The notes below the pieces were generated by a model. That model had not been told where the DNA came from and did not search any database. It saw only the letters and a list, made by a program, of their open reading frames with translations. From Pycnococcus provasolii (Eukaryota > Chlorophyta > Pseudoscourfieldiophyceae > Pseudoscourfieldiales > Pycnococcaceae), in assembly GCA_938743325.2 (NCBI GenBank), contig OW568882.1, positions 186,001 to 250,000 on the forward strand: a stretch of DNA of 64,000 nt. The letters are read 5' to 3'. Every line of letters begins with the position of its first letter. Position 1 is the stretch's first letter. This document shows, in pieces, positions 1 to 64,000 of this stretch. The translations under genes were made by a program, and so were the position numbers.

Positions 1-606
1 GCTCGGTGCTGCTGTCCCCGCTGCTGTCACCCGCCGGCGGTGAGCCCGCCGCAGCTTGGCACTGCTGTAACGTCGCGGCACCACCACGTTGTCTCCTGCT
101 ACTCGTCAACGCCTTCACAGACACAGACGCGTTCGTGCCTAAGTTGAGCGTCCGTTTTACAACATGGTCCTTATAACCACGATGGACATCAATGCCAGGA
201 CCACCACCACCACGGTGCTGTGGTTTTCTAATAGACAAACACGACCGAGAAGAGAGCACGGAGGACATGACTACCTTATGGCGAAGAAACAGCCTAACCA
301 AACCAAACCAAACCAGCCTAACCAAACCAAACCAACCATGAGCCTCTAAACCCTAACCCAACCCCCCAAACCCTAAACCCCACGCTTTCCCAAAGACCCA
401 AACCCCCAGATGAAACCCCGATTACAGCGAGCGTTGAACAGAAGTGGTTTGTTCGGGGTTCGTTGTTAACCACCCGGGGCCCGCGGGGGAGGGAGTGGTC
501 CCCCTGAACTCACGCCTGCTTTGTACCCCCCCCCCCCCTCCTCCTTCCCCCCCTCTGGCTTGGGCGAGCTGTCATTTTCCAACGAACCAACGAACATTGT
601 ATTGTC
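1..606. other. Left-edge intergenic DNA with telomere-like C-rich motif
   Basis: No supported gene. The first ~170 bp are GC-rich and stay open in one frame on each strand, so they could be the edge of an exon lying outside the window, but I see no family signature. Bases ~345-390 hold degenerate telomere-like repeats (CCCTAACCC, CCCTAAACCCC), and a C-rich tract lies at ~526-560, just upstream of the WD40 gene. Confidence 0.5.
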
Positions 607-3600
607 ATGGCGGAGAACACTACCACAGATGGCTCCATGGAACGCCACGCGTTGTTTGCACCCAAGTTTAAGCTCGTACGAACGCCTTGTGCACCAGTCC
701 TGCCAGTGTCATCATTGTCTCAGAATGAGAATGCCTCCACTGCTGGGGTGATGAAGAAAGCTTCCTTGGCGCCTATCGTTTTAGAACAGCCGCTCTCCTC
801 GGACAAGGAATCGAAAGAAAACATATCCAGAAACACGACTTCTGGGGAAAGTAAGAAACAAATTGCCGTCAACGTCATTGATGCTGACAAGGCAAGGGCG
901 GCGGCAGCACTCGCGGTCGCGGCGGCGGCGAACAAGGCGCAGAAAAGTGTGCCTGTGCAAAGTCAAAATTCCAGCGTCGCCACAATGGCACCGCAACGGG
1001 CGCACGGATTTCCGGGAGGGCTCAAGCTTCCACGCACGCCACGATTTGCGCCAACAGCTTCAGTGCCGCAGCCACCAGCTGCAGTAACGACTTCTGCGAA
1101 CGCACAAACGGCGCCGGTGGTCGCTACAGCAACGACGGAGACGACGGGCAAGGACGTGCACACGCCTCAGACAATGGAGGAAGCACAGGGTACCACGCAG
1201 CAGCCATCAGCCGTGTCAACTCAGCGCATGGTAAGGTTCGCAGACGAACAGCCTCAGACGAATGGTTGCGCAGCGGTGCCGTCACCAAAACACGCGCAGG
1301 TGGTGCAACCGGCTCCCTTCGTGCAGCCTGTCCAGGCTCAGGCTCAGCCACAGCCTGCACCTGTCGCCACCGTGCAGGCACAGCCAGGAGCACCTGAGGC
1401 TGTGCTCGCACCGAAGCCAGTGCCAGTACCACAAGCATCGACGGTGCTTTCGCGACAGCAGGATCAGCCAGCGCCACAACTGGAGCCGCCTTTGAAGGCA
1501 CAGCAACAGCAGCAGGCTGCTGCCGTGCAGCAAGAGCTATCTACCACGGCGAGCGAGGTTACGAAGCAAACCGAGGAGAGCGTGTTGACCACAGAAGCGG
1601 ATATTCTTGCTGCCGCGGAGAGCCGTGCTCTCGCGCTCTGGGCACAGGCAGATCGCCGTTCCGTGGCTGCGGCAGAGCTTCGACGCCAGGTGAATGTCTT
1701 GGACGCGGAGGAAGCGGCGTTACGCGCTCGCGCAGCGCGTGCTGAGGGCGAGGCTGGCCTACTTCGTGCTCGCCTAATTGGAAACGTTGCGGTGGAGGCT
1801 GGAATGGAAGCAGACTTGGTTGACAAGGCGTCAGGACCTCTCGTTGCAACTGGTGCTCCCGTGCCAAGTGGCGCAGCACTCGCGCAGGCGGCGGCGGCAC
1901 TGCCCATGTGCATTGGTGTGCCTGCCACAAGCATGCCGGTACAGGTACAGTATAACAATGCCAACACCTTCACAGCTGCTGAAGCTGCCGACCATCCTCA
2001 AAAGGTGAGCGGTGTACAGGTGGCACCAGCTCCGGAGATGTCTGCTCCACCTGCGGTGCAGGTGCAGGCGCCACAGCCGCAGGCGCAGGTCCAGGCGCCA
2101 CAGCCGCAGGCGCAGGTGCAGGCGCCACAGCCGCAGGTGCAGGCGCCACAGCCGCAGGCGCAGGTGCAGGCACCACAACCGCAGTCTCAGCCAAGCCTTC
2201 AGCCAGTAAACTTCGAGCGTCTTGCGGCATCGACACTTGAACTTCTGCGCAGCAATAGCAATAACAGTGTCGACGAATCGCTTGCCAATGCAACGCCAGC
2301 TTCTTCCAATCCATCGCCTCTGCCGCGCGTTGCATTGCGCTTCTCCTCGGAGAAGAAGGTTATGGAGACGGCACCCTCTGCTGCGTCGCCAGTAGAGGAT
2401 AGTCCGGGAGCTAGCGCTCAGCGGGGCATTGCTTCAGTGATCGCGCGACGCGAATCGTTCGGCCGAAGTGGTGCATCTCTTGCCATGCCAACGGAGGCTG
2501 CTATGGCTCTCGATGATGCTACCCGTGATGCCGACATTTGTGCAGAAATGCCCTCCACCCCCGGTTACGGATGTCTTGCGGATCCCAGTCTCGCTTTCAT
2601 CGATTCCGAACTCTCGCGATGCGCGCCAATGCAGCGCCTGCGAGGTCACAGCGACTTTGTGGTGAGCGTCGAGCCATTCAATAGTGACAGCAGCCTTTTC
2701 ACCGCGGCGCTCGACGATTGCGTGCGAGTTTGGCGTCCTGTGATGGCTGATCGCGAGAACGGCGGACCTTGGCAGTGCGCTAGTGTACGAATCGCGCCTG
2801 ACAGCCTTACATGTGCTCGTCTCGGTGGATATGGCGACTTTGCAGGCGACACGCTTACATGTGCGGTGTCAACGCTATCCGGAGGTTGCTATGTGCTCGA
2901 TGCGCTCGATGCGTCGCGTCCTGCCATGATGCTTCCCTCCGCGCGACCTGAAACAACCGCAGCCGCTCCACTCCTCACTGTCGACTGCTTTGGGCCTCTC
3001 GTCGCGGCGGCTGGCGCGGAGGGCGCGGGCGTCACCGTGTGGGACGTGCGTGCGCCGAATCGGGCGGCGGCTTTCGCGCCCCTGCAGGGTCGTGGCAGCG
3101 TGCGCGATGCGCGCATCTGTCCTGGGGGCATGCGCGTCGCGCTGGCGACCGAGGAGGGCGCCGAGCTTCTAGACCTCCGAGCTGCTTCTGGGCAGGCAGC
3201 AATGGGCGGATCGCTGAGCTTGAGGTTGCAAGGGGTGCCAGCAGGTGGTACGGGAAGCGTCCGCTGGAGCCGTGGCGGCGCGGAGGTTTGGGCGTGCGAC
3301 GCGATGGGATGTCTGCACAGGTGGTCCTCCTCCGGTGCGGGCGATGCGAACTTGCGCGCCCTCGCGTCATCGGCCGCATCTAATGCGGTGGAGGACTGCG
3401 CGCCTCATGCTTGCGATTTTGACGTGTTGGACGTGGCGTTGCCGCACGGAGGAGGCTTGCGCGGTATTTCTGGTTTCGGCGCGTCGATTGCCGTTGGCGA
3501 CGCCGCTAACGGCGCTCCGATTATGTCTTTCGACGGATCAGCGCCCTTATCAGGAGACAGCCCGCCGCCAATTGATGGTGCGGAAGAACAGTCGCGAGAC

Positions 3601-3720
3601 ATCCTTCGTGTCTGCTGGTTAGGTGAGCGTGCCGGCGCCGGCGTCGGCGCGGTTGATGCGCCGATGTTTGCATGTGGCGATACGCATGGCGATGTGACTC
3701 TCTGGGGTACGGCGAATTAA
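607..3720 (+). CDS. WD40-repeat protein with long Pro/Gln/Ala-rich N-terminal region
   Basis: This is a 1037-residue intronless frame starting at an ATG preceded by TTGTC. Residues ~1-340 are low-complexity and rich in Ala, Pro, Gln and Val. Residues ~345-400 look like a charged coiled coil with regular Ala/Glu/Arg spacing. A tandem APQPQAQVQ-type repeat occupies ~485-520. The C-terminal ~360 residues contain WD40 blades: one has RGHSDFVVSV followed by DDCVRVWRP, another ends VTVWDVR, and the last ends DVTLWG. WD40 proteins act as scaffolds; no paralogue-specific motif identifies the complex. The start of the propeller near residue 675 fits a 6-7 blade domain. The gene converges on the J-protein gene with only 53 bp between stop codons. 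The domain call is firm; the function is unknown. Confidence 0.85.
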   Translation: MAENTTTDGSMERHALFAPKFKLVRTPCAPVLPVSSLSQNENASTAGVMKKASLAPIVLEQPLSSDKESKENISRNTTSGESKKQIAVNVIDADKARAAAALAVAAAANKAQKSVPVQSQNSSVATMAPQRAHGFPGGLKLPRTPRFAPTASVPQPPAAVTTSANAQTAPVVATATTETTGKDVHTPQTMEEAQGTTQQPSAVSTQRMVRFADEQPQTNGCAAVPSPKHAQVVQPAPFVQPVQAQAQPQPAPVATVQAQPGAPEAVLAPKPVPVPQASTVLSRQQDQPAPQLEPPLKAQQQQQAAAVQQELSTTASEVTKQTEESVLTTEADILAAAESRALALWAQADRRSVAAAELRRQVNVLDAEEAALRARAARAEGEAGLLRARLIGNVAVEAGMEADLVDKASGPLVATGAPVPSGAALAQAAAALPMCIGVPATSMPVQVQYNNANTFTAAEAADHPQKVSGVQVAPAPEMSAPPAVQVQAPQPQAQVQAPQPQAQVQAPQPQVQAPQPQAQVQAPQPQSQPSLQPVNFERLAASTLELLRSNSNNSVDESLANATPASSNPSPLPRVALRFSSEKKVMETAPSAASPVEDSPGASAQRGIASVIARRESFGRSGASLAMPTEAAMALDDATRDADICAEMPSTPGYGCLADPSLAFIDSELSRCAPMQRLRGHSDFVVSVEPFNSDSSLFTAALDDCVRVWRPVMADRENGGPWQCASVRIAPDSLTCARLGGYGDFAGDTLTCAVSTLSGGCYVLDALDASRPAMMLPSARPETTAAAPLLTVDCFGPLVAAAGAEGAGVTVWDVRAPNRAAAFAPLQGRGSVRDARICPGGMRVALATEEGAELLDLRAASGQAAMGGSLSLRLQGVPAGGTGSVRWSRGGAEVWACDAMGCLHRWSSSGAGDANLRALASSAASNAVEDCAPHACDFDVLDVALPHGGGLRGISGFGASIAVGDAANGAPIMSFDGSAPLSGDSPPPIDGAEEQSRDILRVCWLGERAGAGVGAVDAPMFACGDTHGDVTLWGTAN

Positions 3721-3773
3721 TGAGAGGTTTTGGATGTCTCGTCATGAAAAGTAAAACATTTTTGGGCAATTAA

Positions 3774-4568
3774 TTACAAGTCGAACTCACCGTCACTCGA
3801 GGCTGAGTCGAAGCTAGAGTCGCTGAAGCTGTAGTAAAGTTCGTCGTCGTCGTCTGCAACCATCATGCGCGCAAGCAAGTCCTCGATTGGCGCATCTGCA
3901 GCACTCGGCGGCGGTGGTGGTGGCGGCGACTTCGACGGTGGTGGCGGCGGTGGAGGTTGTCGCGTGGGTGTTTCCACGTCTCCGGTGTTTATATCTGCTG
4001 AACGAGGGGTTGTTCTGCGCGGCGCGCTCGGCATACCTCCAACGCCACCCATCCCTGCGGGTGACTGGCCTCCTGCACCTGCTCCTGCACTGCTCTCGGC
4101 TTTGTTTGCTCTGCGCGGCGCGCTTGGCATTCCTCCAACACCGCCCATACCTGCCAACCCGCCCATTTTCGGCGGCGCCTTTTTCTTCGTTGTTGTTTTT
4201 GCTTTTGCGCCGTTCGTCTCGGCGTAGAGTCCCTGAAGCAGTCCATCAAGCTCGTCGAGGATTCCGCTCTGCATCACGCTGTCCATCATTTCGCTGAACA
4301 GGTCGAATGCGGCGTCCATGTTCGAGAAGTCGAACGGGAATGCTCCGTCGATAGCTTCTCCTTCGGTGAGCACCTTGTACGCCTGTCCGACTCTTTGGAA
4401 CGTCGCGGCATCCCCACCCTTGTCTGGGTGGGAAGCGAGCGCCGCACGCTTGTACGCCTTTCTGATCACGGGTAACGAGGGCAGTCCCCCGTTGTTAGGC
4501 GACCCCTCAGAGCCAGGAGCTTGAAGTCCTTGAAGTCCGAGGACGGACAGCGCCTCAGACGTCCTCAT
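3774..4568 (-). CDS. J-domain (DnaJ/HSP40-like) protein
   Basis: The 264-residue protein has an N-terminal J domain with the diagnostic HPD tripeptide at residues 47-49 in the context ASHPDKGGD, followed by a helix-III-like segment ending in KVLTEGE. J domains stimulate the ATPase of HSP70 chaperones. About 15 Gly/Pro/Ser/Asn-rich residues (roughly 15-31) lie between helix I and helix II, longer than usual. The rest is low complexity: two copies of a GMGGVGGMPSAPRR unit, polyproline runs and an acidic C-terminus. There is no zinc-finger or C-terminal peptide-binding domain, so it is a type III (class C) J protein whose client is unknown. It is convergent with the WD40 gene. Confidence 0.85.
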   Translation of the reverse strand: MRTSEALSVLGLQGLQAPGSEGSPNNGGLPSLPVIRKAYKRAALASHPDKGGDAATFQRVGQAYKVLTEGEAIDGAFPFDFSNMDAAFDLFSEMMDSVMQSGILDELDGLLQGLYAETNGAKAKTTTKKKAPPKMGGLAGMGGVGGMPSAPRRANKAESSAGAGAGGQSPAGMGGVGGMPSAPRRTTPRSADINTGDVETPTRQPPPPPPPSKSPPPPPPPSAADAPIEDLLARMMVADDDDELYYSFSDSSFDSASSDGEFDL

Positions 4569-5536
4569 CTCTCTCTTCCAAAAACTGAAGATGAAGATGG
4601 GCGTGCACTTGGCAATCTCACGGACGGACGGATTGCAACCTCAGAAAAGAAAGGAAGCCAAAACGGAACGCGCGTGCCCCAGCAAACCCCCAAAAACCCA
4701 ACTACTTAAACCCCCAACCCAAACCCAACTTAACCCCGAATCAAATAAGGCAACGAACCGGTATCCCTTTCTTTCCTCTGCCAAGGGAATTGGGAAACGG
4801 GAGGTCCTTCGCAGACAGACGTACATACTTCGAGGCTTCGAGGATACATAAAGGTTAGTTGAGGAAAGAGAACACGGAGGCGTGGTTTGTACATACAGTA
4901 TGCGTGTGTGCGTGTGCGTGTGCGTGTGCATATGCGTGCTAATCATCTGGGACTTCATCTAAGGTAGGAGAAAGAAATCATCTCCCAGTGCGCCCTCAGG
5001 GAAGTCTCTTGACAACTCCAGGGACCCGTGGTCGGTCACCGTCGGTGGTCCGTGGGAACTGGATCCGATGGCGTCGACGTAACCACCCACAGGTAAGAAT
5101 ACTATGAGTACGGCCTCCCCCAACTGACGCGAAAGAAACAGGGAGGTGTCAACTTCACGCCAACACCGCGGCCGCCCTGCAAGGATCACCTCAGCACAAT
5201 CACACACGCCTATGATTTGCTTGCCTGGGCAAGAAAGGCAGCTGTGCGTTGCTGTGCTCGCGATCCTCATCAAAGCAAGCAGTCTAACCAGAGTCTAACC
5301 CGCGTCGAATCCGCAGCCGCAGCCGTGGAGAACTGGTCCCAGCCAGCAGCCTACTTGTGGGAGCCTTCTTGTCCTCCTACCGTGTTCATGATAGATGTCC
5401 TGAAGAGAGTCGTACGAAGGTCTCCTCCTTCCGACCTGTTCTTCCTACCCGAACTTACCCTCCGCCCCGTTCATCACCCCCTCCCCATCACTCGCGGCCC
5501 ATCGCTCGTACTTGTTTCGTTTGTTTGCTCTGTTTG
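4569..5536. other. Divergent intergenic region between J protein and ion channel
   Basis: About 970 bp with no supported gene. It holds C/A-rich telomere-like sequence at ~4690-4735 (AACCCAAACCC-type units) and a GTGTGC simple repeat at ~4900-4937. The ~180 bp before the channel ATG stay open in the channel frame but read as Pro/Arg/Ser-rich translation typical of a GC-rich leader. Confidence 0.5.
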
Positions 5537-6637
5537 ATGGCCATGGCCGCGGCTGTGGTGGCTGCCAAGAAGCGCATCGATCACAATAACGCCAAGTATG
5601 CGTACGACGACGAGGAGTTTGAAAATGACCATATGACGCCAGAGGAAGGGTTCTCGAAGATGCTCAAGAGCATGAAGGAAGGACTTGCCGCCGCTGAAGA
5701 GGACAAGTCGCCGAAAAAAGAAGCTTGGGGAGAGGGAGAGAACGGCGAGGATGGTGACGGGCATGCAGGCAAAATAGACGTGCCGAGCATACCCATACCA
5801 ATAAAGCTATCGTATCAACCGTTGATGTACAAATTCTACAACTCAAACCAAATCCAATTCTTCACAGCTGGCCTCATCTTTGCCAACTTCGTCGTCAACG
5901 CGGCGGAGGCGCAGACGAAGGAGGGCGAGGGCCTCGACATCTACTACGGCTTTGAGATGTTCTTCACGGTCATCTTCACAGTTGAGCTTGTGATCAACTA
6001 CTGGGCTCACGCGCACTGGCCTTTCTGGTCGAGCGCGTGGAACCTCTTCGATTTCATCGTCGTCGCCATCTCGCTGCTTTCGCTTGGCCTCAGCAACCTG
6101 CCCGGCATCTCCACCCTGCGTCTCGCACGTGCGTTCCGCGTATTCCGCCTGTTCAAACGACTGGAAAGCCTGCGCAAGATCATGGCTTGTCTTTCTCAAG
6201 CCATCCCGGGATGTACGTCCGCATTCGCCATCGTCGTGCTCGTCACGGCCATCTACGCCATTCTGTGCGTGCAGTTCTTCGGGGACGAGTGGCCATACTA
6301 CTTCGGATCCTTCTCCAAGTCCATGTACTCGCTGTTCCAGGTTATGACAGGAGACAGCTGGAACGAGGCAATCGCGCGTCCAGTCGTGGACGTGTACCCG
6401 CACGCAGCTCTTCTCTTCATTTCGTACATCCTCATCGTCGGAATCGTTCTCCTCAACGTGGTTGTTGCCGTGTTGTTGGAGAAAATGACAGTTGACGACG
6501 GAGAGGAACACGAGGACCCGCACACGATGCAAAAGCACTACTTTCTGCACATCAACACCGTCTTGGGCAAAGCATTGACGCGGCGCCTGAACGAGCAGGA
6601 GAAAAAGATCAATCAATTGCTCAAAATTGAGCATTGA
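5537..6637 (+). CDS. Single-domain (6TM) voltage-gated cation channel
   Basis: The 366-residue protein has one voltage-gated channel unit, so four subunits would form the pore. Predicted segments are S1 ~106-124, S2 ~137-156, S3 ~167-186 (NLFDFIVVAISL), S4 ~193-211, S5 ~229-248, pore loop ~260-280 and S6 ~290-315, followed by a charged tail with a short coiled coil. S4 has five basic residues at every third position (LRLARAFRVFRLFKR). The selectivity-filter segment reads MTGDSWNEA, with Asp where NaChBac-type channels carry the Glu of LESW, and resembles filters of four-domain Ca/Na channels. The plasma or organelle membrane and Ca2+ versus Na+ choice cannot be told from sequence. I chose the ATG at 5537 (MAMAAAV); the frame is open from 5357, but that extension looks like UTR. 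Confidence 0.88.
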   Translation: MAMAAAVVAAKKRIDHNNAKYAYDDEEFENDHMTPEEGFSKMLKSMKEGLAAAEEDKSPKKEAWGEGENGEDGDGHAGKIDVPSIPIPIKLSYQPLMYKFYNSNQIQFFTAGLIFANFVVNAAEAQTKEGEGLDIYYGFEMFFTVIFTVELVINYWAHAHWPFWSSAWNLFDFIVVAISLLSLGLSNLPGISTLRLARAFRVFRLFKRLESLRKIMACLSQAIPGCTSAFAIVVLVTAIYAILCVQFFGDEWPYYFGSFSKSMYSLFQVMTGDSWNEAIARPVVDVYPHAALLFISYILIVGIVLLNVVVAVLLEKMTVDDGEEHEDPHTMQKHYFLHINTVLGKALTRRLNEQEKKINQLLKIEH

Positions 6638-6697
6638 GTTATCCCTTCTTTCTTTACATTTATATAAAAACACACACCTACAATTAGTTGATTGTCA

Positions 6698-9600
6698 TCA
6701 GTCGTCTGCATGCCTCTCGGGGTCAAAATCGCTCGCCATGCGCGAGAACGTGGTGGTCTCCTCAACAGCACCCTCGCCCCGTTGCGGTGTACCGGAAGAG
6801 GAGGGTTCGCCGTACCCGCCGCCACACGGCGTCGCAAGATAAAACACATCGCCCGGGCTAACGTCCGTCTCATCGCACGCGCCAAATTCGTCCCTCGTCC
6901 CGTTCCCACGAAGAATGTACTGCTCGCCTGCAGCTCCGCAGTGTCCTCCCGCCATGCCATAGGGAGGTACCCTTCGCCGATTTGCGAGGAGAATGAGTTT
7001 CATGGGTGCATGAAACTTGTACACGCGCTCAACACCAACGCCTCCATCGAATTTGCCGCGCCCGTCGCAAGGTCCGGGCGGTCCACGGTCACGAAGGCTG
7101 AAGCGCTCTATTGAAACGGGAAAGCGCAGCTCGAGCACCTCTGGATCGGTGAGACGGGAGTTCGTCATGTGGCTTTGCACACCGTCCGCGCCAGGCCAAG
7201 TCGGCCCTGCGCCTGTACCACCAGCAACGGTTTCGTAGTACTGCCTCCCAGAAACTGCCGATCCAAACGTGACGTTGTTCATCGTTCCCTGTGACGCACC
7301 CATTATGCCCATAGCGCCATATAGCGTGTCAGTGACAACCTGACTCACCTCCACGTTGCCAGCAACCACGGCGCGGGGATACGTGGGATTTAGCATGCAT
7401 GCATCTGGGACCAGTAATTCGATCGGAAGCATGCACCCTTCATTCATCGGGATTTCGTCTGCGACGAGCGTTCGGAAGACGTACAGCGTTGCGGCACGCG
7501 TTACCGCCAGCGGTGCGTTGAAATTGCCGTCGTCTTCGGAACTTGTGCCAGAAAAATCCACAACGCATGACTTGCGCGCAGCATCCACGTCAACTCGCAC
7601 GCACACAGCCTTTCCCGAGTCGAGCTCATAACAGAAGGAGCCAGATCGCAGTTTAGAAAGCGCGGCACGAACAGCGAGCTCAGCGTTGTCTTGTACGTGG
7701 CCCATGTACTTTTGAACGATTGGCAAAGAGTACTGCACGCACATCTTCTTGAGCTCGCGAATGCCCTTGGCATTTGCAGCCACCTGAGCGCGGATATCGG
7801 CAACATTCGCGTCAGGATCGCGTGCAGGATACCGAGCTGTCGTCAAAATTCGACGCAATCCGTCTTCGTCAAACATGCCGCCACTAACAAGCTTGAAGTT
7901 GTTGATCAATACACCCTCCTCGTCGATGTGCTTTGAGTTGCTTGGCATTGACGCGGGCGTGATGCCTCCAATGTCTGCGTGATGACCTCGGCTGCCAACG
8001 TAGAAGATCACGCTCGGGGCCTCGTCCGAGGATTTACCCCAGCTTTCGTCAGAGAAAACGGGAGTCACAACAGTCACGTCTGGCAAATGCGTTCCGCCGT
8101 TGTAAGGGTCGTTCAGGACGTACACATCGCCAGCTGCCATATCCAAATTGGACTGCATAACCTTGCGCACGGATGCGCCCATGGAACCCAGGTGCACTGG
8201 CATATGCGGTGCATTTGCAACCAGGTTTCCATCTTTGTCAAAAATTGCACACGAGAAGTCCAAACGCTCCTTCATATTCACGCTATGGCTCGCATTTTGC
8301 AACGCATATCCCATCTGCTCGGCAATATTCATGAACAGATTGTTGAAAACCTCAACGTATATCGGATTTGGCGGCGACTTCATGCTAAGACCTCCAGCAT
8401 AACTTGCATGCAGTGAGCCTCTAGGTGCGATGCGCTGTAGAGTGACTCCCTCGGAGTCAGCAAAGGCAGCCCAGCCGATCTCAACAACAATAGTTCCATG
8501 ATCGTCCACCAGAACACACGGGCCTGCGATGCCACCGAATGCAGTTGCATCAACGGGTTGCGTGTTGCTTCCACTTGATAATGCGTCGAAGCGCATGCCT
8601 TGTGGCTTCTGCCCACGACCAAGTACGTCCCAACGAATGAAAGGCGTGTCATCGACCCAGCCAAGGCCGGGGAAGTACACGCGAAACACGCCTACTCTCG
8701 CCTGTGAAATTCGTGCTGCGCGCTCTTGCTCGGACATGTGTTCTGCTACCGCCGTCGAGGAAGTTGCTGCCGAGTCCACATCGGCATTCGAGGCGGTGCA
8801 CTCAGCCACGGCAGTATCGAACACAACACGCTTACCAGGCAGAACAAAACCAAAGCGCATTTGGTATTCCTCCTCGAAACGATCGACCATTGTCCTGCCA
8901 CCGTCTGCGCCTTCGATAAATGGGACGGGGTATGCCACGTCAGTACCATCGTAGCGGATTGTCACGGAACGTTTCGCCGTGAGCTTTGTGCTCCCGAGCA
9001 CATTTGCCTCGCTTTCCGACACCTGTATGCGCACCTCCTCCTCCGCGGCGACTACGAGACTGTCAAGCACAGAAGCAAGCTTTGTGAGCGTTTCGCTGTT
9101 GTTTGCGCTATCGGATGATCGCTCGAACAGCAGATCAAGCGTCTGCTCCCGCGTGCAACCTATTTCGGCCAAGCCCATGCCGTATGCGCTGAGGACGCCA
9201 CTCCACTTGTGAAGATAGACTGCCTCGATGCCGAGAGCATCTGCGACAAGGCAGGCGTGCTGACCTCCCGCACCACCGAAGCTAGTAAGCGCGTATCCCT
9301 TCGTCACGTCATAGCCCCGTGCGACGGATATTTTCTTGACAGCGTTCGCCATGTTGTCCACCGCAATGCGCAGGAAGCCTTCTGCGCACGTGACAGGCTC
9401 CATACCAGCTTTCGAGGCGACCACACGAATAGCGTTTTCCGATGCTTCGGCGTCGAGCGCGGCGTCGTGCATCGGACCAAATACGCGTGGGAAGCACTCG
9501 GGCTGCAGTCGGCCGAGGAAGGCATTGCAATCTGTCACAGTAAGTGGGCCATCATTACGGTAGCACGCAGGCCCAGGCGAGGAGCCGGCAGAGTCGGGCC

Positions 9601-10678
9601 CAACACGACATCGTCCGTCACGGAACGTGCAGATTGATCCACCACCTGCGGCAACGGTGTGAATGCGGAGCATTGGGCACCGCACGCGAACGCCGGCGAC
9701 TGCCGTGTCGTAGGCGCGCTCGTAGCCCTCGCCGTCCAAGTCGACATGGCTCACGTCAGTCGACGTGCCGCCCATGTCAAAGAGCACGAGTTTCCGGAAC
9801 CCGCCGTACATGCTTGCAGTGGTAGCGGCTGCAACCACTCCGCCAGCTGGGCCTGATAGGATTGCGTCTTTGCCACGGAAGCGGTTCGCCGCTGCGAGTG
9901 TTCCGGAACTCATCATGAAGGACAGCGGGACGTCTGCGCCGAGGTTTGACTGCACGCCGTCAATGTATCGTCTCAGCGTGGGACTAAGGTAGGCGTCCAC
10001 GACAGCCGTGTCGCCACGCCCGACGAATTTGACAAGGGGCGATACCTCGTGACTTGCGCTGACGTGCTCGAATCCAGCCTCGCGGCAGAGCGCGGCAATC
10101 GCAGACTCGTGCGAGGGATATCGATACGAGTGCATGAGAACGACTGCGACTGACCGAACGTCCGGGTGAGCTTCACGGAATGCTGTTAACGCATCGGCGG
10201 TTCGCTTCTCGTCAAGCGGCACGGCGGTGTCCCCGTCGTGCGTGGTTCGCGCGTCCACCTCGAGGACGTGCGAGAAGAGCGACGACGGCTTCTGGATATT
10301 CAGGTCGAACAAGCGCGGTCGCGCCTGCGTCGCAATTTTGAGCGCATCTTTGAATCCCACATTTGTGACTAAAAGCACGCGCGCACCTTTACGTTCCAGG
10401 AGTGCATTCGTCGCAACCGTGGTTCCCATGCGTACACGATCAATGAGATGCGCAGGAATGGGTTGTGAGGCATCCCAACAAGGATCCCCTGGACCATCCC
10501 AATCCTGACATGTTGACAAAATCGCACGTTTAATGGCATAGCACGACGCGTCTTCGTATAAGGACGGGTTCACACTCAATAGCTTGCGCGCATGGAAAGT
10601 ACCGGACGGGTCTTTGTAGACGACATCCGTAAACGTACCGCCACGATCGACGTAAAAACTAAAGGTGCCCCTGGACAT
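6698..10678 (-). CDS. OXP1: 5-oxoprolinase (ATP-hydrolysing), HyuA/HyuB fusion
   Basis: This 1326-residue frame matches eukaryotic 5-oxoprolinase, which opens 5-oxo-L-proline to L-glutamate with ATP in glutathione turnover and acts in the cytosol. The N-terminus has the hydantoinase/oxoprolinase N signature [11 protein letters not shown]. The HyuA ATPase-fold motif [12 protein letters not shown] follows around residue 300. The HyuB half starts near residue 780 with [19 protein letters not shown] and includes [13 protein letters not shown] and [10 protein letters not shown]. The length is close to the family's usual ~1260-1290. The frame extends 23 residues upstream to 10747, but the ATG at 10678 ([14 protein letters not shown]) fits family N-termini much better. 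It is intronless and converges on the channel gene with 60 bp between stops. Confidence 0.96.
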
Positions 10679-11375
10679 GATTCGGAAAATGAAATGCGAG
10701 AAGACGAAATTATCCAGGTAAATTATCCACAGAACGAAAAAAGACAAAAAGAGAAAAAGGGCCCTTCACTTCACGGGGGCAAAAAAAGGTCGCCAAACCC
10801 CTAACTGAACCACGTGGAACCTCCTAGGAGACACTAAAATGCTCTCTCTCCTCTTCGGCTTCGAGTCGCGCACGCCGCTCTAAGCGCTCTGCGCTTTGAG
10901 CGCGCCGCGTTGCGCTGTGCATGTTTGACAAGGCGCGCCGCGTTGCGCTGTGCGCTCGGACGAGGCGCCTTGAGTGCCCTTGACAGTACGTAACGGAATG
11001 CGTAGCATCCATGGTGTCGCAACCGTTGAGCGCGTGGACGCGATTGAGGTTGTACTCTCTCCACTCTCGTTGGTCGACGCTCGACTTGGACGACACGCTT
11101 TGGCGAAGTGTCTTTACGGCATGGAAGCCGCTTGCGGACAGCCACACGTGCACTCGGCCTTTCGCTTCCGTGGGCGAAGCGCGCGTCGCAGGATATGGAG
11201 CAGCTTGCGCAGAAAGTGTCAGACAATGTTGAGGTTGCGGACGCCATGTTAACTGTAACCATTCTTAAGGTCAACTACCCCTTGCTCCCACAGTGTACAG
11301 ACTACATAGCACTCGATACCGTCGGACTCGGCGATGTACATGTTTCGTCCCATAAGAGCACGTGCACGTCGAGGT

Positions 11376-11438
11376 TTGACTGCGGAGACGCTCGATGGCG
11401 GCGGCGTTGCCGCCGCCATCGAGCGTCTCCGCAGTCAA
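11376..11438. repeat. Perfect 30-bp inverted repeat with 3-nt loop
   Basis: The left arm 11376-11405 begins TTGACTGCGGAGACG and the right arm 11409-11438 is its exact reverse complement; the loop 11406-11408 is GTT. All 30 pairs match and pairing ends immediately outside the arms. It lies ~200 bp upstream of the THOC5 start, between the divergent OXP1 and THOC5 genes. Confidence 0.97.
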
Positions 11439-11533
11439 CTGGCGTCAACTCTTCTGGGGATCCTTCTCTCCCTTCCATGGAACGTTGTCCAACAGTGCAT
11501 CCCCATGTCGACGACGTCTCTACTCGTTTTTTC

Positions 11534-11535
<2 letters not shown>

Positions 11536-11571
<36 letters not shown>
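11536..11571. repeat. Homopolymer of 36 C
   Basis: Thirty-six consecutive C residues lie 63 bp upstream of the THOC5 ATG. The complementary G36 strand can form G-quadruplexes; length in the real genome may differ because homopolymers are poorly sequenced. Confidence 0.95.
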
Positions 11572-11573
<2 letters not shown>

Positions 11574-11634
11574 GGCAGCCCGGAGGGAGGGTTTGGACTT
11601 TGGTTCGCTTCATTCGTCCCAGCGCCACTTGGCC

Positions 11635-14340
11635 ATGGCCTCCCCTTCCCAATCCGGCTCCCGCGCGCTACAATCGTTAGTCTCCTCCATCTCATCTTTA
11701 GAATCTTTGTTAGGATCACAACACGAGGGTGTTCCCATCACTCGTCTTCGTTCATTAGTTTCATCGGGTGCCCTCTCTTTGAGTGCTTTAAAATCACACA
11801 TTCGTCACTCACACGATACGTTTGAATCTGCGTCTCTATTACTAGCGGCGCAAAGAAGATATGTGAACGATGCGCAACTTGACCTGGATAATAAACTGTT
11901 TGAAAAAGGACACTTCGCAAGGGCAGTCACAACCACGCTCGACTTTCACAGTGCGGTCAGTGACGCGGATGTTGGACTGCTGGATGAAGAGGCGTTCCTT
12001 GCCACTGAAAAGGGAGCTGCTGCCAAGAAAGCGGCGGAGGAGGCGGCGCGATCGGCGCACGGCGAGGAAGCAGAGGAGGCGAGGAGGCACGTGATCGGAC
12101 TGGCACGCCACGAGTTTGAGCTCGCCGCAAGGAAGGACCTAGTGCAGCAGAGACTGACGATGCAGCAGGAGAAACTCAAACTTACAGCACAAATAGCCTC
12201 GGAGAAGAGCTACCACTCAACGATGGACGAGTCGCTGCGTGCGATACACAGCGCGTCTGTTCCACTTCAGGATACGCTCGCGGCAAACGGGGGAACCACG
12301 GTCAAGCAGAGCAAGGACGCCGCGGCTGCTGCTGCTGCGGCGGCGACGACGGCGACGACAGCCATGGCTGGCGTTCTCAGCACGTCGGCGAAAAGGCAGA
12401 GAAACAGCGCCGTTACCAGCCTGCCCCTTCCGCTGTACGTAGCGTACAGCCAGCTCGTCGCGTTGAAGGAGGCGATCGGCATGCCATCCTTGTCTGCGAT
12501 TGACATCAAGGGCGACGCTGATGCCGCGGTTGCCTATGCTCGTGATGCGCTCGCGCGCGCGGGCAATGGCGATGGGGCGGTTGGTGCGACGGCACCGGCG
12601 GTGGACGATGAGCCTGAGGATGAGGAGGCAGGTACGACGCGTCGACCTGCCAAACGTGCCAAGAGCGCATCGGCCGCCGCGGCGAGCGGAACGTCGCTAT
12701 CCGATCAGGATGCAGGTTTGGATAGCATGCATCCTCTGCGCGTGTGCTTCACGCTGTCCACGGGACCCTCGGCATCGCTGGAAATTTCCCTTGCGTGGTG
12801 TGAGCAACACGGCGTGGCGTATGCAGGAATCGAGGGAAATCCCCCCAACGGTGCACGCCTGCTGCACGCCGTCTTTCCTGGAGACGTCGGCGCGGCATAT
12901 CCGCTGTCGTCACGTGCCACGGCGTTGCCCGGCCTTCCTCCGCCGGGCGAGTCGCGCATCGGAAAGTCTGGCTATCGTCCATACCATTGGGCGCAGCATT
13001 TGTGCAGCCTCGATGTTCTGCCGAATTTGCCAGTGACAATAGGCGCTGACTCACCCGCAGCTTGGGATGAGGCGGCGGCTACTGCCCGGCGCCAGCGCAG
13101 GGCTGAGACTATCGTTGCAGCGCTCACAGAGCGTGTCTCGGCCGAGGGAACGCTGAAGTGAGTACGTCCCCGTTCCCCCACGCATTCTGCATGATTGCTT
13201 TGATGAGCACGCACCCATTCCATGTCTTGTGCAATAATTCCCCCAACTTTGATTTACCCTTATTCCATGGCTCACACATGCCACCATGCACAATTTCCTT
13301 TCTTTCCATTTCACTGCAGATCCATTCTTGCCGCTCTTGCAGGAGGCACGGTACCGCCAGCCGCCGGCGACGAGACTTTACCCGATCCACGCTCACAGCT
13401 GCGTGACTTTCGCGAGGTGGCTGGCGTGGATGAAGAAGGTGGCGAAGACGACGCAGACGAGGACGACGAGGAGATGGAGGAGGGAGAGGAGGAGGAGGGA
13501 GAGCTGCTGGAGGATGGTGAGGCACCCGAACCCACTCCTGCAGCAGATGGCGAGGCGTCCGCGGCGGCAGCTGCGGCGACTAAAGCAGCAGCGCCGGCTA
13601 CCGCACGCGTGGGTGGCGAAGACGGCGAGGATGGCGAAATTGACGAAGACGACGGCGACGAGGAGATGGAGGGGGGCGAGGAGGAGGAGGGAGAGCTGCT
13701 GGAGGATGGTGAGGCACCCGAACCCACTCCCGCGGCAGAAGGCGGGGCGTCCGTGGCGGCAGCGGCAGCTGCGGCGGCTAAGGCAGCTGCGGCAACTACA
13801 CGAGTGACAACGCGATGTTTTCGTGCCCGTGTCGTGCCGCCACCACAGGGCCTCGCTGCTCTCCCGGAGTTGTCAATTTCACTCTCAGTTCCCGCGGAGT
13901 ATCCGGCGATGCCACCTACTCTAAAGCTGATTCTTACGCCACCAGCGCAGTCCATATCTGGATCATCTACCATGATGAGCCAGGCGCTGCTGGCATCCTT
14001 TCGTGATGACGTGCGGCAGATGGCACTCGAGGCGAATGTGCAGTGCGTTCGAGACTGCACTTCCGATATCGACGTGAAAGCGGTGGCGCAAGCAAAAGCT
14101 GAGGCTGCGAAGGCGGCGGAGCTGGGCTTAGAGTCGTGGCCTGCCGCCCTCTCATCGCTGCAGGCGCGCACGGCGGCATTCGCGCCGCCGAAGGACCTGC
14201 TAGCTCGGCAACTGGCTCACGTGCTCCGCTGCTTTGACGTGCTGTCCGAGGATGTTGCACGACGGGCTGGTGGTGGCCGTGGCCTGCGACGTCGTGGGCG
14301 CGAACGAAGATTAGGATTCCTCGACGGTGAGCACCGTTGA
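11635..14340 (+). CDS. THOC5: THO complex subunit 5 (THOC5/THO5), two exons
   Basis: THOC5 belongs to the nuclear THO/TREX complex that couples transcription to mRNA export. Exon 1 is 11635-13157 and exon 2 is 13320-14340; the 162-bp intron has a GTGAGT donor at 13158 and a TTCACTGCAG acceptor ending at 13319, and splicing keeps the frame (L-K-S-I-L-A-A-L). The spliced protein is ~847 residues, close to plant THO5. The family signature is the conserved N-terminal block LDLDNKLFEKGHFARAV followed by DVGLLDEEAFL. The later HPLRVCFTL block and the VPAEYPAMPPTLKL block also fit, and the protein ends in RGRERR, as plant homologues do. Exon 2 carries an acidic low-complexity insert duplicated in tandem (~13465-13560 and ~13645-13750, shared core EEEEGELLEDGEAPEPTPAA). 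The frame is open upstream to 11395 through the hairpin and poly-C, so I prefer the ATG at 11635 (MASPSQSGSR). Confidence 0.9.
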
Positions 14341-14358
14341 TGGAATCCCCCTTTGATC

Positions 14359-14385
14359 GATTGATTGATTGATTGATTGATTGAT
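14359..14385. repeat. (GATT)n microsatellite
   Basis: About six and a half copies of GATT lie just past the THOC5 stop, in the short convergent space before DGD1. Confidence 0.9.
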
Positions 14386-14539
14386 GTGAAGTAATATAAA
14401 ATTTCGATCCAATTCCTAGTACTATCGTAGGAAAGTAACAGTGTTCAAACAAAAAAGAAGAAGAAAAAGAGAGGAAGAGTGAGACGCACTTGAAAAAAGG
14501 CAACTCTCCTAAGACTGACTGCACGTGTTCGCGCACGTC

Positions 14540-17035
14540 TTAGGCGGTGCGTCCGCTCTCCGCGTTCGTGCGCCAGCTCAACATGCGTTGCCGTGGCGTC
14601 TTTGACGGCAAGGGCACGCTCGGGTCGTGCTCCTCAGCCGCAAACGCGCATAGATCCGCCGGAGTCGCCTTCGTTCGCTTCCCTGCGCCAACTGCGCGTC
14701 GGAGAGGCTCCACGCCAGTCAGCGTGTTGTGCACGATGGCGAGCGCGTCGTCAGTCGCGTTGGACACAGCACGAACTGCGCCGTTGACGAGACGGAATGG
14801 CAGGGCGGCGCCACTAGCAACTCTCGCAAAAGCGGACGGCGAAGACGACTTGGGTGATAATGGCGAGGTCGTTGGTGTGAAAGGCTCGGTGACGTCGATG
14901 TCAGCCACGTCGAGAAAGCGCAAGGTGGCAGCCTCCCATGTGAGACGAGCTCGATCCTCGGGGCTCAGAGGCTGCGGCTCCTCGGCGAGCGCACGACGCA
15001 CAGCCGCCGAGAAGGACGCCTCGTCGTCGAAAAGAAGCGCGTTCGGGAATGTGCTGAAGAATTCGTTCGACGGGTGCTTCGCAACCACGACGAACTTTCC
15101 CATGGCGAGCGCCTCGGCGGTGGTCGTCGCCACGACGTCGCTCAGCGAGGGGTTGACGAGCACCTTGTAGTCGTGCAACGACTCATCGCCGTGATCACGC
15201 GCGCCGAAAAATGTCATGGGCAGACCTGCGTTCGCCGCGGCTGCAGCCACCGCGTCGAGGTCTGGGCCGCTGCCGTACACGTCGAAGGGTATGGTTGTGC
15301 CTCCGTGCGACGCCTTGTCGGTGATGAGGTTGTTCACGAGCTCGGTGTAGCCTTTGCCCCAGAGCACCTTGCCAATGAAGTAACACCCCTTAGCAAATAC
15401 GGGGTTCTGATCCGCCGTCGCGTCGGCGGTGAGAGAAGAGGTGTCGTCATCGTTGGCCAAGTTTGTGGTGGCGGCGGCGGTGTTGGTGGCTGCGCTGGCG
15501 GCGGCGGCGCGTGCCTCCTCGATACGCCGCCTCACCTCGTCTCCCACGGAGAGAAACTTGGGCGAAACGCCGTGAACGAAGCACGTCGTCTCGCGCGGCA
15601 GGTCCTGCACCGCGCCAGAAAGCTTCACCACCTTGTGGCACTGCGTGCGGCACACCCACGCGTTGACGTACCGCAGCATTGCCGCCTTTAGGGTGCCCTG
15701 CTGCTCTCGGCGCGCGTATTCGAGGTAGTTGGTGTGAACGATGCCCACGACGTGGTGGAATCGGCGCGTCCACCTCTCGCCGTGGTGGTACCAGTTCAGG
15801 TGCTCCGGTTCCTCGAGCACGGCGACGTCCGCCTCGTGCGACGGCACGACGCTCGCCAGATCGCCGACGGGCAAGATGGACCCATAATCTGGCGCGTACC
15901 GTCCAGCGTAGAACCTGAGCTTGAATTGCGGCTCAAATCCGACGCGATTTGCGACCCAGCTTCGCACGTACGCCTCCTGCTCGTCTGGCGTCTCGAAGCG
16001 TAGTCCGTTGGGGTAGATGCGCTCCTGATCGGAGGCGGACAGCCACGGCACGAGCAGCGTCACCTTGCGCTTGGGGGAGGAGGAGGTGGCGGTGGCGGTG
16101 GCGGTGGCAGTGACAGTGGCGGTGGTGGTTTCATCCGACGCGGTGTTGTCGTCAACCTTGTCCGGCGCGGCGAGGTACGCCGCGCGGAGCAGCGGGTTGA
16201 CGGCGGTTCCCGTCATCCACGGTAGCGATGCGGTGGTGACGACCGTGATATTCCTGCCCGGCTCCTTGATGGACTTGTGCTTCATCGCACGTCGTGCTTT
16301 CCTTTCGGCGCGCAACGCCTCTCGCTTCGCCTTGAGCTCCTCCATGGGTGCGGAGAATTTGTCGAGAAGTTCCCACGCGGTGCGTTCGTCGAAAGCGGGT
16401 GGCGTCGGCGTCCAGGACGATGTCGACGCGTCTTGCCCAGACTCGTCTCGCACGACACCGTTTTCGTTTCGTGCGCGCTCCACTTGGTCTTTGAACTTCT
16501 CCTGGAGCGACGTGAGTGTGGTTTGCGCGACGAGGAACGGCGACGCCCACGGCGCTGGCGCGGCGTCGTTGTCGCGTTTGCGCGGTCGCACCGCGACGGT
16601 CGTGACTGTCTGCTGCTGCTGCTGCTGCTGCGATGCCGCGTTCGGGCTGTCAAGGTTGTCCAATAAGCTCGCGACGCGCGGGTGTTTGTTTTTGAATTTG
16701 TCGACGCGCACCTCGAAGTCCTGGCGTGCAGACTGCATCGTGAGCGTGATTGTATTTTTGAATTCCGAAAAGTCCCGAAACGTGGGGAGATCTGCTGCGC
16801 CATTGTTGTTGTTGTTGTTGTGGCTGCCTCCGGAATTGCTGCTGCTGCTGCTGCTGCTGCCACCAGTACTGTTGAGCGCGTTGGACAGGTTCCCGAGTAC
16901 GTTATTCCAAGGCAAAGAAACAGGCAAGTTTTGTTCCCTGCTGCTGCTGAACTTCTTCATGAAAGGTAACGAGAGCGGAACCGGGGAAGAAGAAGGTGAC
17001 GACGAGGAGTCATCGTTGTTGTTGAGGATTCCCAT
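14540..17035 (-). CDS. DGD1: Digalactosyldiacylglycerol synthase (DGD1-type)
   Basis: DGDG synthase transfers galactose from UDP-galactose to MGDG in the chloroplast outer envelope, producing a major thylakoid lipid. The 831-residue length is close to the ~808 residues of plant DGD1. Diagnostic blocks are MTGTAVNPLLRAAYL, LLVPWLS followed by IYPNGLRFETPDEQEAYVR, EEPEHLNWYHHGERW, VGIVHTNYLEY, CFVHGVSPKFL and YFIGKVLWGKGY. The C-terminal GT4 half contains DVVATTTAEALAMGKFVV, the nucleotide-sugar-binding E-x7-E region. The N-terminal ~270 residues are the DGD1-type extension, here rich in Ser/Asn/Gln runs, with Thr/Ala repeats before the catalytic part. Intronless. It converges on THOC5 and diverges from B12D. 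Confidence 0.95.
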   Translation of the reverse strand: MGILNNNDDSSSSPSSSPVPLSLPFMKKFSSSREQNLPVSLPWNNVLGNLSNALNSTGGSSSSSSSNSGGSHNNNNNNGAADLPTFRDFSEFKNTITLTMQSARQDFEVRVDKFKNKHPRVASLLDNLDSPNAASQQQQQQQTVTTVAVRPRKRDNDAAPAPWASPFLVAQTTLTSLQEKFKDQVERARNENGVVRDESGQDASTSSWTPTPPAFDERTAWELLDKFSAPMEELKAKREALRAERKARRAMKHKSIKEPGRNITVVTTASLPWMTGTAVNPLLRAAYLAAPDKVDDNTASDETTTATVTATATATATSSSPKRKVTLLVPWLSASDQERIYPNGLRFETPDEQEAYVRSWVANRVGFEPQFKLRFYAGRYAPDYGSILPVGDLASVVPSHEADVAVLEEPEHLNWYHHGERWTRRFHHVVGIVHTNYLEYARREQQGTLKAAMLRYVNAWVCRTQCHKVVKLSGAVQDLPRETTCFVHGVSPKFLSVGDEVRRRIEEARAAAASAATNTAAATTNLANDDDTSSLTADATADQNPVFAKGCYFIGKVLWGKGYTELVNNLITDKASHGGTTIPFDVYGSGPDLDAVAAAAANAGLPMTFFGARDHGDESLHDYKVLVNPSLSDVVATTTAEALAMGKFVVVAKHPSNEFFSTFPNALLFDDEASFSAAVRRALAEEPQPLSPEDRARLTWEAATLRFLDVADIDVTEPFTPTTSPLSPKSSSPSAFARVASGAALPFRLVNGAVRAVSNATDDALAIVHNTLTGVEPLRRAVGAGKRTKATPADLCAFAAEEHDPSVPLPSKTPRQRMLSWRTNAESGRTA

Positions 17036-18045
17036 GGTTGACTCGAAGAAGAAACACGGTCAGAAGAATACTACTCGAGTGTGCAGTCCTGACACTGCAG
17101 TGAAGAATGAAGCCGCAGTGGAGTAATAGAATGCGAACAAACTGGAATAGAATGGAGAGTGCTTTGCTCTCTCGATGATGGGGGCAGGATGGACCCGGCG
17201 TGTAGATGCCTGCTTTGTTGCCGGGCTGCCGGGGGAGGGGTGAACGGACGCGAAGCACCCCAGGGGGGGTCCCTCAGGGAACAGGCTCCACCCAGAGGGC
17301 TCGAGGACGGAACTCGTCTCACAGGGAGGGGCCGAAGGAAGGCCCAAGGCCCCCCTGGAGGGGGGAGTTCCGATTTTCCCACCTTGTACGGTCCGGACTC
17401 CGGACTGTTTGAGTGATTTTGCTTTGTCTGAGTACTAGGAATTTGGTCGGGGCACACACGGAGTAGTCGGGACTCCAAGCCTCCAAGGCTCGCACGGTTT
17501 TTGATTTGCTCCCGGGGGGCCGCGGTCCTGAAGATTCATGCTGTGCTGTGCTCGATCTTCGAAGGATCCTCCGGAGCCTCCTTTTGGAAACATCCTTGGG
17601 AGGGTTGCTCTACTGTATGCTTGGTGGTTCTAGGGTGGATCCCGGAGTTGAGGGGCGGTAAAGGTTAGTAGGGGCGAGTTCCCTTGAGAAGTTCCCTTGG
17701 GCCTTTGCCTTGGGGGGATACCGGTTCGGGCCTTTTCCCATTTCCATTGGGACTTGGGAGTGAGGCTTCTGCATTGGGAGTGATCTCCCTAGACTATATT
17801 TGGGGATCCACCTTGAAACGTGCTTTCGAGGTCCTCCCCTGTTATTGTTTTCTCCACCCACCCCTTTTTTCTCCTCTCCCTGCGACGACACGACGACGAG
17901 GGTTTTTTTGCGTCCTGCGATAAGAACATTATACGCGTCATTATTCTGCTGCACCTTGTGTGTGTGTGTGTCGCTCGCTCTTTTCTTTTCGAACGTCTGT
18001 CGTATTCCGGAAGGAAATAGATACCTTAGCTAAGTACCAACAATC
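17036..18045. other. Divergent intergenic region between DGD1 and B12D
   Basis: About 1 kb without a supported gene. The proximal half is rich in short G/C runs with small inverted repeats (17240-17380). The half next to B12D becomes T-rich and includes a (GT)n run at ~17958-17971. I see no conserved protein signature or RNA gene. Confidence 0.5.
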
Positions 18046-18663
18046 ATGGGAGGTGGCAAGTTCACGTACGTCAGTCATCTCAATCACATTTTGGTTTGGT
18101 TTGGTTTGGGATTTGGGGAATTGCATGTGTTTCTTTTTTGTCTTTTGTGGTTTCAGTCACGTCTCTTCTTCTGCTTCTTATGTGTGCGCGCAAAACAAAC
18201 ACACACACTCCGTGTTGGTTTTTTTGGTTTTTGGCACGAATAATAAAAAAAAACAAAGATGTGTGTTAGTCTAACAAACACTATCCCCCTCCCCCCCCAA
18301 AAAAAAAAAATACACACTCTTCAACAACAACAACAACAACAACAACAACTCTCCTTTTTACCCCATATTCATATTCATATTAGCTGGGTGAAGCCTGACG
18401 TGTACCCGCTCTTCGCGGCGCTCGGCGCAGGCGTCGTCGCCATGACCCTGAGACTTGGGCAGTGGAACACCATGTCCACGGAGCCGCGGTGGAACAAGGC
18501 GGCGCGCATCGAGGGAGAACTCTGCACGGAAAAGCAAGGTCTGGCGTACCGCGAACACTTCGTCCGCAGGTTTGTGCGCGGAAAGTCGTCTGAAATCGTG
18601 CCTGGACTCAACAATGCCATGGCAGGAGAAGTGCTGAAAACTGGAAACCGACTGGAAACCTGA
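18046..18663 (+). CDS. B12D: B12D-family small membrane protein, two exons
   Basis: Exon 1 is only 20 nt (18046-18065, MGGGKFT split codon); the intron 18066-18383 has a GTACGT donor and a CATATTAG acceptor; exon 2 is 18384-18663. The ~99-residue product matches plant B12D: KPDVYPLFAALGAGV forms the single membrane segment, followed by RIEGELCTEKQGLAYREHF and RRFVRGKSSEIVPGLNNAM, which align well with the plant consensus. B12D proteins are small mitochondrial proteins related to the NDUFA4/MLRQ fold and are linked to ripening, senescence and flooding responses in plants. The intron contains (CAA)n at ~18322-18349 and an A-rich run. The gene is easy to miss because the start codon lies in a 20-nt exon. 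Confidence 0.9.
18322..18349. repeat. (CAA)n microsatellite inside the B12D intron
   Basis: About nine CAA units lie ~35 bp upstream of the B12D 3' splice site. Confidence 0.9.
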
Positions 18664-18889
18664 CTGGAAACCAAAAAATAAACAAATACGTAAAACTTTA
18701 AGGTTGCTCATTCAGTAAGTGGAACTGGGTTTACTTATCACACTGTTCGTGCAATTCAACAAACAAACACACACTTACTATCGTAGACTGTTCCTTAGTT
18801 ATAGTATGATAAAAAAAAGGTTGTTGTTTTGGGACACGTTTATTACAGACAGAGTTGAAGAAAAGGTTCGGTTTTTCGTTCGGTTTTTT

Positions 18890-19638
18890 TTAGTCTTCAC
18901 GCTGCGTCGGCGTCGCTGGCGCGGGAAACGGCGCGCCGGTGATGAACGGGTGTGCAAGAGCCTGCTCGGGTGTCCACCTGTCACGTGGGTCGAGAGCAAG
19001 AAGGCCTAGCAGAAAGTCCAGAAAGCATGCGCGCTGTGCCTTCACTTCCGAAGGCACGTTGTCCGTGCGTCCCTCGTGCGGGTACTGTGCCACAATCCCC
19101 GCGAGGTTCATGCAAGGGAAGTAGCGCTTTCCAACAGCCACGGAACTGCCGTGGCAAGCCTCGTACTCTCGCTGGCTCATCAGCACGTAAGAGCACGTCG
19201 CGCTCGTGTACGCCCAAGACGACGGGTTGTGCAACGGAGGGGGTGGGTGCGGCGGAAGGCTTCCCGGACCTTGAGGAGGCAAGCTGGGAAGGTAGGCACG
19301 TCGGCTCGTGCTGCTGGTCGTCGTCGCAGTCGCCGGCGCCGGCGCCGCGGCGGCGGCACCTCCTCCACCAGCCCCCGCTCTTGCCGCTGAAGCTGGTGCC
19401 GCGGCAGCAGCAGCCGACGTGGCGGCCACCGCCGCCACCACCGCAGCGGCAGCCGCGCCAGCGGTGCCACCAGCGCCCACGGAAAGCCCGTGTGGGCCAC
19501 GGGTCGTCGTGCGAGGCTGCGAGGCATCCGCCGCCGCCGCACCGCCAGGCGCCGCCGTGACGAATCCGTCTCCTATCACCACCACGTCGCCTCCAATGCC
19601 GCACGAGTGCCGCGGTGGTGGTACCGGTGGTGGTGGTG

Positions 19639-19678
<40 letters not shown>

Positions 19679-21460
19679 ACTGGCGGTCACGTTCGCAGCA
19701 GCATTCTTGTGGTAGAAGAACTTCCACGTCTCCTTTCCCTGCGCCAGCTGCGTGTTGCTAGGCATGCCGAGCGTCTCGACGATGCGGCACAGAAGGTTGT
19801 ACTCACTCGCACCAGGAAACAGCGGCAAGCCGAGAAAGAGCTCCGCAGCCACGCAGCCGAGACTCCACATGTCGATCGCGCAGTCGTAGCTTGAACACGT
19901 AATCACCTCCGGGCTACGGTAGAAGCGGCTCTGCACGTAGCTGTACACAGTCTTGTTCGTGAAGCACGCGCTGCCGAAATCAATCAACTTGACGTCGCCC
20001 GACGTGTCTAGGCGGCGAAGCAGGATGTTCTCAGGCTTTAGGTCACAGTGCACGACGCGCGCCTGCCGCAGCGTCTGCAGCGCCTGCAGAATCTGGTTCA
20101 GAAAAACGCGAACAAGATTCAAGCTGAGGCCCTTGAATCCGTTGTGCCGAATGAGCTCGTACAGATTCACCGAGAGCTCCTCGAAGACTAGGCAGAGGTG
20201 CTTTTGAAACACGAAGTAGTCCATCATGCGAACGATAGGCCGCTCGCCATTTGGGTCGTAGCGTGTGTTCAGCATCTGCACGATGGAGATCTCCACGCGC
20301 GCCTGGTGGTAGTACGCCGGCTGGTTCTTGATCACCTTAACGGCGACCGTCTTTCCCGTTTCGGAATCCGTGCAGCGCACCACCTGGCCGAACGTTCCGC
20401 TGCCGAGCATGTCTGTGACGGTGTACCGTCGTGGCGGACGTGAAGAGGGGTCTCCTGACGGCGGTGCGTTGTTCGCTTCTGAAGCAGGAGGGGGAGGGGG
20501 AAGAGGAGCAGCGGTTGCGGCTGCGGCTGCGGCTGCTGTTCCGCTGCTTGCCGGAGGGGGAAGAGGGGCAGTGGTTGCAGCTGCGGCAGCAGCAGCAGCA
20601 GCACCACCACCACCACCCCCTGTTCCTCTTGCATTGGTTGGCTCGAGTGCCATGTTCACGTAGAGGATGAGGTCGTTGTGTTCGTTGTCGTACCCGTGGT
20701 TGAGGCACGCGCGTCCGTTCTTGGTGAGCAGTCTTCTCGGGTTAAATGCGGAGTTGTAGTGAAATCCGCTTGGATTGCACCTCTGGTAGAAGTTCACGAG
20801 GTGCTGCGTGGTAAGTCGCGCAGGCCGGTTCGCGGCGTCTCGTGAGTTTGTTGTTGACGCGTGCACCGCGGTGAAGAGCGGCGTTCCTTGGCTCGTGCTT
20901 CCGTCGCGTCGTCTCCGTCTGGTTTCCCGCTCCATTTTTTCATCTTGCGTGAGTCCGTCGTCGTCGTCGTCGTCGTTGTTGTTGTTGTCGTTGTTGTTGT
21001 CGTCCTCCGCGTTGTCGTGGTACCTCTTGAATCTGCGAGGTTGCAGAGCAGCATTCACAAATTTTCCCGTGGATGATGAAACTTGCATTCCACCAGACTG
21101 AAGGGCCGAAGCGGAAGAAGATTGAGGACGGTGCGTATTATCCGCACCACCACCACCTGCGCCCGTCATGAGAGATGCACCACCACCACCACCACCAACC
21201 ACTCCTCCTCCTCCTGCGCCATGACGACCTTTGATTTCCAACGAAGCGGACCCTGACGAAGGAGGAGGAGGGTCTGACTGACGACCAACAACTCCCTGAG
21301 CTCCAAGAGCAGAAGCACCAAGTACTCCTGCAGAAGCAGCGGACACGGACCCTGCAGCGGACGAAGGAGGTAAGTGCTTTGCATTATTATTCGACGCATC
21401 CGCATCCACGCGTATCTGTATTCTAGGCATGGATGCCTCGTGGAGTAGCGACGAGGACAT
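18890..21460 (-). CDS. YAK1: Plant-type YAK1 (DYRK family) protein kinase
   Basis: YAK1 kinases are dual-specificity DYRK enzymes that link nutrient/TOR state to growth and cell-cycle exit. The kinase domain starts with GSGTFGQVVR (nt ~20380-20406) and has VVHCDLKPENILL (nt ~20033-20070), IDFGSACF, and the autophosphorylated activation-loop YxY in VYSYVQSRFYRSPEV (nt ~19915-19950). Upstream of the kinase is the YAK1-specific block HLVNFYQRCNPSGF then FNPRRLLTKNG and HGYDNEHNDLILYVN, matching the plant YAK1 N-terminal region. A large Ala/Pro/Gly-rich insertion (nt ~19230-19715) interrupts the C-lobe, and the domain ends DPRDRWTPEQALAHPF. The frame opens at a TTG at 21472; the first ATG is at 21460 (MSSSLLHEAS) and another lies at 21430. 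Confidence 0.94.
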
Positions 21461-22199
21461 GCCTGCTTTCAATTATAAATTGGAGGGCGAGGGAGAGCGA
21501 GAAGAGGCCAAGAGGGTGGGTCCCGACCTAAAGTCCCACACAAATCGACTCCAGAGCACACAGGGGACTCAACTGAAACTGTGGACGCGTTCCCAGGCGT
21601 TGTGTTGTTTCCAGGGGACCCGTTGGCGCGTGGCCTGCTTCCTTCGGGGGGCCCCACCTGCAGCCTCATGGTCACGTGATCGATCTAACTCTCATGCATT
21701 TGCTTGTCCGTCCCCTGTCTGTTGGGGAAAAAAAGAGGCTCCTTTTAGGCTACTCGGGGGAAGCAGGAGCTCGGGGGAAGCAGCAGCTGACCCTAGTTCT
21801 AACCCTAACCCTAGTTCTAACCCTAACCCTAACCCTAACCCTAACCATTACCCTAACCCTAACCCTAACCATTACCCTAATCTGCCTGCCTGTGTCTGGT
21901 TCTGGTTCTGTCCTCCTTCCTGTGTGTGGGTGTTATTAGGTTTGCATCTGTGCCGGATACGAACGCGTTTGGACGTAGCTGAAGGCTACGTGCGTGTAAA
22001 CGAAAAGAAGAAGTTACTAGAGAATGAAAAGGGGAAAGGAACTAAGGAAGGAAAAACGCTCACCAGGGGAGGAGCCTTAGAGGTCCTCTACCGGCGAAGG
22101 CCAGACAAGACGAACGTCACCTCGACGAGGTCGACGAAGCCTTGCAGCTTGAAGAGACAGCGTAGGGTTAGCAACTAGGGTTGCTGTCTAGGGTTATGG
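21461..22199. other. Intergenic DNA with telomere-like array
   Basis: No gene. It contains the CCCTAA-type array described separately and, at 22160-22200, several TAGGGTT copies on the + strand that abut the retroelement relic. The long + frame here merely translates the telomere-like repeats. Confidence 0.6.
21791..21880. repeat. Interstitial telomere-like CCCTAA array
   Basis: About 90 bp of CCCTAA units interrupted by CTAGTT and ATTA variants, ~330 bp upstream of the YAK1 start. Read in the YAK1 direction it is TTAGGG. Confidence 0.95.
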
Positions 22200-24026
22200 C
22201 TAGGGTTGCTGCAACACACCCCCCTCCTTTGCCTGTTGCAACCGCCGACGAGTAAGGTAAGAGTCGACGAGGTCAGGAGAGAGACGGCGAGCGTCGGAAG
22301 CAGAGAGTTCAGCAGGATGAAAACCAAGCGGACGATCGACGTATTTGACAGTAAGCAAGATGTTATTGCGACCGCGGCCGCGCCGATGGCTGACAATGGT
22401 CTCGAGCTGAAGAGGTGGAGACGAAACAGGAGCAAATCGGATGGAGCGACGAAGGCCAGCAGGTGCAGGTTTGAGATGAGAAACGTGCCAAGCACGATGA
22501 GTACCCCAGTGTGCGGGCAAGTCGAGCGTGACTGTCAGTGGATTGAGAATGCGATCCACACGAAATGGGCCGAGCCATTTCGGATCTGTTTTGATGGATG
22601 CAAACGGTTGATTGCTGACGAACACAAAGTCGCCAACGGCATACGCGGGAGCATAGAAGAATCTGTAGGGCGTTCAGCGAGTGGAAGGAGCCCCTGTCAC
22701 GCTGCCCTGGGCACGGCACTGTGCCACCTGCATACTTACTTCTAAAACCTCGCCACGGCACCACGCCACCTCCACCACCACACCTCAACTCGCCTTAGAT
22801 CTCCTTTGTTTTCTCCGTTAGCCACACCACAACTTAAGGCACCACCTGTACCACGTGTGTGTTCACCAAGCCAAGTAGAGTCAAGAAGTTCTGTAACCAG
22901 TAAACACCAACACCACACCACACCTTGTCGTCAGCGTACGCCACAGACGTACACAAAAACGCGTCGACAACTAAAGTCGGTCGTCCCACTCCAAGGGGAG
23001 GGCAACACCCAACCCCCCACCTAACGGTCCCTTTGTTAACAAACTCCCGACACCTTGGGGGAGGGTCCCAAACCTCAACCAACCTTCGCCAGGCAAAAGC
23101 CCTTGGGGTTGGGGGAAACCAAAACACCATCTCCTATCGCCTCCTCTCCTCTCCTTAAACCCCAAACACATCTCTTCTCCTCACCTCAACACCGCCACGC
23201 CACCCACCATCATGCGCCACGACAGCTGTCACGCTGCCCTGGGCACGGCACTGTGCCACCTGCATCCACCGCCTCGGTTGCGATGTCGCTGACGTCCCCG
23301 CAGAAGCTCAGCGTGCAACCGAAAACGTCCGTAGCTCCCTGCGCCCTTCTTCAGCAATGGTCTGAGCCCTTCCACGATTGCCGACGCGTTGGGGATGAAG
23401 GTGCGGTAATACGAGATCAAGCCCAGCTGTGAACGCAGGTCACTCGCAGACTCGGGTGTACCCATGCCTCTGATTGCTGCTACCTTAGCCTCATCCGGTG
23501 TCATGCCACCGCCGCCCACCTTGTGCCCGAGGAAGTTCACGGTCTTCATGCCGAATTTGCACTTGTCTGGATGCAACCGCAGTCCCGTGCTCTCGCACAT
23601 CACCAGCATCCTCTCCAGTGCCGCCAAATGACCCTCCCACTCGTCATGGTGCACCGACGTGCTGCGCTTCAGACGGTTCCACTTCTTCTGGGCTTGATCA
23701 ATGATCTCCCTTACCAGCCCAATGGCGAGCGCTTGCCGTACTGACAGGACCTTGGTTAACGCCGCCACCGGAAATAACTCTGGGTGGTCTGCCTCGTCTT
23801 GAACCCGTTTCGCATTCAGCGTGAGGATATCCTTTACCTTCTGCGGCCGTAACGCCGCCTTGTTCAGGTTCAGGTACGACTCGTCGTAGGTATTCACCGT
23901 GTCCATGTACGTTGAGTCGCTCGCCATCCACTCCTTGAGGTATTTGTGCAGCTCCTGATGTTTCGCGAACGCGTCCCTCACCACTGCGGCCAGCTCGTCC
24001 AGGGTTGCTGCAACATTTGCATCCAT
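22200..24026 (-). mobile_element. Internally deleted Ty3/gypsy-type retrotransposon relic
   Basis: Two pol fragments lie in order on the minus strand. The upstream frame (24026-23229) starts with an unrecognised gag-like stretch and then reads straight into the end of a reverse transcriptase: HLAALERMLVMCESTGLRLHPDKCKFG, NFLGHKV, GLISYYRTFIPNASAIVEGLRPLLKKG. The downstream frame (~22690-22200) is an integrase C-terminus: GDFVFVSNQPF, DPKWLGPFRVDRILNPLTVTLDLP, HVSHLKP. Protease, RT palm, RNase H and the integrase core are missing. A 40-bp sequence occurs at 22694-22733 and again at 23226-23265, one copy at each internal edge, with ~490 bp of unrecognised A/C-rich DNA between. A 15-bp direct repeat (AGGGTTGCTGCAACA) lies at 22202-22216 and 24001-24015. 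No LTR pair is evident. The relic is non-functional. Confidence 0.8.
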
Positions 24027-24221
24027 CTTTTGCGTCCCTTCAAAGGTCCTCCTCTGCCCCCCTTGGGATTCCGATTCCCGCGGAATTTCCCAGAAGGCGT
24101 CGTCACCGTCACCACCCGTCGTGCTCGCTCTTTTGCCTTCGTCGTCGCTGCTGCCGGTGTATCTGCTGTGCTTCGTTCGTTCGTTTCTGCCTCTTGTATC
24201 TGCCTATTTGGTTTTCGAATC

Positions 24222-24797
24222 ATGGACCGCGCTCGCGTGATGAAGGAGCTGACGGAAGTCGCGAAAGATACGTCGTCGGGAATCACCGTGCGCACCATCG
24301 GCGACTCGCTCTCGCACCTCGAAGGCACGCTCGAGGGGCCGAAAGATACGGTGTACGATGGGGGGCACTTCGTACTCGACATACAACTTACAGACAGCTA
24401 CCCGTTCGAACCGCCGAAAATACAGTTCAAGAATAAAGTCTACCACCCAAACGTTTCCAGCCAGACTGGAACCATCTGCCTGGACATCTTGAAAGACCAG
24501 TGGAGTCCCGCGCTCACCATCAAAACCGCGCTCCTGAGCATACAGGCGCTGCTGAGCAGCCCGGAGCCGAACGACCCGCAGGACGCCGTCGTCGCATCGC
24601 AGTACCTCAAAGACCGACCGCTCTTCGACAGCACAGCCAGAGACTGGACGGCTACGTACGCCGTCAAAAAGGATGGCACGGAGGCTCTCAAAAAACTCAT
24701 GGAAATGGGATTCGACGAGGCGAGCTGCAAGGCGGCTCTCGACAAGGCGAACGGGGACGAACAACAGGCGCTGGAGATTATCCTCAGTGGCGCATGA
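24222..24797 (+). CDS. UBC27: Ubiquitin-conjugating enzyme E2 with UBA domain (UBC27/UBE2K-like)
   Basis: The 191-residue protein accepts ubiquitin from E1 as a thioester and passes it on; the UBE2K class builds K48-linked chains. The UBC fold has the HPN motif at residues 75-77 (VYHPNVSSQTGTICLDIL) with the catalytic Cys at 86, followed by WSPALTIKTALLSIQALL. The C-terminal ~40 residues form a UBA domain (LKKLMEMGFDEASCKAAL then DEQQALEIIL), which distinguishes this class from other E2s. The frame is open upstream to 23946 into the retroelement relic, but MDRARVMKELTEV at 24222 is the family N-terminus. The promoter and 5' UTR therefore lie within ~200 bp of the relic. Confidence 0.96.
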   Translation: MDRARVMKELTEVAKDTSSGITVRTIGDSLSHLEGTLEGPKDTVYDGGHFVLDIQLTDSYPFEPPKIQFKNKVYHPNVSSQTGTICLDILKDQWSPALTIKTALLSIQALLSSPEPNDPQDAVVASQYLKDRPLFDSTARDWTATYAVKKDGTEALKKLMEMGFDEASCKAALDKANGDEQQALEIILSGA

Positions 24798-25501
24798 CGA
24801 GTTGCTGTAAACGTGTGATTGCTCATTCAAGAGTTGAACGTGCTTTACTTCGTCCAACAACAGGTCGTCCAATCACACACCACTCACATTCCCCAACCAG
24901 CGCATATTTTAGTCGCGCTGGTGATTTCGAACGTGCTATTATTATGGCGTCGTGAGAGCTCCGCTTGCGCTTATTGCCAGTCGTTGTCGTCGCCACCACT
25001 GCCAACGGTGCATCATGAACGTGCTCCACCTAATCTGGTGGTAAATTTGTAGAGAACCCCCTCTCCTGGGGATCCGTCGTGGAATCATTCCCGTAAGGCG
25101 AAGGGGAAAGGGCCGCGCGGGATCCCGGTTGGGCTGATTCTATCGCACGCGTGCGAAAATCAATGGCGGACTTCACAGTTTCGGTTGCGCTATCTATAGG
25201 ATACGACGTTTGAAATTTGCTGGAGTGCCGGACACCCGCGTGCGGGGGGCGCGGCGCGGGTCAACACCACCCACCACCTGCCCACCTCGCCCCGACACGT
25301 GGTGGTGCAGGTGGAGCCCAGGAGCCGTGGAGGTGGTGTTGAGTGGACGTTTGCTCTGTTCAGTCTGTTGAGCGAAACCAAGGAGGAGCTGGCCCCGAAC
25401 TCTGGAACCCCGAACTTTGGAGCCCCGAACTCTGGACCAACTGACGCGTGAAGTCACGAGGATCGCGAGTGATTACGCGAACATCATCATGGCCTTCATA
25501 C
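24798..25501. other. Intergenic DNA upstream of the recombinase ORF
   Basis: No gene. Near the UBC27 stop it carries a 3' motif shared with two other genes (24819-24858). Further on are a 14-bp palindrome TCGCACGCGTGCGA (25143-25156), a long imperfect hairpin (25261-25343; outer arms TCAACACCACC/GGTGGTGTTGA, inner CCACCTGC/GCAGGTGG) and three copies of a CCCCGAACTCTGG-type 15-mer (~25392-25437). These may belong to the recombinase element's left end. Confidence 0.5.
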
Positions 25502-27457
25502 ATGGACAACCGCGCAGGGGCCAAACGGCTCACGAAAGGGGCCGCGCGCGACGCGGGCGAGCGGGAGTGGCTGCTGACCGTAGCGTCGCTTGCGGTCAGC
25601 ACTGGCACGGACTTGCGAGCGGTCTGGTCGGCCGGAAAGTTCATCATCGACATGGAGGCAGACGGCTGCTCGCGTGAGCACCTACCGGGCGCGGGCAGAC
25701 TTCCGTCGCGGGAGGACATTCAGCGGTGCTTAGCGACTCAGCTCCCGGGCGCACCGGCGTTCGCGGACCTGCTGCGGACTACGCTGGATTGGTACCGCAC
25801 TGCGGGCCATTGGTGTCGTGTACGGGGGTCGGACGAGGTCGCGCCGCACCGGCTGTCAACGCAAGAGGCGGGCAAAGCGTGGCGAGCGACATGCCACGTG
25901 TGCCACGAAGAGTGCCAACGACGCGACGGGGTGTGGTGCCGCGAATGCGGTTTATGCGAGCACCGCGCATGCACGGGCGTGGCCACGCTGCTGGACGACC
26001 ATTCTACGTGGACGTGCCCTACCTGCGTCACCCCGGCGCTCGGCGAGGGCGTCGAGCTGCTGGCACCGGAACATCTGACGCTTATTGCCGCCACGATGAC
26101 ACGGTGGAGAGAGGAGAGCACCGCGCAGACGCAGGGCACGGACGTCCGGCGTTTCCTCCGGGAGCTCAACGAGGCTGGCATTCCCTTCGCGAACGACATG
26201 GTTCCGGGACCGGGAAATCGACAGGCCACGCCGCCGGCAATAGTGATCGCGTTCATCGTGCTGGCGTCCGTCCCCAGGGAGGACGGAACGTTTCGGTTCG
26301 CCGCGAGTACTATCGCCAACACAGTGTCGACGTTACGGAGCATTCACGCCGCGCATGGCCTGCGCCACAGCTTTGGCACGGACAACCTCAGAGTCAAAAT
26401 CGCGCTGGAGGCGGCCAAGAGAGTCCAGCGAGAGGTCGCGGGGGACAGGGCACAAGCCGCGCTGGCGGTCACAGCTCCACATCTCCGCGTGATCCTCGCC
26501 GCGGTCACGCACCGGACATACCTTTTCGTCGAGACGAACGACGTGGTCCATGCGTGGGGGTGCGCGCGCGACGCTTTTTTCTACGCGCTATCGTTTGTGG
26601 CGTGCCTGCGCAAGAAGGAGGCCATGCGGATGCGACGCCGACATCTGCGGGAATCCACCACGGTACCGGGGGCGCTGGAGGTGCACATCCCGATCACTAA
26701 AAACAACCAGGGCGGAGACATGCCAGTACTTGAACATATCACGGTGCCGGTTCTGGCTGCGCACGGCGTCAATCTACTCGAACTCAAGGGCCTGCTCGAC
26801 ATTCTCAGTGACCTGCGGGGACTGGGCCCTGACGACCCCGTGTTCGGCGACATGCTCAACCCGTCTCGGTTCATGAACCCGAAGAACAACCAAATCATGC
26901 TGCGACTGCATGGGCAGCGCACGAAATTCCACGAACCGTACTACGAGATTATCCACCGCTACTGTCCGGGGCTACCGAAGGAGCTCGGGACGAAACATCA
27001 CGCTTTCCGCCGCGGAGGGCTTTTTGCAGTGAGGCAAATGGCACGCGCATCGCTCAGGCTCGGCGGGGATGGCTTAATGCTATTCCTCAAAACGTTCGGC
27101 AGGTGGAAATCGCTCGAGAGCATGCTCAAATACATTGTGCACGACCGAGACGAAATGGCGGCAATCGCCGGAGGCTGGGAACTGGAAGCGACCAGCCCAC
27201 TGACGAAATTAGCTGCCGGACCCGAGCCGACGGCAGACCAACGCCGCGCATGCATGTTGGCCGCCATCGCCGCTCAGGCCGTGCAGCCCACCCAACGCGC
27301 CAGCTCTACCCACGACGACACCTCACCAACTACTGCTAGAACCGCCAGCATTACCGACGACAACATCTCCCAACGCGACGGACCCGGCGACAACCACTAC
27401 TACATTGCAGGCGCTGCCACTTCCCCCACCGCCCCCACCACCACAAACTTCAGCTGA
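25502..27457 (+). CDS. PHD-finger tyrosine recombinase
   Basis: The 651-residue protein starts at the first ATG (MDNRAGAKRL); the frame is open from a GTG at 25448. Residues ~131-175 form a PHD-type zinc finger with ordered Cys/His ligands (CHVCHEEC, CRECGLCEHRAC, WTCPTC). The C-terminal half carries the tyrosine-recombinase catalytic set: Arg370 in ACLRKKEAMRMR, Lys400 in ITKNNQGG, the HxxR box at 500-503 (HAFRRGG), Trp535 in FGRWKS and nucleophile Tyr544 in MLKYI. The GRW-x-YI arrangement resembles DIRS and Crypton recombinases more than phage integrases. All catalytic residues appear intact, so it may be active. The C-terminal tail is Thr/Pro-rich and ends at AGC-TGA-C, where a +1 shift would continue into a chromodomain-PHD frame. 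Confidence 0.82.
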   Translation: MDNRAGAKRLTKGAARDAGEREWLLTVASLAVSTGTDLRAVWSAGKFIIDMEADGCSREHLPGAGRLPSREDIQRCLATQLPGAPAFADLLRTTLDWYRTAGHWCRVRGSDEVAPHRLSTQEAGKAWRATCHVCHEECQRRDGVWCRECGLCEHRACTGVATLLDDHSTWTCPTCVTPALGEGVELLAPEHLTLIAATMTRWREESTAQTQGTDVRRFLRELNEAGIPFANDMVPGPGNRQATPPAIVIAFIVLASVPREDGTFRFAASTIANTVSTLRSIHAAHGLRHSFGTDNLRVKIALEAAKRVQREVAGDRAQAALAVTAPHLRVILAAVTHRTYLFVETNDVVHAWGCARDAFFYALSFVACLRKKEAMRMRRRHLRESTTVPGALEVHIPITKNNQGGDMPVLEHITVPVLAAHGVNLLELKGLLDILSDLRGLGPDDPVFGDMLNPSRFMNPKNNQIMLRLHGQRTKFHEPYYEIIHRYCPGLPKELGTKHHAFRRGGLFAVRQMARASLRLGGDGLMLFLKTFGRWKSLESMLKYIVHDRDEMAAIAGGWELEATSPLTKLAAGPEPTADQRRACMLAAIAAQAVQPTQRASSTHDDTSPTTARTASITDDNISQRDGPGDNHYYIAGAATSPTAPTTTNFS

Positions 27458-27782
27458 CGACGATACGTTCGAGGTCACGGATGTCCTGTGTTGGAGATGG
27501 GTGCGTGGCCGCAAGGCCTATCTGGTGCAATGGACTGGCAGCGCGCCGGACAGTTGGCACTTCGGCGAGGACTTAGCGGCGCTCGGCGACAGGCTCAGCG
27601 AGGTGCCAGAACTCGACGAAGCCATCTGCGACGTCTGCGCTTCACTCGACGCACGACACCCGCAATTCGGCGCAATGCTACTCTGCTCCACAGACGGCTG
27701 CGGAGGCGCGCGGCATGTGAAGTGCGACAATCGCACTCGAGTACCCAGCGGCACCTGGTGGTGCATCCAGTGCCGCGAGTAA
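27405..27782 (+). CDS. Chromodomain-PHD extension in the +1 frame of the recombinase
   Basis: This frame has no ATG at its beginning and overlaps the end of the recombinase ORF by 53 nt. After a polyproline linker it encodes a chromodomain-like fold (FEVTDVLCWRWVRGRKAYLVQW, then SWHFGEDL) and a second PHD finger (CDVCASL, LLCSTDGCGG, HVKC, TWWCIQC). Chromodomains and PHD fingers bind methylated or unmodified histone tails, so the likely role is steering the recombinase to chromatin. It could be reached by a +1 frameshift at the recombinase stop, or the split may be a recent mutation or an unseen splice. Confidence 0.7.
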   Translation: MQALPLPPPPPPPQTSADDDTFEVTDVLCWRWVRGRKAYLVQWTGSAPDSWHFGEDLAALGDRLSEVPELDEAICDVCASLDARHPQFGAMLLCSTDGCGGARHVKCDNRTRVPSGTWWCIQCRE

Positions 27783-27992
27783 CGCACGGTGGATCCGGTT
27801 CCAACTGTTTCGTGGGATCCGGTTCCCCGCCAGACCAGGTTCTGACACCCACGGCGGATCCGGATCCGCAACCCCCCACTCTTCTCTCGTCTCGGCCGCT
27901 GGGCGCCCGCCTGCCTGCCCCTCCGCACTCTCTCCCTCGCGCGTTGCCTGCCCCGGCGGGCGCCCCGAAAGGAGGTGGTAAAGAAAGGCGAT

Positions 27993-28069
27993 GGTGAAGA
28001 CCGTTCCCGTGAATACGGGCTGACGCCCGCATACCACCTCCTTTCGGGGGGCGTTGCTGCCCTGAGAAA
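27993..28069. repeat. 77-bp direct repeat, copy 1
   Basis: Identical to 28310-28386. It contains a CCCGT-GAAT-ACGGG mini-hairpin. Its TACCACCTCCTTTCGGGG is the exact inverse of CCCCGAAAGGAGGTGGTA at ~27963-27980, so copy 1 also forms an 18-bp-stem hairpin with upstream sequence. Confidence 0.95.
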
Positions 28070-28153
28070 GGCCCACATTTCCAGTGTTCACACGGAAATT
28101 TGGGGTTTTCTACAGGGGGCACGCCGAGAAGGGAGGTTCCCTTCACGCCCCAT

Positions 28154-28182
28154 GGAAAGGCCGCCCGGGGGGCGGCCTTTCC
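28154..28182. repeat. 13-bp perfect inverted repeat, 3-nt loop
   Basis: GGAAAGGCCGCCC at 28154-28166 and its exact reverse complement at 28170-28182 with a GGG loop, lying between the two 77-bp repeats. Confidence 0.95.
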
Positions 28183-28309
28183 CTTGCTCCTCCTCCTTCC
28201 CGCCCGACCCGTCCGAACCTCCATCACTCTTGAGAAGAGAACGGACGGGCGACTGACGGGGATAGGCGTAGGAGACCGGGAAGGGTCGCCGAAAAATTTT
28301 TTTTTTTTC

Positions 28310-28386
28310 GGTGAAGACCGTTCCCGTGAATACGGGCTGACGCCCGCATACCACCTCCTTTCGGGGGGCGTTGCTGCCCTGAGAAA
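28310..28386. repeat. 77-bp direct repeat, copy 2
   Basis: Identical to 27993-28069. It begins right after a 12-T run and is followed by a switch to AT-richer DNA, so it may mark an element border. Confidence 0.95.
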
Positions 28387-29664
28387 ACAATAAAATTGGA
28401 TGTCCGATAGTGGATTGAGTTGGTCCATGAGTTGGGTCAAAGTCTATGCCAAACCTCGTCCAATTTGAAGACGAATTCGAAAAGTTATGCCATCTTAAAG
28501 TGTGGTGTTTCCCGCGTGTATACCTTAAGATTTTCCCGACCATTTTCCCCGACTATTAAGGTGAGAATTTTAGTACCTTAAGGCTTAAGCACAAAATGGA
28601 CATGTCACAGGTCCGTACGATATCCCATGGTGCTCCCGCCTTAGGCACTTTGTTCCTTACACCTATGGACTAGTGTTTTGGGTAGTGTGCACAACTAAAT
28701 ATTGTGTTAAGTCCCTACCGCGCACCCCCAAACTTAATTTTTCAAAAAAACGGCAGTTTTGGAAAATTGGTCGAGTTTGGGTGCCTAGGAATGAAACACC
28801 GTGGTATAAGGTCACGATATGGCTGTTTGAGGATCTCAATCGATGTTATGGGTCATGTATACAACCCTCGATTACACCTCAATACTACCGGAAAGGACCT
28901 TAAACCGCAATACGCAAAACTGCCGTTATCCGGTAAAATTACCGGATAACTCATGGGGCGGGACACGAGCGGCGTTTGGTATCAAGGTGACCGAAGACAA
29001 AAGCGAGGTCACGTTCACCCCGACAGCTGAGAGATGCGATGGCGGCCACTACCAGTGGTTCTTACTACTTTACACTCACTTCCAGCGTGGCTTAACTTAA
29101 GGCTCTTAAGGTCAAGTCCACGTCTGCAGAAGTGCTTGGGTTTCAGTCAGAAACACGCCGCGATGGCTTTTACGAGGCTATTATCGCCGCGTCGAAGTAC
29201 ACGAAGTCCGCGTCGCTACGTCCCAACGAACGACGCGATGCGTGCACGTCGTTGTTGAACGAGGTGCGATGGTAAACATCGCGGTGGTGATCAAGGCAGT
29301 GACAGGGAGTGCACTTGTCATTGACATGTTGCATAAGCCACAAGATGTTTGCAGCTATGTGAAAATAACCAAAGAAAGTTTCTGAAAAATACCAATCTTT
29401 GAGCATTGATTGTGGGCGAGCCTCGCCGGGTGAGGCTCGAGCTCCAACGGGATCTACAAGTCGGCAGATTCCTAGACAAAATTGGTCGGCAGACCATATA
29501 AGTCCATGGACCTGTTGGTGGCTATTATGACCTGGTGGTTATGGATGGCATGGAGGAGGCGAAACACGGTCCAGAGAAAAACAAACACAACAAGTGAGTG
29601 ATCAACTTCTTAAATAAATAATAGAACTTGTTTTCTTTTTATATAAAACGAAGAAAACAAACTT
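28387..29664. other. AT-richer segment with palindromes and no recognised gene
   Basis: Composition drops sharply relative to both flanks. The region has many CTTAAG or CCTTAAG sites (for example near 28521, 28577, 29091), a 26-bp palindrome at 28925-28950 and an 8-bp hairpin at 29417-29439 (CGAGCCTC/GAGGCTCG). Frames at 28673-29100 reach 75-85 codons but show no family signature. It may be a non-autonomous transposon or other foreign insert. Confidence 0.5.
28925..28950. repeat. 26-bp near-perfect palindrome
   Basis: GTTATCCGGTAA, an AA spacer, then TTACCGGATAAC: both 12-bp arms match exactly. Confidence 0.97.
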
Positions 29665-32600
29665 TTATGCTCGTCGCCCCGGATTTGGCGGGGGTGACAC
29701 GCCCGGTGACGTCGTCGCCTCCGAAGGGGCATCCACTCGAGAGGCGAGTGGTGGAGTCACGGTTCCCGCGGGAACCGTGCTTAACAGCCAAGTGAACGCC
29801 GCCGCCCAGTCGTCGCGGCTCAGGCCGTTGCCAGCCGACGGTACCTGAAGATCGACGTCGTCAACACCTTCCTTACCCACCAACGAGAGCACGTCGGTGG
29901 CATTCACACCGCTGCGATGCTTCGAGGCGATTCCATCCAGGCGGCCTGTCTCCACGGATGCAATCTGTGCCACCATGACATCTTTTGCCGCACGCGAGCG
30001 ATTCGTGCCCCAGTAGATTTTGTCGAGCGCATCTGACACCCAGAGCACGCGGGTCGCCGGCTTTTTGTTCTGCGTGTGCTTGATGAAGGATGCGCCTTTC
30101 TTCAGCGCTTTGCGGAAACGCTCCGCACTTTCCTCCTGCGGTGATGGCGGCATCGAAGACGGTAGAGTGTCCGCCGCCACTGGTGTCGGCTGCACGGGCG
30201 TCCACACGGGCGTCGCCCTCTCAGGAGTCTTAGATCGAGATCGAGAGTGAGATCGATCCCTAGACTTCTCCCTGTGCGAAGACCTCTCCTTCCTCCCCTT
30301 CCCCTTCTCCTCCTTCGCGGTGGCATCCGCTGACGCGGAAGGCTCGCCCGGTTTTGACGCTGACGTGAAATGTGACGTAATGAAGCTGCTAGACCCCCTT
30401 TCTCGGGGCGCAGGAGCCTCCACCGAAGGCTTTGATGGACTCTGCGCGGCTGCGCGTGCGGCAGACTTGTACGTCTCAACCTTGTTTCTCAGAGACTCCA
30501 GCTCGGACTCCAGCGCGCCCACCTGAGCTCGGTACGTTTCCTTCTCCCTCTCATTGCTCGCAGCCTGCTTGCGAAGTTCCAAGATTTCCGTCTCACCCAC
30601 AACGCCGCCGGTGGCACTACCCCCCGCAGCCTGTGCACGGGCAAGGGTTTCCTCAGCCGCGCCACGGGCCGCACGCTCGCCCGAAAGCTTAGTCTCCAGC
30701 TGCTGAAGTCGCACGTGCGTGGCACGCGCGAACCTGAGGCTCGTCTCCGCGGATGCGCGCTGCGCCTTCTCGTCGGAAAGCGCGACACGCAGCCTATCCA
30801 CCTCCTCCGCGTCGCCGCCTTCCACGCCAATTCCAAAGGGAATGTCGCCGCGCGCGATGGACGCGAGCACCTCGTAGTCACCCGAGCGCCCAACCACGCT
30901 CGATTCAAGACCTTCCAATTCCGATGCACCCGACTGCAGCAACTCAGTCGCACGCTTCATTTCGCGCTCCGCGACTGCCATCTGCTCGTCGCGTGCACTT
31001 ATAGCGCGCGCCGCCTCGGCGGTGATGCGCTGCACCTCCGCTTCCTTCTCCTCGAGACGTGCGTTGCTGAAGCTCTGCGAGGGACGAATATCCACGTCCA
31101 CGTCAAACTGCCTGAGCATCATTGGGGGCGAGTGGGCAATTTTGGCACCAGGGGCTGACATGGCGTACCACCACGCCTGACGCCATCGGCGACGCGCGCG
31201 CTTCTTAGCCTCGGAATCTCTTCGCTCGGACCAGCGCAGCGTTGCGGAAACCTCAAGGGCATTATCTTCGCCGGCGGGGCGCGTACCGCCGAGGCGAGCC
31301 GTGTTCGCGATGAGCTCCTCGAGTTTCGTGTTATCGTAAGACGAAGATGGAGCTGCCAAACTCTGCTTCGCCGCCTTCTCGCGCAGCTGCCGCGTCTCCG
31401 CTTCCAACGCCTCGACTTTGTCCCGAGCGTCGTCGAGCAGCTTAGACTCGCTCGATTTCTCCCTTTCCAACTTCATCCTGAGATCCGCCAGCTCCTTCTG
31501 CGATGTCACGGAGTCATCCGTGATTCGCTTGCGCTCCTGCACCTGCTCTGCTAGCTCGTCGTCGCGAATTGCGAGCGACGCTCGCGTCTGCTCAAGAGTC
31601 GACTTCAGCTGCGCGATGCTATCTTCGCGCTCCTCGAGTGCCTTAGCACGCTCGTCCAGCTGTACCTCCAGAGTCTTTGCACGATCCGCCGCCGCACGAG
31701 CAGACTCCGCCTCGCGCGTGAGCTCGCTCAGCCGCTCCTCAAGGTTGGACACGGTGGCGGCAGTTGCCGCATCCTGGGCACCGGCAGATGCGACGCGCAG
31801 CTGCAGCTTCTCGAGCTCCTCACCCTTCGCCTTGAGAGCATCGCGCGCATCCTTCAGCTCCGCCTCGACGAGAGCAAGCTTCTCTTCCGCCGCTCGGAGC
31901 TTTGTCTGTGCGCGCGTGCGCTCGTCTTCGAGGCGCTCGTTCATCATGTCCTCCATGCGCTTAATTTTGCTCGGGCTCGCCGCAGCTTTCCTGGCAAGCT
32001 CGTCGGATAATGTAGACGACTTGGACTCAGCCGCCGCAAGCTTCTCCTTCGTCTCCGCAAGCTGCGACTCGACAGCCGCCTTCTCCGCCGCCAGTCGCGG
32101 TGTGTCACCTGCCCCGGACATGCCGCGAGACAATTGTTTGGCGAGGGTGGAACCAGCCTCCTCGACTGCGGTCGACCCTGCCCTAGCAAGGCCAGGGCTG
32201 CCAGACGATAGCTGAGCACTGAGCTGAGCGCGTACATCCGCGAGCTCCGCCTCGAGACGATCCACCTCCGCCTCACGCTCATCCAGCTCCGATTCGAGGC
32301 GCGAGCGCTCAGCCTCGACAGACTCGATAATGCTCTCGAGCCTGGTCTTCTTGCCACCCTCGCGGCCTTCCGCATCCTTCAGGCTGTCCTCCACCGCCTT
32401 GCTCAGCGATTCCTTCATCTGCGTGGCCATCTCCTCCTTCTCCAGCGCCATGGTAGAAAGCTGCGACTCCAGGCCCGCCACACGGCTCTTGAGCTCCGAG
32501 ATCTCTCCACGGGAGCGAGAGGTGTTGGACTGCGCCGTAACGAGCGACGCCCTAGCGTCCGCTGCAGCGCTGCGCTCCCTTTCAATCTCCTCCTCGTGCT

Positions 32601-34395
32601 CCGCCACGAGGCGCTGCACTTGAGCGAGGTGCTCGTCGCGAAGCTCCTCCACTTTCCGACGACTTTCCGCGCGCGCGCTCACAATATCCTGGGCGTGCGC
32701 CGTCTTGAGGCGAGAGACGGCACTTGACCCTCCCGACACGTCCTCGCCGTATGGGCTGTTCTTCGCAGCTCGCAGTGCCGCCTCCGCCTCGATCTCCTCG
32801 GCATACCTTGCCTCGACGCGTCGCATCTCAGAGTCGTGCTGCTCCTTGAGAGCCTTCAGCGCCTTGCGCTGCTCCTCCTCCGCAAGCGACCACACCTTTG
32901 CGATGCCCGCCTCGAGCGCGCGCGTCAGCTCCTCGCTGTGCTCCGCCTTAAGCTGGTCAATTTGCCTGCTGAACCTGGTGGCCTCCTCGCCCCGCGCGAC
33001 GTTCACCGCGGACGTGATCTTGGCAAGCATTTCTCGGCGCACCTCCGCACGGTGCTGCAGCACCTTCGCCGCCATCTCGGCATGAAGCTGCGCTATGCGC
33101 GCCTGGCTTGCAGACAGCTCTTCGCTCATCTCGCGACCGACCTCGTAGCGAACGGACTCCGTCGCCTTGGAAAGCGCGGCGTTGTACTCGTCTCTCACCT
33201 CGACGCGCGCCGCCTCGAGCGCGCCGGCAAATTCCTCGTCCGCCTGCCTTCGTCCATCCTCCTTGGCGCTGGCCAGTCGGCTAGAGAGCGACGCCTCCAC
33301 CTCCGCCTTGGCTCGCGCGACGTCCGCCTCGTACTCGCGTCGCACCTGCTCTTTCGCTTGCTCCAAGTTCTTCCAGAACTCGCGCTCCACCTCGCTGCGC
33401 ACGCGTCTTTCCGTCTGCCTTGCTTCCTCGAGCTTGGCGCGCGCCTCGCCGGCAGTGCCCTCAAGTTCGCGCATGCGTTCCTCGAGCGCCTCCTGCTCCC
33501 TCTTCCACTGCCTTATGTCAATGCGCTTTGGATTGTAGATCTTGATGTGCTTCTTCGCCACCTCCTCCTGCTCGAGCGCCTTGTCTCGCGCTGCTTCCGT
33601 GCTCTCGAGCTCCTTTCGCAACTCATCGATCTTTGCGTCACCTTCGGCGCGCGCCTGAGCAGCCGCGTCCGCGACAGCGGCATCAAACTCGCGCTGCACC
33701 TGCTCCTTGGCGTTGGCGAGTGCTGCGGAGAAGTCTCCCTCGGCCGCGCGTCGTCCCTCGGCACTTCCCGCCTTTCTTCCGTCGTCGTACGCCTCGTTTT
33801 TGATGCGCTGCACGGCGCTTCTGCTCATGGTTCCTCCTGTGACGAAGGGCAGCGGTATGCGGAATCCAAGCTGCGTGTGCATCTGGTCGCCGAGTGCCCA
33901 AGCGAGTATGATGAGGCACAGCGCGGTGACAACCGCGGATGTGGGCACGCACCATAGCGCGAAGACGCAGAGCGCTCCGAGCGCGAGTCTGTTACGCAGC
34001 GCCTGTACCGAGTCACTTTCCCTATTATTATTTTCCGCAAGGCCGGCCGCGGACCTTGCCGCCGTATATTTTTGGTTCATATGAGCGGTTGGCGTTGAAT
34101 GTGCACCCCCGCCGCCAACGTTGTCTCCATGAGCCGTATGCGTCTTACGGGAAGAGCGTCCAGGAGCAGCCGCTTTTGAGGAAGAGTGGTTTTTGAGCGA
34201 ACCATGAGGGTGCAAACCACCTGCAAGATCCTGTTCGCCACTGGCACCACCGTACTTGTGAATTTGCGTACCCCCTATCGATCCATCTCTTATTTCTATA
34301 CTACTTAAGAGACTTCGCAAGGACGACTCCGCAGGTGACGACGGACTCTGTGCGTGCGCCATGTTCGATCGAGACCGAGGGGAAGCCGCCACCAT
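29665..34395 (-). CDS. Long coiled-coil membrane-anchored protein with PH-like C-terminus
   Basis: The 1576-residue protein has a Ser-rich N-terminus, then a hydrophobic stretch at ~residues 137-170 (LALGALCVFALWCV, then VVTALCLIILAWAL) long enough for two membrane passes, then ~1150 residues of nearly continuous heptad-rich Glu/Lys/Arg/Ala coiled coil. The last ~150 residues are non-coiled: FRKALKKGASFIKH followed by TRVLWVSDALDKIYWG resembles a PH-like domain. A Trp/Arg-rich non-coiled stretch (nt ~31,070-31,310; contains RRRWRQAWWYAM) interrupts the coil and could be an in-frame retained intron. I do not recognise the family; an organelle tether or golgin-like role is only a guess. Start at 34395 (MVAASPRS); an ATG 11 codons later is also possible. 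Confidence 0.75.
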   Translation of the reverse strand: MVAASPRSRSNMAHAQSPSSPAESSLRSLLSSIEIRDGSIGGTQIHKYGGASGEQDLAGGLHPHGSLKNHSSSKAAAPGRSSRKTHTAHGDNVGGGGAHSTPTAHMNQKYTAARSAAGLAENNNRESDSVQALRNRLALGALCVFALWCVPTSAVVTALCLIILAWALGDQMHTQLGFRIPLPFVTGGTMSRSAVQRIKNEAYDDGRKAGSAEGRRAAEGDFSAALANAKEQVQREFDAAVADAAAQARAEGDAKIDELRKELESTEAARDKALEQEEVAKKHIKIYNPKRIDIRQWKREQEALEERMRELEGTAGEARAKLEEARQTERRVRSEVEREFWKNLEQAKEQVRREYEADVARAKAEVEASLSSRLASAKEDGRRQADEEFAGALEAARVEVRDEYNAALSKATESVRYEVGREMSEELSASQARIAQLHAEMAAKVLQHRAEVRREMLAKITSAVNVARGEEATRFSRQIDQLKAEHSEELTRALEAGIAKVWSLAEEEQRKALKALKEQHDSEMRRVEARYAEEIEAEAALRAAKNSPYGEDVSGGSSAVSRLKTAHAQDIVSARAESRRKVEELRDEHLAQVQRLVAEHEEEIERERSAAADARASLVTAQSNTSRSRGEISELKSRVAGLESQLSTMALEKEEMATQMKESLSKAVEDSLKDAEGREGGKKTRLESIIESVEAERSRLESELDEREAEVDRLEAELADVRAQLSAQLSSGSPGLARAGSTAVEEAGSTLAKQLSRGMSGAGDTPRLAAEKAAVESQLAETKEKLAAAESKSSTLSDELARKAAASPSKIKRMEDMMNERLEDERTRAQTKLRAAEEKLALVEAELKDARDALKAKGEELEKLQLRVASAGAQDAATAATVSNLEERLSELTREAESARAAADRAKTLEVQLDERAKALEEREDSIAQLKSTLEQTRASLAIRDDELAEQVQERKRITDDSVTSQKELADLRMKLEREKSSESKLLDDARDKVEALEAETRQLREKAAKQSLAAPSSSYDNTKLEELIANTARLGGTRPAGEDNALEVSATLRWSERRDSEAKKRARRRWRQAWWYAMSAPGAKIAHSPPMMLRQFDVDVDIRPSQSFSNARLEEKEAEVQRITAEAARAISARDEQMAVAEREMKRATELLQSGASELEGLESSVVGRSGDYEVLASIARGDIPFGIGVEGGDAEEVDRLRVALSDEKAQRASAETSLRFARATHVRLQQLETKLSGERAARGAAEETLARAQAAGGSATGGVVGETEILELRKQAASNEREKETYRAQVGALESELESLRNKVETYKSAARAAAQSPSKPSVEAPAPRERGSSSFITSHFTSASKPGEPSASADATAKEEKGKGRKERSSHREKSRDRSHSRSRSKTPERATPVWTPVQPTPVAADTLPSSMPPSPQEESAERFRKALKKGASFIKHTQNKKPATRVLWVSDALDKIYWGTNRSRAAKDVMVAQIASVETGRLDGIASKHRSGVNATDVLSLVGKEGVDDVDLQVPSAGNGLSRDDWAAAFTWLLSTVPAGTVTPPLASRVDAPSEATTSPGVSPPPNPGRRA

Positions 34396-35125
34396 CCTAA
34401 TCGTAATCGTGCCCAGGACAGTACTGATACACTGATGAGCTGAGTGTATATACTCGAATATACTTAAGGATGCTCAACAAGCACAACTCGCACAACAAGG
34501 ATGCTTAAGTTGCTCGCCAACAAGACTCGCACAACAAGGATGCGATGCTTAAGCCGTTGAGAGGTAATACTCGCACGTAATACGCCCTTGAGAGCACAAA
34601 TGGCGACGCCGAGACTCGCCCGATGAGACGAAGATTCAGCAATGTCCGGTGGAGGGGAAGGCAACAGGGGAGGGGGAAGCTGGGGAGGAGGCCCGGGCCC
34701 CCCCGGGGGGGTGTGCGAGGATCTGCTTCGTCGGAAGACGGGAAGAGCCGGAGGCCGGAGGGCACCCGATCATACTAACCTTAGAATAGAACTACGGGCA
34801 GCCTCGAGGAGGGGCCCCTCTCAAATTCCCGCCCTTCAACTCCCTTCTTCTCTTTTTTTTTTTTCTCAACGGATACTTCCTAGGGTACCTGGGTTTAGGG
34901 GTTGGACGGACGACTTACCCTTGCGGTAGGGGTTCTCTCATCCTAACCCTAACCCTAATCCTAACCTTAACCCTAACCCTAACCCTAACCCTAACCCTAA
35001 TGCGAGACACCCTCGGGTTAGGGTTTCTCCTGTTCATCCTCTTCTCTTGTGCAAAGGGTTCTCGTCTTGTCTTGTCTTGTTCCCACGTTCCCGCACGCCA
35101 TTTCATATATATTTTTTAACATAAC
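34396..35125. other. Divergent intergenic region between the coiled-coil gene and SAM50
   Basis: No gene. It has a 19-bp direct repeat (ACTCGCACAACAAGGATGC at 34486-34504 and 34525-34543), a C7G7 palindrome at 34698-34711 and the telomere-like array at 34941-35000. Confidence 0.55.
34941..35000. repeat. Interstitial telomere-like CCCTAA array
   Basis: About ten CCCTAA units with two one-base variants, ending 126 bp upstream of the SAM50 ATG, on the coding strand. Confidence 0.95.
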
Positions 35126-36748
35126 ATGGCGGCTCCTGCTCCTGCTCCTATTCCTATGAGAACTACCTCGACTGGTGCTCAGGAGAGTGTATCTACTAGG
35201 AGTGGTGGTGGTGGTGATGACAACAACACTCCTCCTGCTCCTGCTCCTGCTCCTGCTCCTAGTGTTAACTTCAACTTCGCGGAGTCGTATAGTAGAACGA
35301 AACATAAACCCCTGCGTGTTAACAGTGCCACAGTGCACGGAAACGAAAGAACGTCATCGAAGGTTGTCGAGAGAGAACTCAGAGGACTCGCGGACATAAA
35401 TAACCTACACGACCTCGCGACGTGCCTGCTCGACGCTACCAACAGACTTCAGGCGCTCGACGTATTCCACTCCGTTGACATACTCGTCGACGCGGGACCG
35501 CCCAACCGGCCAAACACGTGCGACGTTCACGTCAACCTCAGAGAAAGAGACATGCTCGCATTCAACGCAGGCACGTACGTGCAGGGAAACGAGGTGTCTG
35601 CAGAGGGAACCGTTTCGCTCGTCAACCCGCTCGGGCAAGCGGAGCAGGTGCAGCTCGAAGCTTCCGCCGGAAGCCAAAGATCGGGAACGTTCAGCCTCGC
35701 GTACCAACTACCAAGGTTCGCAGGAACGGACAACAGCGCGCTCGAGCTTCGCGCGTTCCAAAGCCTGCAGTCACACCAGCGGCACGCCAGCTTCAGCGAG
35801 ATGCAGCGAGGAGTGTCCGCCGCGGTTCACACGCCGGCTGCGGGAACGTCCGTTGGATACGAGCTCAGCTGGCGAGAGGTGAGCGGCGCAACGGGGAAAG
35901 ATCACGCGTGTAGCAACGCCGTGCGCGAGCAGCTCGGCAACCGCCTGAAGAGCGCCGTGTTCGCATCCGCGGCGACGCCCGACCGACGAGCATTCGACTC
36001 CATGGGCGTGCGACCCGTCTCAGGCACGGCGGCGCGCGTGACCGCCGAGCTATCCGGCGTCGGATTCTGGGGAAGTGCCGGCGCGCTCGTGCGGCACGCG
36101 CGCACGGAGGCTGAGGCGGCGCTCAGCGTGCCGCTTCCCGTGATTGGACCTGACGTCGCACTCACGCTCGGCGCGCGCACGGGCGTGCTGCTGCCGCTTG
36201 GTGGGCCGGGCGAGACGACGTACATCGTCGATCGATTCTACCTCGGCGGCGCCGGCGGTCCGGTGCGCGGCTTCATCAACAAAGGCTGCGGTCCGTCCGA
36301 CGCGCGGCGCGCAAGGGTGGATGCATCGTCGGAGGGAGGTGCGGACGGCACACCGGTATCCGTGCCAACAGGTGGTGCCGGCGCGGGTCGCGACTCCCTT
36401 GGTGGCGACGTCATGGCCATGGCGAGCGCAAGCGTGGCATTCCCGCTGCCGAACAAGGTTCTGCACGAGGCTGGTGTCTACGGGCACGTCTTCGCCGACG
36501 TCGGCGCGACCGTGCCACTGGATACGTCCGCCGGAATGCCGTCGAGCACGGGCGAATTCACGCGCGCGCTTGCGGGTGCTGGCCGCTCGCTTGCATCGCA
36601 GCCTCGTGTTTGCGTGGGCGCCGGCATCGCGTGGGGCATGCGCCTTGGCCGCATCGAGTTGAACTACGTGCACGTTCCCGCTTCCCAGCCGTTCGACGGC
36701 GTGAAGAATGGTGTGCAGGTTGGCTTCTCGGCGAGCTCCATCTTCTGA
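35126..36748 (+). CDS. SAM50: SAM50/TOB55 mitochondrial outer-membrane assembly protein (Omp85 family)
   Basis: SAM50 inserts beta-barrel proteins into the mitochondrial outer membrane. The 540-residue frame has a low-complexity Pro/Ala/Thr N-terminus (~1-60), a single POTRA-like region (~80-140; LDVFHSVDILVDAG, DVHVNLRE) and a C-terminal 16-strand barrel. The Omp85 hallmark is RFYLGGAGGPVRGFINKGCGP, in which VRGF corresponds to the conserved (V/I/L)RGF loop-6 tip. GRDSLGGDVMAMASASVAFPLP follows, as in SAM50. The protein ends in Phe after alternating hydrophobic residues, as expected for a beta-signal strand. A chloroplast OEP80 or Toc75 homologue would have more POTRA repeats, so SAM50 fits best. 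Intronless, with the telomere-like array just upstream. Confidence 0.87.
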   Translation: MAAPAPAPIPMRTTSTGAQESVSTRSGGGGDDNNTPPAPAPAPAPSVNFNFAESYSRTKHKPLRVNSATVHGNERTSSKVVERELRGLADINNLHDLATCLLDATNRLQALDVFHSVDILVDAGPPNRPNTCDVHVNLRERDMLAFNAGTYVQGNEVSAEGTVSLVNPLGQAEQVQLEASAGSQRSGTFSLAYQLPRFAGTDNSALELRAFQSLQSHQRHASFSEMQRGVSAAVHTPAAGTSVGYELSWREVSGATGKDHACSNAVREQLGNRLKSAVFASAATPDRRAFDSMGVRPVSGTAARVTAELSGVGFWGSAGALVRHARTEAEAALSVPLPVIGPDVALTLGARTGVLLPLGGPGETTYIVDRFYLGGAGGPVRGFINKGCGPSDARRARVDASSEGGADGTPVSVPTGGAGAGRDSLGGDVMAMASASVAFPLPNKVLHEAGVYGHVFADVGATVPLDTSAGMPSSTGEFTRALAGAGRSLASQPRVCVGAGIAWGMRLGRIELNYVHVPASQPFDGVKNGVQVGFSASSIF

Positions 36749-37292
36749 TCTAAGATCGTTCAACACTACTCAGTAAAGTAATAGAGTTTACTTCGTCCAA
36801 CTTAGTTCGTCCTTCTTCGGATCTGATGTGTGCGGTCATAGAATTCGAGTTACAAGTTGTCGTTCGACGGGTTTAAGCTTACGCGCACCGACCGAATGAT
36901 TGCCTGACTGCACGAGTACACTTTGTGTCTGCACTCCTGAGGAAAATGCACACTACCTTAGACTAGGAAGCTTGCCACACGACCTTATCTAAAGTAAAAG
37001 ATGACTATCTATCGTAGGACTATGAAAAACGTCCAACTACTATTTACCATCTCCCATCTAACCCTAACCCACCCCCATTAGGGTTGTCTGTCGTCCCGGA
37101 CCCGTTTTCTTTATCGTTTTTCGCGCCCCTCTCTCCCTGCTGCCCCGGGGAGCGGTCGGGCCCTTGAAATCTCCCTTTCAACGGCGCACTTTTCCTCCTC
37201 TGCGGCGCACAAGGCCTTGCACACACAACCTTGCACGGCTCTTTGTGGCTCTTTGTTGCTCGCATCAATCACACGCACACGTATTCTCTGTC
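36749..37292. other. Intergenic DNA between SAM50 and TMEM218
   Basis: No gene. A 15-nt sequence 38 bp past the SAM50 stop (TTTACTTCGTCCAAC, 36787-36801) recurs past the UBC27 stop. A short CCCTAACCC motif lies at ~37059-37070, ~220 bp upstream of the next start. Confidence 0.5.
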
Positions 37293-37884
37293 ATGGAGAT
37301 GTACGACGCTGTGTCGCACGGAGTTGGCCGCGCTCTCCTGCAGTCGTCGTCGAAGTCGACGTCGACGCGTGTTCTCGGCGTGGGTCCTGGCGTTTTCATC
37401 TTAGGTTTCTTTGCCATTCTGTCTGGAGTGATTATTGTAGTCTCTCGTGGCTCGAAACATAAGAAGTACGTGTTTAGAATCGCGTCTCCTTGGTTGGCCT
37501 CTGCTTCTGAAAGAGAACAGAGGTTTTGCAAGGAACGACTCGTGACGATGTCCTACCACTGTTGACTAACAAACAACCTCTCCAATGTCTCCCTCATCCC
37601 AACAACAACAACAACAATAACAACAACAACATGACAGTACGATAACCGCGCTCGTTCCTGTGGCGTATGGCCTGCTCTGTTTGGTGTTGTTGACTTCCGA
37701 GCGCGAGTACGACAGCGAGGATGCGTCCGCGAGTGACGACGTTGGTTACGAGAACCAGGTGATAAGCCGGTCGGTCGTTGCGTTGCTGATGGCGGTGTAC
37801 GTGCTCGCTGGCAGCATAGGTTGGTTGGCGTTGCACTCTGCGCACGAGATACGCGCAGGTGGGACAACGGGCTTGAACATGTAA
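37293..37884 (+). CDS. TMEM218: TMEM218-like ciliary transition-zone membrane protein, two exons
   Basis: Exon 1 is 37293-37465 and exon 2 is 37638-37884; the intron has a GTACGT donor at 37466 and an acceptor ACATGACAG ending at 37637. Splicing rejoins the codon for Asn and keeps the frame. The ~139-residue product has three membrane segments. The first, TRVLGVGPGVFILGFFAIL, is very close to the start of animal TMEM218 (VLGVGAGVFIL), and the last (ISRSVVALLMAVYVLAG, then LHSAHEI) fits the TMEM218 C-terminal helix. TMEM218 belongs to the MKS module of the ciliary transition zone. The gene implies that the alga makes or recently made flagella. The family call rests on memory of the animal sequence and needs an alignment. 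Confidence 0.75.
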
Positions 37885-38329
37885 ACCAGTAAACGTATAC
37901 GTAAACAACAGCAACAGCAACAGCAACAGCACCGCCATGGCCCCCCTTACTAAGGTCACCGGAACCGTAACCCTAACCCTAACCCTAACCCTAACCGAGA
38001 ATTCAAACTGGCCGATCCCAAGGTTGTTCCCTGATCCCTGATCCAGGGAAGGGAGGGGAGGAGGCCTATTTATTCCAACCACTCCCCGTCCCCGAAAGTG
38101 GATCGCTTTTCTCGATCGGTCGGGTTAATTGGATCGATTTGGTCATTCGTCTGTGACATCACGCCGCCATTGGATTTCCTGGACCTTTTCTTTTGGAGTC
38201 GTAATAAGGTACCTTTTCCTTTTAGTTTTATTTTCCCTTTTAGTTTCCGTTGGGGGGAGGAATCTTTTTTTTGCTTTCCGTCCCGTCCCATCAGTGCCAT
38301 CAGTCCCATCAGTCCGTCTGGTTTTTAAC
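37885..38329. other. Intergenic DNA between TMEM218 and OEP21
   Basis: No gene. It contains the CAGCAA-type repeat at ~37910-37930, the telomere-like array at 37969-37996 and a short CCCATCAGT tandem repeat just before the OEP21 ATG (~38287-38312). Confidence 0.55.
37969..37996. repeat. Interstitial telomere-like CCCTAA array
   Basis: Four and a half perfect CCCTAA units on the coding strand of the downstream OEP21 gene, ~335 bp upstream of its ATG. Confidence 0.95.
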
Positions 38330-39007
38330 ATGTCGGGTGCTTCAAGAAATCAAGGCCCGCCGCTCGGCGTGTGCTTCAGCGCGCTGCAAGTCGACTCAGA
38401 CACACGCACGCTCGTATTCAGAACCGCGGAGAAAGTCTTCCTACGACCCAACACCGCGCTCAAGCTGTCATGCTTCTTCGAACCCAACGAAAAGAAAAAG
38501 AAGGACAAGTCTGCAGCGGCGGCGGCGGCGGCGGAGTCAGCTCTCACGAACGCAACGGCACCGCAGACGGACCGAGCCGTGCTCGCGCCGCGCTTCCGCA
38601 TTCAGCTTACGCATAAGCACTTCTTCGGTGGAGACGAGACGATGCGAGCCACCGTGCGCGCACGCTACGACGTCTCGAAGCGTTTCCTCAAGGCTTCGTC
38701 ACATCTCAAAAAGCGATTCCCTCTCGGAGGAAGCACGAGCTTGAACTTGCGCGGCGACTGCATCGCAAAGCTGCACGCAGCGGAAGGTTCGGGATCTGCG
38801 GTTCCCACCTTCGCTATACAGACGCCCGAGCTTAGCGCTCGTGCCGAACTTAGCCATAAGATTTTGGCTGGAACCAGCACGCAGGACTTCCAGATTCGCG
38901 TCGGGTACGAGCTGAACGAAAACGAGCTATACGTCACGGCGCGCGAAAACCGCATATCTATGAGAATTTCGTCCAGCGGAAAGTGGCATATGCTGTACGA
39001 CCTTTGA
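38330..39007 (+). CDS. OEP21: Chloroplast outer envelope pore protein OEP21
   Basis: OEP21 is a small beta-barrel, rectifying anion channel of the plastid outer envelope, conducting triose phosphates and other anions. The 225-residue protein (plants ~170-180) has the alternating hydrophobic/charged pattern of a barrel with many basic residues. Its C-terminus is diagnostic: QIRVGYELNENELYVTAREN then SGKWHMLYDL, against plant OEP21 ending in GKWNVRYDL. RFPLGGSTSLNLRGDC corresponds to the plant KFPV...FNIKGRCD block. A Lys/Ala-rich insertion at ~50-80 explains the extra length. The frame is open upstream to 38129, but the ATG at 38330 (MSGASRNQG) is the first in a plausible context. Confidence 0.88.
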   Translation: MSGASRNQGPPLGVCFSALQVDSDTRTLVFRTAEKVFLRPNTALKLSCFFEPNEKKKKDKSAAAAAAAESALTNATAPQTDRAVLAPRFRIQLTHKHFFGGDETMRATVRARYDVSKRFLKASSHLKKRFPLGGSTSLNLRGDCIAKLHAAEGSGSAVPTFAIQTPELSARAELSHKILAGTSTQDFQIRVGYELNENELYVTARENRISMRISSSGKWHMLYDL

Positions 39008-39296
39008 GCCACGCGAGCAAAGTGATAGAGAGCGGTTTCTGTTTGGAGGGAGGTGAAAACGAGCGAGCGCGCGCATCCCGGCGCGGCATTTCGGCGCATA
39101 TATATATTTGAACACCTATTGCTGACTTCGTTGGGCGAATATGTTACCTTTTTTCACCCGTGCAAGAGCAAGAGCAAAACAAAAAAGAAAAGTTTGTAAA
39201 GTGTAGTGAAAGTTGCACGTGAAGAAAAATTTCCCAAAAGAAGAGAACTAACTTTTTATCCCCTTTGCAAAGGCTGCGCGCGCGCTTTTTTTTTAC

Positions 39297-40202
39297 TTAC
39301 GCCATCTTCGACGAAGCTTCGACGCCACCGAGGCGTGACACGTAGCGAAGCAGCCACAGGCTGAAGGCGAGCCCGATGTAGTGCGCGAAGAGCGTGTTGG
39401 ACGTCGCCTGCACCATGAAGACGTCGAGAGGCAGCACCGGGTTGTATCCGCCAGCCGTGGCGCCCGCGAACGGGTTGCCCATGTTGCTCAGGCTCTTCGC
39501 CATCAGCACACCTGTCGTGCTCAGCAGACCCAGGAGGGCGCTTCCCATACCCGTGAGGTTGAGGAACGCGCCCGCCGCGAGCGTGCGAACAACGTCAGCC
39601 TTGCGCGGCGGGTTTCCCTCGAGCGCGCCTTGCCTCAAGCGTCGTCCGAGCCGCGCGTATCCGAGCGTCCAGAACGTGGAGATGAACGACATGACAAGCC
39701 CGGAGAAGGTGAACAGCAGCGTGGAGTTCGACTTTCCTGTGCCTGGCACGGCGAGCGCGAAGACGAGGATGATGGCGGAGATGACGCTGAGAACGAGCTG
39801 GCACCACAGGCTGAAGTAAGCAAGTTTGCGTAAGCGCGCCCCGGCGCGTGCGATCTTGCGCTGCTCTTCTTCCGGCATAGGTTTATCCGCGGATCCCGGC
39901 GTCGACGACGACGCTTGCGCGACGACGACAGGACCTGAGTGTTGGGATCGACGACGACGGCAAGACGGGCTTGATCGAGCTGCGCGATCGATGCTGCTGA
40001 GGCCTAGGCCGAGAGGAGCAGAATCCGAAGGTGGAGCCAAGTAAGATGCGCGTGAGCTCGGGAACCCACCATTACCACAAACAACAAGTTGCGAAGTTCT
40101 GGATGTAGATGGAGATGGAGATGCGTGACCATGACGACGAAGGGCAGCAGCAGCAGCAGGACGAAGGGCACGAATACGTCCGAGAGCAGACGCCGAAGCC
40201 AT
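39297..40202 (-). CDS. TIC21: TIC21 (PIC1/CIA5), plastid inner-envelope membrane protein
   Basis: TIC21 is an inner-envelope protein implicated in protein import and also described as the iron permease PIC1. The 301-residue protein starts with an Ala/Arg/Ser-rich transit peptide (MASASALGRIRALRPAA) and a variable linker to ~residue 105. A conserved DUF3611 domain of four membrane helices follows: LAYFSLWCQLVLSVISAIIL, LLFTFSGLVMSFISTFWTLGYARL, TLAAGAFLNLTGMGSALLGL and the C-terminal helix. It includes NPVLPLDVFMVQATSNTLFAHYIGL, matching plant PVLALDVFLVQASANTLLSHF. The frame is open upstream to 40385, but the ATG at 40202 gives a classic transit peptide. Intronless; it is divergent from GUF1 with ~410 bp between starts. 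Confidence 0.93.
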   Translation of the reverse strand: MASASALGRIRALRPAAAAALRRHGHASPSPSTSRTSQLVVCGNGGFPSSRASYLAPPSDSAPLGLGLSSIDRAARSSPSCRRRRSQHSGPVVVAQASSSTPGSADKPMPEEEQRKIARAGARLRKLAYFSLWCQLVLSVISAIILVFALAVPGTGKSNSTLLFTFSGLVMSFISTFWTLGYARLGRRLRQGALEGNPPRKADVVRTLAAGAFLNLTGMGSALLGLLSTTGVLMAKSLSNMGNPFAGATAGGYNPVLPLDVFMVQATSNTLFAHYIGLAFSLWLLRYVSRLGGVEASSKMA

Positions 40203-40612
40203 GGCACTAACGTTAGCTTGGTTAGCCAAAAATACCAAAAATACCTTCAGGAGGGGAGGGGCCGGAGACTTCTTCTGTCTGGCAGTCTGGGGATAAGGCC
40301 GGCGAATGACCAATGGGAGGGACCCTCCGAACCGACCGTTCTGTTCCGCCCGGGGACCAGTGCTGTACTGTATGCGGGGATCCACAATTGAGTTGTTCTG
40401 AGTGTACCTTTAAGGGTTTCGTTCGGGATTGGTAAGTTCGGGGTTTGGGGTTTTAGTTAGGAGTTCGGGGTTTTAGTTCGGGGTTTTAGTTCGGGGTTTT
40501 AGTTCGGGGTTTTAGTTCGGGGTTTTAGTTTCGGGGTTTTAGTTCGGGGTTTTCCCACGTGGTTCTCCCCTGGCGTCCCCTTGCAGATGTGTTGTTCATT
40601 CTTCACTTCGGC
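40203..40612. promoter_or_regulatory. TIC21-GUF1 divergent promoter with 13-bp tandem repeat
   Basis: This 410-bp space separates two divergent nuclear genes for organelle proteins. Its GUF1-proximal part (~40437-40557) consists of tandem TTCGGGGTTTTAG units with small variants. No TATA box is evident. Promoter role is inferred from position. Confidence 0.5.
40437..40557. repeat. Tandem TTCGGGGTTTTAG (13 bp) array
   Basis: Six or more near-identical 13-bp units (one with an extra T, others truncated) lie immediately upstream of GUF1. The G4-T4 rhythm resembles telomere-type and G-quadruplex-forming DNA. Confidence 0.92.
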
Positions 40613-41395
40613 ATGGCGGCCTCTGTCCGTCATGTTCATGTTCCCATTGCGCGTCTCTGTAGAACAATGTACGCGTCCAATTGGGCGGGGCCGGCGTTAC
40701 TGAGTCGTAGTTTTCAAGAAGGATTTCGTTTCTTTTCATCCACGTCCACGGGATCTTCTCCTGTTACGAATCATAGTTCTGCGAAGAATCATGACGTCGT
40801 CGTGTGGACACCTTCGTCGTTTGACAGCGAACATGTGCGAAACTTCTGCGTCATCGCACACGTCGACCACGGCAAGTCCACGCTGTGCGATCGACTCTAC
40901 GAACGTGCTTTAGGAATTAAGGCGAAGTCGACGCAAATGCTGGACGACCTTCCCGTCGAAAGGGAGAGAGGAATCACTGTCAAGGCCAGGCCGCTGTCTC
41001 TCGTCTCCAACACGCCAGGTGAGCCGCCGTTCCTGTTAAACTTGGTCGACACGCCGGGGCACAGCGACTTCTACGGAGAGGTGACGCGAAACCTGCGCGC
41101 CGTCGAAGGGGCGATCCTTCTCGTCGACGCCACGCAGGGAATACAGGCGCAGACCGTCGCGGCGTACCGTGCCGCGCAAGAGTCCGGCTGTGTCGTCGTT
41201 CCGTGTCTCAACAAGGTGGACTTGCCGCACGCGGAAGTGCCGAGGTGGCGTGCCGAGGTGGCGGCACTCACGGGTACGAAAGAGGCGGATGTCTTCGAAC
41301 TGTCGGCTAAAACGGGTGCCGGTGTCGAGGACCTCCTGAACGCACTGCCATATCTGCTGCCGCCACCCGAGACGACGTTGTCGTCGGAAGATGAT

Positions 41396-41426
<31 letters not shown>

Positions 41427-42904
41427 ATAACGACGACGGCAAGCAGCAGCTGGCAAAGTTGCTTCTTCTTGATGCGAAGGCTGTGCAGCACAAGCGCGGA
41501 CTCGTGTGCACCGTTCGCGTGCTTCGCGGATGCGTCCGCAAGGGCCAGCCGATGCTTAGCAGCCACACGCATCGAGCTCACGACATTCACGAGGTGGGCG
41601 TGTTCGATCCCGAACTTCGTGCCGTCGACGAGCTACGCGAAGGTCACGTCGGATATGTGTGCGTGGCGATGAAGGCGGGAAGCGGCGAGTTTATGGCTGG
41701 TTCCATGCTCGAGCGCGTTGACGACGCAAGGCGAGCTGGCGCCGGCGCGCCTCCGCCGTCCATGAAGCAGTCTACCAAGTCTACCGCCGTGACAACAACA
41801 AGCGGAGACAACAATAATAATACCGCCGACGAAGTTCCATTCGTCGGCGTGTTCTGCGGCATCTTCCCTCTTCCGGGCGAAAATCATCACAGCTTTCAGA
41901 ACGCGGTGGATAAGCTCGTCGCGAATGAGCCGTCAGTGCACGCTCGTCCAGAGAGCAGTCAGGCTCTAGGCCTCGGCATGCGGTTGGGGTTCCAAGGTCC
42001 ACTGCACAAGGAAATCTTCATGTCGCGACTGCAGCAGGAGCACGGCGTGGAGGTGATATGCACCGCGGCGACGGTGCCATGCCGCATTTCTTGGGGCGGT
42101 GATAAGGTGGCAACGGTCGCATCGGCGGAGCAGTTCAGGTCGACGGTGGACGTCGCGGAGAGGGAGGTGAGCACACGCTCGAGCCGTGCGATTCGCACGC
42201 AGGAGCTGCTCGTGCGGCTGAATGTTCTCTGCAGGTCGGAGGATGTTGGCGGCATATTGACTCTTTTGTCAGACCGCCGCGGTGTTCCGTGCGAGGATCC
42301 GGACGCGGAGCGCCGAGCCACGGCTGGCGGCGACGGCGGCGGCGGCGGCCGGAGCATGCATGTCACGGGGTACGACTGGCAGAACATCACATATCGCATC
42401 CCGCTGGGATCCGTGGTGGACGACACATTCGCCTCAGAGATGAAGAGCCTTTCTTCGGGATATGCGTCGTATCGCTGGGACGTGCTTGGATTCGAGGATA
42501 GCGACATCGTAAGGCTGGACGTTCTCGTGGACGGCAAGGTGGCTGAGCCACTCGCCCAGCTCGTGCACCGCTCTCGAGCGCAGAGCACGGGAAGCGAGCT
42601 CATCACGTCGCTGGCTGAGAACATTTCGCGCCGCCAATACGACGTGATTCTGCAGGCGTCCGTTGCTAATCGCATACTCGCGCGCACCACCGTCAAGGCG
42701 GTGCGTCGCGACGTGACTTCCAAGTGCTACGGCGGTGACGTGTCTCGAAAGAAGAAGCTGCTTGAAAAGCAGAAGGAGGGCAAGAAGAAGATGAAGGCGC
42801 TTGGCGCGCGGTCCAGTTCCGCCTCCGAGGACGTCGCTTCCGCGTACGTTGACATCCTCCGAGTGGGCGGCGGTTCATCTGGCGGTGGACGGAGTAGGAG
42901 ATGA
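40613..42904 (+). CDS. GUF1: Mitochondrial elongation factor 4 (GUF1/LepA)
   Basis: GUF1 is the mitochondrial homologue of bacterial LepA/EF4, a ribosome-dependent GTPase that acts in translation elongation and back-translocation. GTPase boxes are G1 AHVDHGKST, G2 in RERGITVKA, G3 DTPGHSDF, G4 NKVD and G5 SAKTG. The LepA-specific C-terminal domain is clear: LSSGYASYRWDV, VDGKVAEPLAQLVHR, ILARTTVKAVRRDVTSKCYGGD and KKKLLEKQKEGKKKMK. The N-terminal ~80 residues are Arg/Ser-rich and fit a mitochondrial presequence. A plastid LepA is not excluded, but the LDDLPVERERG box is GUF1-like. Two low-complexity insertions (acidic after the GTPase domain, Asn/Thr/Ser-rich later) enlarge it to 763 residues. 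Start is the first ATG, 40613; the frame opens at a GTG at 40559. Confidence 0.93.
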
Positions 42905-42960
42905 AGATTTGTCCGTGTTTGTTACTACAATAGATGTATCATATGTTTTGTACAAAAGTT

Positions 42961-43428
42961 TTACAAGTCTTCTCTGTTCTCTTGTTGTTGTCTTACGAAC
43001 CTCTCTTGCTCCGCTCGTCTGCGCGTCTCCTCTCTGATGATGTTCTTATGGCACGTGCGAAAAACGCGTCCACGCACGTGGTCGAGTTCGCCCTCCTCGA
43101 GCGGGTCGTTCGCGTACACCTGCTGATAGCACGTCGGCTCCATGCACTTGAGTATGCAGTTTTCTCTAGATGCTAACGAGCTCGTGCAGTCGTCGTCTAC
43201 TTCCTTTATATGTTGTGACGACGACGACGACGACGACGACTGTGATTCAATTTGAGCTTCACACACCTTTCTAATATCTCTCTGCTGTCTGTCAAGTTGC
43301 GCGGCGTTTCGCGCTCTTTTCGTCTTCGCGCAAACTCTGTGAGGAAATACACAAGATAAAGCGAGTAACCACCACACTACTATCAACATGAACCGTTGAC
43401 CGTTGGCATCATGAAGTTGGAGCGTCAT
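42961..43428 (-). CDS. Small signal-peptide protein with Cys motif, conserved unknown
   Basis: The 155-residue protein starts at 43428 (MTLQLHDANG); a hydrophobic segment RFMLIVVWWLLALSCVF at ~12-28 looks like a signal peptide or membrane anchor. The mature part is basic and Gln-rich with a Ser run. The distinctive block is ENCILKCMEPTCYQQVYANDPLEEGELDHVRGRVFRTC, a spaced-Cys motif I associate with small uncharacterised ER or secreted proteins of plants and animals but cannot name. The C-terminus is highly charged. The frame extends upstream to 43935 through tandem-repeat DNA, which I treat as non-coding. It converges on GUF1 with 56 bp between stops. Confidence 0.65.
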   Translation of the reverse strand: MTLQLHDANGQRFMLIVVWWLLALSCVFPHRVCAKTKRARNAAQLDRQQRDIRKVCEAQIESQSSSSSSSSQHIKEVDDDCTSSLASRENCILKCMEPTCYQQVYANDPLEEGELDHVRGRVFRTCHKNIIREETRRRAEQERFVRQQQENREDL

Positions 43429-43561
43429 TATGGAACTTGGATTTGATTTGATTGATGGGCGGCCAATCAATCCATCGGAAAAAACGTATATAAAGGTACT
43501 CGTTTGTTGTTTGGGGAGAGTGGCTTCGAGAGAGGTGAAAAACGCTCGCCAGGAGGGTTCG

Positions 43562-43720
43562 TTCTTGACCACCACCTGCAGGCGTGAGTGACGCGCAAGG
43601 TCGCGGCCAATGAGCGACTGAGCGCGTGATTCTTGACCACCTGCAGGCGTGAGTGAGTGACGCGCAAGCTCGCGGCGAATGAGCGCGTGATTCTTGACCA
43701 CCTGCGTGAGTGAGTGACTG
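43562..43720. repeat. ~61-68-bp tandem repeat in a divergent promoter
   Basis: Units begin TTCTTGACCAC and contain CTGCAGGCGTGAGTGA and AATGAGCG; copies at 43562-43629, 43630-43690 and a partial one at 43691-~43720. It fills most of the space between the divergent secretory-protein and carboxylase genes. Confidence 0.9.
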
Positions 43721-43862
43721 GAGTGACATGCAACTGTTTTTGTGCAAGGTCGCCTCGGCTGGTACATCTTGGTTTCAAGCAACACTCTCTGAGAGAGAGA
43801 AGTGGTCAAGAAGTTTCCCGCCGACCGGCCGCAAACCAACTCCGTCCGTTCTTCTCCGCGCG

Positions 43863-45851
43863 ATGCCGATGCCGATGATGGCGCTCTCGACGAAGATGGT
43901 GATGCCCAACATCTTCGTGGCAGCGCTGCCGTCATCCTTGGCGCGCATCTACCACCTTTTAAGCCAGCCAGTGCACGCCTCCACGCTCGGCCTCTTCCGC
44001 ATGCTCTTCTCCATATGCATGATGTGGCAGGCGCTCAAGTTCGCAGACGTCTTCTACGACCTCAGACGCACGAAGATGGTCTTCCCGTACGCAGGCCTCG
44101 ACTTCAGCCCGCCTTGCGCGCCGCAGACGGGCGAGTTCCTGCTGTCCGTCAACTTCGTCGCAGGGCTCATGGTCATGTGCGGAGCATGCACGCGCATCGC
44201 CACCGTCGTGCTCTTCGCGACGTTCGCTTACATCTTTCACATCACCGAGGAGAACCACAACAACCACTACATCCTCATCTGCCACGTCACGTTCGTCGCG
44301 AGCTTCCTCGACTGGGGAAGGTGGGGCTCCGTCGACGCGCTCGTTGCCGCGTGGCTGGAACGCAGAAGAAGGAGAGGAGGAGGAGGAGGAGGAGGAGGAG
44401 GTCGCACGACGCAGAACGGCATACGCACGACGAGCGTGGTTCCGTACTGGAACCTGCTCCTCATGCAGCTGCTGTTCACCATCCCGTACTTCTACGGCGC
44501 CATCGCCAAGTGCAACCACGACTGGCTGCTTCGAGCCGAACCGCCCACCATGTGGTTCTCCAGGCGTGCGGAAACGGACCTCGACAGCCCGCTCCTGTTC
44601 GCGTACAAGACGGCGTGGTACCCGTGGTTCGTCGCGTGGGGCGGCATGCTCTTCGACCTGACCATCTCGTTCATCCTCTTCAGCAGGCCGCTCAAGCTGC
44701 CGCTCGGCTTGCCTGGAGTGCTCCTCTTCAACTGCATGAACAAGGTCATGTTCAACATCGGCGTCTTTCCCGTCGCCATGCTCGCGAGCTACACTCTCTT
44801 CGCCCAACCGGAAACACCTGCCGTGTGCGCGTGGATCGTCAAGAAGCACATCCTCGGCATGGAGGACGCGGCTGACACATTCCCGTACGTTGGGCCGAGA
44901 TGGCACAGCTTTTGGCTTGTGCCTCTTCCTCCAGACGCGTACGCAAGCGCGAAAAAAAAGCAGCACTTGCGTACGGAGGAGGTGGTGGATGCAGAAGCGG
45001 CGGCGGCGGCGGCGGCGGCGGAGGTGGCGGTGACGAATGACGGAGAAGACAAATCGTCGCCGACGACGCAGCTGAGCTTGCACGGCGCATTCGTGCTGGT
45101 GTTTCTGGCTGGCTTCGCCACATTTCACTTCCTCGGCCCGCTGCGCCACTTCGTGCTCTACCCTCCAGGCGTGTCTTGGCACGAGGAGGGACATCTTGGA
45201 GCGTGGCACATGATGCTCCGCTCCAAGCATGGCGACGTCATGATTGACTTTTTGGAGGATGGCGCCGCGCCGCCGCCGCCGCCGCCGCCGATGGCAGCAG
45301 CGAGTCATCGCAAGCACAAGCACGTGCACGCGCCCGCTCATCGCGTATTCATATCTGAGGACAGATTTCTCAACACAAGGCAACGCAGAAAGCTCATCAC
45401 GAAGCCGCACACTGTACTGCTGTACGTGCAGCACATGTCTCGCATCTACCGCGAGGCTGGGCGCAACCTCACCGGCGCATACGCGCGATCTTGCTACTGT
45501 CTGAATGCACGGGCGCCGGCAAAAATGTTTGTGGAGACGACAAACTTGCTCGATTGGGCGTATCGGTACGAGTACGTGTGGCCGTTCGGCGAACGCTCTG
45601 GCGTTTTGGTGGGGGCTGGTGGTGGGGGCTTCCTGACGCCTCTGCCTCCCGTGCATTCACCAGGTGGCCGCGACGCATGCAGCATCGATGCCTTGGGTGG
45701 ATATTCGTACGATCACGTGAGGCAGGAGGTGACGATGAGCCCCACTCACATGCAAATCCACGCCGCGGCAGGCTTGCAATTCGAGGGCGAGGAGGTGAAG
45801 CATGTGAGTGGGGTGCATGCTTACACCTTAAGGTGGCATCTTCCGCCGTAG
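43863..45851 (+). CDS. GGCX: Vitamin K-dependent gamma-carboxylase homologue (HTTM domain)
   Basis: GGCX is a polytopic ER enzyme that carboxylates glutamate using reduced vitamin K, CO2 and O2. The 662-residue protein has an N-terminal HTTM membrane domain (~40-370) followed by a lumenal domain with one more hydrophobic segment (~404-430). Family blocks include LGLFRMLFSICMMWQALKFADVFY, ENHNNHYILICHV (human has WNNHSYLYGLL) and VPYWNLLLMQLLFTIPYFYGAIAKCNHDWLL (human VPLWN, then IAGVKKLDADW). The Lys in AKCNHDW aligns with the catalytic-base lysine of human GGCX. Low-complexity runs (Arg/Gly, Ala, Pro, His/Lys) interrupt loops. In algae the substrate is unknown; plants have the quinone, which makes a redox role possible. 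An ATG at 43728 would add 45 residues; I chose 43863 (MPMPMMALSTK). Confidence 0.82.
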   Translation: MPMPMMALSTKMVMPNIFVAALPSSLARIYHLLSQPVHASTLGLFRMLFSICMMWQALKFADVFYDLRRTKMVFPYAGLDFSPPCAPQTGEFLLSVNFVAGLMVMCGACTRIATVVLFATFAYIFHITEENHNNHYILICHVTFVASFLDWGRWGSVDALVAAWLERRRRRGGGGGGGGGRTTQNGIRTTSVVPYWNLLLMQLLFTIPYFYGAIAKCNHDWLLRAEPPTMWFSRRAETDLDSPLLFAYKTAWYPWFVAWGGMLFDLTISFILFSRPLKLPLGLPGVLLFNCMNKVMFNIGVFPVAMLASYTLFAQPETPAVCAWIVKKHILGMEDAADTFPYVGPRWHSFWLVPLPPDAYASAKKKQHLRTEEVVDAEAAAAAAAAEVAVTNDGEDKSSPTTQLSLHGAFVLVFLAGFATFHFLGPLRHFVLYPPGVSWHEEGHLGAWHMMLRSKHGDVMIDFLEDGAAPPPPPPPMAAASHRKHKHVHAPAHRVFISEDRFLNTRQRRKLITKPHTVLLYVQHMSRIYREAGRNLTGAYARSCYCLNARAPAKMFVETTNLLDWAYRYEYVWPFGERSGVLVGAGGGGFLTPLPPVHSPGGRDACSIDALGGYSYDHVRQEVTMSPTHMQIHAAAGLQFEGEEVKHVSGVHAYTLRWHLPP

Positions 45852-45975
45852 CGACGGGCGCGACTGGAGGCCGTCGTCGTCGTTTGAATCTATTGCTTGA
45901 CATTATTATCTGAAATATAATGAATGTGTAACTAACTAACTATTTTTTCAAAACCGAATGTCTCAAGGGCAATGA

Positions 45976-46794
45976 ACGACGTGGGCGACGAAAAAAGAAC
46001 TCGGTAACGCTAAATTTCGAAAGTGCGCCATCGTCTCAAGCAGCTCGACGCTGAAAAAGAAAAGGCTGGGGAAACAGATTGACGAGAACGACGTCATACT
46101 CAGGTTAAACAACGCGCCGACCAAGGGACACGAAGTGGACGTCGGATCACGAACGACGGTGCGCTTCACGAACGAGGCGTACCAGGGCATGCGCGAACAC
46201 GCGATGGAGGCGCTCGTCGGCAAGTGGCACATTCAGAACCCGCGCGCGGATCGTCTGCCGAAGATGATGGCGAAGAAAATCCACCCCATCAACCCGCGCT
46301 TCATGAGGTACGCCGAGAAGAACATCGAGGCGGTGTACAAAGAACAGCCGACGAGCGGGTTCGTGTGCGCGGTGATGCTCATGCACGTGTGCGAGCGCGT
46401 CACCGCGTACGGCTTCACGGCGGGCAAGACGCTCAAGGCGTGGTACTTCGACAAACGGCCGAAAAACAAGAACGGGCCGCACAAGGGAAAGAAGTTCTGG
46501 CTGCGCAACAAGTCGTGGCAAATCGACCAGTGGCGTTTCGCGGACATGTCGCCTGCCGTCGACGTGAGAAAAGGAGGTGGCGGTGGCGCGCGGAAGGAGG
46601 CGGCGGAGGAGCGGCGGCGGAGCTTAAGTCCCAGCGAGCGCTCAAGCCAACGAGGTGAGGAGCAGGACGACGAATACGGAGGATTCGATCTATCGCCTAT
46701 CACGCGCCGCTCTCGCACGTTGCTGCACAACATGAAGGGTGAGCGCCGATGCATAACCGACTTGGCGAACCACGGACTGCTCACCTTGCTGTAG
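45976..46794 (+). CDS. Sialyltransferase-like (GT29) catalytic domain, 5' end unresolved
   Basis: The frame opens after a TGA at 45973 and encodes the GT29 L-motif directly: KCAIVSSSSTLKKKRLGKQI followed by NDVILRLNNAPTKGHEVDVG and SRTTVRF. The S-motif follows (PTSGFVCAVMLMHVCERVTAYGFT). A basic/Ser-rich tail ends at 46794. GT29 enzymes are Golgi type II membrane transferases using CMP-sugars; plant and algal members may use CMP-Kdo or related sugars. There is no ATG before or within the L-motif and no room upstream (the carboxylase ends at 45851) for a normal anchor and stem. Either a short unseen exon supplies the start, or the gene is 5'-truncated. A CTAACTAACTA branch-point-like motif and T-run at ~45928-45950 hint at an intron. 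Confidence 0.7.
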   Translation, partial: TTWATKKELGNAKFRKCAIVSSSSTLKKKRLGKQIDENDVILRLNNAPTKGHEVDVGSRTTVRFTNEAYQGMREHAMEALVGKWHIQNPRADRLPKMMAKKIHPINPRFMRYAEKNIEAVYKEQPTSGFVCAVMLMHVCERVTAYGFTAGKTLKAWYFDKRPKNKNGPHKGKKFWLRNKSWQIDQWRFADMSPAVDVRKGGGGGARKEAAEERRRSLSPSERSSQRGEEQDDEYGGFDLSPITRRSRTLLHNMKGERRCITDLANHGLLTLL

Positions 46795-47313
46795 AGTGCA
46801 GTGCTTGCTGATGTTGAACATTGGCATTGTTGTTCCACTTTTTTTCAAATTAATAATTGCGTGTATCAATATTTTACGAATAATACATTACATTACATTA
46901 CATACATATTGCTTATTTGCTTCCTGGCTGGTATGAATTCGTGTCCGTGCTCATCGGGTGGTCGCCCGCCGAACGAATCGATGTGACGTTAGAACGGCTG
47001 GCTGGCATCACGCATTCTTTGCCGCTGAGATTAGGCGTCGTGCGTAAGCCAGCTCTCCAGCTTATATACGTATTGTATACATATATAGTATGAAAAACGC
47101 AAAGTCGTTTCGCCTCAAGATTCGTCAGGACTTCCTCTTGCCTGGGGGGATATATATGGACAATTCGTCTAATAAAACCTTCCAAGGGATTTCTAACTTT
47201 CGAACTTTCCTTTTAAAAGTGAGTGCTCGTTACACTCCCAAACAATTTTAAAAACTGCCCCCAACCCCCCCGGGCGATTCCTTGGCAGGCTCCCAGCACC
47301 ACGTTAGCTTCGG
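46795..47313. other. AT-rich convergent intergenic region
   Basis: No gene. It contains an (ACATT)n repeat at ~46882-46906 and TATA-rich stretches at ~47060-47095. The sialyltransferase-like and DUF285 genes converge here. Confidence 0.5.
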
Positions 47314-49568
47314 CTACGGCTTCTTCAAGGTGCACTTGCCATATCTGCACGACGCTGTGATTTTTTGGTTATTGTTGAAGGCCTCGGCACCATTGAACAT
47401 GTCATACATGTCCGTCACCTTGCCCGTATCCCACCCGCTGATGTCTCGATTGAAGGCTTGGGCAAAGCTGAACATAAAGGCCATGTTGGTCACCTTCGAC
47501 GTATCCCACCCGCTGATGTCTTGATTGAAGTCCGTGGCACGATTGAACATAAACTTCATGTCCGTCACCTTGCCCGTATCCCACCCGCTGATGTCTTGAT
47601 TGAAGGATCTGGCTTCATAGAACATATGATTCATGTCCGTCACCTTGGACGTGTTCCAGTTGCTGATATCCTGGTTGAAGGCTTGGGCAAAGCTGAACAT
47701 ATGATTCATGACTGTCACCTTCGACGTGTTCCAGTTGCTGATATCCTGGTTGAAGGCTTGGGCAAAGCTGAACATAAAGGCCATGTTGGTCACCTTCGAC
47801 GTATCCCACCCGCTGATGTCTTGATTGAAGGCGTTGGCTGAACGGAACAATTCACTCATGTCCGTCACCTGTGACGTATCCCACTTGCTGATGTCTTGAT
47901 TGAAGGATCTGGCACCCTCGAACATATTGGACATGCTCGTCACCTTGGACGTATCCCACTCAGAGATCTCACCAAACAGATTAGTCGCAATTTCATGATT
48001 CCAAGTCCACACTCGAAAACGTGCTCGCAAATCATCAGTACTTGCCACGACCAATTTATTGTTCTTAGATTGTGCAGCCTCGAGACAATCCTTAGCAGAT
48101 TTCTCTGCCTGCTCCTTCGCATCAGCCGCCTCCTTCTGAGCAGCCTTGAGGGCGTCCTCAGCGCTCTTCCGAGCACTTTCCGCATCAGCCGCCTCCTTCT
48201 GAGCAGCCTTGAGGGCGTCCTCAGCGCTCTTCCGAGCACTTTCCGCATCAGCCGCCTCCTTCTGCGCCTTGGCCAATTCATTCTTCTCCTCGGCACAAGC
48301 TTGCATCGTGACAGCACCCGACTTCTCCATGCACGCTTCGTACCCGTTCTTCTGCGCAAAATCCGGGAAGTAGTAGTCGGTCCACGATCCCTCGCCAGCG
48401 AAAACGTAGGGTTTCGTGGTGTCGTATGCACTTTTGAGGTAGCACACGGACTTGTCGCCCGCCATCGTGAAGCCGACGCAGCCCTGATCCTTCATGGACG
48501 CGCACCCGTCCAGGCACTCCTTTTCTGCATTGGCCTTGTCCGAGGGGTTGATGCTGTCCGGGTTCAGGCCGCCGGACGTCTCCTCATAGCGGTGGTACAA
48601 GTTGAAGCACACGCCGCTCGCCGTCGCCGTGGCGGTGTTTCCGGTGGTGCTCGACTCAACCGTCACCTTGCTGTCGTCATCGGCAAGCAAGCCGCGTCGG
48701 CGCTTCGCCGACTTCTGCTCGGAATAGACAGGCATGCCAGACGCGCTTGTGACGTTGATGAAGTTGTTATCAACTGCCACGACATCACCCGAGCTCGCAA
48801 GGAACGCCACCTTCGTGTCCGTAGCACGGTATCCGGTGATGGTGTATCCAAGGAGCGTGCCGAACTGCTTGAGGTTGATGAGCTTCACCCCCGAGAGCAC
48901 GCCCGCGGTTTGCCCGGGCATGTCGAACAGCGCAAGGCTTTTCGTCGCCTTGGCTGTGCCCACTGGCGTGCTGGTTCCCTTCTTGACGAGCGCGCCGCTA
49001 TTGTCCGCCTTCGTCTCCTTGGTCTCCTCGACGAGACGGCGGTGAGGCTGACAATGACGGCCACCAGGGCGACCAGAATGATGAGGAGGACGCCGCTGAA
49101 AATCATAAGGCGCTTTGTGGTTTTCTTCGACTCCTTGTAGAGCTCCGCACCACGAGCAAGCTCCATGGGCGCGACCGTTCCGTCACCGTCGACGTCGAAC
49201 ACCTTGAGCGTAGCCTGAATTTCCTTCGGAAGTGTCTTGATGGCGATGGAGCCTTCCTTGTTCGCCTTCTTCAAGTCCACGTACACGGTTAAGATTTCCG
49301 TGAGCTCGTCCATCTCGATCTTTCCATTTTTCTCGTCGTCAATCTCGTGAAGGAGCGGTTGCACCTTCTTGGGAAACGAAGAGACTTTGAGATAGGTCAT
49401 CTCCGCAGACATGGGGTCAGGCAGTTCGTTGGGGTCGATGATGCCGTTTCCGTTGGTATCATATTGCGCGAGTTTCTCGCGCAGTAAGGCGGGGCACTCG
49501 TCGAGACGCACGCCGTGCAGCACCTTGCGCACCTCGCCGAGTGCTTGGTTCCCAGCCGGAGTAGACAT
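47314..49568 (-). CDS. EF-hand / transmembrane / PAN-like / DUF285-repeat protein, frameshifted
   Basis: Two overlapping minus frames form one gene split by a 1-nt shift near 49,030. The first (from ATG 49568) has three EF-hand loops (residues 37-48 [12 protein letters not shown], 77-88, 125-136 [12 protein letters not shown]) and one membrane helix (~154-176). The second frame continues with [13 protein letters not shown]. It then encodes a Cys-containing PAN/apple-like region ([29 protein letters not shown]), a coiled coil made of 21-residue [21 protein letters not shown] repeats (63-bp DNA repeats at 48119-48181 and 48182-48244), and eight exact 25-residue DUF285/BspA-type repeats (DISxWDTSKVTxMxxMFxxAxxFNQ) to 47360. 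DUF285 repeats are common in bacterial surface proteins and scattered in protists. The topology suggests cytosolic Ca2+ sensing with an extracellular adhesive part. The shift may be a sequencing error or a real mutation. Confidence 0.75.
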
Positions 49569-50157
49569 AATGTTATGAGCTGAAGGGACAGGGTCGATGG
49601 AGAGCTGATGAAGTACTTCTTCTTCTTCGAGCGTGCAGGGAACCGTGGCAACTCCCCGTGGGCCTCGAGCAGTATTGCGTCTGTTCAGGATCCGACGTTG
49701 CACAGGGTGAGGTGGTGAGCGGTAGAAGATACGCCAGCCCAGCTCAAGATCACACGCCCGGGCCAACCTTGTTCAGTTCACTGTGGACTTAATTTCCCGA
49801 CCAAATCACAATCCCATCCCATCCCGTGATTGGTGATTTACGATTTGGAACACAAGAGCAAGTTTGCACCATGTCGTCACGACGTGGCGTCTTTGAAGTG
49901 ACTAAAATGCTCAATCAAGTCTTCTGTCAGTCCCCTCGGGCAACCATATACGGTCGTCTTTTGCCCGGAAACCTCCTTACAGCAACGGTCGGCATCCGTC
50001 GACCTGTCCCTTTTGCTCCCCCTTCCCTCAGATAGGTCCGCGCCAAGGGGAAAAACAATCCCCGAAGTAGGTCCCCTAAGTCGAAAAATACAAAGCAGGC
50101 TCAAAGCAGGCTCAACAGCCAGAAGCATACAAACCCTCACTTGCTTTCTATTTTATG
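49569..50157. other. Intergenic DNA upstream of the EF-hand/DUF285 gene
   Basis: I see no supported gene, repeat array or RNA. The minus frame of the EF-hand gene stays open to 49766 but the added residues do not look like protein. Confidence 0.4.
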
Positions 50158-50746
50158 CGGAGAGCAAGAGGAGAAACGGAGTGCAACCGGGTCAGCAGAG
50201 CGGATGCGCGAGAGGCACAGCGTCTGCGCGGAGAAGTGGATGCTTTGCGCGGAGAAGTGGATGCTTTGAGCGGAGAAGTCGACACTCTTCAGTCTTCACT
50301 CTCGGCTCGAACTCACGACGCATGAGCTAAGGAGGGCGCGCCGTGACCACGCTATTGCGACTAATCTAACGACAAGAGAAGATGAAGTGCTTCGGCACGC
50401 GGCGGTGGCACTACGAAGTGAAGTCGTCAACGCGACGAAGGTAGTGAAAACGAATCCTCTCGTGGTCACCGCTGGGTGCTCAAACACGCAGTACTTTAGT
50501 GACCTACCTTGTCGCGTACAGACGTTTGTCGCGGCGCTCGTCGGGGAGGACGCGCTGACGCGCGCGCGTGTCGCTTCGGCGATCATGGCGATTGGTGGTA
50601 CACACAGGTGGCCCCTCGCTATCGCCGCGGCTATCACGGTGAAGACCGTCACGGGATCAGCAGGCGAAAGGGCGAAGTTGTCCTCTTTGAAAGGCGACGA
50701 GAGTGGTGAGTTTTGGAAAAACATTTATGGAGGCTGCCAACATTGA
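50158..50746 (+). pseudogene. Decayed coiled-coil ORF, unrecognised
   Basis: A plausible coiled-coil segment (REAQRLRGEVDALRGEVDAL then SGEVDTLQSSL) ends at a TGA near 50322. Similar charged helical sequence resumes in another frame (THELRRARRDHAIATNLTTR, then EVLRHAAVALRSEVV) and runs to a stop at 50746. A 24-bp unit (GGAGAAGTGGATGCTTTG-type) repeats at ~50238-50275. Two frames with no shared start suggest a frameshifted relic. No family is recognised; it may be a transposon-borne fragment. Confidence 0.35.
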
Positions 50747-51400
50747 TAAGGCGGGAGAACTAGGAGAGCGTGGTCAGTGTCGCGATAGCGTCTGACGATT
50801 AGGTGAGAGAGGCAAGCCTCGTCTCGCTGCTGCAAGTCGGAGCGTTGGTACGAGCTGCACTAGCAGCTCGCGACATATTCTAACTATTTGCATTGACTGC
50901 TTTCTTTAACAATAACTTTTGAACTTGGTTGCTTACAAAACAAATATTTTATTGTTACAAGTACTGTTGTACTTGGTTGCTTGCACCCATCCCACACTCC
51001 CAGTGGCCTTTTTCCTCTTCGGCCTCCGAAAGTACGTCGCATCACCCTTGACTCCTTGAGTGATATCTTTTAAGCTTTTAGGCATGCCAGGGGATGCGCG
51101 GCGTCAACGTCAACATCAACGACCACAGCTGTGCTGCCAGTCAAGGCAACGAGGCTTGACTTTGACAATGATGATGATGAGTCAAGGAACTTGATAAGTC
51201 AGGCGCCTGAACCTTCAAGGTCCTCCTCGCCCGTCTTTCGAGCAGTCTCGCTCGCATGGCTTGCAGAGTTTGCCAAGAAACATGAGGGAACGACGCAGAG
51301 CTGGGAGGTTAACAAAGAGTTTATGGTAATAGTTGTTGTTCTAACAATTACAAACAAAACATGACAAACAAGTGTCATCACACACAACAACTAAAACTTT
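50747..51400. other. Intergenic DNA downstream of the PKS
   Basis: No supported gene. A + frame at 51131-51364 (77 codons, with LAWLAEFAKKHEGTTQSWEV) is mildly protein-like but has no recognisable family. The 40 bp before the PKS stop contain ACAA/ACAAAAC-rich sequence that may serve as PKS 3' UTR. Confidence 0.45.
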
Positions 51401-54400
51401 TTAGAGCTCGTTCAACTTATCCCTGAGCTCCTCCAAACCACTCACACTACACCTCCTTTCACCACCACCACCACCACCAAGTCCACCACCATCATATTTC
51501 AGCCTGAGCGCTTCACAGAAAGCCATGCGCTTCAATCCTCTATCGACAGAAGCTCGCCACTTTCGCTCACTCACACCGCTTGGCTTCAGCATGTAGATCA
51601 CGTCAAGTTGTGCATCTGCATCGAGGTTTCTCAAGTCGTGTCTCAGCTGCTCACGATGATCCTCATCCTCATCAATCATCAGACTGCTGCTTTTGAGCAG
51701 CACGTCTATATCATCCTCAATCACATCTGGATCTAGGCAAAGCACTCTTCTCTCATCAGCACAACCAAGCTGCCTCGCCACCTCCACAGCCAAAGCGCTT
51801 CCAAAGCGTCCCTTGCCAATCACAACCACATCGCCACAAACCTCCTCAGGGCATGCCGTGCTCATCACCGCAGCTGCATACAGTCTTGCCAAGTCATCCA
51901 AATCATGCAAGCCCAGCCCAGCAGGTGTCAGTCGCAACCCGTAGGCTGGCCTTTGCTCATCCACCACTCCTCTCAAATCAGCATTCACCTCACCGAGCAC
52001 GTCGTGAACAATCACCACGGGGTAGCCGCGCACACCTCGATTGAGCCGAATAATCTCCGGTGCACAGCCTGGTCGCATCGTTGGCTCCTTGAAAAGAGCT
52101 GGTTCATAGCCTAGCTCTCGACCCACGTGCATGGCAAACGTGCTCAGCGGTGCCAATGCCGGCGCATGTACCCACGCATTAGCCATGCTAGCATCAATCG
52201 AACGTCTCTCGAGCACGCGTGGATCCATCGCAGCCATGCCAGATCGACCTTCGACACCTTGACGGCCTTCTCTCGTCGCCACGTTCTCGGCACTGTACGG
52301 ATCCAAGCACGCGTCGTCGAACGGAAGCCTTAGCACGTGCCAGAGCACTCTCGTGAGTTCCTCCCTGGGATCTCTCAGAAAGTCTTCGTACGCCATCCTC
52401 GTCCATCGCACGGGGCTCACCTCGTTGGTCAAGAAGTCTTGGATGTTCGCGTTCGCCGTTGCGTACAGACGATCAGACTCGTCCCACAGCACGGGATCCA
52501 GGCGCTGCAGCTGCTGACGTGCAATTTCCGTCGCCGCCGCAGACTCCCCCTCCTCCATCTCCTCCTCCATCTCCTTCTCCTCCTTCTCCTTCTCCTCACC
52601 ATCATCATCACCACCACCAAAGGCGGCGAAATCATCCTCCTCACTTCGAATCCTTGCCACAACCTCCTCCACCTCCAGTGCTCGCCTCCTCCTCCTCGCA
52701 TTGCTGCTGACCATCTGCTTCACAATCCACTCGCGATTCAAGCTCTCCTTCACCATGCTTGCAATCGTCGCGTACGGATGCCGATGCAAGAACACGTACC
52801 TTGCATTCTTGAAGATGGTCTCAGCGCGACGCAGCGTGTCGATGCTCCAAGCGTACGGCGGCGTCTTGTCCACGAGAATACGATCCGCGCACCACTCCTG
52901 CAGTACGTAGTAAACGTCTCTCGTGTCCAGCGCATCGCGCTCCATCTCACCCACAATCACGTTCGCCTGCTCGTACGTGCATCCGCGAATCTCCGAGATG
53001 GCATTCACCAATCCCTGACTTACAGGAAGCGTCGCGTCGACATCCTTCAGTTTCTCCTTGCGCTCCGCCATGTCGTGGTACTGCAGCAGATACAGCTCCT
53101 GTGGGGCCCACAGCTTCTCGTGGCGATTCAGCGACAACTGCACCAAGCTGCTTCCGCTGCGTGGTCCAGCCAGCAAGAATAGAACGGGCCTTGGATTTCT
53201 CCTCCTCCTCACGCCACGAGGAATCGCGGCGGCAGCAGTAGAAGTAGCAGCAGCATGAGGATGTTCACCTCCACCACCATCACCACCACCACCACCACCA
53301 AGCATCTGCGCGCTCACGTGCAAGCCCAAGTACATTTTCAGAGCGCCTCTTACGATGCCAATGCCACCGTCCTCCATGCCCATCATCTTCGCCATGCCAA
53401 AGTTCACCACAGCCTCCGCAACCTTTGACACCGTCTTGCGGTCAAATACGAGCGTTTCGGGAAGATCCGCCAATCCCGTGCGCTCTCGCAAATCTGCCAC
53501 AAGCAATCGCGCGGCATCATCCGTCAGCTTGTCGTTGCATGCGTTCGATTCCGAATCAAACAGATCGGCGCCACGGCGAACAATCACCGGTCTTCTTCTC
53601 GTGTTTTCATCGGATGGATTCATCATCATCATCATCGAGTTGGCATCCTCGGGCACGTCGTCGACGTCCAGCACATCCTCCTCCTCCTCCTCCTCCTCCT
53701 TGGGATGCACCACCTCGTTCGTGTTCACGTCAAACCTCAGCGCGCCGCCGCCACCCGTGAGTGAGCTCTGGTGCTTGTCCAAGCTCTCGTACACGATGCG
53801 CTCCACCAATGCCAAAGTGGTGTTGAGCATGCCCTGCGCCGCCACCGCCTGCTCATCCTCCGGGGTACCCCACCAAGGCTCGCTGCGCTCGGCGGGATAC
53901 ACGAAGCGTGCTCGCACCGCGGGAGTGCGGCGATCGTACGCGCACAGCACGGTGTGCGCCATCGCGCCGCCGTAGCCAAAACTACTCACACCTGCGTTGT
54001 TACCGTAAGCATCGTTCATCCTGCTGCTCGGCGACGGGCCAGCCTCTCTGGGAAACGTAAACGGGCACGTGCCGAACTCAATCAGCGGGTTAAGCTTCCT
54101 TTGGTGCACAATAGGCGGGATGTGGTTGTACATGACATTGCTCAGCGCCTTGGATAGGCTCGCGAGGCCGCTGGCGCCGTCGAGGTGGCCTATGTTGGCG
54201 TGCACACTGCCAAACACGAGGCAGTTGTCCTCCTCCCTTCGGCCCTCGAACAGGCTGCGGTACGCTCCCACCTCCACCGCGTCGCCGTGCGGCTCACCCA
54301 GCCCGCTCGCCTCCATGTAGCGAAGGTCGCCGTGCTTCATGCCCGCATTCTCCAGGGCGACGTTCACCTTGTGAATGATAGCCGGACCGCGCATCGCTCG

Positions 54401-57400
54401 CAGGCTCGCGCCGCCACCCTTGTGCGTTGCGGCCGATGCCACGATCAAAGCCTTCGTCTCGTCGCTGTCCACATCCTCGACGCGGCGACCGGTCGTCAGC
54501 CGCCAGCCTCGAAGTGCAATCGCGACGGAACCCTCGCCACGGCAGAAGCCGTCGGCGGAAGCGTCGAAGGTCTTGCACCTACCGTCCAGCGGGAACATGG
54601 AGCGGTTGCTGTGCAGCTCCATGAGCTGGGGGTGCATGATGACGTTCACGCCCGCAGCGTTGCTGTACCCGCGAACTTCCGCGCTAGCAGTCGCCGCCAA
54701 GCTGTCTCCGCCGTCGACGTCGCGCGCGCGCGCGTCGCACCACGCCATGTGCGTCGCGACGAGCGCGGACGAGCTCGCCGTGTCGAGCGCTATGCTCGGC
54801 CCGAGCAGACCAATCGAGTGCGACACCCTGTTGGCGGCAAAGGCGTACGTCACGTACGCGATCCTCTCGGCAATCTTCAGAACCGCCGCACGACCTCCGC
54901 CGCCTAAGAACGCGCCCGCGGCGCGGTCGCGCAGCAGGGTGTCGTAGTCGTTGTTGCATATGCCCACGAACACCGCGCCGTCGGAGTTCGTGAGGCTCCT
55001 CTTGCGCAGCCCGGCGTCGTGGTAAGCCTCGAAGTTCACATTAAGAAGGCACCGCTGCTGCGGGTCAATCTCGCGCGCCTCGGCAAGAGGCACGGAGAAG
55101 AACTTGGCGTCGAAGCGCTCCACGCCAGCCACAAAGCTTCCGTGTCGCGCGTACTTCTCGCTGTGCACGTCGCGGCGCCGCCGCACGGGGCCATCTTCCG
55201 GCTGACAGAGGTCGACGTCGAAGCGCTCTTTCGGAACAACCTGTATGCCGTCGAATCCAGCCTGGATGCCCTCGTGGAAGGGCAAGATGCTATGCGCTTC
55301 CGTGGGCAAACGCACGCCAATGCCAACCAGGCACGCCGTCACACGCGTCGGCGCGCCCGCAGCCAGCAAGCTCATCGTCGACGTGATGCCGCCGCTGCCG
55401 CGGCCGCCGGCGCCTCCGTCCGCCGCGCTGCTGCTGGCTGCCACGACGCTGCTGCTAGCAGCTGCGTCGACACGGTCAACCTCGCCACTCACGAACAGCG
55501 CCATCAAACTAGCACTGGGATAGTCGAACGCCACGGTTGCCGGCAGTGCCACGCCAACCTGCTGAGCGACGTTCTGGCTCAATTCTGTCATGCCAATCGA
55601 GTCCAGCCCGGCGTCCATCAAGGCATCCTCCGCTCCCACGTCGTCGCCAAGCACAGACTGCACGGCGCCGAGAATCTTCGTCTCGAGACTATCGACGCGC
55701 TCGTCGCGTTGCATGTTCCCGTAGAGGTTGTGCAAGGCAAGTGCAAGGTCGTCCGCGCTTGTCGTCGCTTGCTGCAGAACAGGGGAGGACGAGGAGTCGT
55801 GCAACCTCGCGTCGTCGCCTCCCGGCGCCGCCGACGACCGCGTCGATGATGCAGCAGCCTCGACGACATCACGGAAGAATGTCGGCACGGTACCACCAGC
55901 CGTACCCGCACGCTTCAAAATGGCGGAAAACTTGTGCCACTGCACCTTGGTAATCGCCACCGTGGCGGCAACTACATCAGCGGATGGTGGGCGAGCACTC
56001 GCTTCGGTGGGACTGCACGAGAGCGCACGTGCTAGCGCGCGCAATCCCTCCGCCGCATGGATTGCGTGTAGACCAAGCTGCTCGAGGCGCGAGACGACAC
56101 CAGGATCCTGCGATGCCATACCGCTGCCTGCCCATGCACCCCACTGCACGCTCACGACGCGCCCACTCGCGCCCGTGCTCTGACGCTTGCATGCCGCGTA
56201 ATCGAGAGCCGCGTTCGCCGCGGCGTAATTAACCTGGCCCGCATTGCCGAACAGAGCGGCGACAGACGAGAACAAAGCATACGCTCGAATGGGAGTCTTC
56301 GCAGTGAGAGTGTCAATTCGTGTGCACGAATCAACCTTGGGAGCAAACGCCGCACGGACGCGAACAACCGACTGATTGCGCAGATTTGCATCACGAAGCA
56401 CACCGCCGGCATGCACCACACCAGGCTGGGCGCCACGCGAGCCAGACCGGGCGAGTTGGTCAAAGTGCCACGTTGCATCACGGCTGGACGCCACGTCGCA
56501 GCGAACCGTGGAAACCATCGTCGGCGTTGATGACGACACCGAAGCGTCTGCCGAGATCCTGCCCGTACGCCCGAGCACGGCAACGTTGGCTCCATGCGCC
56601 AAGCCGACCCAGCGAGCGACGAGCTGTCCGAGCATGCCCGTCCCGCCTGTGATGTGCCACAGTCTGATGCTGGTGGCTATCAGGGCCTGCTCAGCGCCTG
56701 TGGTAAGCGAAGACTGTTGACGTCGTCGTAGCCTCGGAAGGAGCGTTGGTGCGACGATAGCTCCACCCCAGCACGCCATGCCAAAAGCACCGTCACCGTC
56801 TTCATGCTGCTTTGTGTCGTCGTACTGCTGCTCAGTCTTAGTCGTTGACGCCGTGTAGCGCCCTGAATCCAAGCCGTCAGCCGTGGACGAAATCTCATAT
56901 GCAGCGGCTCGCAGGGCTCCCCACACAGTCGCACCGCTCACGGCTGAAGCATCGCCGTCTGAAGACACGGCAAAAGCTGGACACGAACCAACTAACCATG
57001 CGTTCGCCTGACTTGCGCTTCCAGCCGTGAAGATTCGAATAGCTTGCGTTGACCGTGACAGCGTCGCTAGTACCGAGATTGCGGCGCAAGCGCTCGCCGC
57101 ATTCGGATTGTCGCTAAGGCCGTACACTGTTGATCGACGATGCCCGTGCGAAGCTCGCAGAAGCAACCTAATCGGTGGTACGACACCTTCCCATTCGTGC
57201 GTCGAAGCCGTGGCCGGTCCACTGCGCACCGCCGCAAGAGAGTCGCACGCATGCCAGACCGTGTCGTAGAGAAGGAGATTTCCATCATGGAGATCGTTGG
57301 ACATTTGCTCAGCCTGTCGAATGGCTGATGCGTCGTACTTGCTCATCGAAACAGATCGCATCGAGGTGACGTGCACAATGCGTGGCTGCGCACTTCGCGA

Positions 57401-60400
57401 CTCGATCGACCCGCACGAAATCTCTCCATCGAACACACATGCAGTTGCTGACTCCTTCTGGCATTTCGCCAGCCAGGGGTGATCGGTTGTGAAACTACAC
57501 TCATCAGCTGGACCAATGATTGTTTGATACATGTCCACGGATGTCGGGATCGAGGCATGACCAAGGGCCGTTGACGAGATCAGTGCATGCACGCTCGAGG
57601 TGGAAATCACAACTCCACGTTGCCAGTCAAGGCCAAAGTTCGATCCAAGCGTCTTGTGTGAACCAAACGTAGACGTACGATGTGAATCCTGATCTCCAAG
57701 CTTATGTGACGTCAGCGGGCTGAAGCAGGAACCTAGATCAAAGCCACAGCTTCTAAGATCAGACGCAACTCGTGATGTCGACACGGGTATCACCATTGCC
57801 GCTCGCACGGATGTACATTGGTCCATCCAAGGCACGATCGCCGCGTCGCGCGAAAGGCTGCGATGCTGCGCGTAGATGCCGCGGATGTGAGTCATGCGCG
57901 CCGAGGATGAGATGCTCACCGCGCTGTTGGCGCACGAAACGCTGCACGCGATCACCACGGACCTAAACGAGGCGTCCGACGGATCGGGAAGCGCGAGCGG
58001 CATCGGGATGCTCACGCCCGTGAGCGCGCACGGCGCCCCGCCGCGCAGCATCGCGCCGAAGGCTGCCGCCGTCTCGAAGAAGCCCGCGCCGGGGAACAGC
58101 GCCTGGCCTTGCACGCGGTGATCCCAGAGATAAGCGTGCATGTTGCGCCTCAGCGCGACCGCACCCTCCGCCGTGCCGTGAGCGGGCGCCGAAGCGCGAC
58201 TAACGAGATGGTGCGGCTTCAGCACGATCCACAGCGACTCCATGCGCCATACGTAGCTCGACGAGTCGGCGGCGACGACGCGCGACGTCGTCGTCGAACT
58301 GGACACCTGCTCGCCGATGACGTGCGCGTTGGTGCCTTGGAACGCGAACGAGCTCACGCCTGAGGCCACGCGCGTCGCGGAATCGCGCGCGAGCTGCGTC
58401 GCGGATTTCATGAAGGCGTACGCGGGCGTAGTGAGTACGCCGATCATGTGCGGGTTGACGGATGTCAGATGCATCACCGGAGCGACCGACGTCGTGCGCA
58501 GGTCATGCACCACCTGAAGCAAGCCGACTGCGCCCGCGCCTGGCTCCGTGTGGCCGACGGCGGACTTCGCCGCCGACATGACGAGCGGCGATACGCGGCC
58601 CTTCGCCTGCACAAGCACGGCGAAAGAGCCGCCCACCTCGATCGGGTCGCCGAGCGGCGTACCGGTGCCGTGCATCTGCAGGTTGTGCACGCCGCTTGCC
58701 GGCATCGATGCCGACTGCAGCGCGATACGGATCGCGCGCTGCTGTGACGGGCCGTTCGGCGCGGTGAGTGCGCTCGAGCGCCCATCCTGGTTGACGGACG
58801 AGCCGGCAACGTGCACGATACTATCGTCGTGAGGCATCGTCGCGTCGTGTACTGTCGACATCTGCGTACGAAGCACGCCGCACGACTCTCCGCGAACGTA
58901 CCCGCTCGCCTTGGCGTCGAGCGTCTTGCACCGCCCGTCCGGGGCGAGCATGCCAGCACGATTGAACGTCTCGGCATTGCCAGGTGTAAGTGTGAGGTTG
59001 ACGCCGCACACGAGCGCGTCAGTCGACTGACCAGCAGCCATCGTCGTGCGCGCGATGTGCGCGACGACGAGCGACGACGAGCACGCGGTATCGACGCTCA
59101 CAGACGAGCCTTGCATGCCAAACGTGTACGACAGACGACCGCATGCGACGCTGAGCGCACTTCCCGTGGACATATATGCGGTGATTTGCTCGCTGTAGCG
59201 CGCAGCAATCTGCCCGTACTCTGCGGCCGATATGCCGACAGCAACTGCTGCGTCGCTGCTACGCAGGTCCGATGCGCCGCCGACCCCGCCGGCGGTGACC
59301 TCCCACGCGCGCAGAAGAAGCACGCGCTGCTGTCCGTCCATCTGCGAACACTCCGTCGTCGTGAGCCCGAACAGCTGGGTGTCGAACTGGTCCGCGTTGC
59401 GCAGATAGCTGCCGAACCGCGGCTTGAGCTCGAGGTCGCTCTCTGGACCTGCCTCGACGTCCCATCTCTCGTGCGGTACTTCGGTGATGGCGTCGACGAA
59501 GCCGCTCGACTGGAACAAGCTCGGAAGCAGGCTAGACACCGCAAGCACAGACATGCGACAAACGCCGTCTGACGAAGCTGCCGCCGATGTCGCGAGGCCT
59601 CCTGCCGTCGCGGCATCGATCTCCTCTGCATCGTCGATGCTCGTGTAGAAGGCGCCATCGATGTAGTCGACCATCGCTGTCACGGACGGATAGTCGAACA
59701 CCAGCGTGCCCGGCAGCTCGATGCCTACGGTCGTGTCGATCGCGTTCTTCAGCTCCACGGCGCCGAGCGAGTCGAGACCCGCCTCCATGAGTGGATCATT
59801 CGCCTGCGCGTCCGGACCGACCACGCCGCGCACCACTTCCATCAGCTCGCGCTCGAGCTGCTGCTTGCGCTCTTCGGCGCCGAGGTGCACATGCTTGAGA
59901 CCCGCCGCCTGCATCTTGGCGGCATCGCCAAGAGTGCCGGACGCATCGACCGCCTCGAGCAGGTACTCGAACTCAGACACGAAAGCGGGGACCGCAGGCA
60001 TCTGCGCGAGGAACCGTGACCAGTCGAACGGGTTCGCTGTCACGACTGCGTGACCGCTAAGCTGCTTCAGCATGTGATGCAGCGCGCTCAGACCGTGATC
60101 CTCGTCCAGCGAGCCCATGCCCATGCGCTCGAGTCGAAGCGCCGTAGAGCGATCCTGCGATGCCATGCCGCCGCCGCTCCACGCGCCCCACTGGGCGCTC
60201 GTCGAAGCCACGCCGCTCGTCAGGCTGTGATGCGCGAAGCTGTCGAGCGCGGCATTCGCAGAGACGTAGTTCGCCTGCCCGCCGTTACCGAGCAGCGACG
60301 CGATCGACGAAAACAACACCGACGTGTCTACCGCGTGAGCCGCCAGCGACGCGCGCAGGTGCGCTGCGCCGCACACCTTCGGCGCGTGCACGGCCATTGT

Positions 60401-63400
60401 GCGTGACGCGGACTGGTTCAGCAGCATCGCATCGCGTAGCACGCCGCCGGCGTGCAGCACGCCCGTGGTGGGCGGATGCGTGCTCGCGCCCACGACCCAC
60501 CGCGCCTCAGACGCCTGCGAGACGTCGCAGCGCGCGAGCTGCACCATGCACCGTCCCGCCGACGCCGCCGTCGCCGTCGCGTCTCGCGCGCGTCCGCTGC
60601 GGCTGACGAGCCACTCGTGCGCCGCGCCGTACTCGCGCAGCCAACCCGCCATCATCAGGCCGAGCATGCCGAGTCCGCCCGTCACGAGCCATGAGCCGTC
60701 GACACGGACTTGTGCGACAGATGGCACCTGCACCACCACCTTGCCGACGTGCTGCGCGCGCGCCATCACGACGAACGCCTGTCTCGTGCGTCCGACCGTG
60801 TGAGACATCGAAGGCAGCGCACGCACGACGCCGCCACTCAGCGTCGACACGAGCGCGTCGAATGCCGCGCCGAGTACCGGCGGAGGCAGGAAGTCAACAG
60901 CCACCAGATGGAAGCTCACGTCACAGCGCTCGGCATGCACGCCGCGCGCCGTCCAGATGTCGCGCTTGCCGATCTCCACGAAGCCGCCGCACGCGCCGAG
61001 CGCGCTCAGAGATGCCGCGACCATGCCCGTCGATGTCAGCGAGTTGAGCACGTTCGTCACGCCCTCGCCCCTTGTGAGCGCGTGGATCTCGTCCGCGTAC
61101 GCCGTGCGGCGCGTGTCGAGAGCATCGCACACGCCGCGATCGCGAAGCAGGGCGCGCTTGCGCGGTCCGCCCGCCGTGCCTACGACGTGCGCGCCGAGCG
61201 TGCGCAGCACCTCGAGCGCGGCGAGTCCGACTCCGCCGGACGTCGCCTGCACGAGTACGCGCGACTCCGGCGTGGCTTCTGTCGCGCGCGACAGCGCCAT
61301 GTCGACCGTCACGAACACCGTCGGCGTCGTCGCCGCGGCGGAGAACGCAATCACGTCCGGCTTGCGTGCCGCAGCGTACACAGACGTGCGCGCGTGCGAT
61401 CCCAGGCATCCGGGCGCCAGACCCAGCAGCGACTCGCCTGCATGGAATGCGCGAGGCGCCAGCGGCGACACGGATACAGCCACGCCGGCGCAGTCGGCGC
61501 CGGGCGGACCCGGGTCGCCGGGGTACATGCCGAGCACGTTCAGTACGTCGCGGAAGTTGACTCCCACAGCCACCACGCGCAGTGTCATGGCGTCCGCGCG
61601 ATCGGATACGCCCAGCGCGTCGAGCGCGTGCGCCTTGAGGCCCGTGAAGGCACCGCGAGGCATCGGCTCGAGCTGGAAGCGACGTACCGTCTCGTGCGCC
61701 TGTGCGTGTAGCAGTCTCGGTCGGAGCAGCGCGCCCGCGCGAGCCGCGGCGCCCTGCGCGTCGCCGAGGTCAGCCTTCGTCGTCGTCGGCGCCGTCGCGC
61801 CTGCGCTTGCGTCGACGTCGACGCCGCCGCACTGCACCTGCGGCAGCTCCGCCGCGGCTGTGCGTAATATACCCCACGCTGACGCGAGCGCGACGCCGGG
61901 CCACGTGCGCGCGGTGCCGGCTGCTGCACTGACTGCGGCAGGCGCGTGCGCGCCACGCGTGACGAGCTCGAAGCGGCGTACGCGGAGCATGCTCGCGCAC
62001 TGCGCAAGCTCAAGCATGCGAACCGACGCGCTCAGCACGCGACAGTCCGCCGAGGTGAGGCGGTGCGAGATACCAACCACGTCCGTCGCGATCGGCGTAC
62101 CTGACGCCTTCCTCGGCTGAGCCAAAGCGGGCGCGGAGCCTGTCGTAAGCACGCGTCCGCCGCGGCTTGCCAAGAGCGCGTCTGACTCGTGCAGGCCCGC
62201 CGTCGCCGCGATGGTCCATCGCATCTCGTACAGGCACGTGGCGCCTGTGACAGGCTGCGTAACCTGCGATCCGCCTGCGGCGGTCGGTCGCGCGCCAATC
62301 ACACGAGCATCGAGCTGATGGAGGTTCGCGAATGCGCCGCCTTCGCGATCGACGATCCAGTGGTTGCTGATCGCGGACGCATCGCTCGAAGACACGGCGC
62401 GAGCCATGACCCACGCGTGCGTGTCCTGCGATCGACGCGCGATCGTGTATGCGCCGAGTGCCGCGGGCACGCGCGTCGCCGACTGCTCCGAGCTTGCAGT
62501 AGCGGCGTACGCAGCCGCGCTCACCTGCATGGACGCGTCGAGCGTTGCCGGATGCACGAAGCATCCGCGACGTACGCCGACATCGTCGATCCACAGATGA
62601 CCAGCCACGACCCCCGCGACGTCCGAGGGTCGACGGATACTCGTGAGCACGGCGAACGCCGGGCCGTACTGTAGTCCAGACGCCGCGACGCGCTCGTATG
62701 CTCCCACCGCGCTAACTGGAGAACTCGCTCCCGCGCGACCTGCACTCACGTTCTCCAGCGATGGCACGATCGCCGCGTCGCGCGAAAGGCTGCGATGCTG
62801 CGCGTAGCTGCCGCGGATGTGAGTCATGCGCGCCGAGGATGAGATGCTCACCGCGCTGTTGGCGCACGAAACGCTGCACGCGATCACCACGGACCTAAAC
62901 GAGGCGTCCGACGGATCGGGAAGCGCGAGCGGCATCGGGATGCTCACGCCCGTGAGCGCGCACGGCGCCCCGCCGCGCAGCATCGCGCCGAAGGCTGCCG
63001 CCGTCTCGAAGAAGCCCGCGCCGGGGAACAGCGCCTGGCCTTGCACGCGGTGATCCCAGAGATAAGCGTGCATGTTGCGCCTCAGCGCGACCGCACCCTC
63101 CGCCGTGCCGTGAGCGGGCGCCGAAGCGCGACCAACGAGATGGTGCGGCTTCAGCACGATCCACAGCGACTCCATGCGCCATACGTAGCTCGACGAGTCG
63201 GCGGCGACGACGCGCGACGTCGTCGTCGAACTGGACACCTGCTCGCCGATGACGTGCGCGTTGGTGCCTTGGAACGCGAACGAGCTCACGCCTGAGGCCA
63301 CGCGCGTCGCGGAATCGCGCGCGAGCTGCGTCGCGGATTTCATGAAGGCGTACGCGGGCGTAGTGAGTACGCCGATCATGTGCGGGTTGACGGATGTCAG

Positions 63401-64000
63401 ATGCATCACCGGAGCGACCGACGTCGTGCGCAGGTCATGCACCACCTGAAGCAAGCCGACTGCGCCCGCGCCTGGCTCCGTGTGGCCGACGGCGGACTTC
63501 ACCGCCGACATGACGAGCGGCGATACGCGGCCCTTCGCCTGCACAAGCACGGCGAAAGAGCCGCCCACCTCGATCGGGTCGCCGAGCGGCGTACCGGTGC
63601 CGTGCATCTGCAGGTTGTGCACGCCGCTTGCCGGCATCGATGCCGACTGCAGCGCGATACGGATCGCGCGCTGCTGTGACGGGCCGTTCGGCGCGGTGAG
63701 TGCGCTCGAGCGCCCATCCTGGTTGACGGACGAGCCGGCAACGTGCACGATACTATCGTCGTGAGGCATCGTCGCGTCGTGTACTGTCGACATCTGCGTA
63801 CGAAGCACGCCGCACGACTCTCCGCGAACGTACCCGCTCGCCTTGGCGTCGAGCGTCTTGCACCGCCCGTCCGGGGCGAGCATGCCAGCACGATTGAACG
63901 TCTCAGCGTTCTGTGGAGTTAGCGTGAGGTTGACGCCGCACACGAGCGCGTCAGTCGACTGACCAGCAGCCATCGTCGTGCGCGCGATGTGCGCGACGAC
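51401..64000 (-). CDS. Giant modular type I polyketide synthase, 5' end outside window
   Basis: One open frame of 4199 codons enters at the right edge (just after a KS active site) and ends at 51401. Order: KS1 C-half (HGTGT ~63590); DH1 (HRVQGQALFP ~63040; HPATLDASMQ ~62540); degenerate KR half; ER1 (VGVNFRDVL ~61550; ATSGGVGL ~61240); KR1 (TGGLGMLG ~60670; YVSANAALD ~60255); ACP1 (LDSLGAVEL ~59765). Next KS2 (DTACSSSLV ~59080; HGTGT ~58660); DH2 (~58105; second half diverged); KR2 (TGGTGMLG ~56640; YAAANAALD ~56212); ACP2 (LDSIGMTEL ~55590). Then a terminal block: KS3 with DTASSSALV (~54,770), ACP-like remnant without Ser (~53,500), sulfotransferase (AGPRSGSS ~53,160; FLHRHPYATIASM ~52,775) and thioesterase-like domain lacking GxSxG (~52,010-51,770). 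No acyltransferase is present in either complete KS-to-ACP region, so malonyl loading must come in trans or from upstream. Module 1 would give full reduction, module 2 an alkene. Product unknown. Confidence 0.93.
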   Translation of the reverse strand, partial: VVAHIARTTMAAGQSTDALVCGVNLTLTPQNAETFNRAGMLAPDGRCKTLDAKASGYVRGESCGVLRTQMSTVHDATMPHDDSIVHVAGSSVNQDGRSSALTAPNGPSQQRAIRIALQSASMPASGVHNLQMHGTGTPLGDPIEVGGSFAVLVQAKGRVSPLVMSAVKSAVGHTEPGAGAVGLLQVVHDLRTTSVAPVMHLTSVNPHMIGVLTTPAYAFMKSATQLARDSATRVASGVSSFAFQGTNAHVIGEQVSSSTTTSRVVAADSSSYVWRMESLWIVLKPHHLVGRASAPAHGTAEGAVALRRNMHAYLWDHRVQGQALFPGAGFFETAAAFGAMLRGGAPCALTGVSIPMPLALPDPSDASFRSVVIACSVSCANSAVSISSSARMTHIRGSYAQHRSLSRDAAIVPSLENVSAGRAGASSPVSAVGAYERVAASGLQYGPAFAVLTSIRRPSDVAGVVAGHLWIDDVGVRRGCFVHPATLDASMQVSAAAYAATASSEQSATRVPAALGAYTIARRSQDTHAWVMARAVSSSDASAISNHWIVDREGGAFANLHQLDARVIGARPTAAGGSQVTQPVTGATCLYEMRWTIAATAGLHESDALLASRGGRVLTTGSAPALAQPRKASGTPIATDVVGISHRLTSADCRVLSASVRMLELAQCASMLRVRRFELVTRGAHAPAAVSAAAGTARTWPGVALASAWGILRTAAAELPQVQCGGVDVDASAGATAPTTTKADLGDAQGAAARAGALLRPRLLHAQAHETVRRFQLEPMPRGAFTGLKAHALDALGVSDRADAMTLRVVAVGVNFRDVLNVLGMYPGDPGPPGADCAGVAVSVSPLAPRAFHAGESLLGLAPGCLGSHARTSVYAAARKPDVIAFSAAATTPTVFVTVDMALSRATEATPESRVLVQATSGGVGLAALEVLRTLGAHVVGTAGGPRKRALLRDRGVCDALDTRRTAYADEIHALTRGEGVTNVLNSLTSTGMVAASLSALGACGGFVEIGKRDIWTARGVHAERCDVSFHLVAVDFLPPPVLGAAFDALVSTLSGGVVRALPSMSHTVGRTRQAFVVMARAQHVGKVVVQVPSVAQVRVDGSWLVTGGLGMLGLMMAGWLREYGAAHEWLVSRSGRARDATATAASAGRCMVQLARCDVSQASEARWVVGASTHPPTTGVLHAGGVLRDAMLLNQSASRTMAVHAPKVCGAAHLRASLAAHAVDTSVLFSSIASLLGNGGQANYVSANAALDSFAHHSLTSGVASTSAQWGAWSGGGMASQDRSTALRLERMGMGSLDEDHGLSALHHMLKQLSGHAVVTANPFDWSRFLAQMPAVPAFVSEFEYLLEAVDASGTLGDAAKMQAAGLKHVHLGAEERKQQLERELMEVVRGVVGPDAQANDPLMEAGLDSLGAVELKNAIDTTVGIELPGTLVFDYPSVTAMVDYIDGAFYTSIDDAEEIDAATAGGLATSAAASSDGVCRMSVLAVSSLLPSLFQSSGFVDAITEVPHERWDVEAGPESDLELKPRFGSYLRNADQFDTQLFGLTTTECSQMDGQQRVLLLRAWEVTAGGVGGASDLRSSDAAVAVGISAAEYGQIAARYSEQITAYMSTGSALSVACGRLSYTFGMQGSSVSVDTACSSSLVVAHIARTTMAAGQSTDALVCGVNLTLTPGNAETFNRAGMLAPDGRCKTLDAKASGYVRGESCGVLRTQMSTVHDATMPHDDSIVHVAGSSVNQDGRSSALTAPNGPSQQRAIRIALQSASMPASGVHNLQMHGTGTPLGDPIEVGGSFAVLVQAKGRVSPLVMSAAKSAVGHTEPGAGAVGLLQVVHDLRTTSVAPVMHLTSVNPHMIGVLTTPAYAFMKSATQLARDSATRVASGVSSFAFQGTNAHVIGEQVSSSTTTSRVVAADSSSYVWRMESLWIVLKPHHLVSRASAPAHGTAEGAVALRRNMHAYLWDHRVQGQALFPGAGFFETAAAFGAMLRGGAPCALTGVSIPMPLALPDPSDASFRSVVIACSVSCANSAVSISSSARMTHIRGIYAQHRSLSRDAAIVPWMDQCTSVRAAMVIPVSTSRVASDLRSCGFDLGSCFSPLTSHKLGDQDSHRTSTFGSHKTLGSNFGLDWQRGVVISTSSVHALISSTALGHASIPTSVDMYQTIIGPADECSFTTDHPWLAKCQKESATACVFDGEISCGSIESRSAQPRIVHVTSMRSVSMSKYDASAIRQAEQMSNDLHDGNLLLYDTVWHACDSLAAVRSGPATASTHEWEGVVPPIRLLLRASHGHRRSTVYGLSDNPNAASACAAISVLATLSRSTQAIRIFTAGSASQANAWLVGSCPAFAVSSDGDASAVSGATVWGALRAAAYEISSTADGLDSGRYTASTTKTEQQYDDTKQHEDGDGAFGMACWGGAIVAPTLLPRLRRRQQSSLTTGAEQALIATSIRLWHITGGTGMLGQLVARWVGLAHGANVAVLGRTGRISADASVSSSTPTMVSTVRCDVASSRDATWHFDQLARSGSRGAQPGVVHAGGVLRDANLRNQSVVRVRAAFAPKVDSCTRIDTLTAKTPIRAYALFSSVAALFGNAGQVNYAAANAALDYAACKRQSTGASGRVVSVQWGAWAGSGMASQDPGVVSRLEQLGLHAIHAAEGLRALARALSCSPTEASARPPSADVVAATVAITKVQWHKFSAILKRAGTAGGTVPTFFRDVVEAAASSTRSSAAPGGDDARLHDSSSSPVLQQATTSADDLALALHNLYGNMQRDERVDSLETKILGAVQSVLGDDVGAEDALMDAGLDSIGMTELSQNVAQQVGVALPATVAFDYPSASLMALFVSGEVDRVDAAASSSVVAASSSAADGGAGGRGSGGITSTMSLLAAGAPTRVTACLVGIGVRLPTEAHSILPFHEGIQAGFDGIQVVPKERFDVDLCQPEDGPVRRRRDVHSEKYARHGSFVAGVERFDAKFFSVPLAEAREIDPQQRCLLNVNFEAYHDAGLRKRSLTNSDGAVFVGICNNDYDTLLRDRAAGAFLGGGGRAAVLKIAERIAYVTYAFAANRVSHSIGLLGPSIALDTASSSALVATHMAWCDARARDVDGGDSLAATASAEVRGYSNAAGVNVIMHPQLMELHSNRSMFPLDGRCKTFDASADGFCRGEGSVAIALRGWRLTTGRRVEDVDSDETKALIVASAATHKGGGASLRAMRGPAIIHKVNVALENAGMKHGDLRYMEASGLGEPHGDAVEVGAYRSLFEGRREEDNCLVFGSVHANIGHLDGASGLASLSKALSNVMYNHIPPIVHQRKLNPLIEFGTCPFTFPREAGPSPSSRMNDAYGNNAGVSSFGYGGAMAHTVLCAYDRRTPAVRARFVYPAERSEPWWGTPEDEQAVAAQGMLNTTLALVERIVYESLDKHQSSLTGGGGALRFDVNTNEVVHPKEEEEEEEDVLDVDDVPEDANSMMMMMNPSDENTRRRPVIVRRGADLFDSESNACNDKLTDDAARLLVADLRERTGLADLPETLVFDRKTVSKVAEAVVNFGMAKMMGMEDGGIGIVRGALKMYLGLHVSAQMLGGGGGGDGGGGEHPHAAATSTAAAAIPRGVRRRRNPRPVLFLLAGPRSGSSLVQLSLNRHEKLWAPQELYLLQYHDMAERKEKLKDVDATLPVSQGLVNAISEIRGCTYEQANVIVGEMERDALDTRDVYYVLQEWCADRILVDKTPPYAWSIDTLRRAETIFKNARYVFLHRHPYATIASMVKESLNREWIVKQMVSSNARRRRRALEVEEVVARIRSEEDDFAAFGGGDDDGEEKEKEEKEMEEEMEEGESAAATEIARQQLQRLDPVLWDESDRLYATANANIQDFLTNEVSPVRWTRMAYEDFLRDPREELTRVLWHVLRLPFDDACLDPYSAENVATREGRQGVEGRSGMAAMDPRVLERRSIDASMANAWVHAPALAPLSTFAMHVGRELGYEPALFKEPTMRPGCAPEIIRLNRGVRGYPVVIVHDVLGEVNADLRGVVDEQRPAYGLRLTPAGLGLHDLDDLARLYAAAVMSTACPEEVCGDVVVIGKGRFGSALAVEVARQLGCADERRVLCLDPDVIEDDIDVLLKSSSLMIDEDEDHREQLRHDLRNLDADAQLDVIYMLKPSGVSERKWRASVDRGLKRMAFCEALRLKYDGGGLGGGGGGERRCSVSGLEELRDKLNEL
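57831..59068. repeat. 1.24-kb KS-DH direct repeat inside the PKS, copy 1 (module 2)
   Basis: Nearly identical to 62763-64000 at a constant 4932-bp offset. Visible differences are three isolated single-base changes (near 57887, 58200, 58567) and one dense 25-bp patch (~58970-58995). Similarity stops abruptly at 57831, inside DH2. Copy 2 continues past the window edge. Confidence 0.95.
62763..64000. repeat. 1.24-kb KS-DH direct repeat inside the PKS, copy 2 (module 1)
   Basis: Partner of 57831-59068. It covers the C-terminal part of KS1 and the N-terminal half of DH1 and is cut by the window end. Confidence 0.95.

Follow-up and report, generated by a model that had tools for sequence, protein, structure and literature searches.

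A recurring KS0-ACP0-ST-TE0 terminus of giant polyketide synthases with a ketosynthase-like domain that looks rebuilt

A giant polyketide synthase (PKS) gene ends, in the 64,000-nucleotide stretch of DNA analysed here (the window), with the domain order ACP-KS0-ACP0-ST-TE0, where KS0 is a ketosynthase (KS)-like domain with exchanged catalytic residues, ACP0 a carrier remnant, ST a sulfotransferase of the CurM/Ols kind and TE0 a domain of thioesterase (TE) fold that lacks the catalytic Ser and His. The same KS0 precedes the same ST in 14 other proteins, so that neither chance, local decay nor local sequencing error explains the arrangement. As judged from these sequences, the observation reaches further than one odd gene and concerns a recurring block. 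We hold, with roughly even confidence, that the block is conserved in giant PKSs and serves chain release: the ST would sulfonate the chain, KS0 would handle it, and ACP0 and TE0 would be remnants.

Host gene and order of the terminal domains

The window covers positions 186001-250000 of contig C22 in a genome of 32.3 Mb and 46 contigs. Its 4,190-residue open reading frame belongs to a 23,582-residue stop-free frame on the minus strand (C22:237401-308149) that the window edge truncates, and the C-terminus of the long frame is the terminal block. A Pfam scan of pieces of this frame revealed KS, DH, ER, KR, and ACP domains and one NRPS C-A stretch, and the start of the frame, read by eye, contains an AT-like GHSLG stretch. 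The giant protein has 14 KS domains, 13 with Cys and HGTGT; the exception is the last, KS0. The other 40 KS matches in the genome are 27-37% identical to KS0, so that a single KS0 is seen in the genome. The genome also contains 51 chlorophyll a/b-binding matches, and the best PDB relatives of the one that was compared include plant-/green-type photosystem I antenna proteins; on these grounds the host is taken as a green-lineage alga.

Read 5' to 3' on the minus strand, the last elongating KS (58304..59509, ends approximate), in which Pfam scan and alignment indicate intact Cys and HGTGT, is followed by the N-terminal half of a DH (57848..58213, ends approximate), the ketoreductase (KR) of the last module (56129..56665, end approximate), a live ACP that is likely the beta-hydroxyacyl carrier (55469..55702, end approximate; motif DAGLDSIGM at 55615-55589), KS0 (53924..55348), ACP0 (about 53402..53575), the ST (52088..53200), and TE0 (51404..52066), with the stop at 51401. 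The initial annotation had read the end of this synthase as a block without a working carrier, which holds for ACP0 but not for the block, given the live ACP just before KS0. In the penultimate module the DH is complete, with both HRVQGQALFP and HPATLDASMQ, and an ER is present. In the last module, HRVQGQALFP is present, and Pfam scan and motif inspection found neither a recognisable Asp half of the DH nor an ER; a half DH and no ER suggest a beta-hydroxyacyl thioester at the chain end. Judged from domain content only, the upstream KR-ACP pair is fit for such a thioester. The order KR-ACP-KS0-ST was also found in the four relatives scanned, where no DH match was obtained and HxxxGxxxxP was missing in 4/4, two of these proteins starting shortly before the KR.

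The 3' part of the block lies in one arm (48730..53087) of a 4.36-kb inverted repeat of 99.63% identity, which spans the last two thirds of the ST, TE0, and a downstream EF-hand gene. The other arm (C22:308489-312839) lies outside the window, at a distance of 340 bases from where the giant gene starts, and carries an orphan 556-residue ST-TE0 frame without the 5' PAPS loop. The coding parts of the two arms differ by two substitutions, both in the acidic linker, and the repeat is either recent or an effect of assembly.

Residue exchanges and constraint within the block

Alignment of KS0 to solved KSs placed Ser3067 (codon 54773..54775) under the catalytic Cys, Ser3223 under the His of HGTGT, His3258 under the catalytic Lys, and Met3338 under the Asn of NAH. 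The roles of the Cys, His, and Lys are those generally known for KSs. All motifs named in the initial annotation lie in the minus-strand frame where it had placed them, including DTASSSALV (54784-54758), EASGLGEP (54313-54290), and HANIGH (54202-54185) in KS0, and its reading that Ser replaces both the Cys and the HGTGT His and that the GH His is left agrees with the alignment, to which the Lys and Asn exchanges are additional. The predicted structure of KS0 had a pLDDT of 38.4, perhaps because the N-terminal part was cut off.

Relatives, metagenomic ones among them, were collected in three protein searches that were seeded downstream of KS0, on the ST end, and in each of which about 8,000 candidates were scored, so that the family counts are lower bounds. 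The KS0 motifs HKGGGASLR and EASG[LM]GEP occurred together in 15 of 188 proteins, the window's included, and the ST motif followed them in all 15; the same terminus thus exists elsewhere, as the initial annotation had proposed to search for. Both motifs were missing from the remaining 173 proteins, six of which (P0141-P0146) are ST-TE0 fragments that start after the motifs, and three of these fragments still show the KS0 end FGG[TS]MAH. The GH His is retained in 15/15 KS0 proteins, and the nucleophile column is Ser in all 14 KS0 rows that reach it. Two positions before the nucleophile, Cys stands in 9/14 rows (DCAS) and Thr in 5/14 (DTAS), the window's KS0 being of the latter form. In a tree of 38 KSs, the 14 KS0s all fell on one side of a branch with support 100/100, on a stem so long that their placement among KSs is unsure. 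A viral scan gave no relative. A bacterial origin of KS0 was considered on the basis of a genome scan with generic KS patterns. Of the 552 relatives confirmed in it, the best 80 were covered, and the KS0 motifs occurred in 0 of the 79 loci kept.

The domains of the block differ strongly in constraint. Mean pairwise identity is 59.4% for KS0 (14 rows; 86/296 columns invariant) and 49.9% for the ST (15 rows; 48/302). By contrast, it is 25.6% for ACP0 (15 rows; 1/149) and 24.9% for TE0 (15 rows; 4/217). In the three protein pairs that hold both KS0 and the last ordinary KS, the two domains are alike in conservation (48.6/46.7, 46.6/45.8, and 50.8/49.0%). As a reference, we used 24 ordinary KSs, at least 80% of which have the same residue in each of 93 columns, and we counted as a fixed swap another residue in at least 13 of the 14 KS0 rows. 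By this measure KS0 kept 48 columns, swapped 17 to another fixed residue, and varied in 28, and the fixed swaps include four catalytic-site positions (Cys>Ser, His>Ser, Lys>His, and Asn>Met). Decay leaves a mixture of residues, of which the TE0 elbow is an example; fixed swaps such as those in KS0 point to another job. From this pattern KS0 looks like a rebuilt domain and the likeliest place for an additional step, and its fixed residues could also reflect subunit or ACP contacts.

ACP0 matches the earlier description of an ACP-like stretch before the ST without a phosphopantetheine Ser, and its sequence drifts across the family. In TE0, alignment with active TEs placed an Arg in the Ser column, at the elbow GKGRFGSAL (51817-51791), and a gap in the His column; the reported loss of the nucleophile is thus confirmed and extends to the catalytic His region. 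Over 21 rows, the TE0 nucleophile column shows a gap or any of eight residues. A His stands near the TE His column in P0009 and P0011, and the elbow has a Ser in P0010 and P0041, so that the loss of TE function may differ in extent among the relatives. A Pfam scan of TE0 gave no thioesterase match, and structural comparison of the model matched it to the thioesterase (alpha/beta hydrolase) fold. Taken with the alignment, this model makes TE0 look like a TE shell, and both it and ACP0 most likely persist as structural remnants. Because seven rows contain GxGx[FLY]G, TE0 was also read as a Rossmann domain (GxGxxG followed by a strand with Asp at its end); this reading was set aside, as the structural matches are thioesterases and the elbow aligns with active TEs, and no nucleotide-binding fold was among the structural matches listed.

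The ST, a member of the P-loop superfamily as sulfotransferases are, is closest to CurM and Ols in both sequence and fold. It carries an acidic insert near 52597-52559, and its PAPS-binding motifs, PRSGSS (53164-53147) and RHPYATIAS (52783-52757), are intact, as first noted, which is consistent with a probably active enzyme. The sulfotransferases of CurM and Ols act on beta-hydroxyacyl thioesters, according to the relevant passage of PMC3903477.

Proposed chain release and its alternatives

In the proposed route, the live ACP would carry a beta-hydroxyacyl chain after the last module, as the domains of that module suggest, and the ST would move sulfate from PAPS to the beta-hydroxyl, as homology and the intact motifs suggest. 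A textbook thioesterase step at TE0 is ruled out, as the modelled fold is kept and the aligned catalytic Ser and His are gone. Condensation by KS0 is not expected, since the Cys, the HGTGT His, and the catalytic Lys are all exchanged; the fixation of the exchanged residues across the family argues that KS0 most likely would handle the acyl chain instead. Ser3067, with His3258 or His3263, might perform an acyl transfer or hydrolysis, or KS0 might keep the chain in place for sulfonation by the ST, with release left to a separate thioesterase. In the more specific form of the former option, KS0 would be a KS-derived Ser-His acyl-enzyme that accepts the beta-sulfated chain from the ACP for release or onward transfer, having replaced a thioesterase, which then decayed to a shell. 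We advance this version only tentatively, and to our knowledge such a release enzyme is known in no PKS.

A rival to which we give less weight than to the proposed route makes KS0 nothing but a structural dimer platform, the ST acting on the upstream ACP and a free-standing thioesterase, or that of a neighbouring synthase, releasing the chain in trans; the product would be a beta-sulfate or, if decarboxylation follows, a terminal alkene. The genome does have thioesterase-like genes that stand free and keep intact motifs, such as a GHSMGAW gene on C23. An intact GGHSYGG TE occurs in a synthase on C30, and PF00975 has 13 matches in the genome. However, no genomic link between those thioesterases and the giant gene was seen, and a platform role does not require new fixed residues at four catalytic positions. 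The TE of CurM uses Ser-His catalysis, and a shell that still performs release or decarboxylation with other residues appears improbable, given a nucleophile column as variable as that of TE0 and the domain's 4/217 invariant columns. Least probable is a block in decay on a synthase heading to a pseudogene. The drift of ACP0 and TE0, the early end of the window's TE0, and the orphan truncated ST-TE0 copy in the inverted repeat would fit such decay, but the 23,582-residue frame has no stop, KS0 and the ST are conserved over 15 proteins, and the swaps are fixed, so that conservation largely refutes this reading. The initial annotation had preferred a selected scaffold to decay for the whole terminus. 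The rejection of decay stands with the 15 proteins. A KS0 that looks rebuilt differs from a drifting ACP0 and TE0; the interpretation of the initial annotation is partly supported and needs splitting into a probably active ST, TE0 and ACP0 as shells, and a KS0 that looks rebuilt.

Comparison with known termini and implications

The block resembles the ST-TE ends of CurM and Ols in an ST close in sequence and fold, an expected beta-hydroxyacyl substrate, and a TE fold behind the ST. In those systems, a live ACP stands directly before the ST, the TE works, and the product is a terminal alkene. Here, in contrast, the live ACP is separated from the ST by KS0 and ACP0, and TE0 is without catalytic residues. 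Other eukaryotic ST-TE ends, in the MMETSP transcript P0156, in P0055 of Aureococcus anophagefferens, and similarly in P0151, share the order ST then TE but have intact GxSxG and GxH and no KS0 motifs, and P0055 has two tandem STs.

Giant type I PKSs occur in most sequenced chlorophytes, and their products are described as almost unknown in the main text of PMC4661987. There, Shelest et al. (2015) assigned terminal KS0 domains of MicPKS2, OluPKS3, and OtaPKS1 (Micromonas and Ostreococcus) to a "clade 6" before a "hydrolase-like domain", reported the Cys as shifted two positions forward (DCASASG) and the HGTGT His as replaced by Ser, and suggested a role in release. The window's KS0 is likewise the terminal KS of a giant green-algal PKS that is largely AT-less, with Ser for the HGTGT His and a domain of P-loop kind (IPR027417) behind it, but it has Thr (DTAS), as do 5/14 rows in all, where that text reports Cys. 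As this Cys occurs in only 9/14 rows, the published shifted Cys cannot serve as nucleophile throughout the family. The main text of PMC4661987 does not contain "sulfo" and does not name a sulfotransferase, a TE remnant, an ACP remnant, or the Lys>His swap. The terminus described there, set beside ours by description, is very likely of the same kind. In the open-licence literature we found no description of KS0-ACP0-ST-TE0, and the CurM/Ols-type ST, TE0, ACP0, and the Lys>His swap in such termini appear unreported in it.

Two other KS classes lack the Cys or the His of the canonical site. The DpsC-like priming ketosynthases, as portrayed in the relevant part of PMC12664062, share with KS0 the KS-type fold and a Ser for the Cys (a match of position only), but are free-standing type II priming enzymes with Ser-His-Asp, unlike KS0 at the end of a type I synthase. 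The non-elongating KS0 domains of trans-AT synthases have lost the HGTGT His and keep the Cys for transacylation, in the account given in the main text of PMC4661987, whereas the Cys is Ser in 14/14 rows here.

Naming the ST as CurM/Ols-type gives a predicted and searchable chemistry, a beta-sulfate or a terminal alkene. If the Ostreococcus and Micromonas termini are the same block, such products should be searched for there first. The fixed exchange at four catalytic KS positions provides a short list of mutation targets, and mutating these positions in KS0 would show whether a condensing enzyme can turn into a release or transfer enzyme. A sulfotransferase has also been noted in a PKS of Emiliania huxleyi, in the pertinent passage of PMC7073580.

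The giant PKS-NRPS frame and its modules

The PKS gene whose C-terminus lies in the window occupies a single uninterrupted ORF of 23,582 residues on the minus strand (C22:237401-308149; window 51401-64000 and beyond). The encoded protein is a PKS-NRPS hybrid: it contains 14 KS domains and a single C-A stretch. From window position 57822 to 64000, and on to C22:298009, its modules recur with 97.6-99.7% DNA identity. This similarity points to recent amplification or gene conversion.

Flanking repeat and other ST and TE ends

The giant gene is flanked by the arms of a 4.36-kb inverted repeat (window 48730-53087 and C22:308489-312839), which are 99.63% identical. The far arm (C22:308489-312839) contains an orphan truncated frame for the sulfotransferase and the thioesterase fold lacking catalytic Ser and His (ST-TE0), oriented head-to-head with the start of the giant gene.

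On contig C30 (locus L034:5618-10000), the end of a 17,190-residue frame consists of an intact TE and, behind it, a second stretch that resembles TE0. As read by eye, an Aureococcus anophagefferens protein (P0055, JL720_4828) carries two tandem CurM-like sulfotransferases, and downstream of these lie an intact TE and a stretch resembling an AT.

Additional features

A tandem repeat with a period of approximately 75 bases is located at window 47375-47960. Elsewhere in the genome, chlorophyll-binding genes with equal scores form two groups of six, both on contig C31 (C31:133072-142609 and C31:360395-366434).
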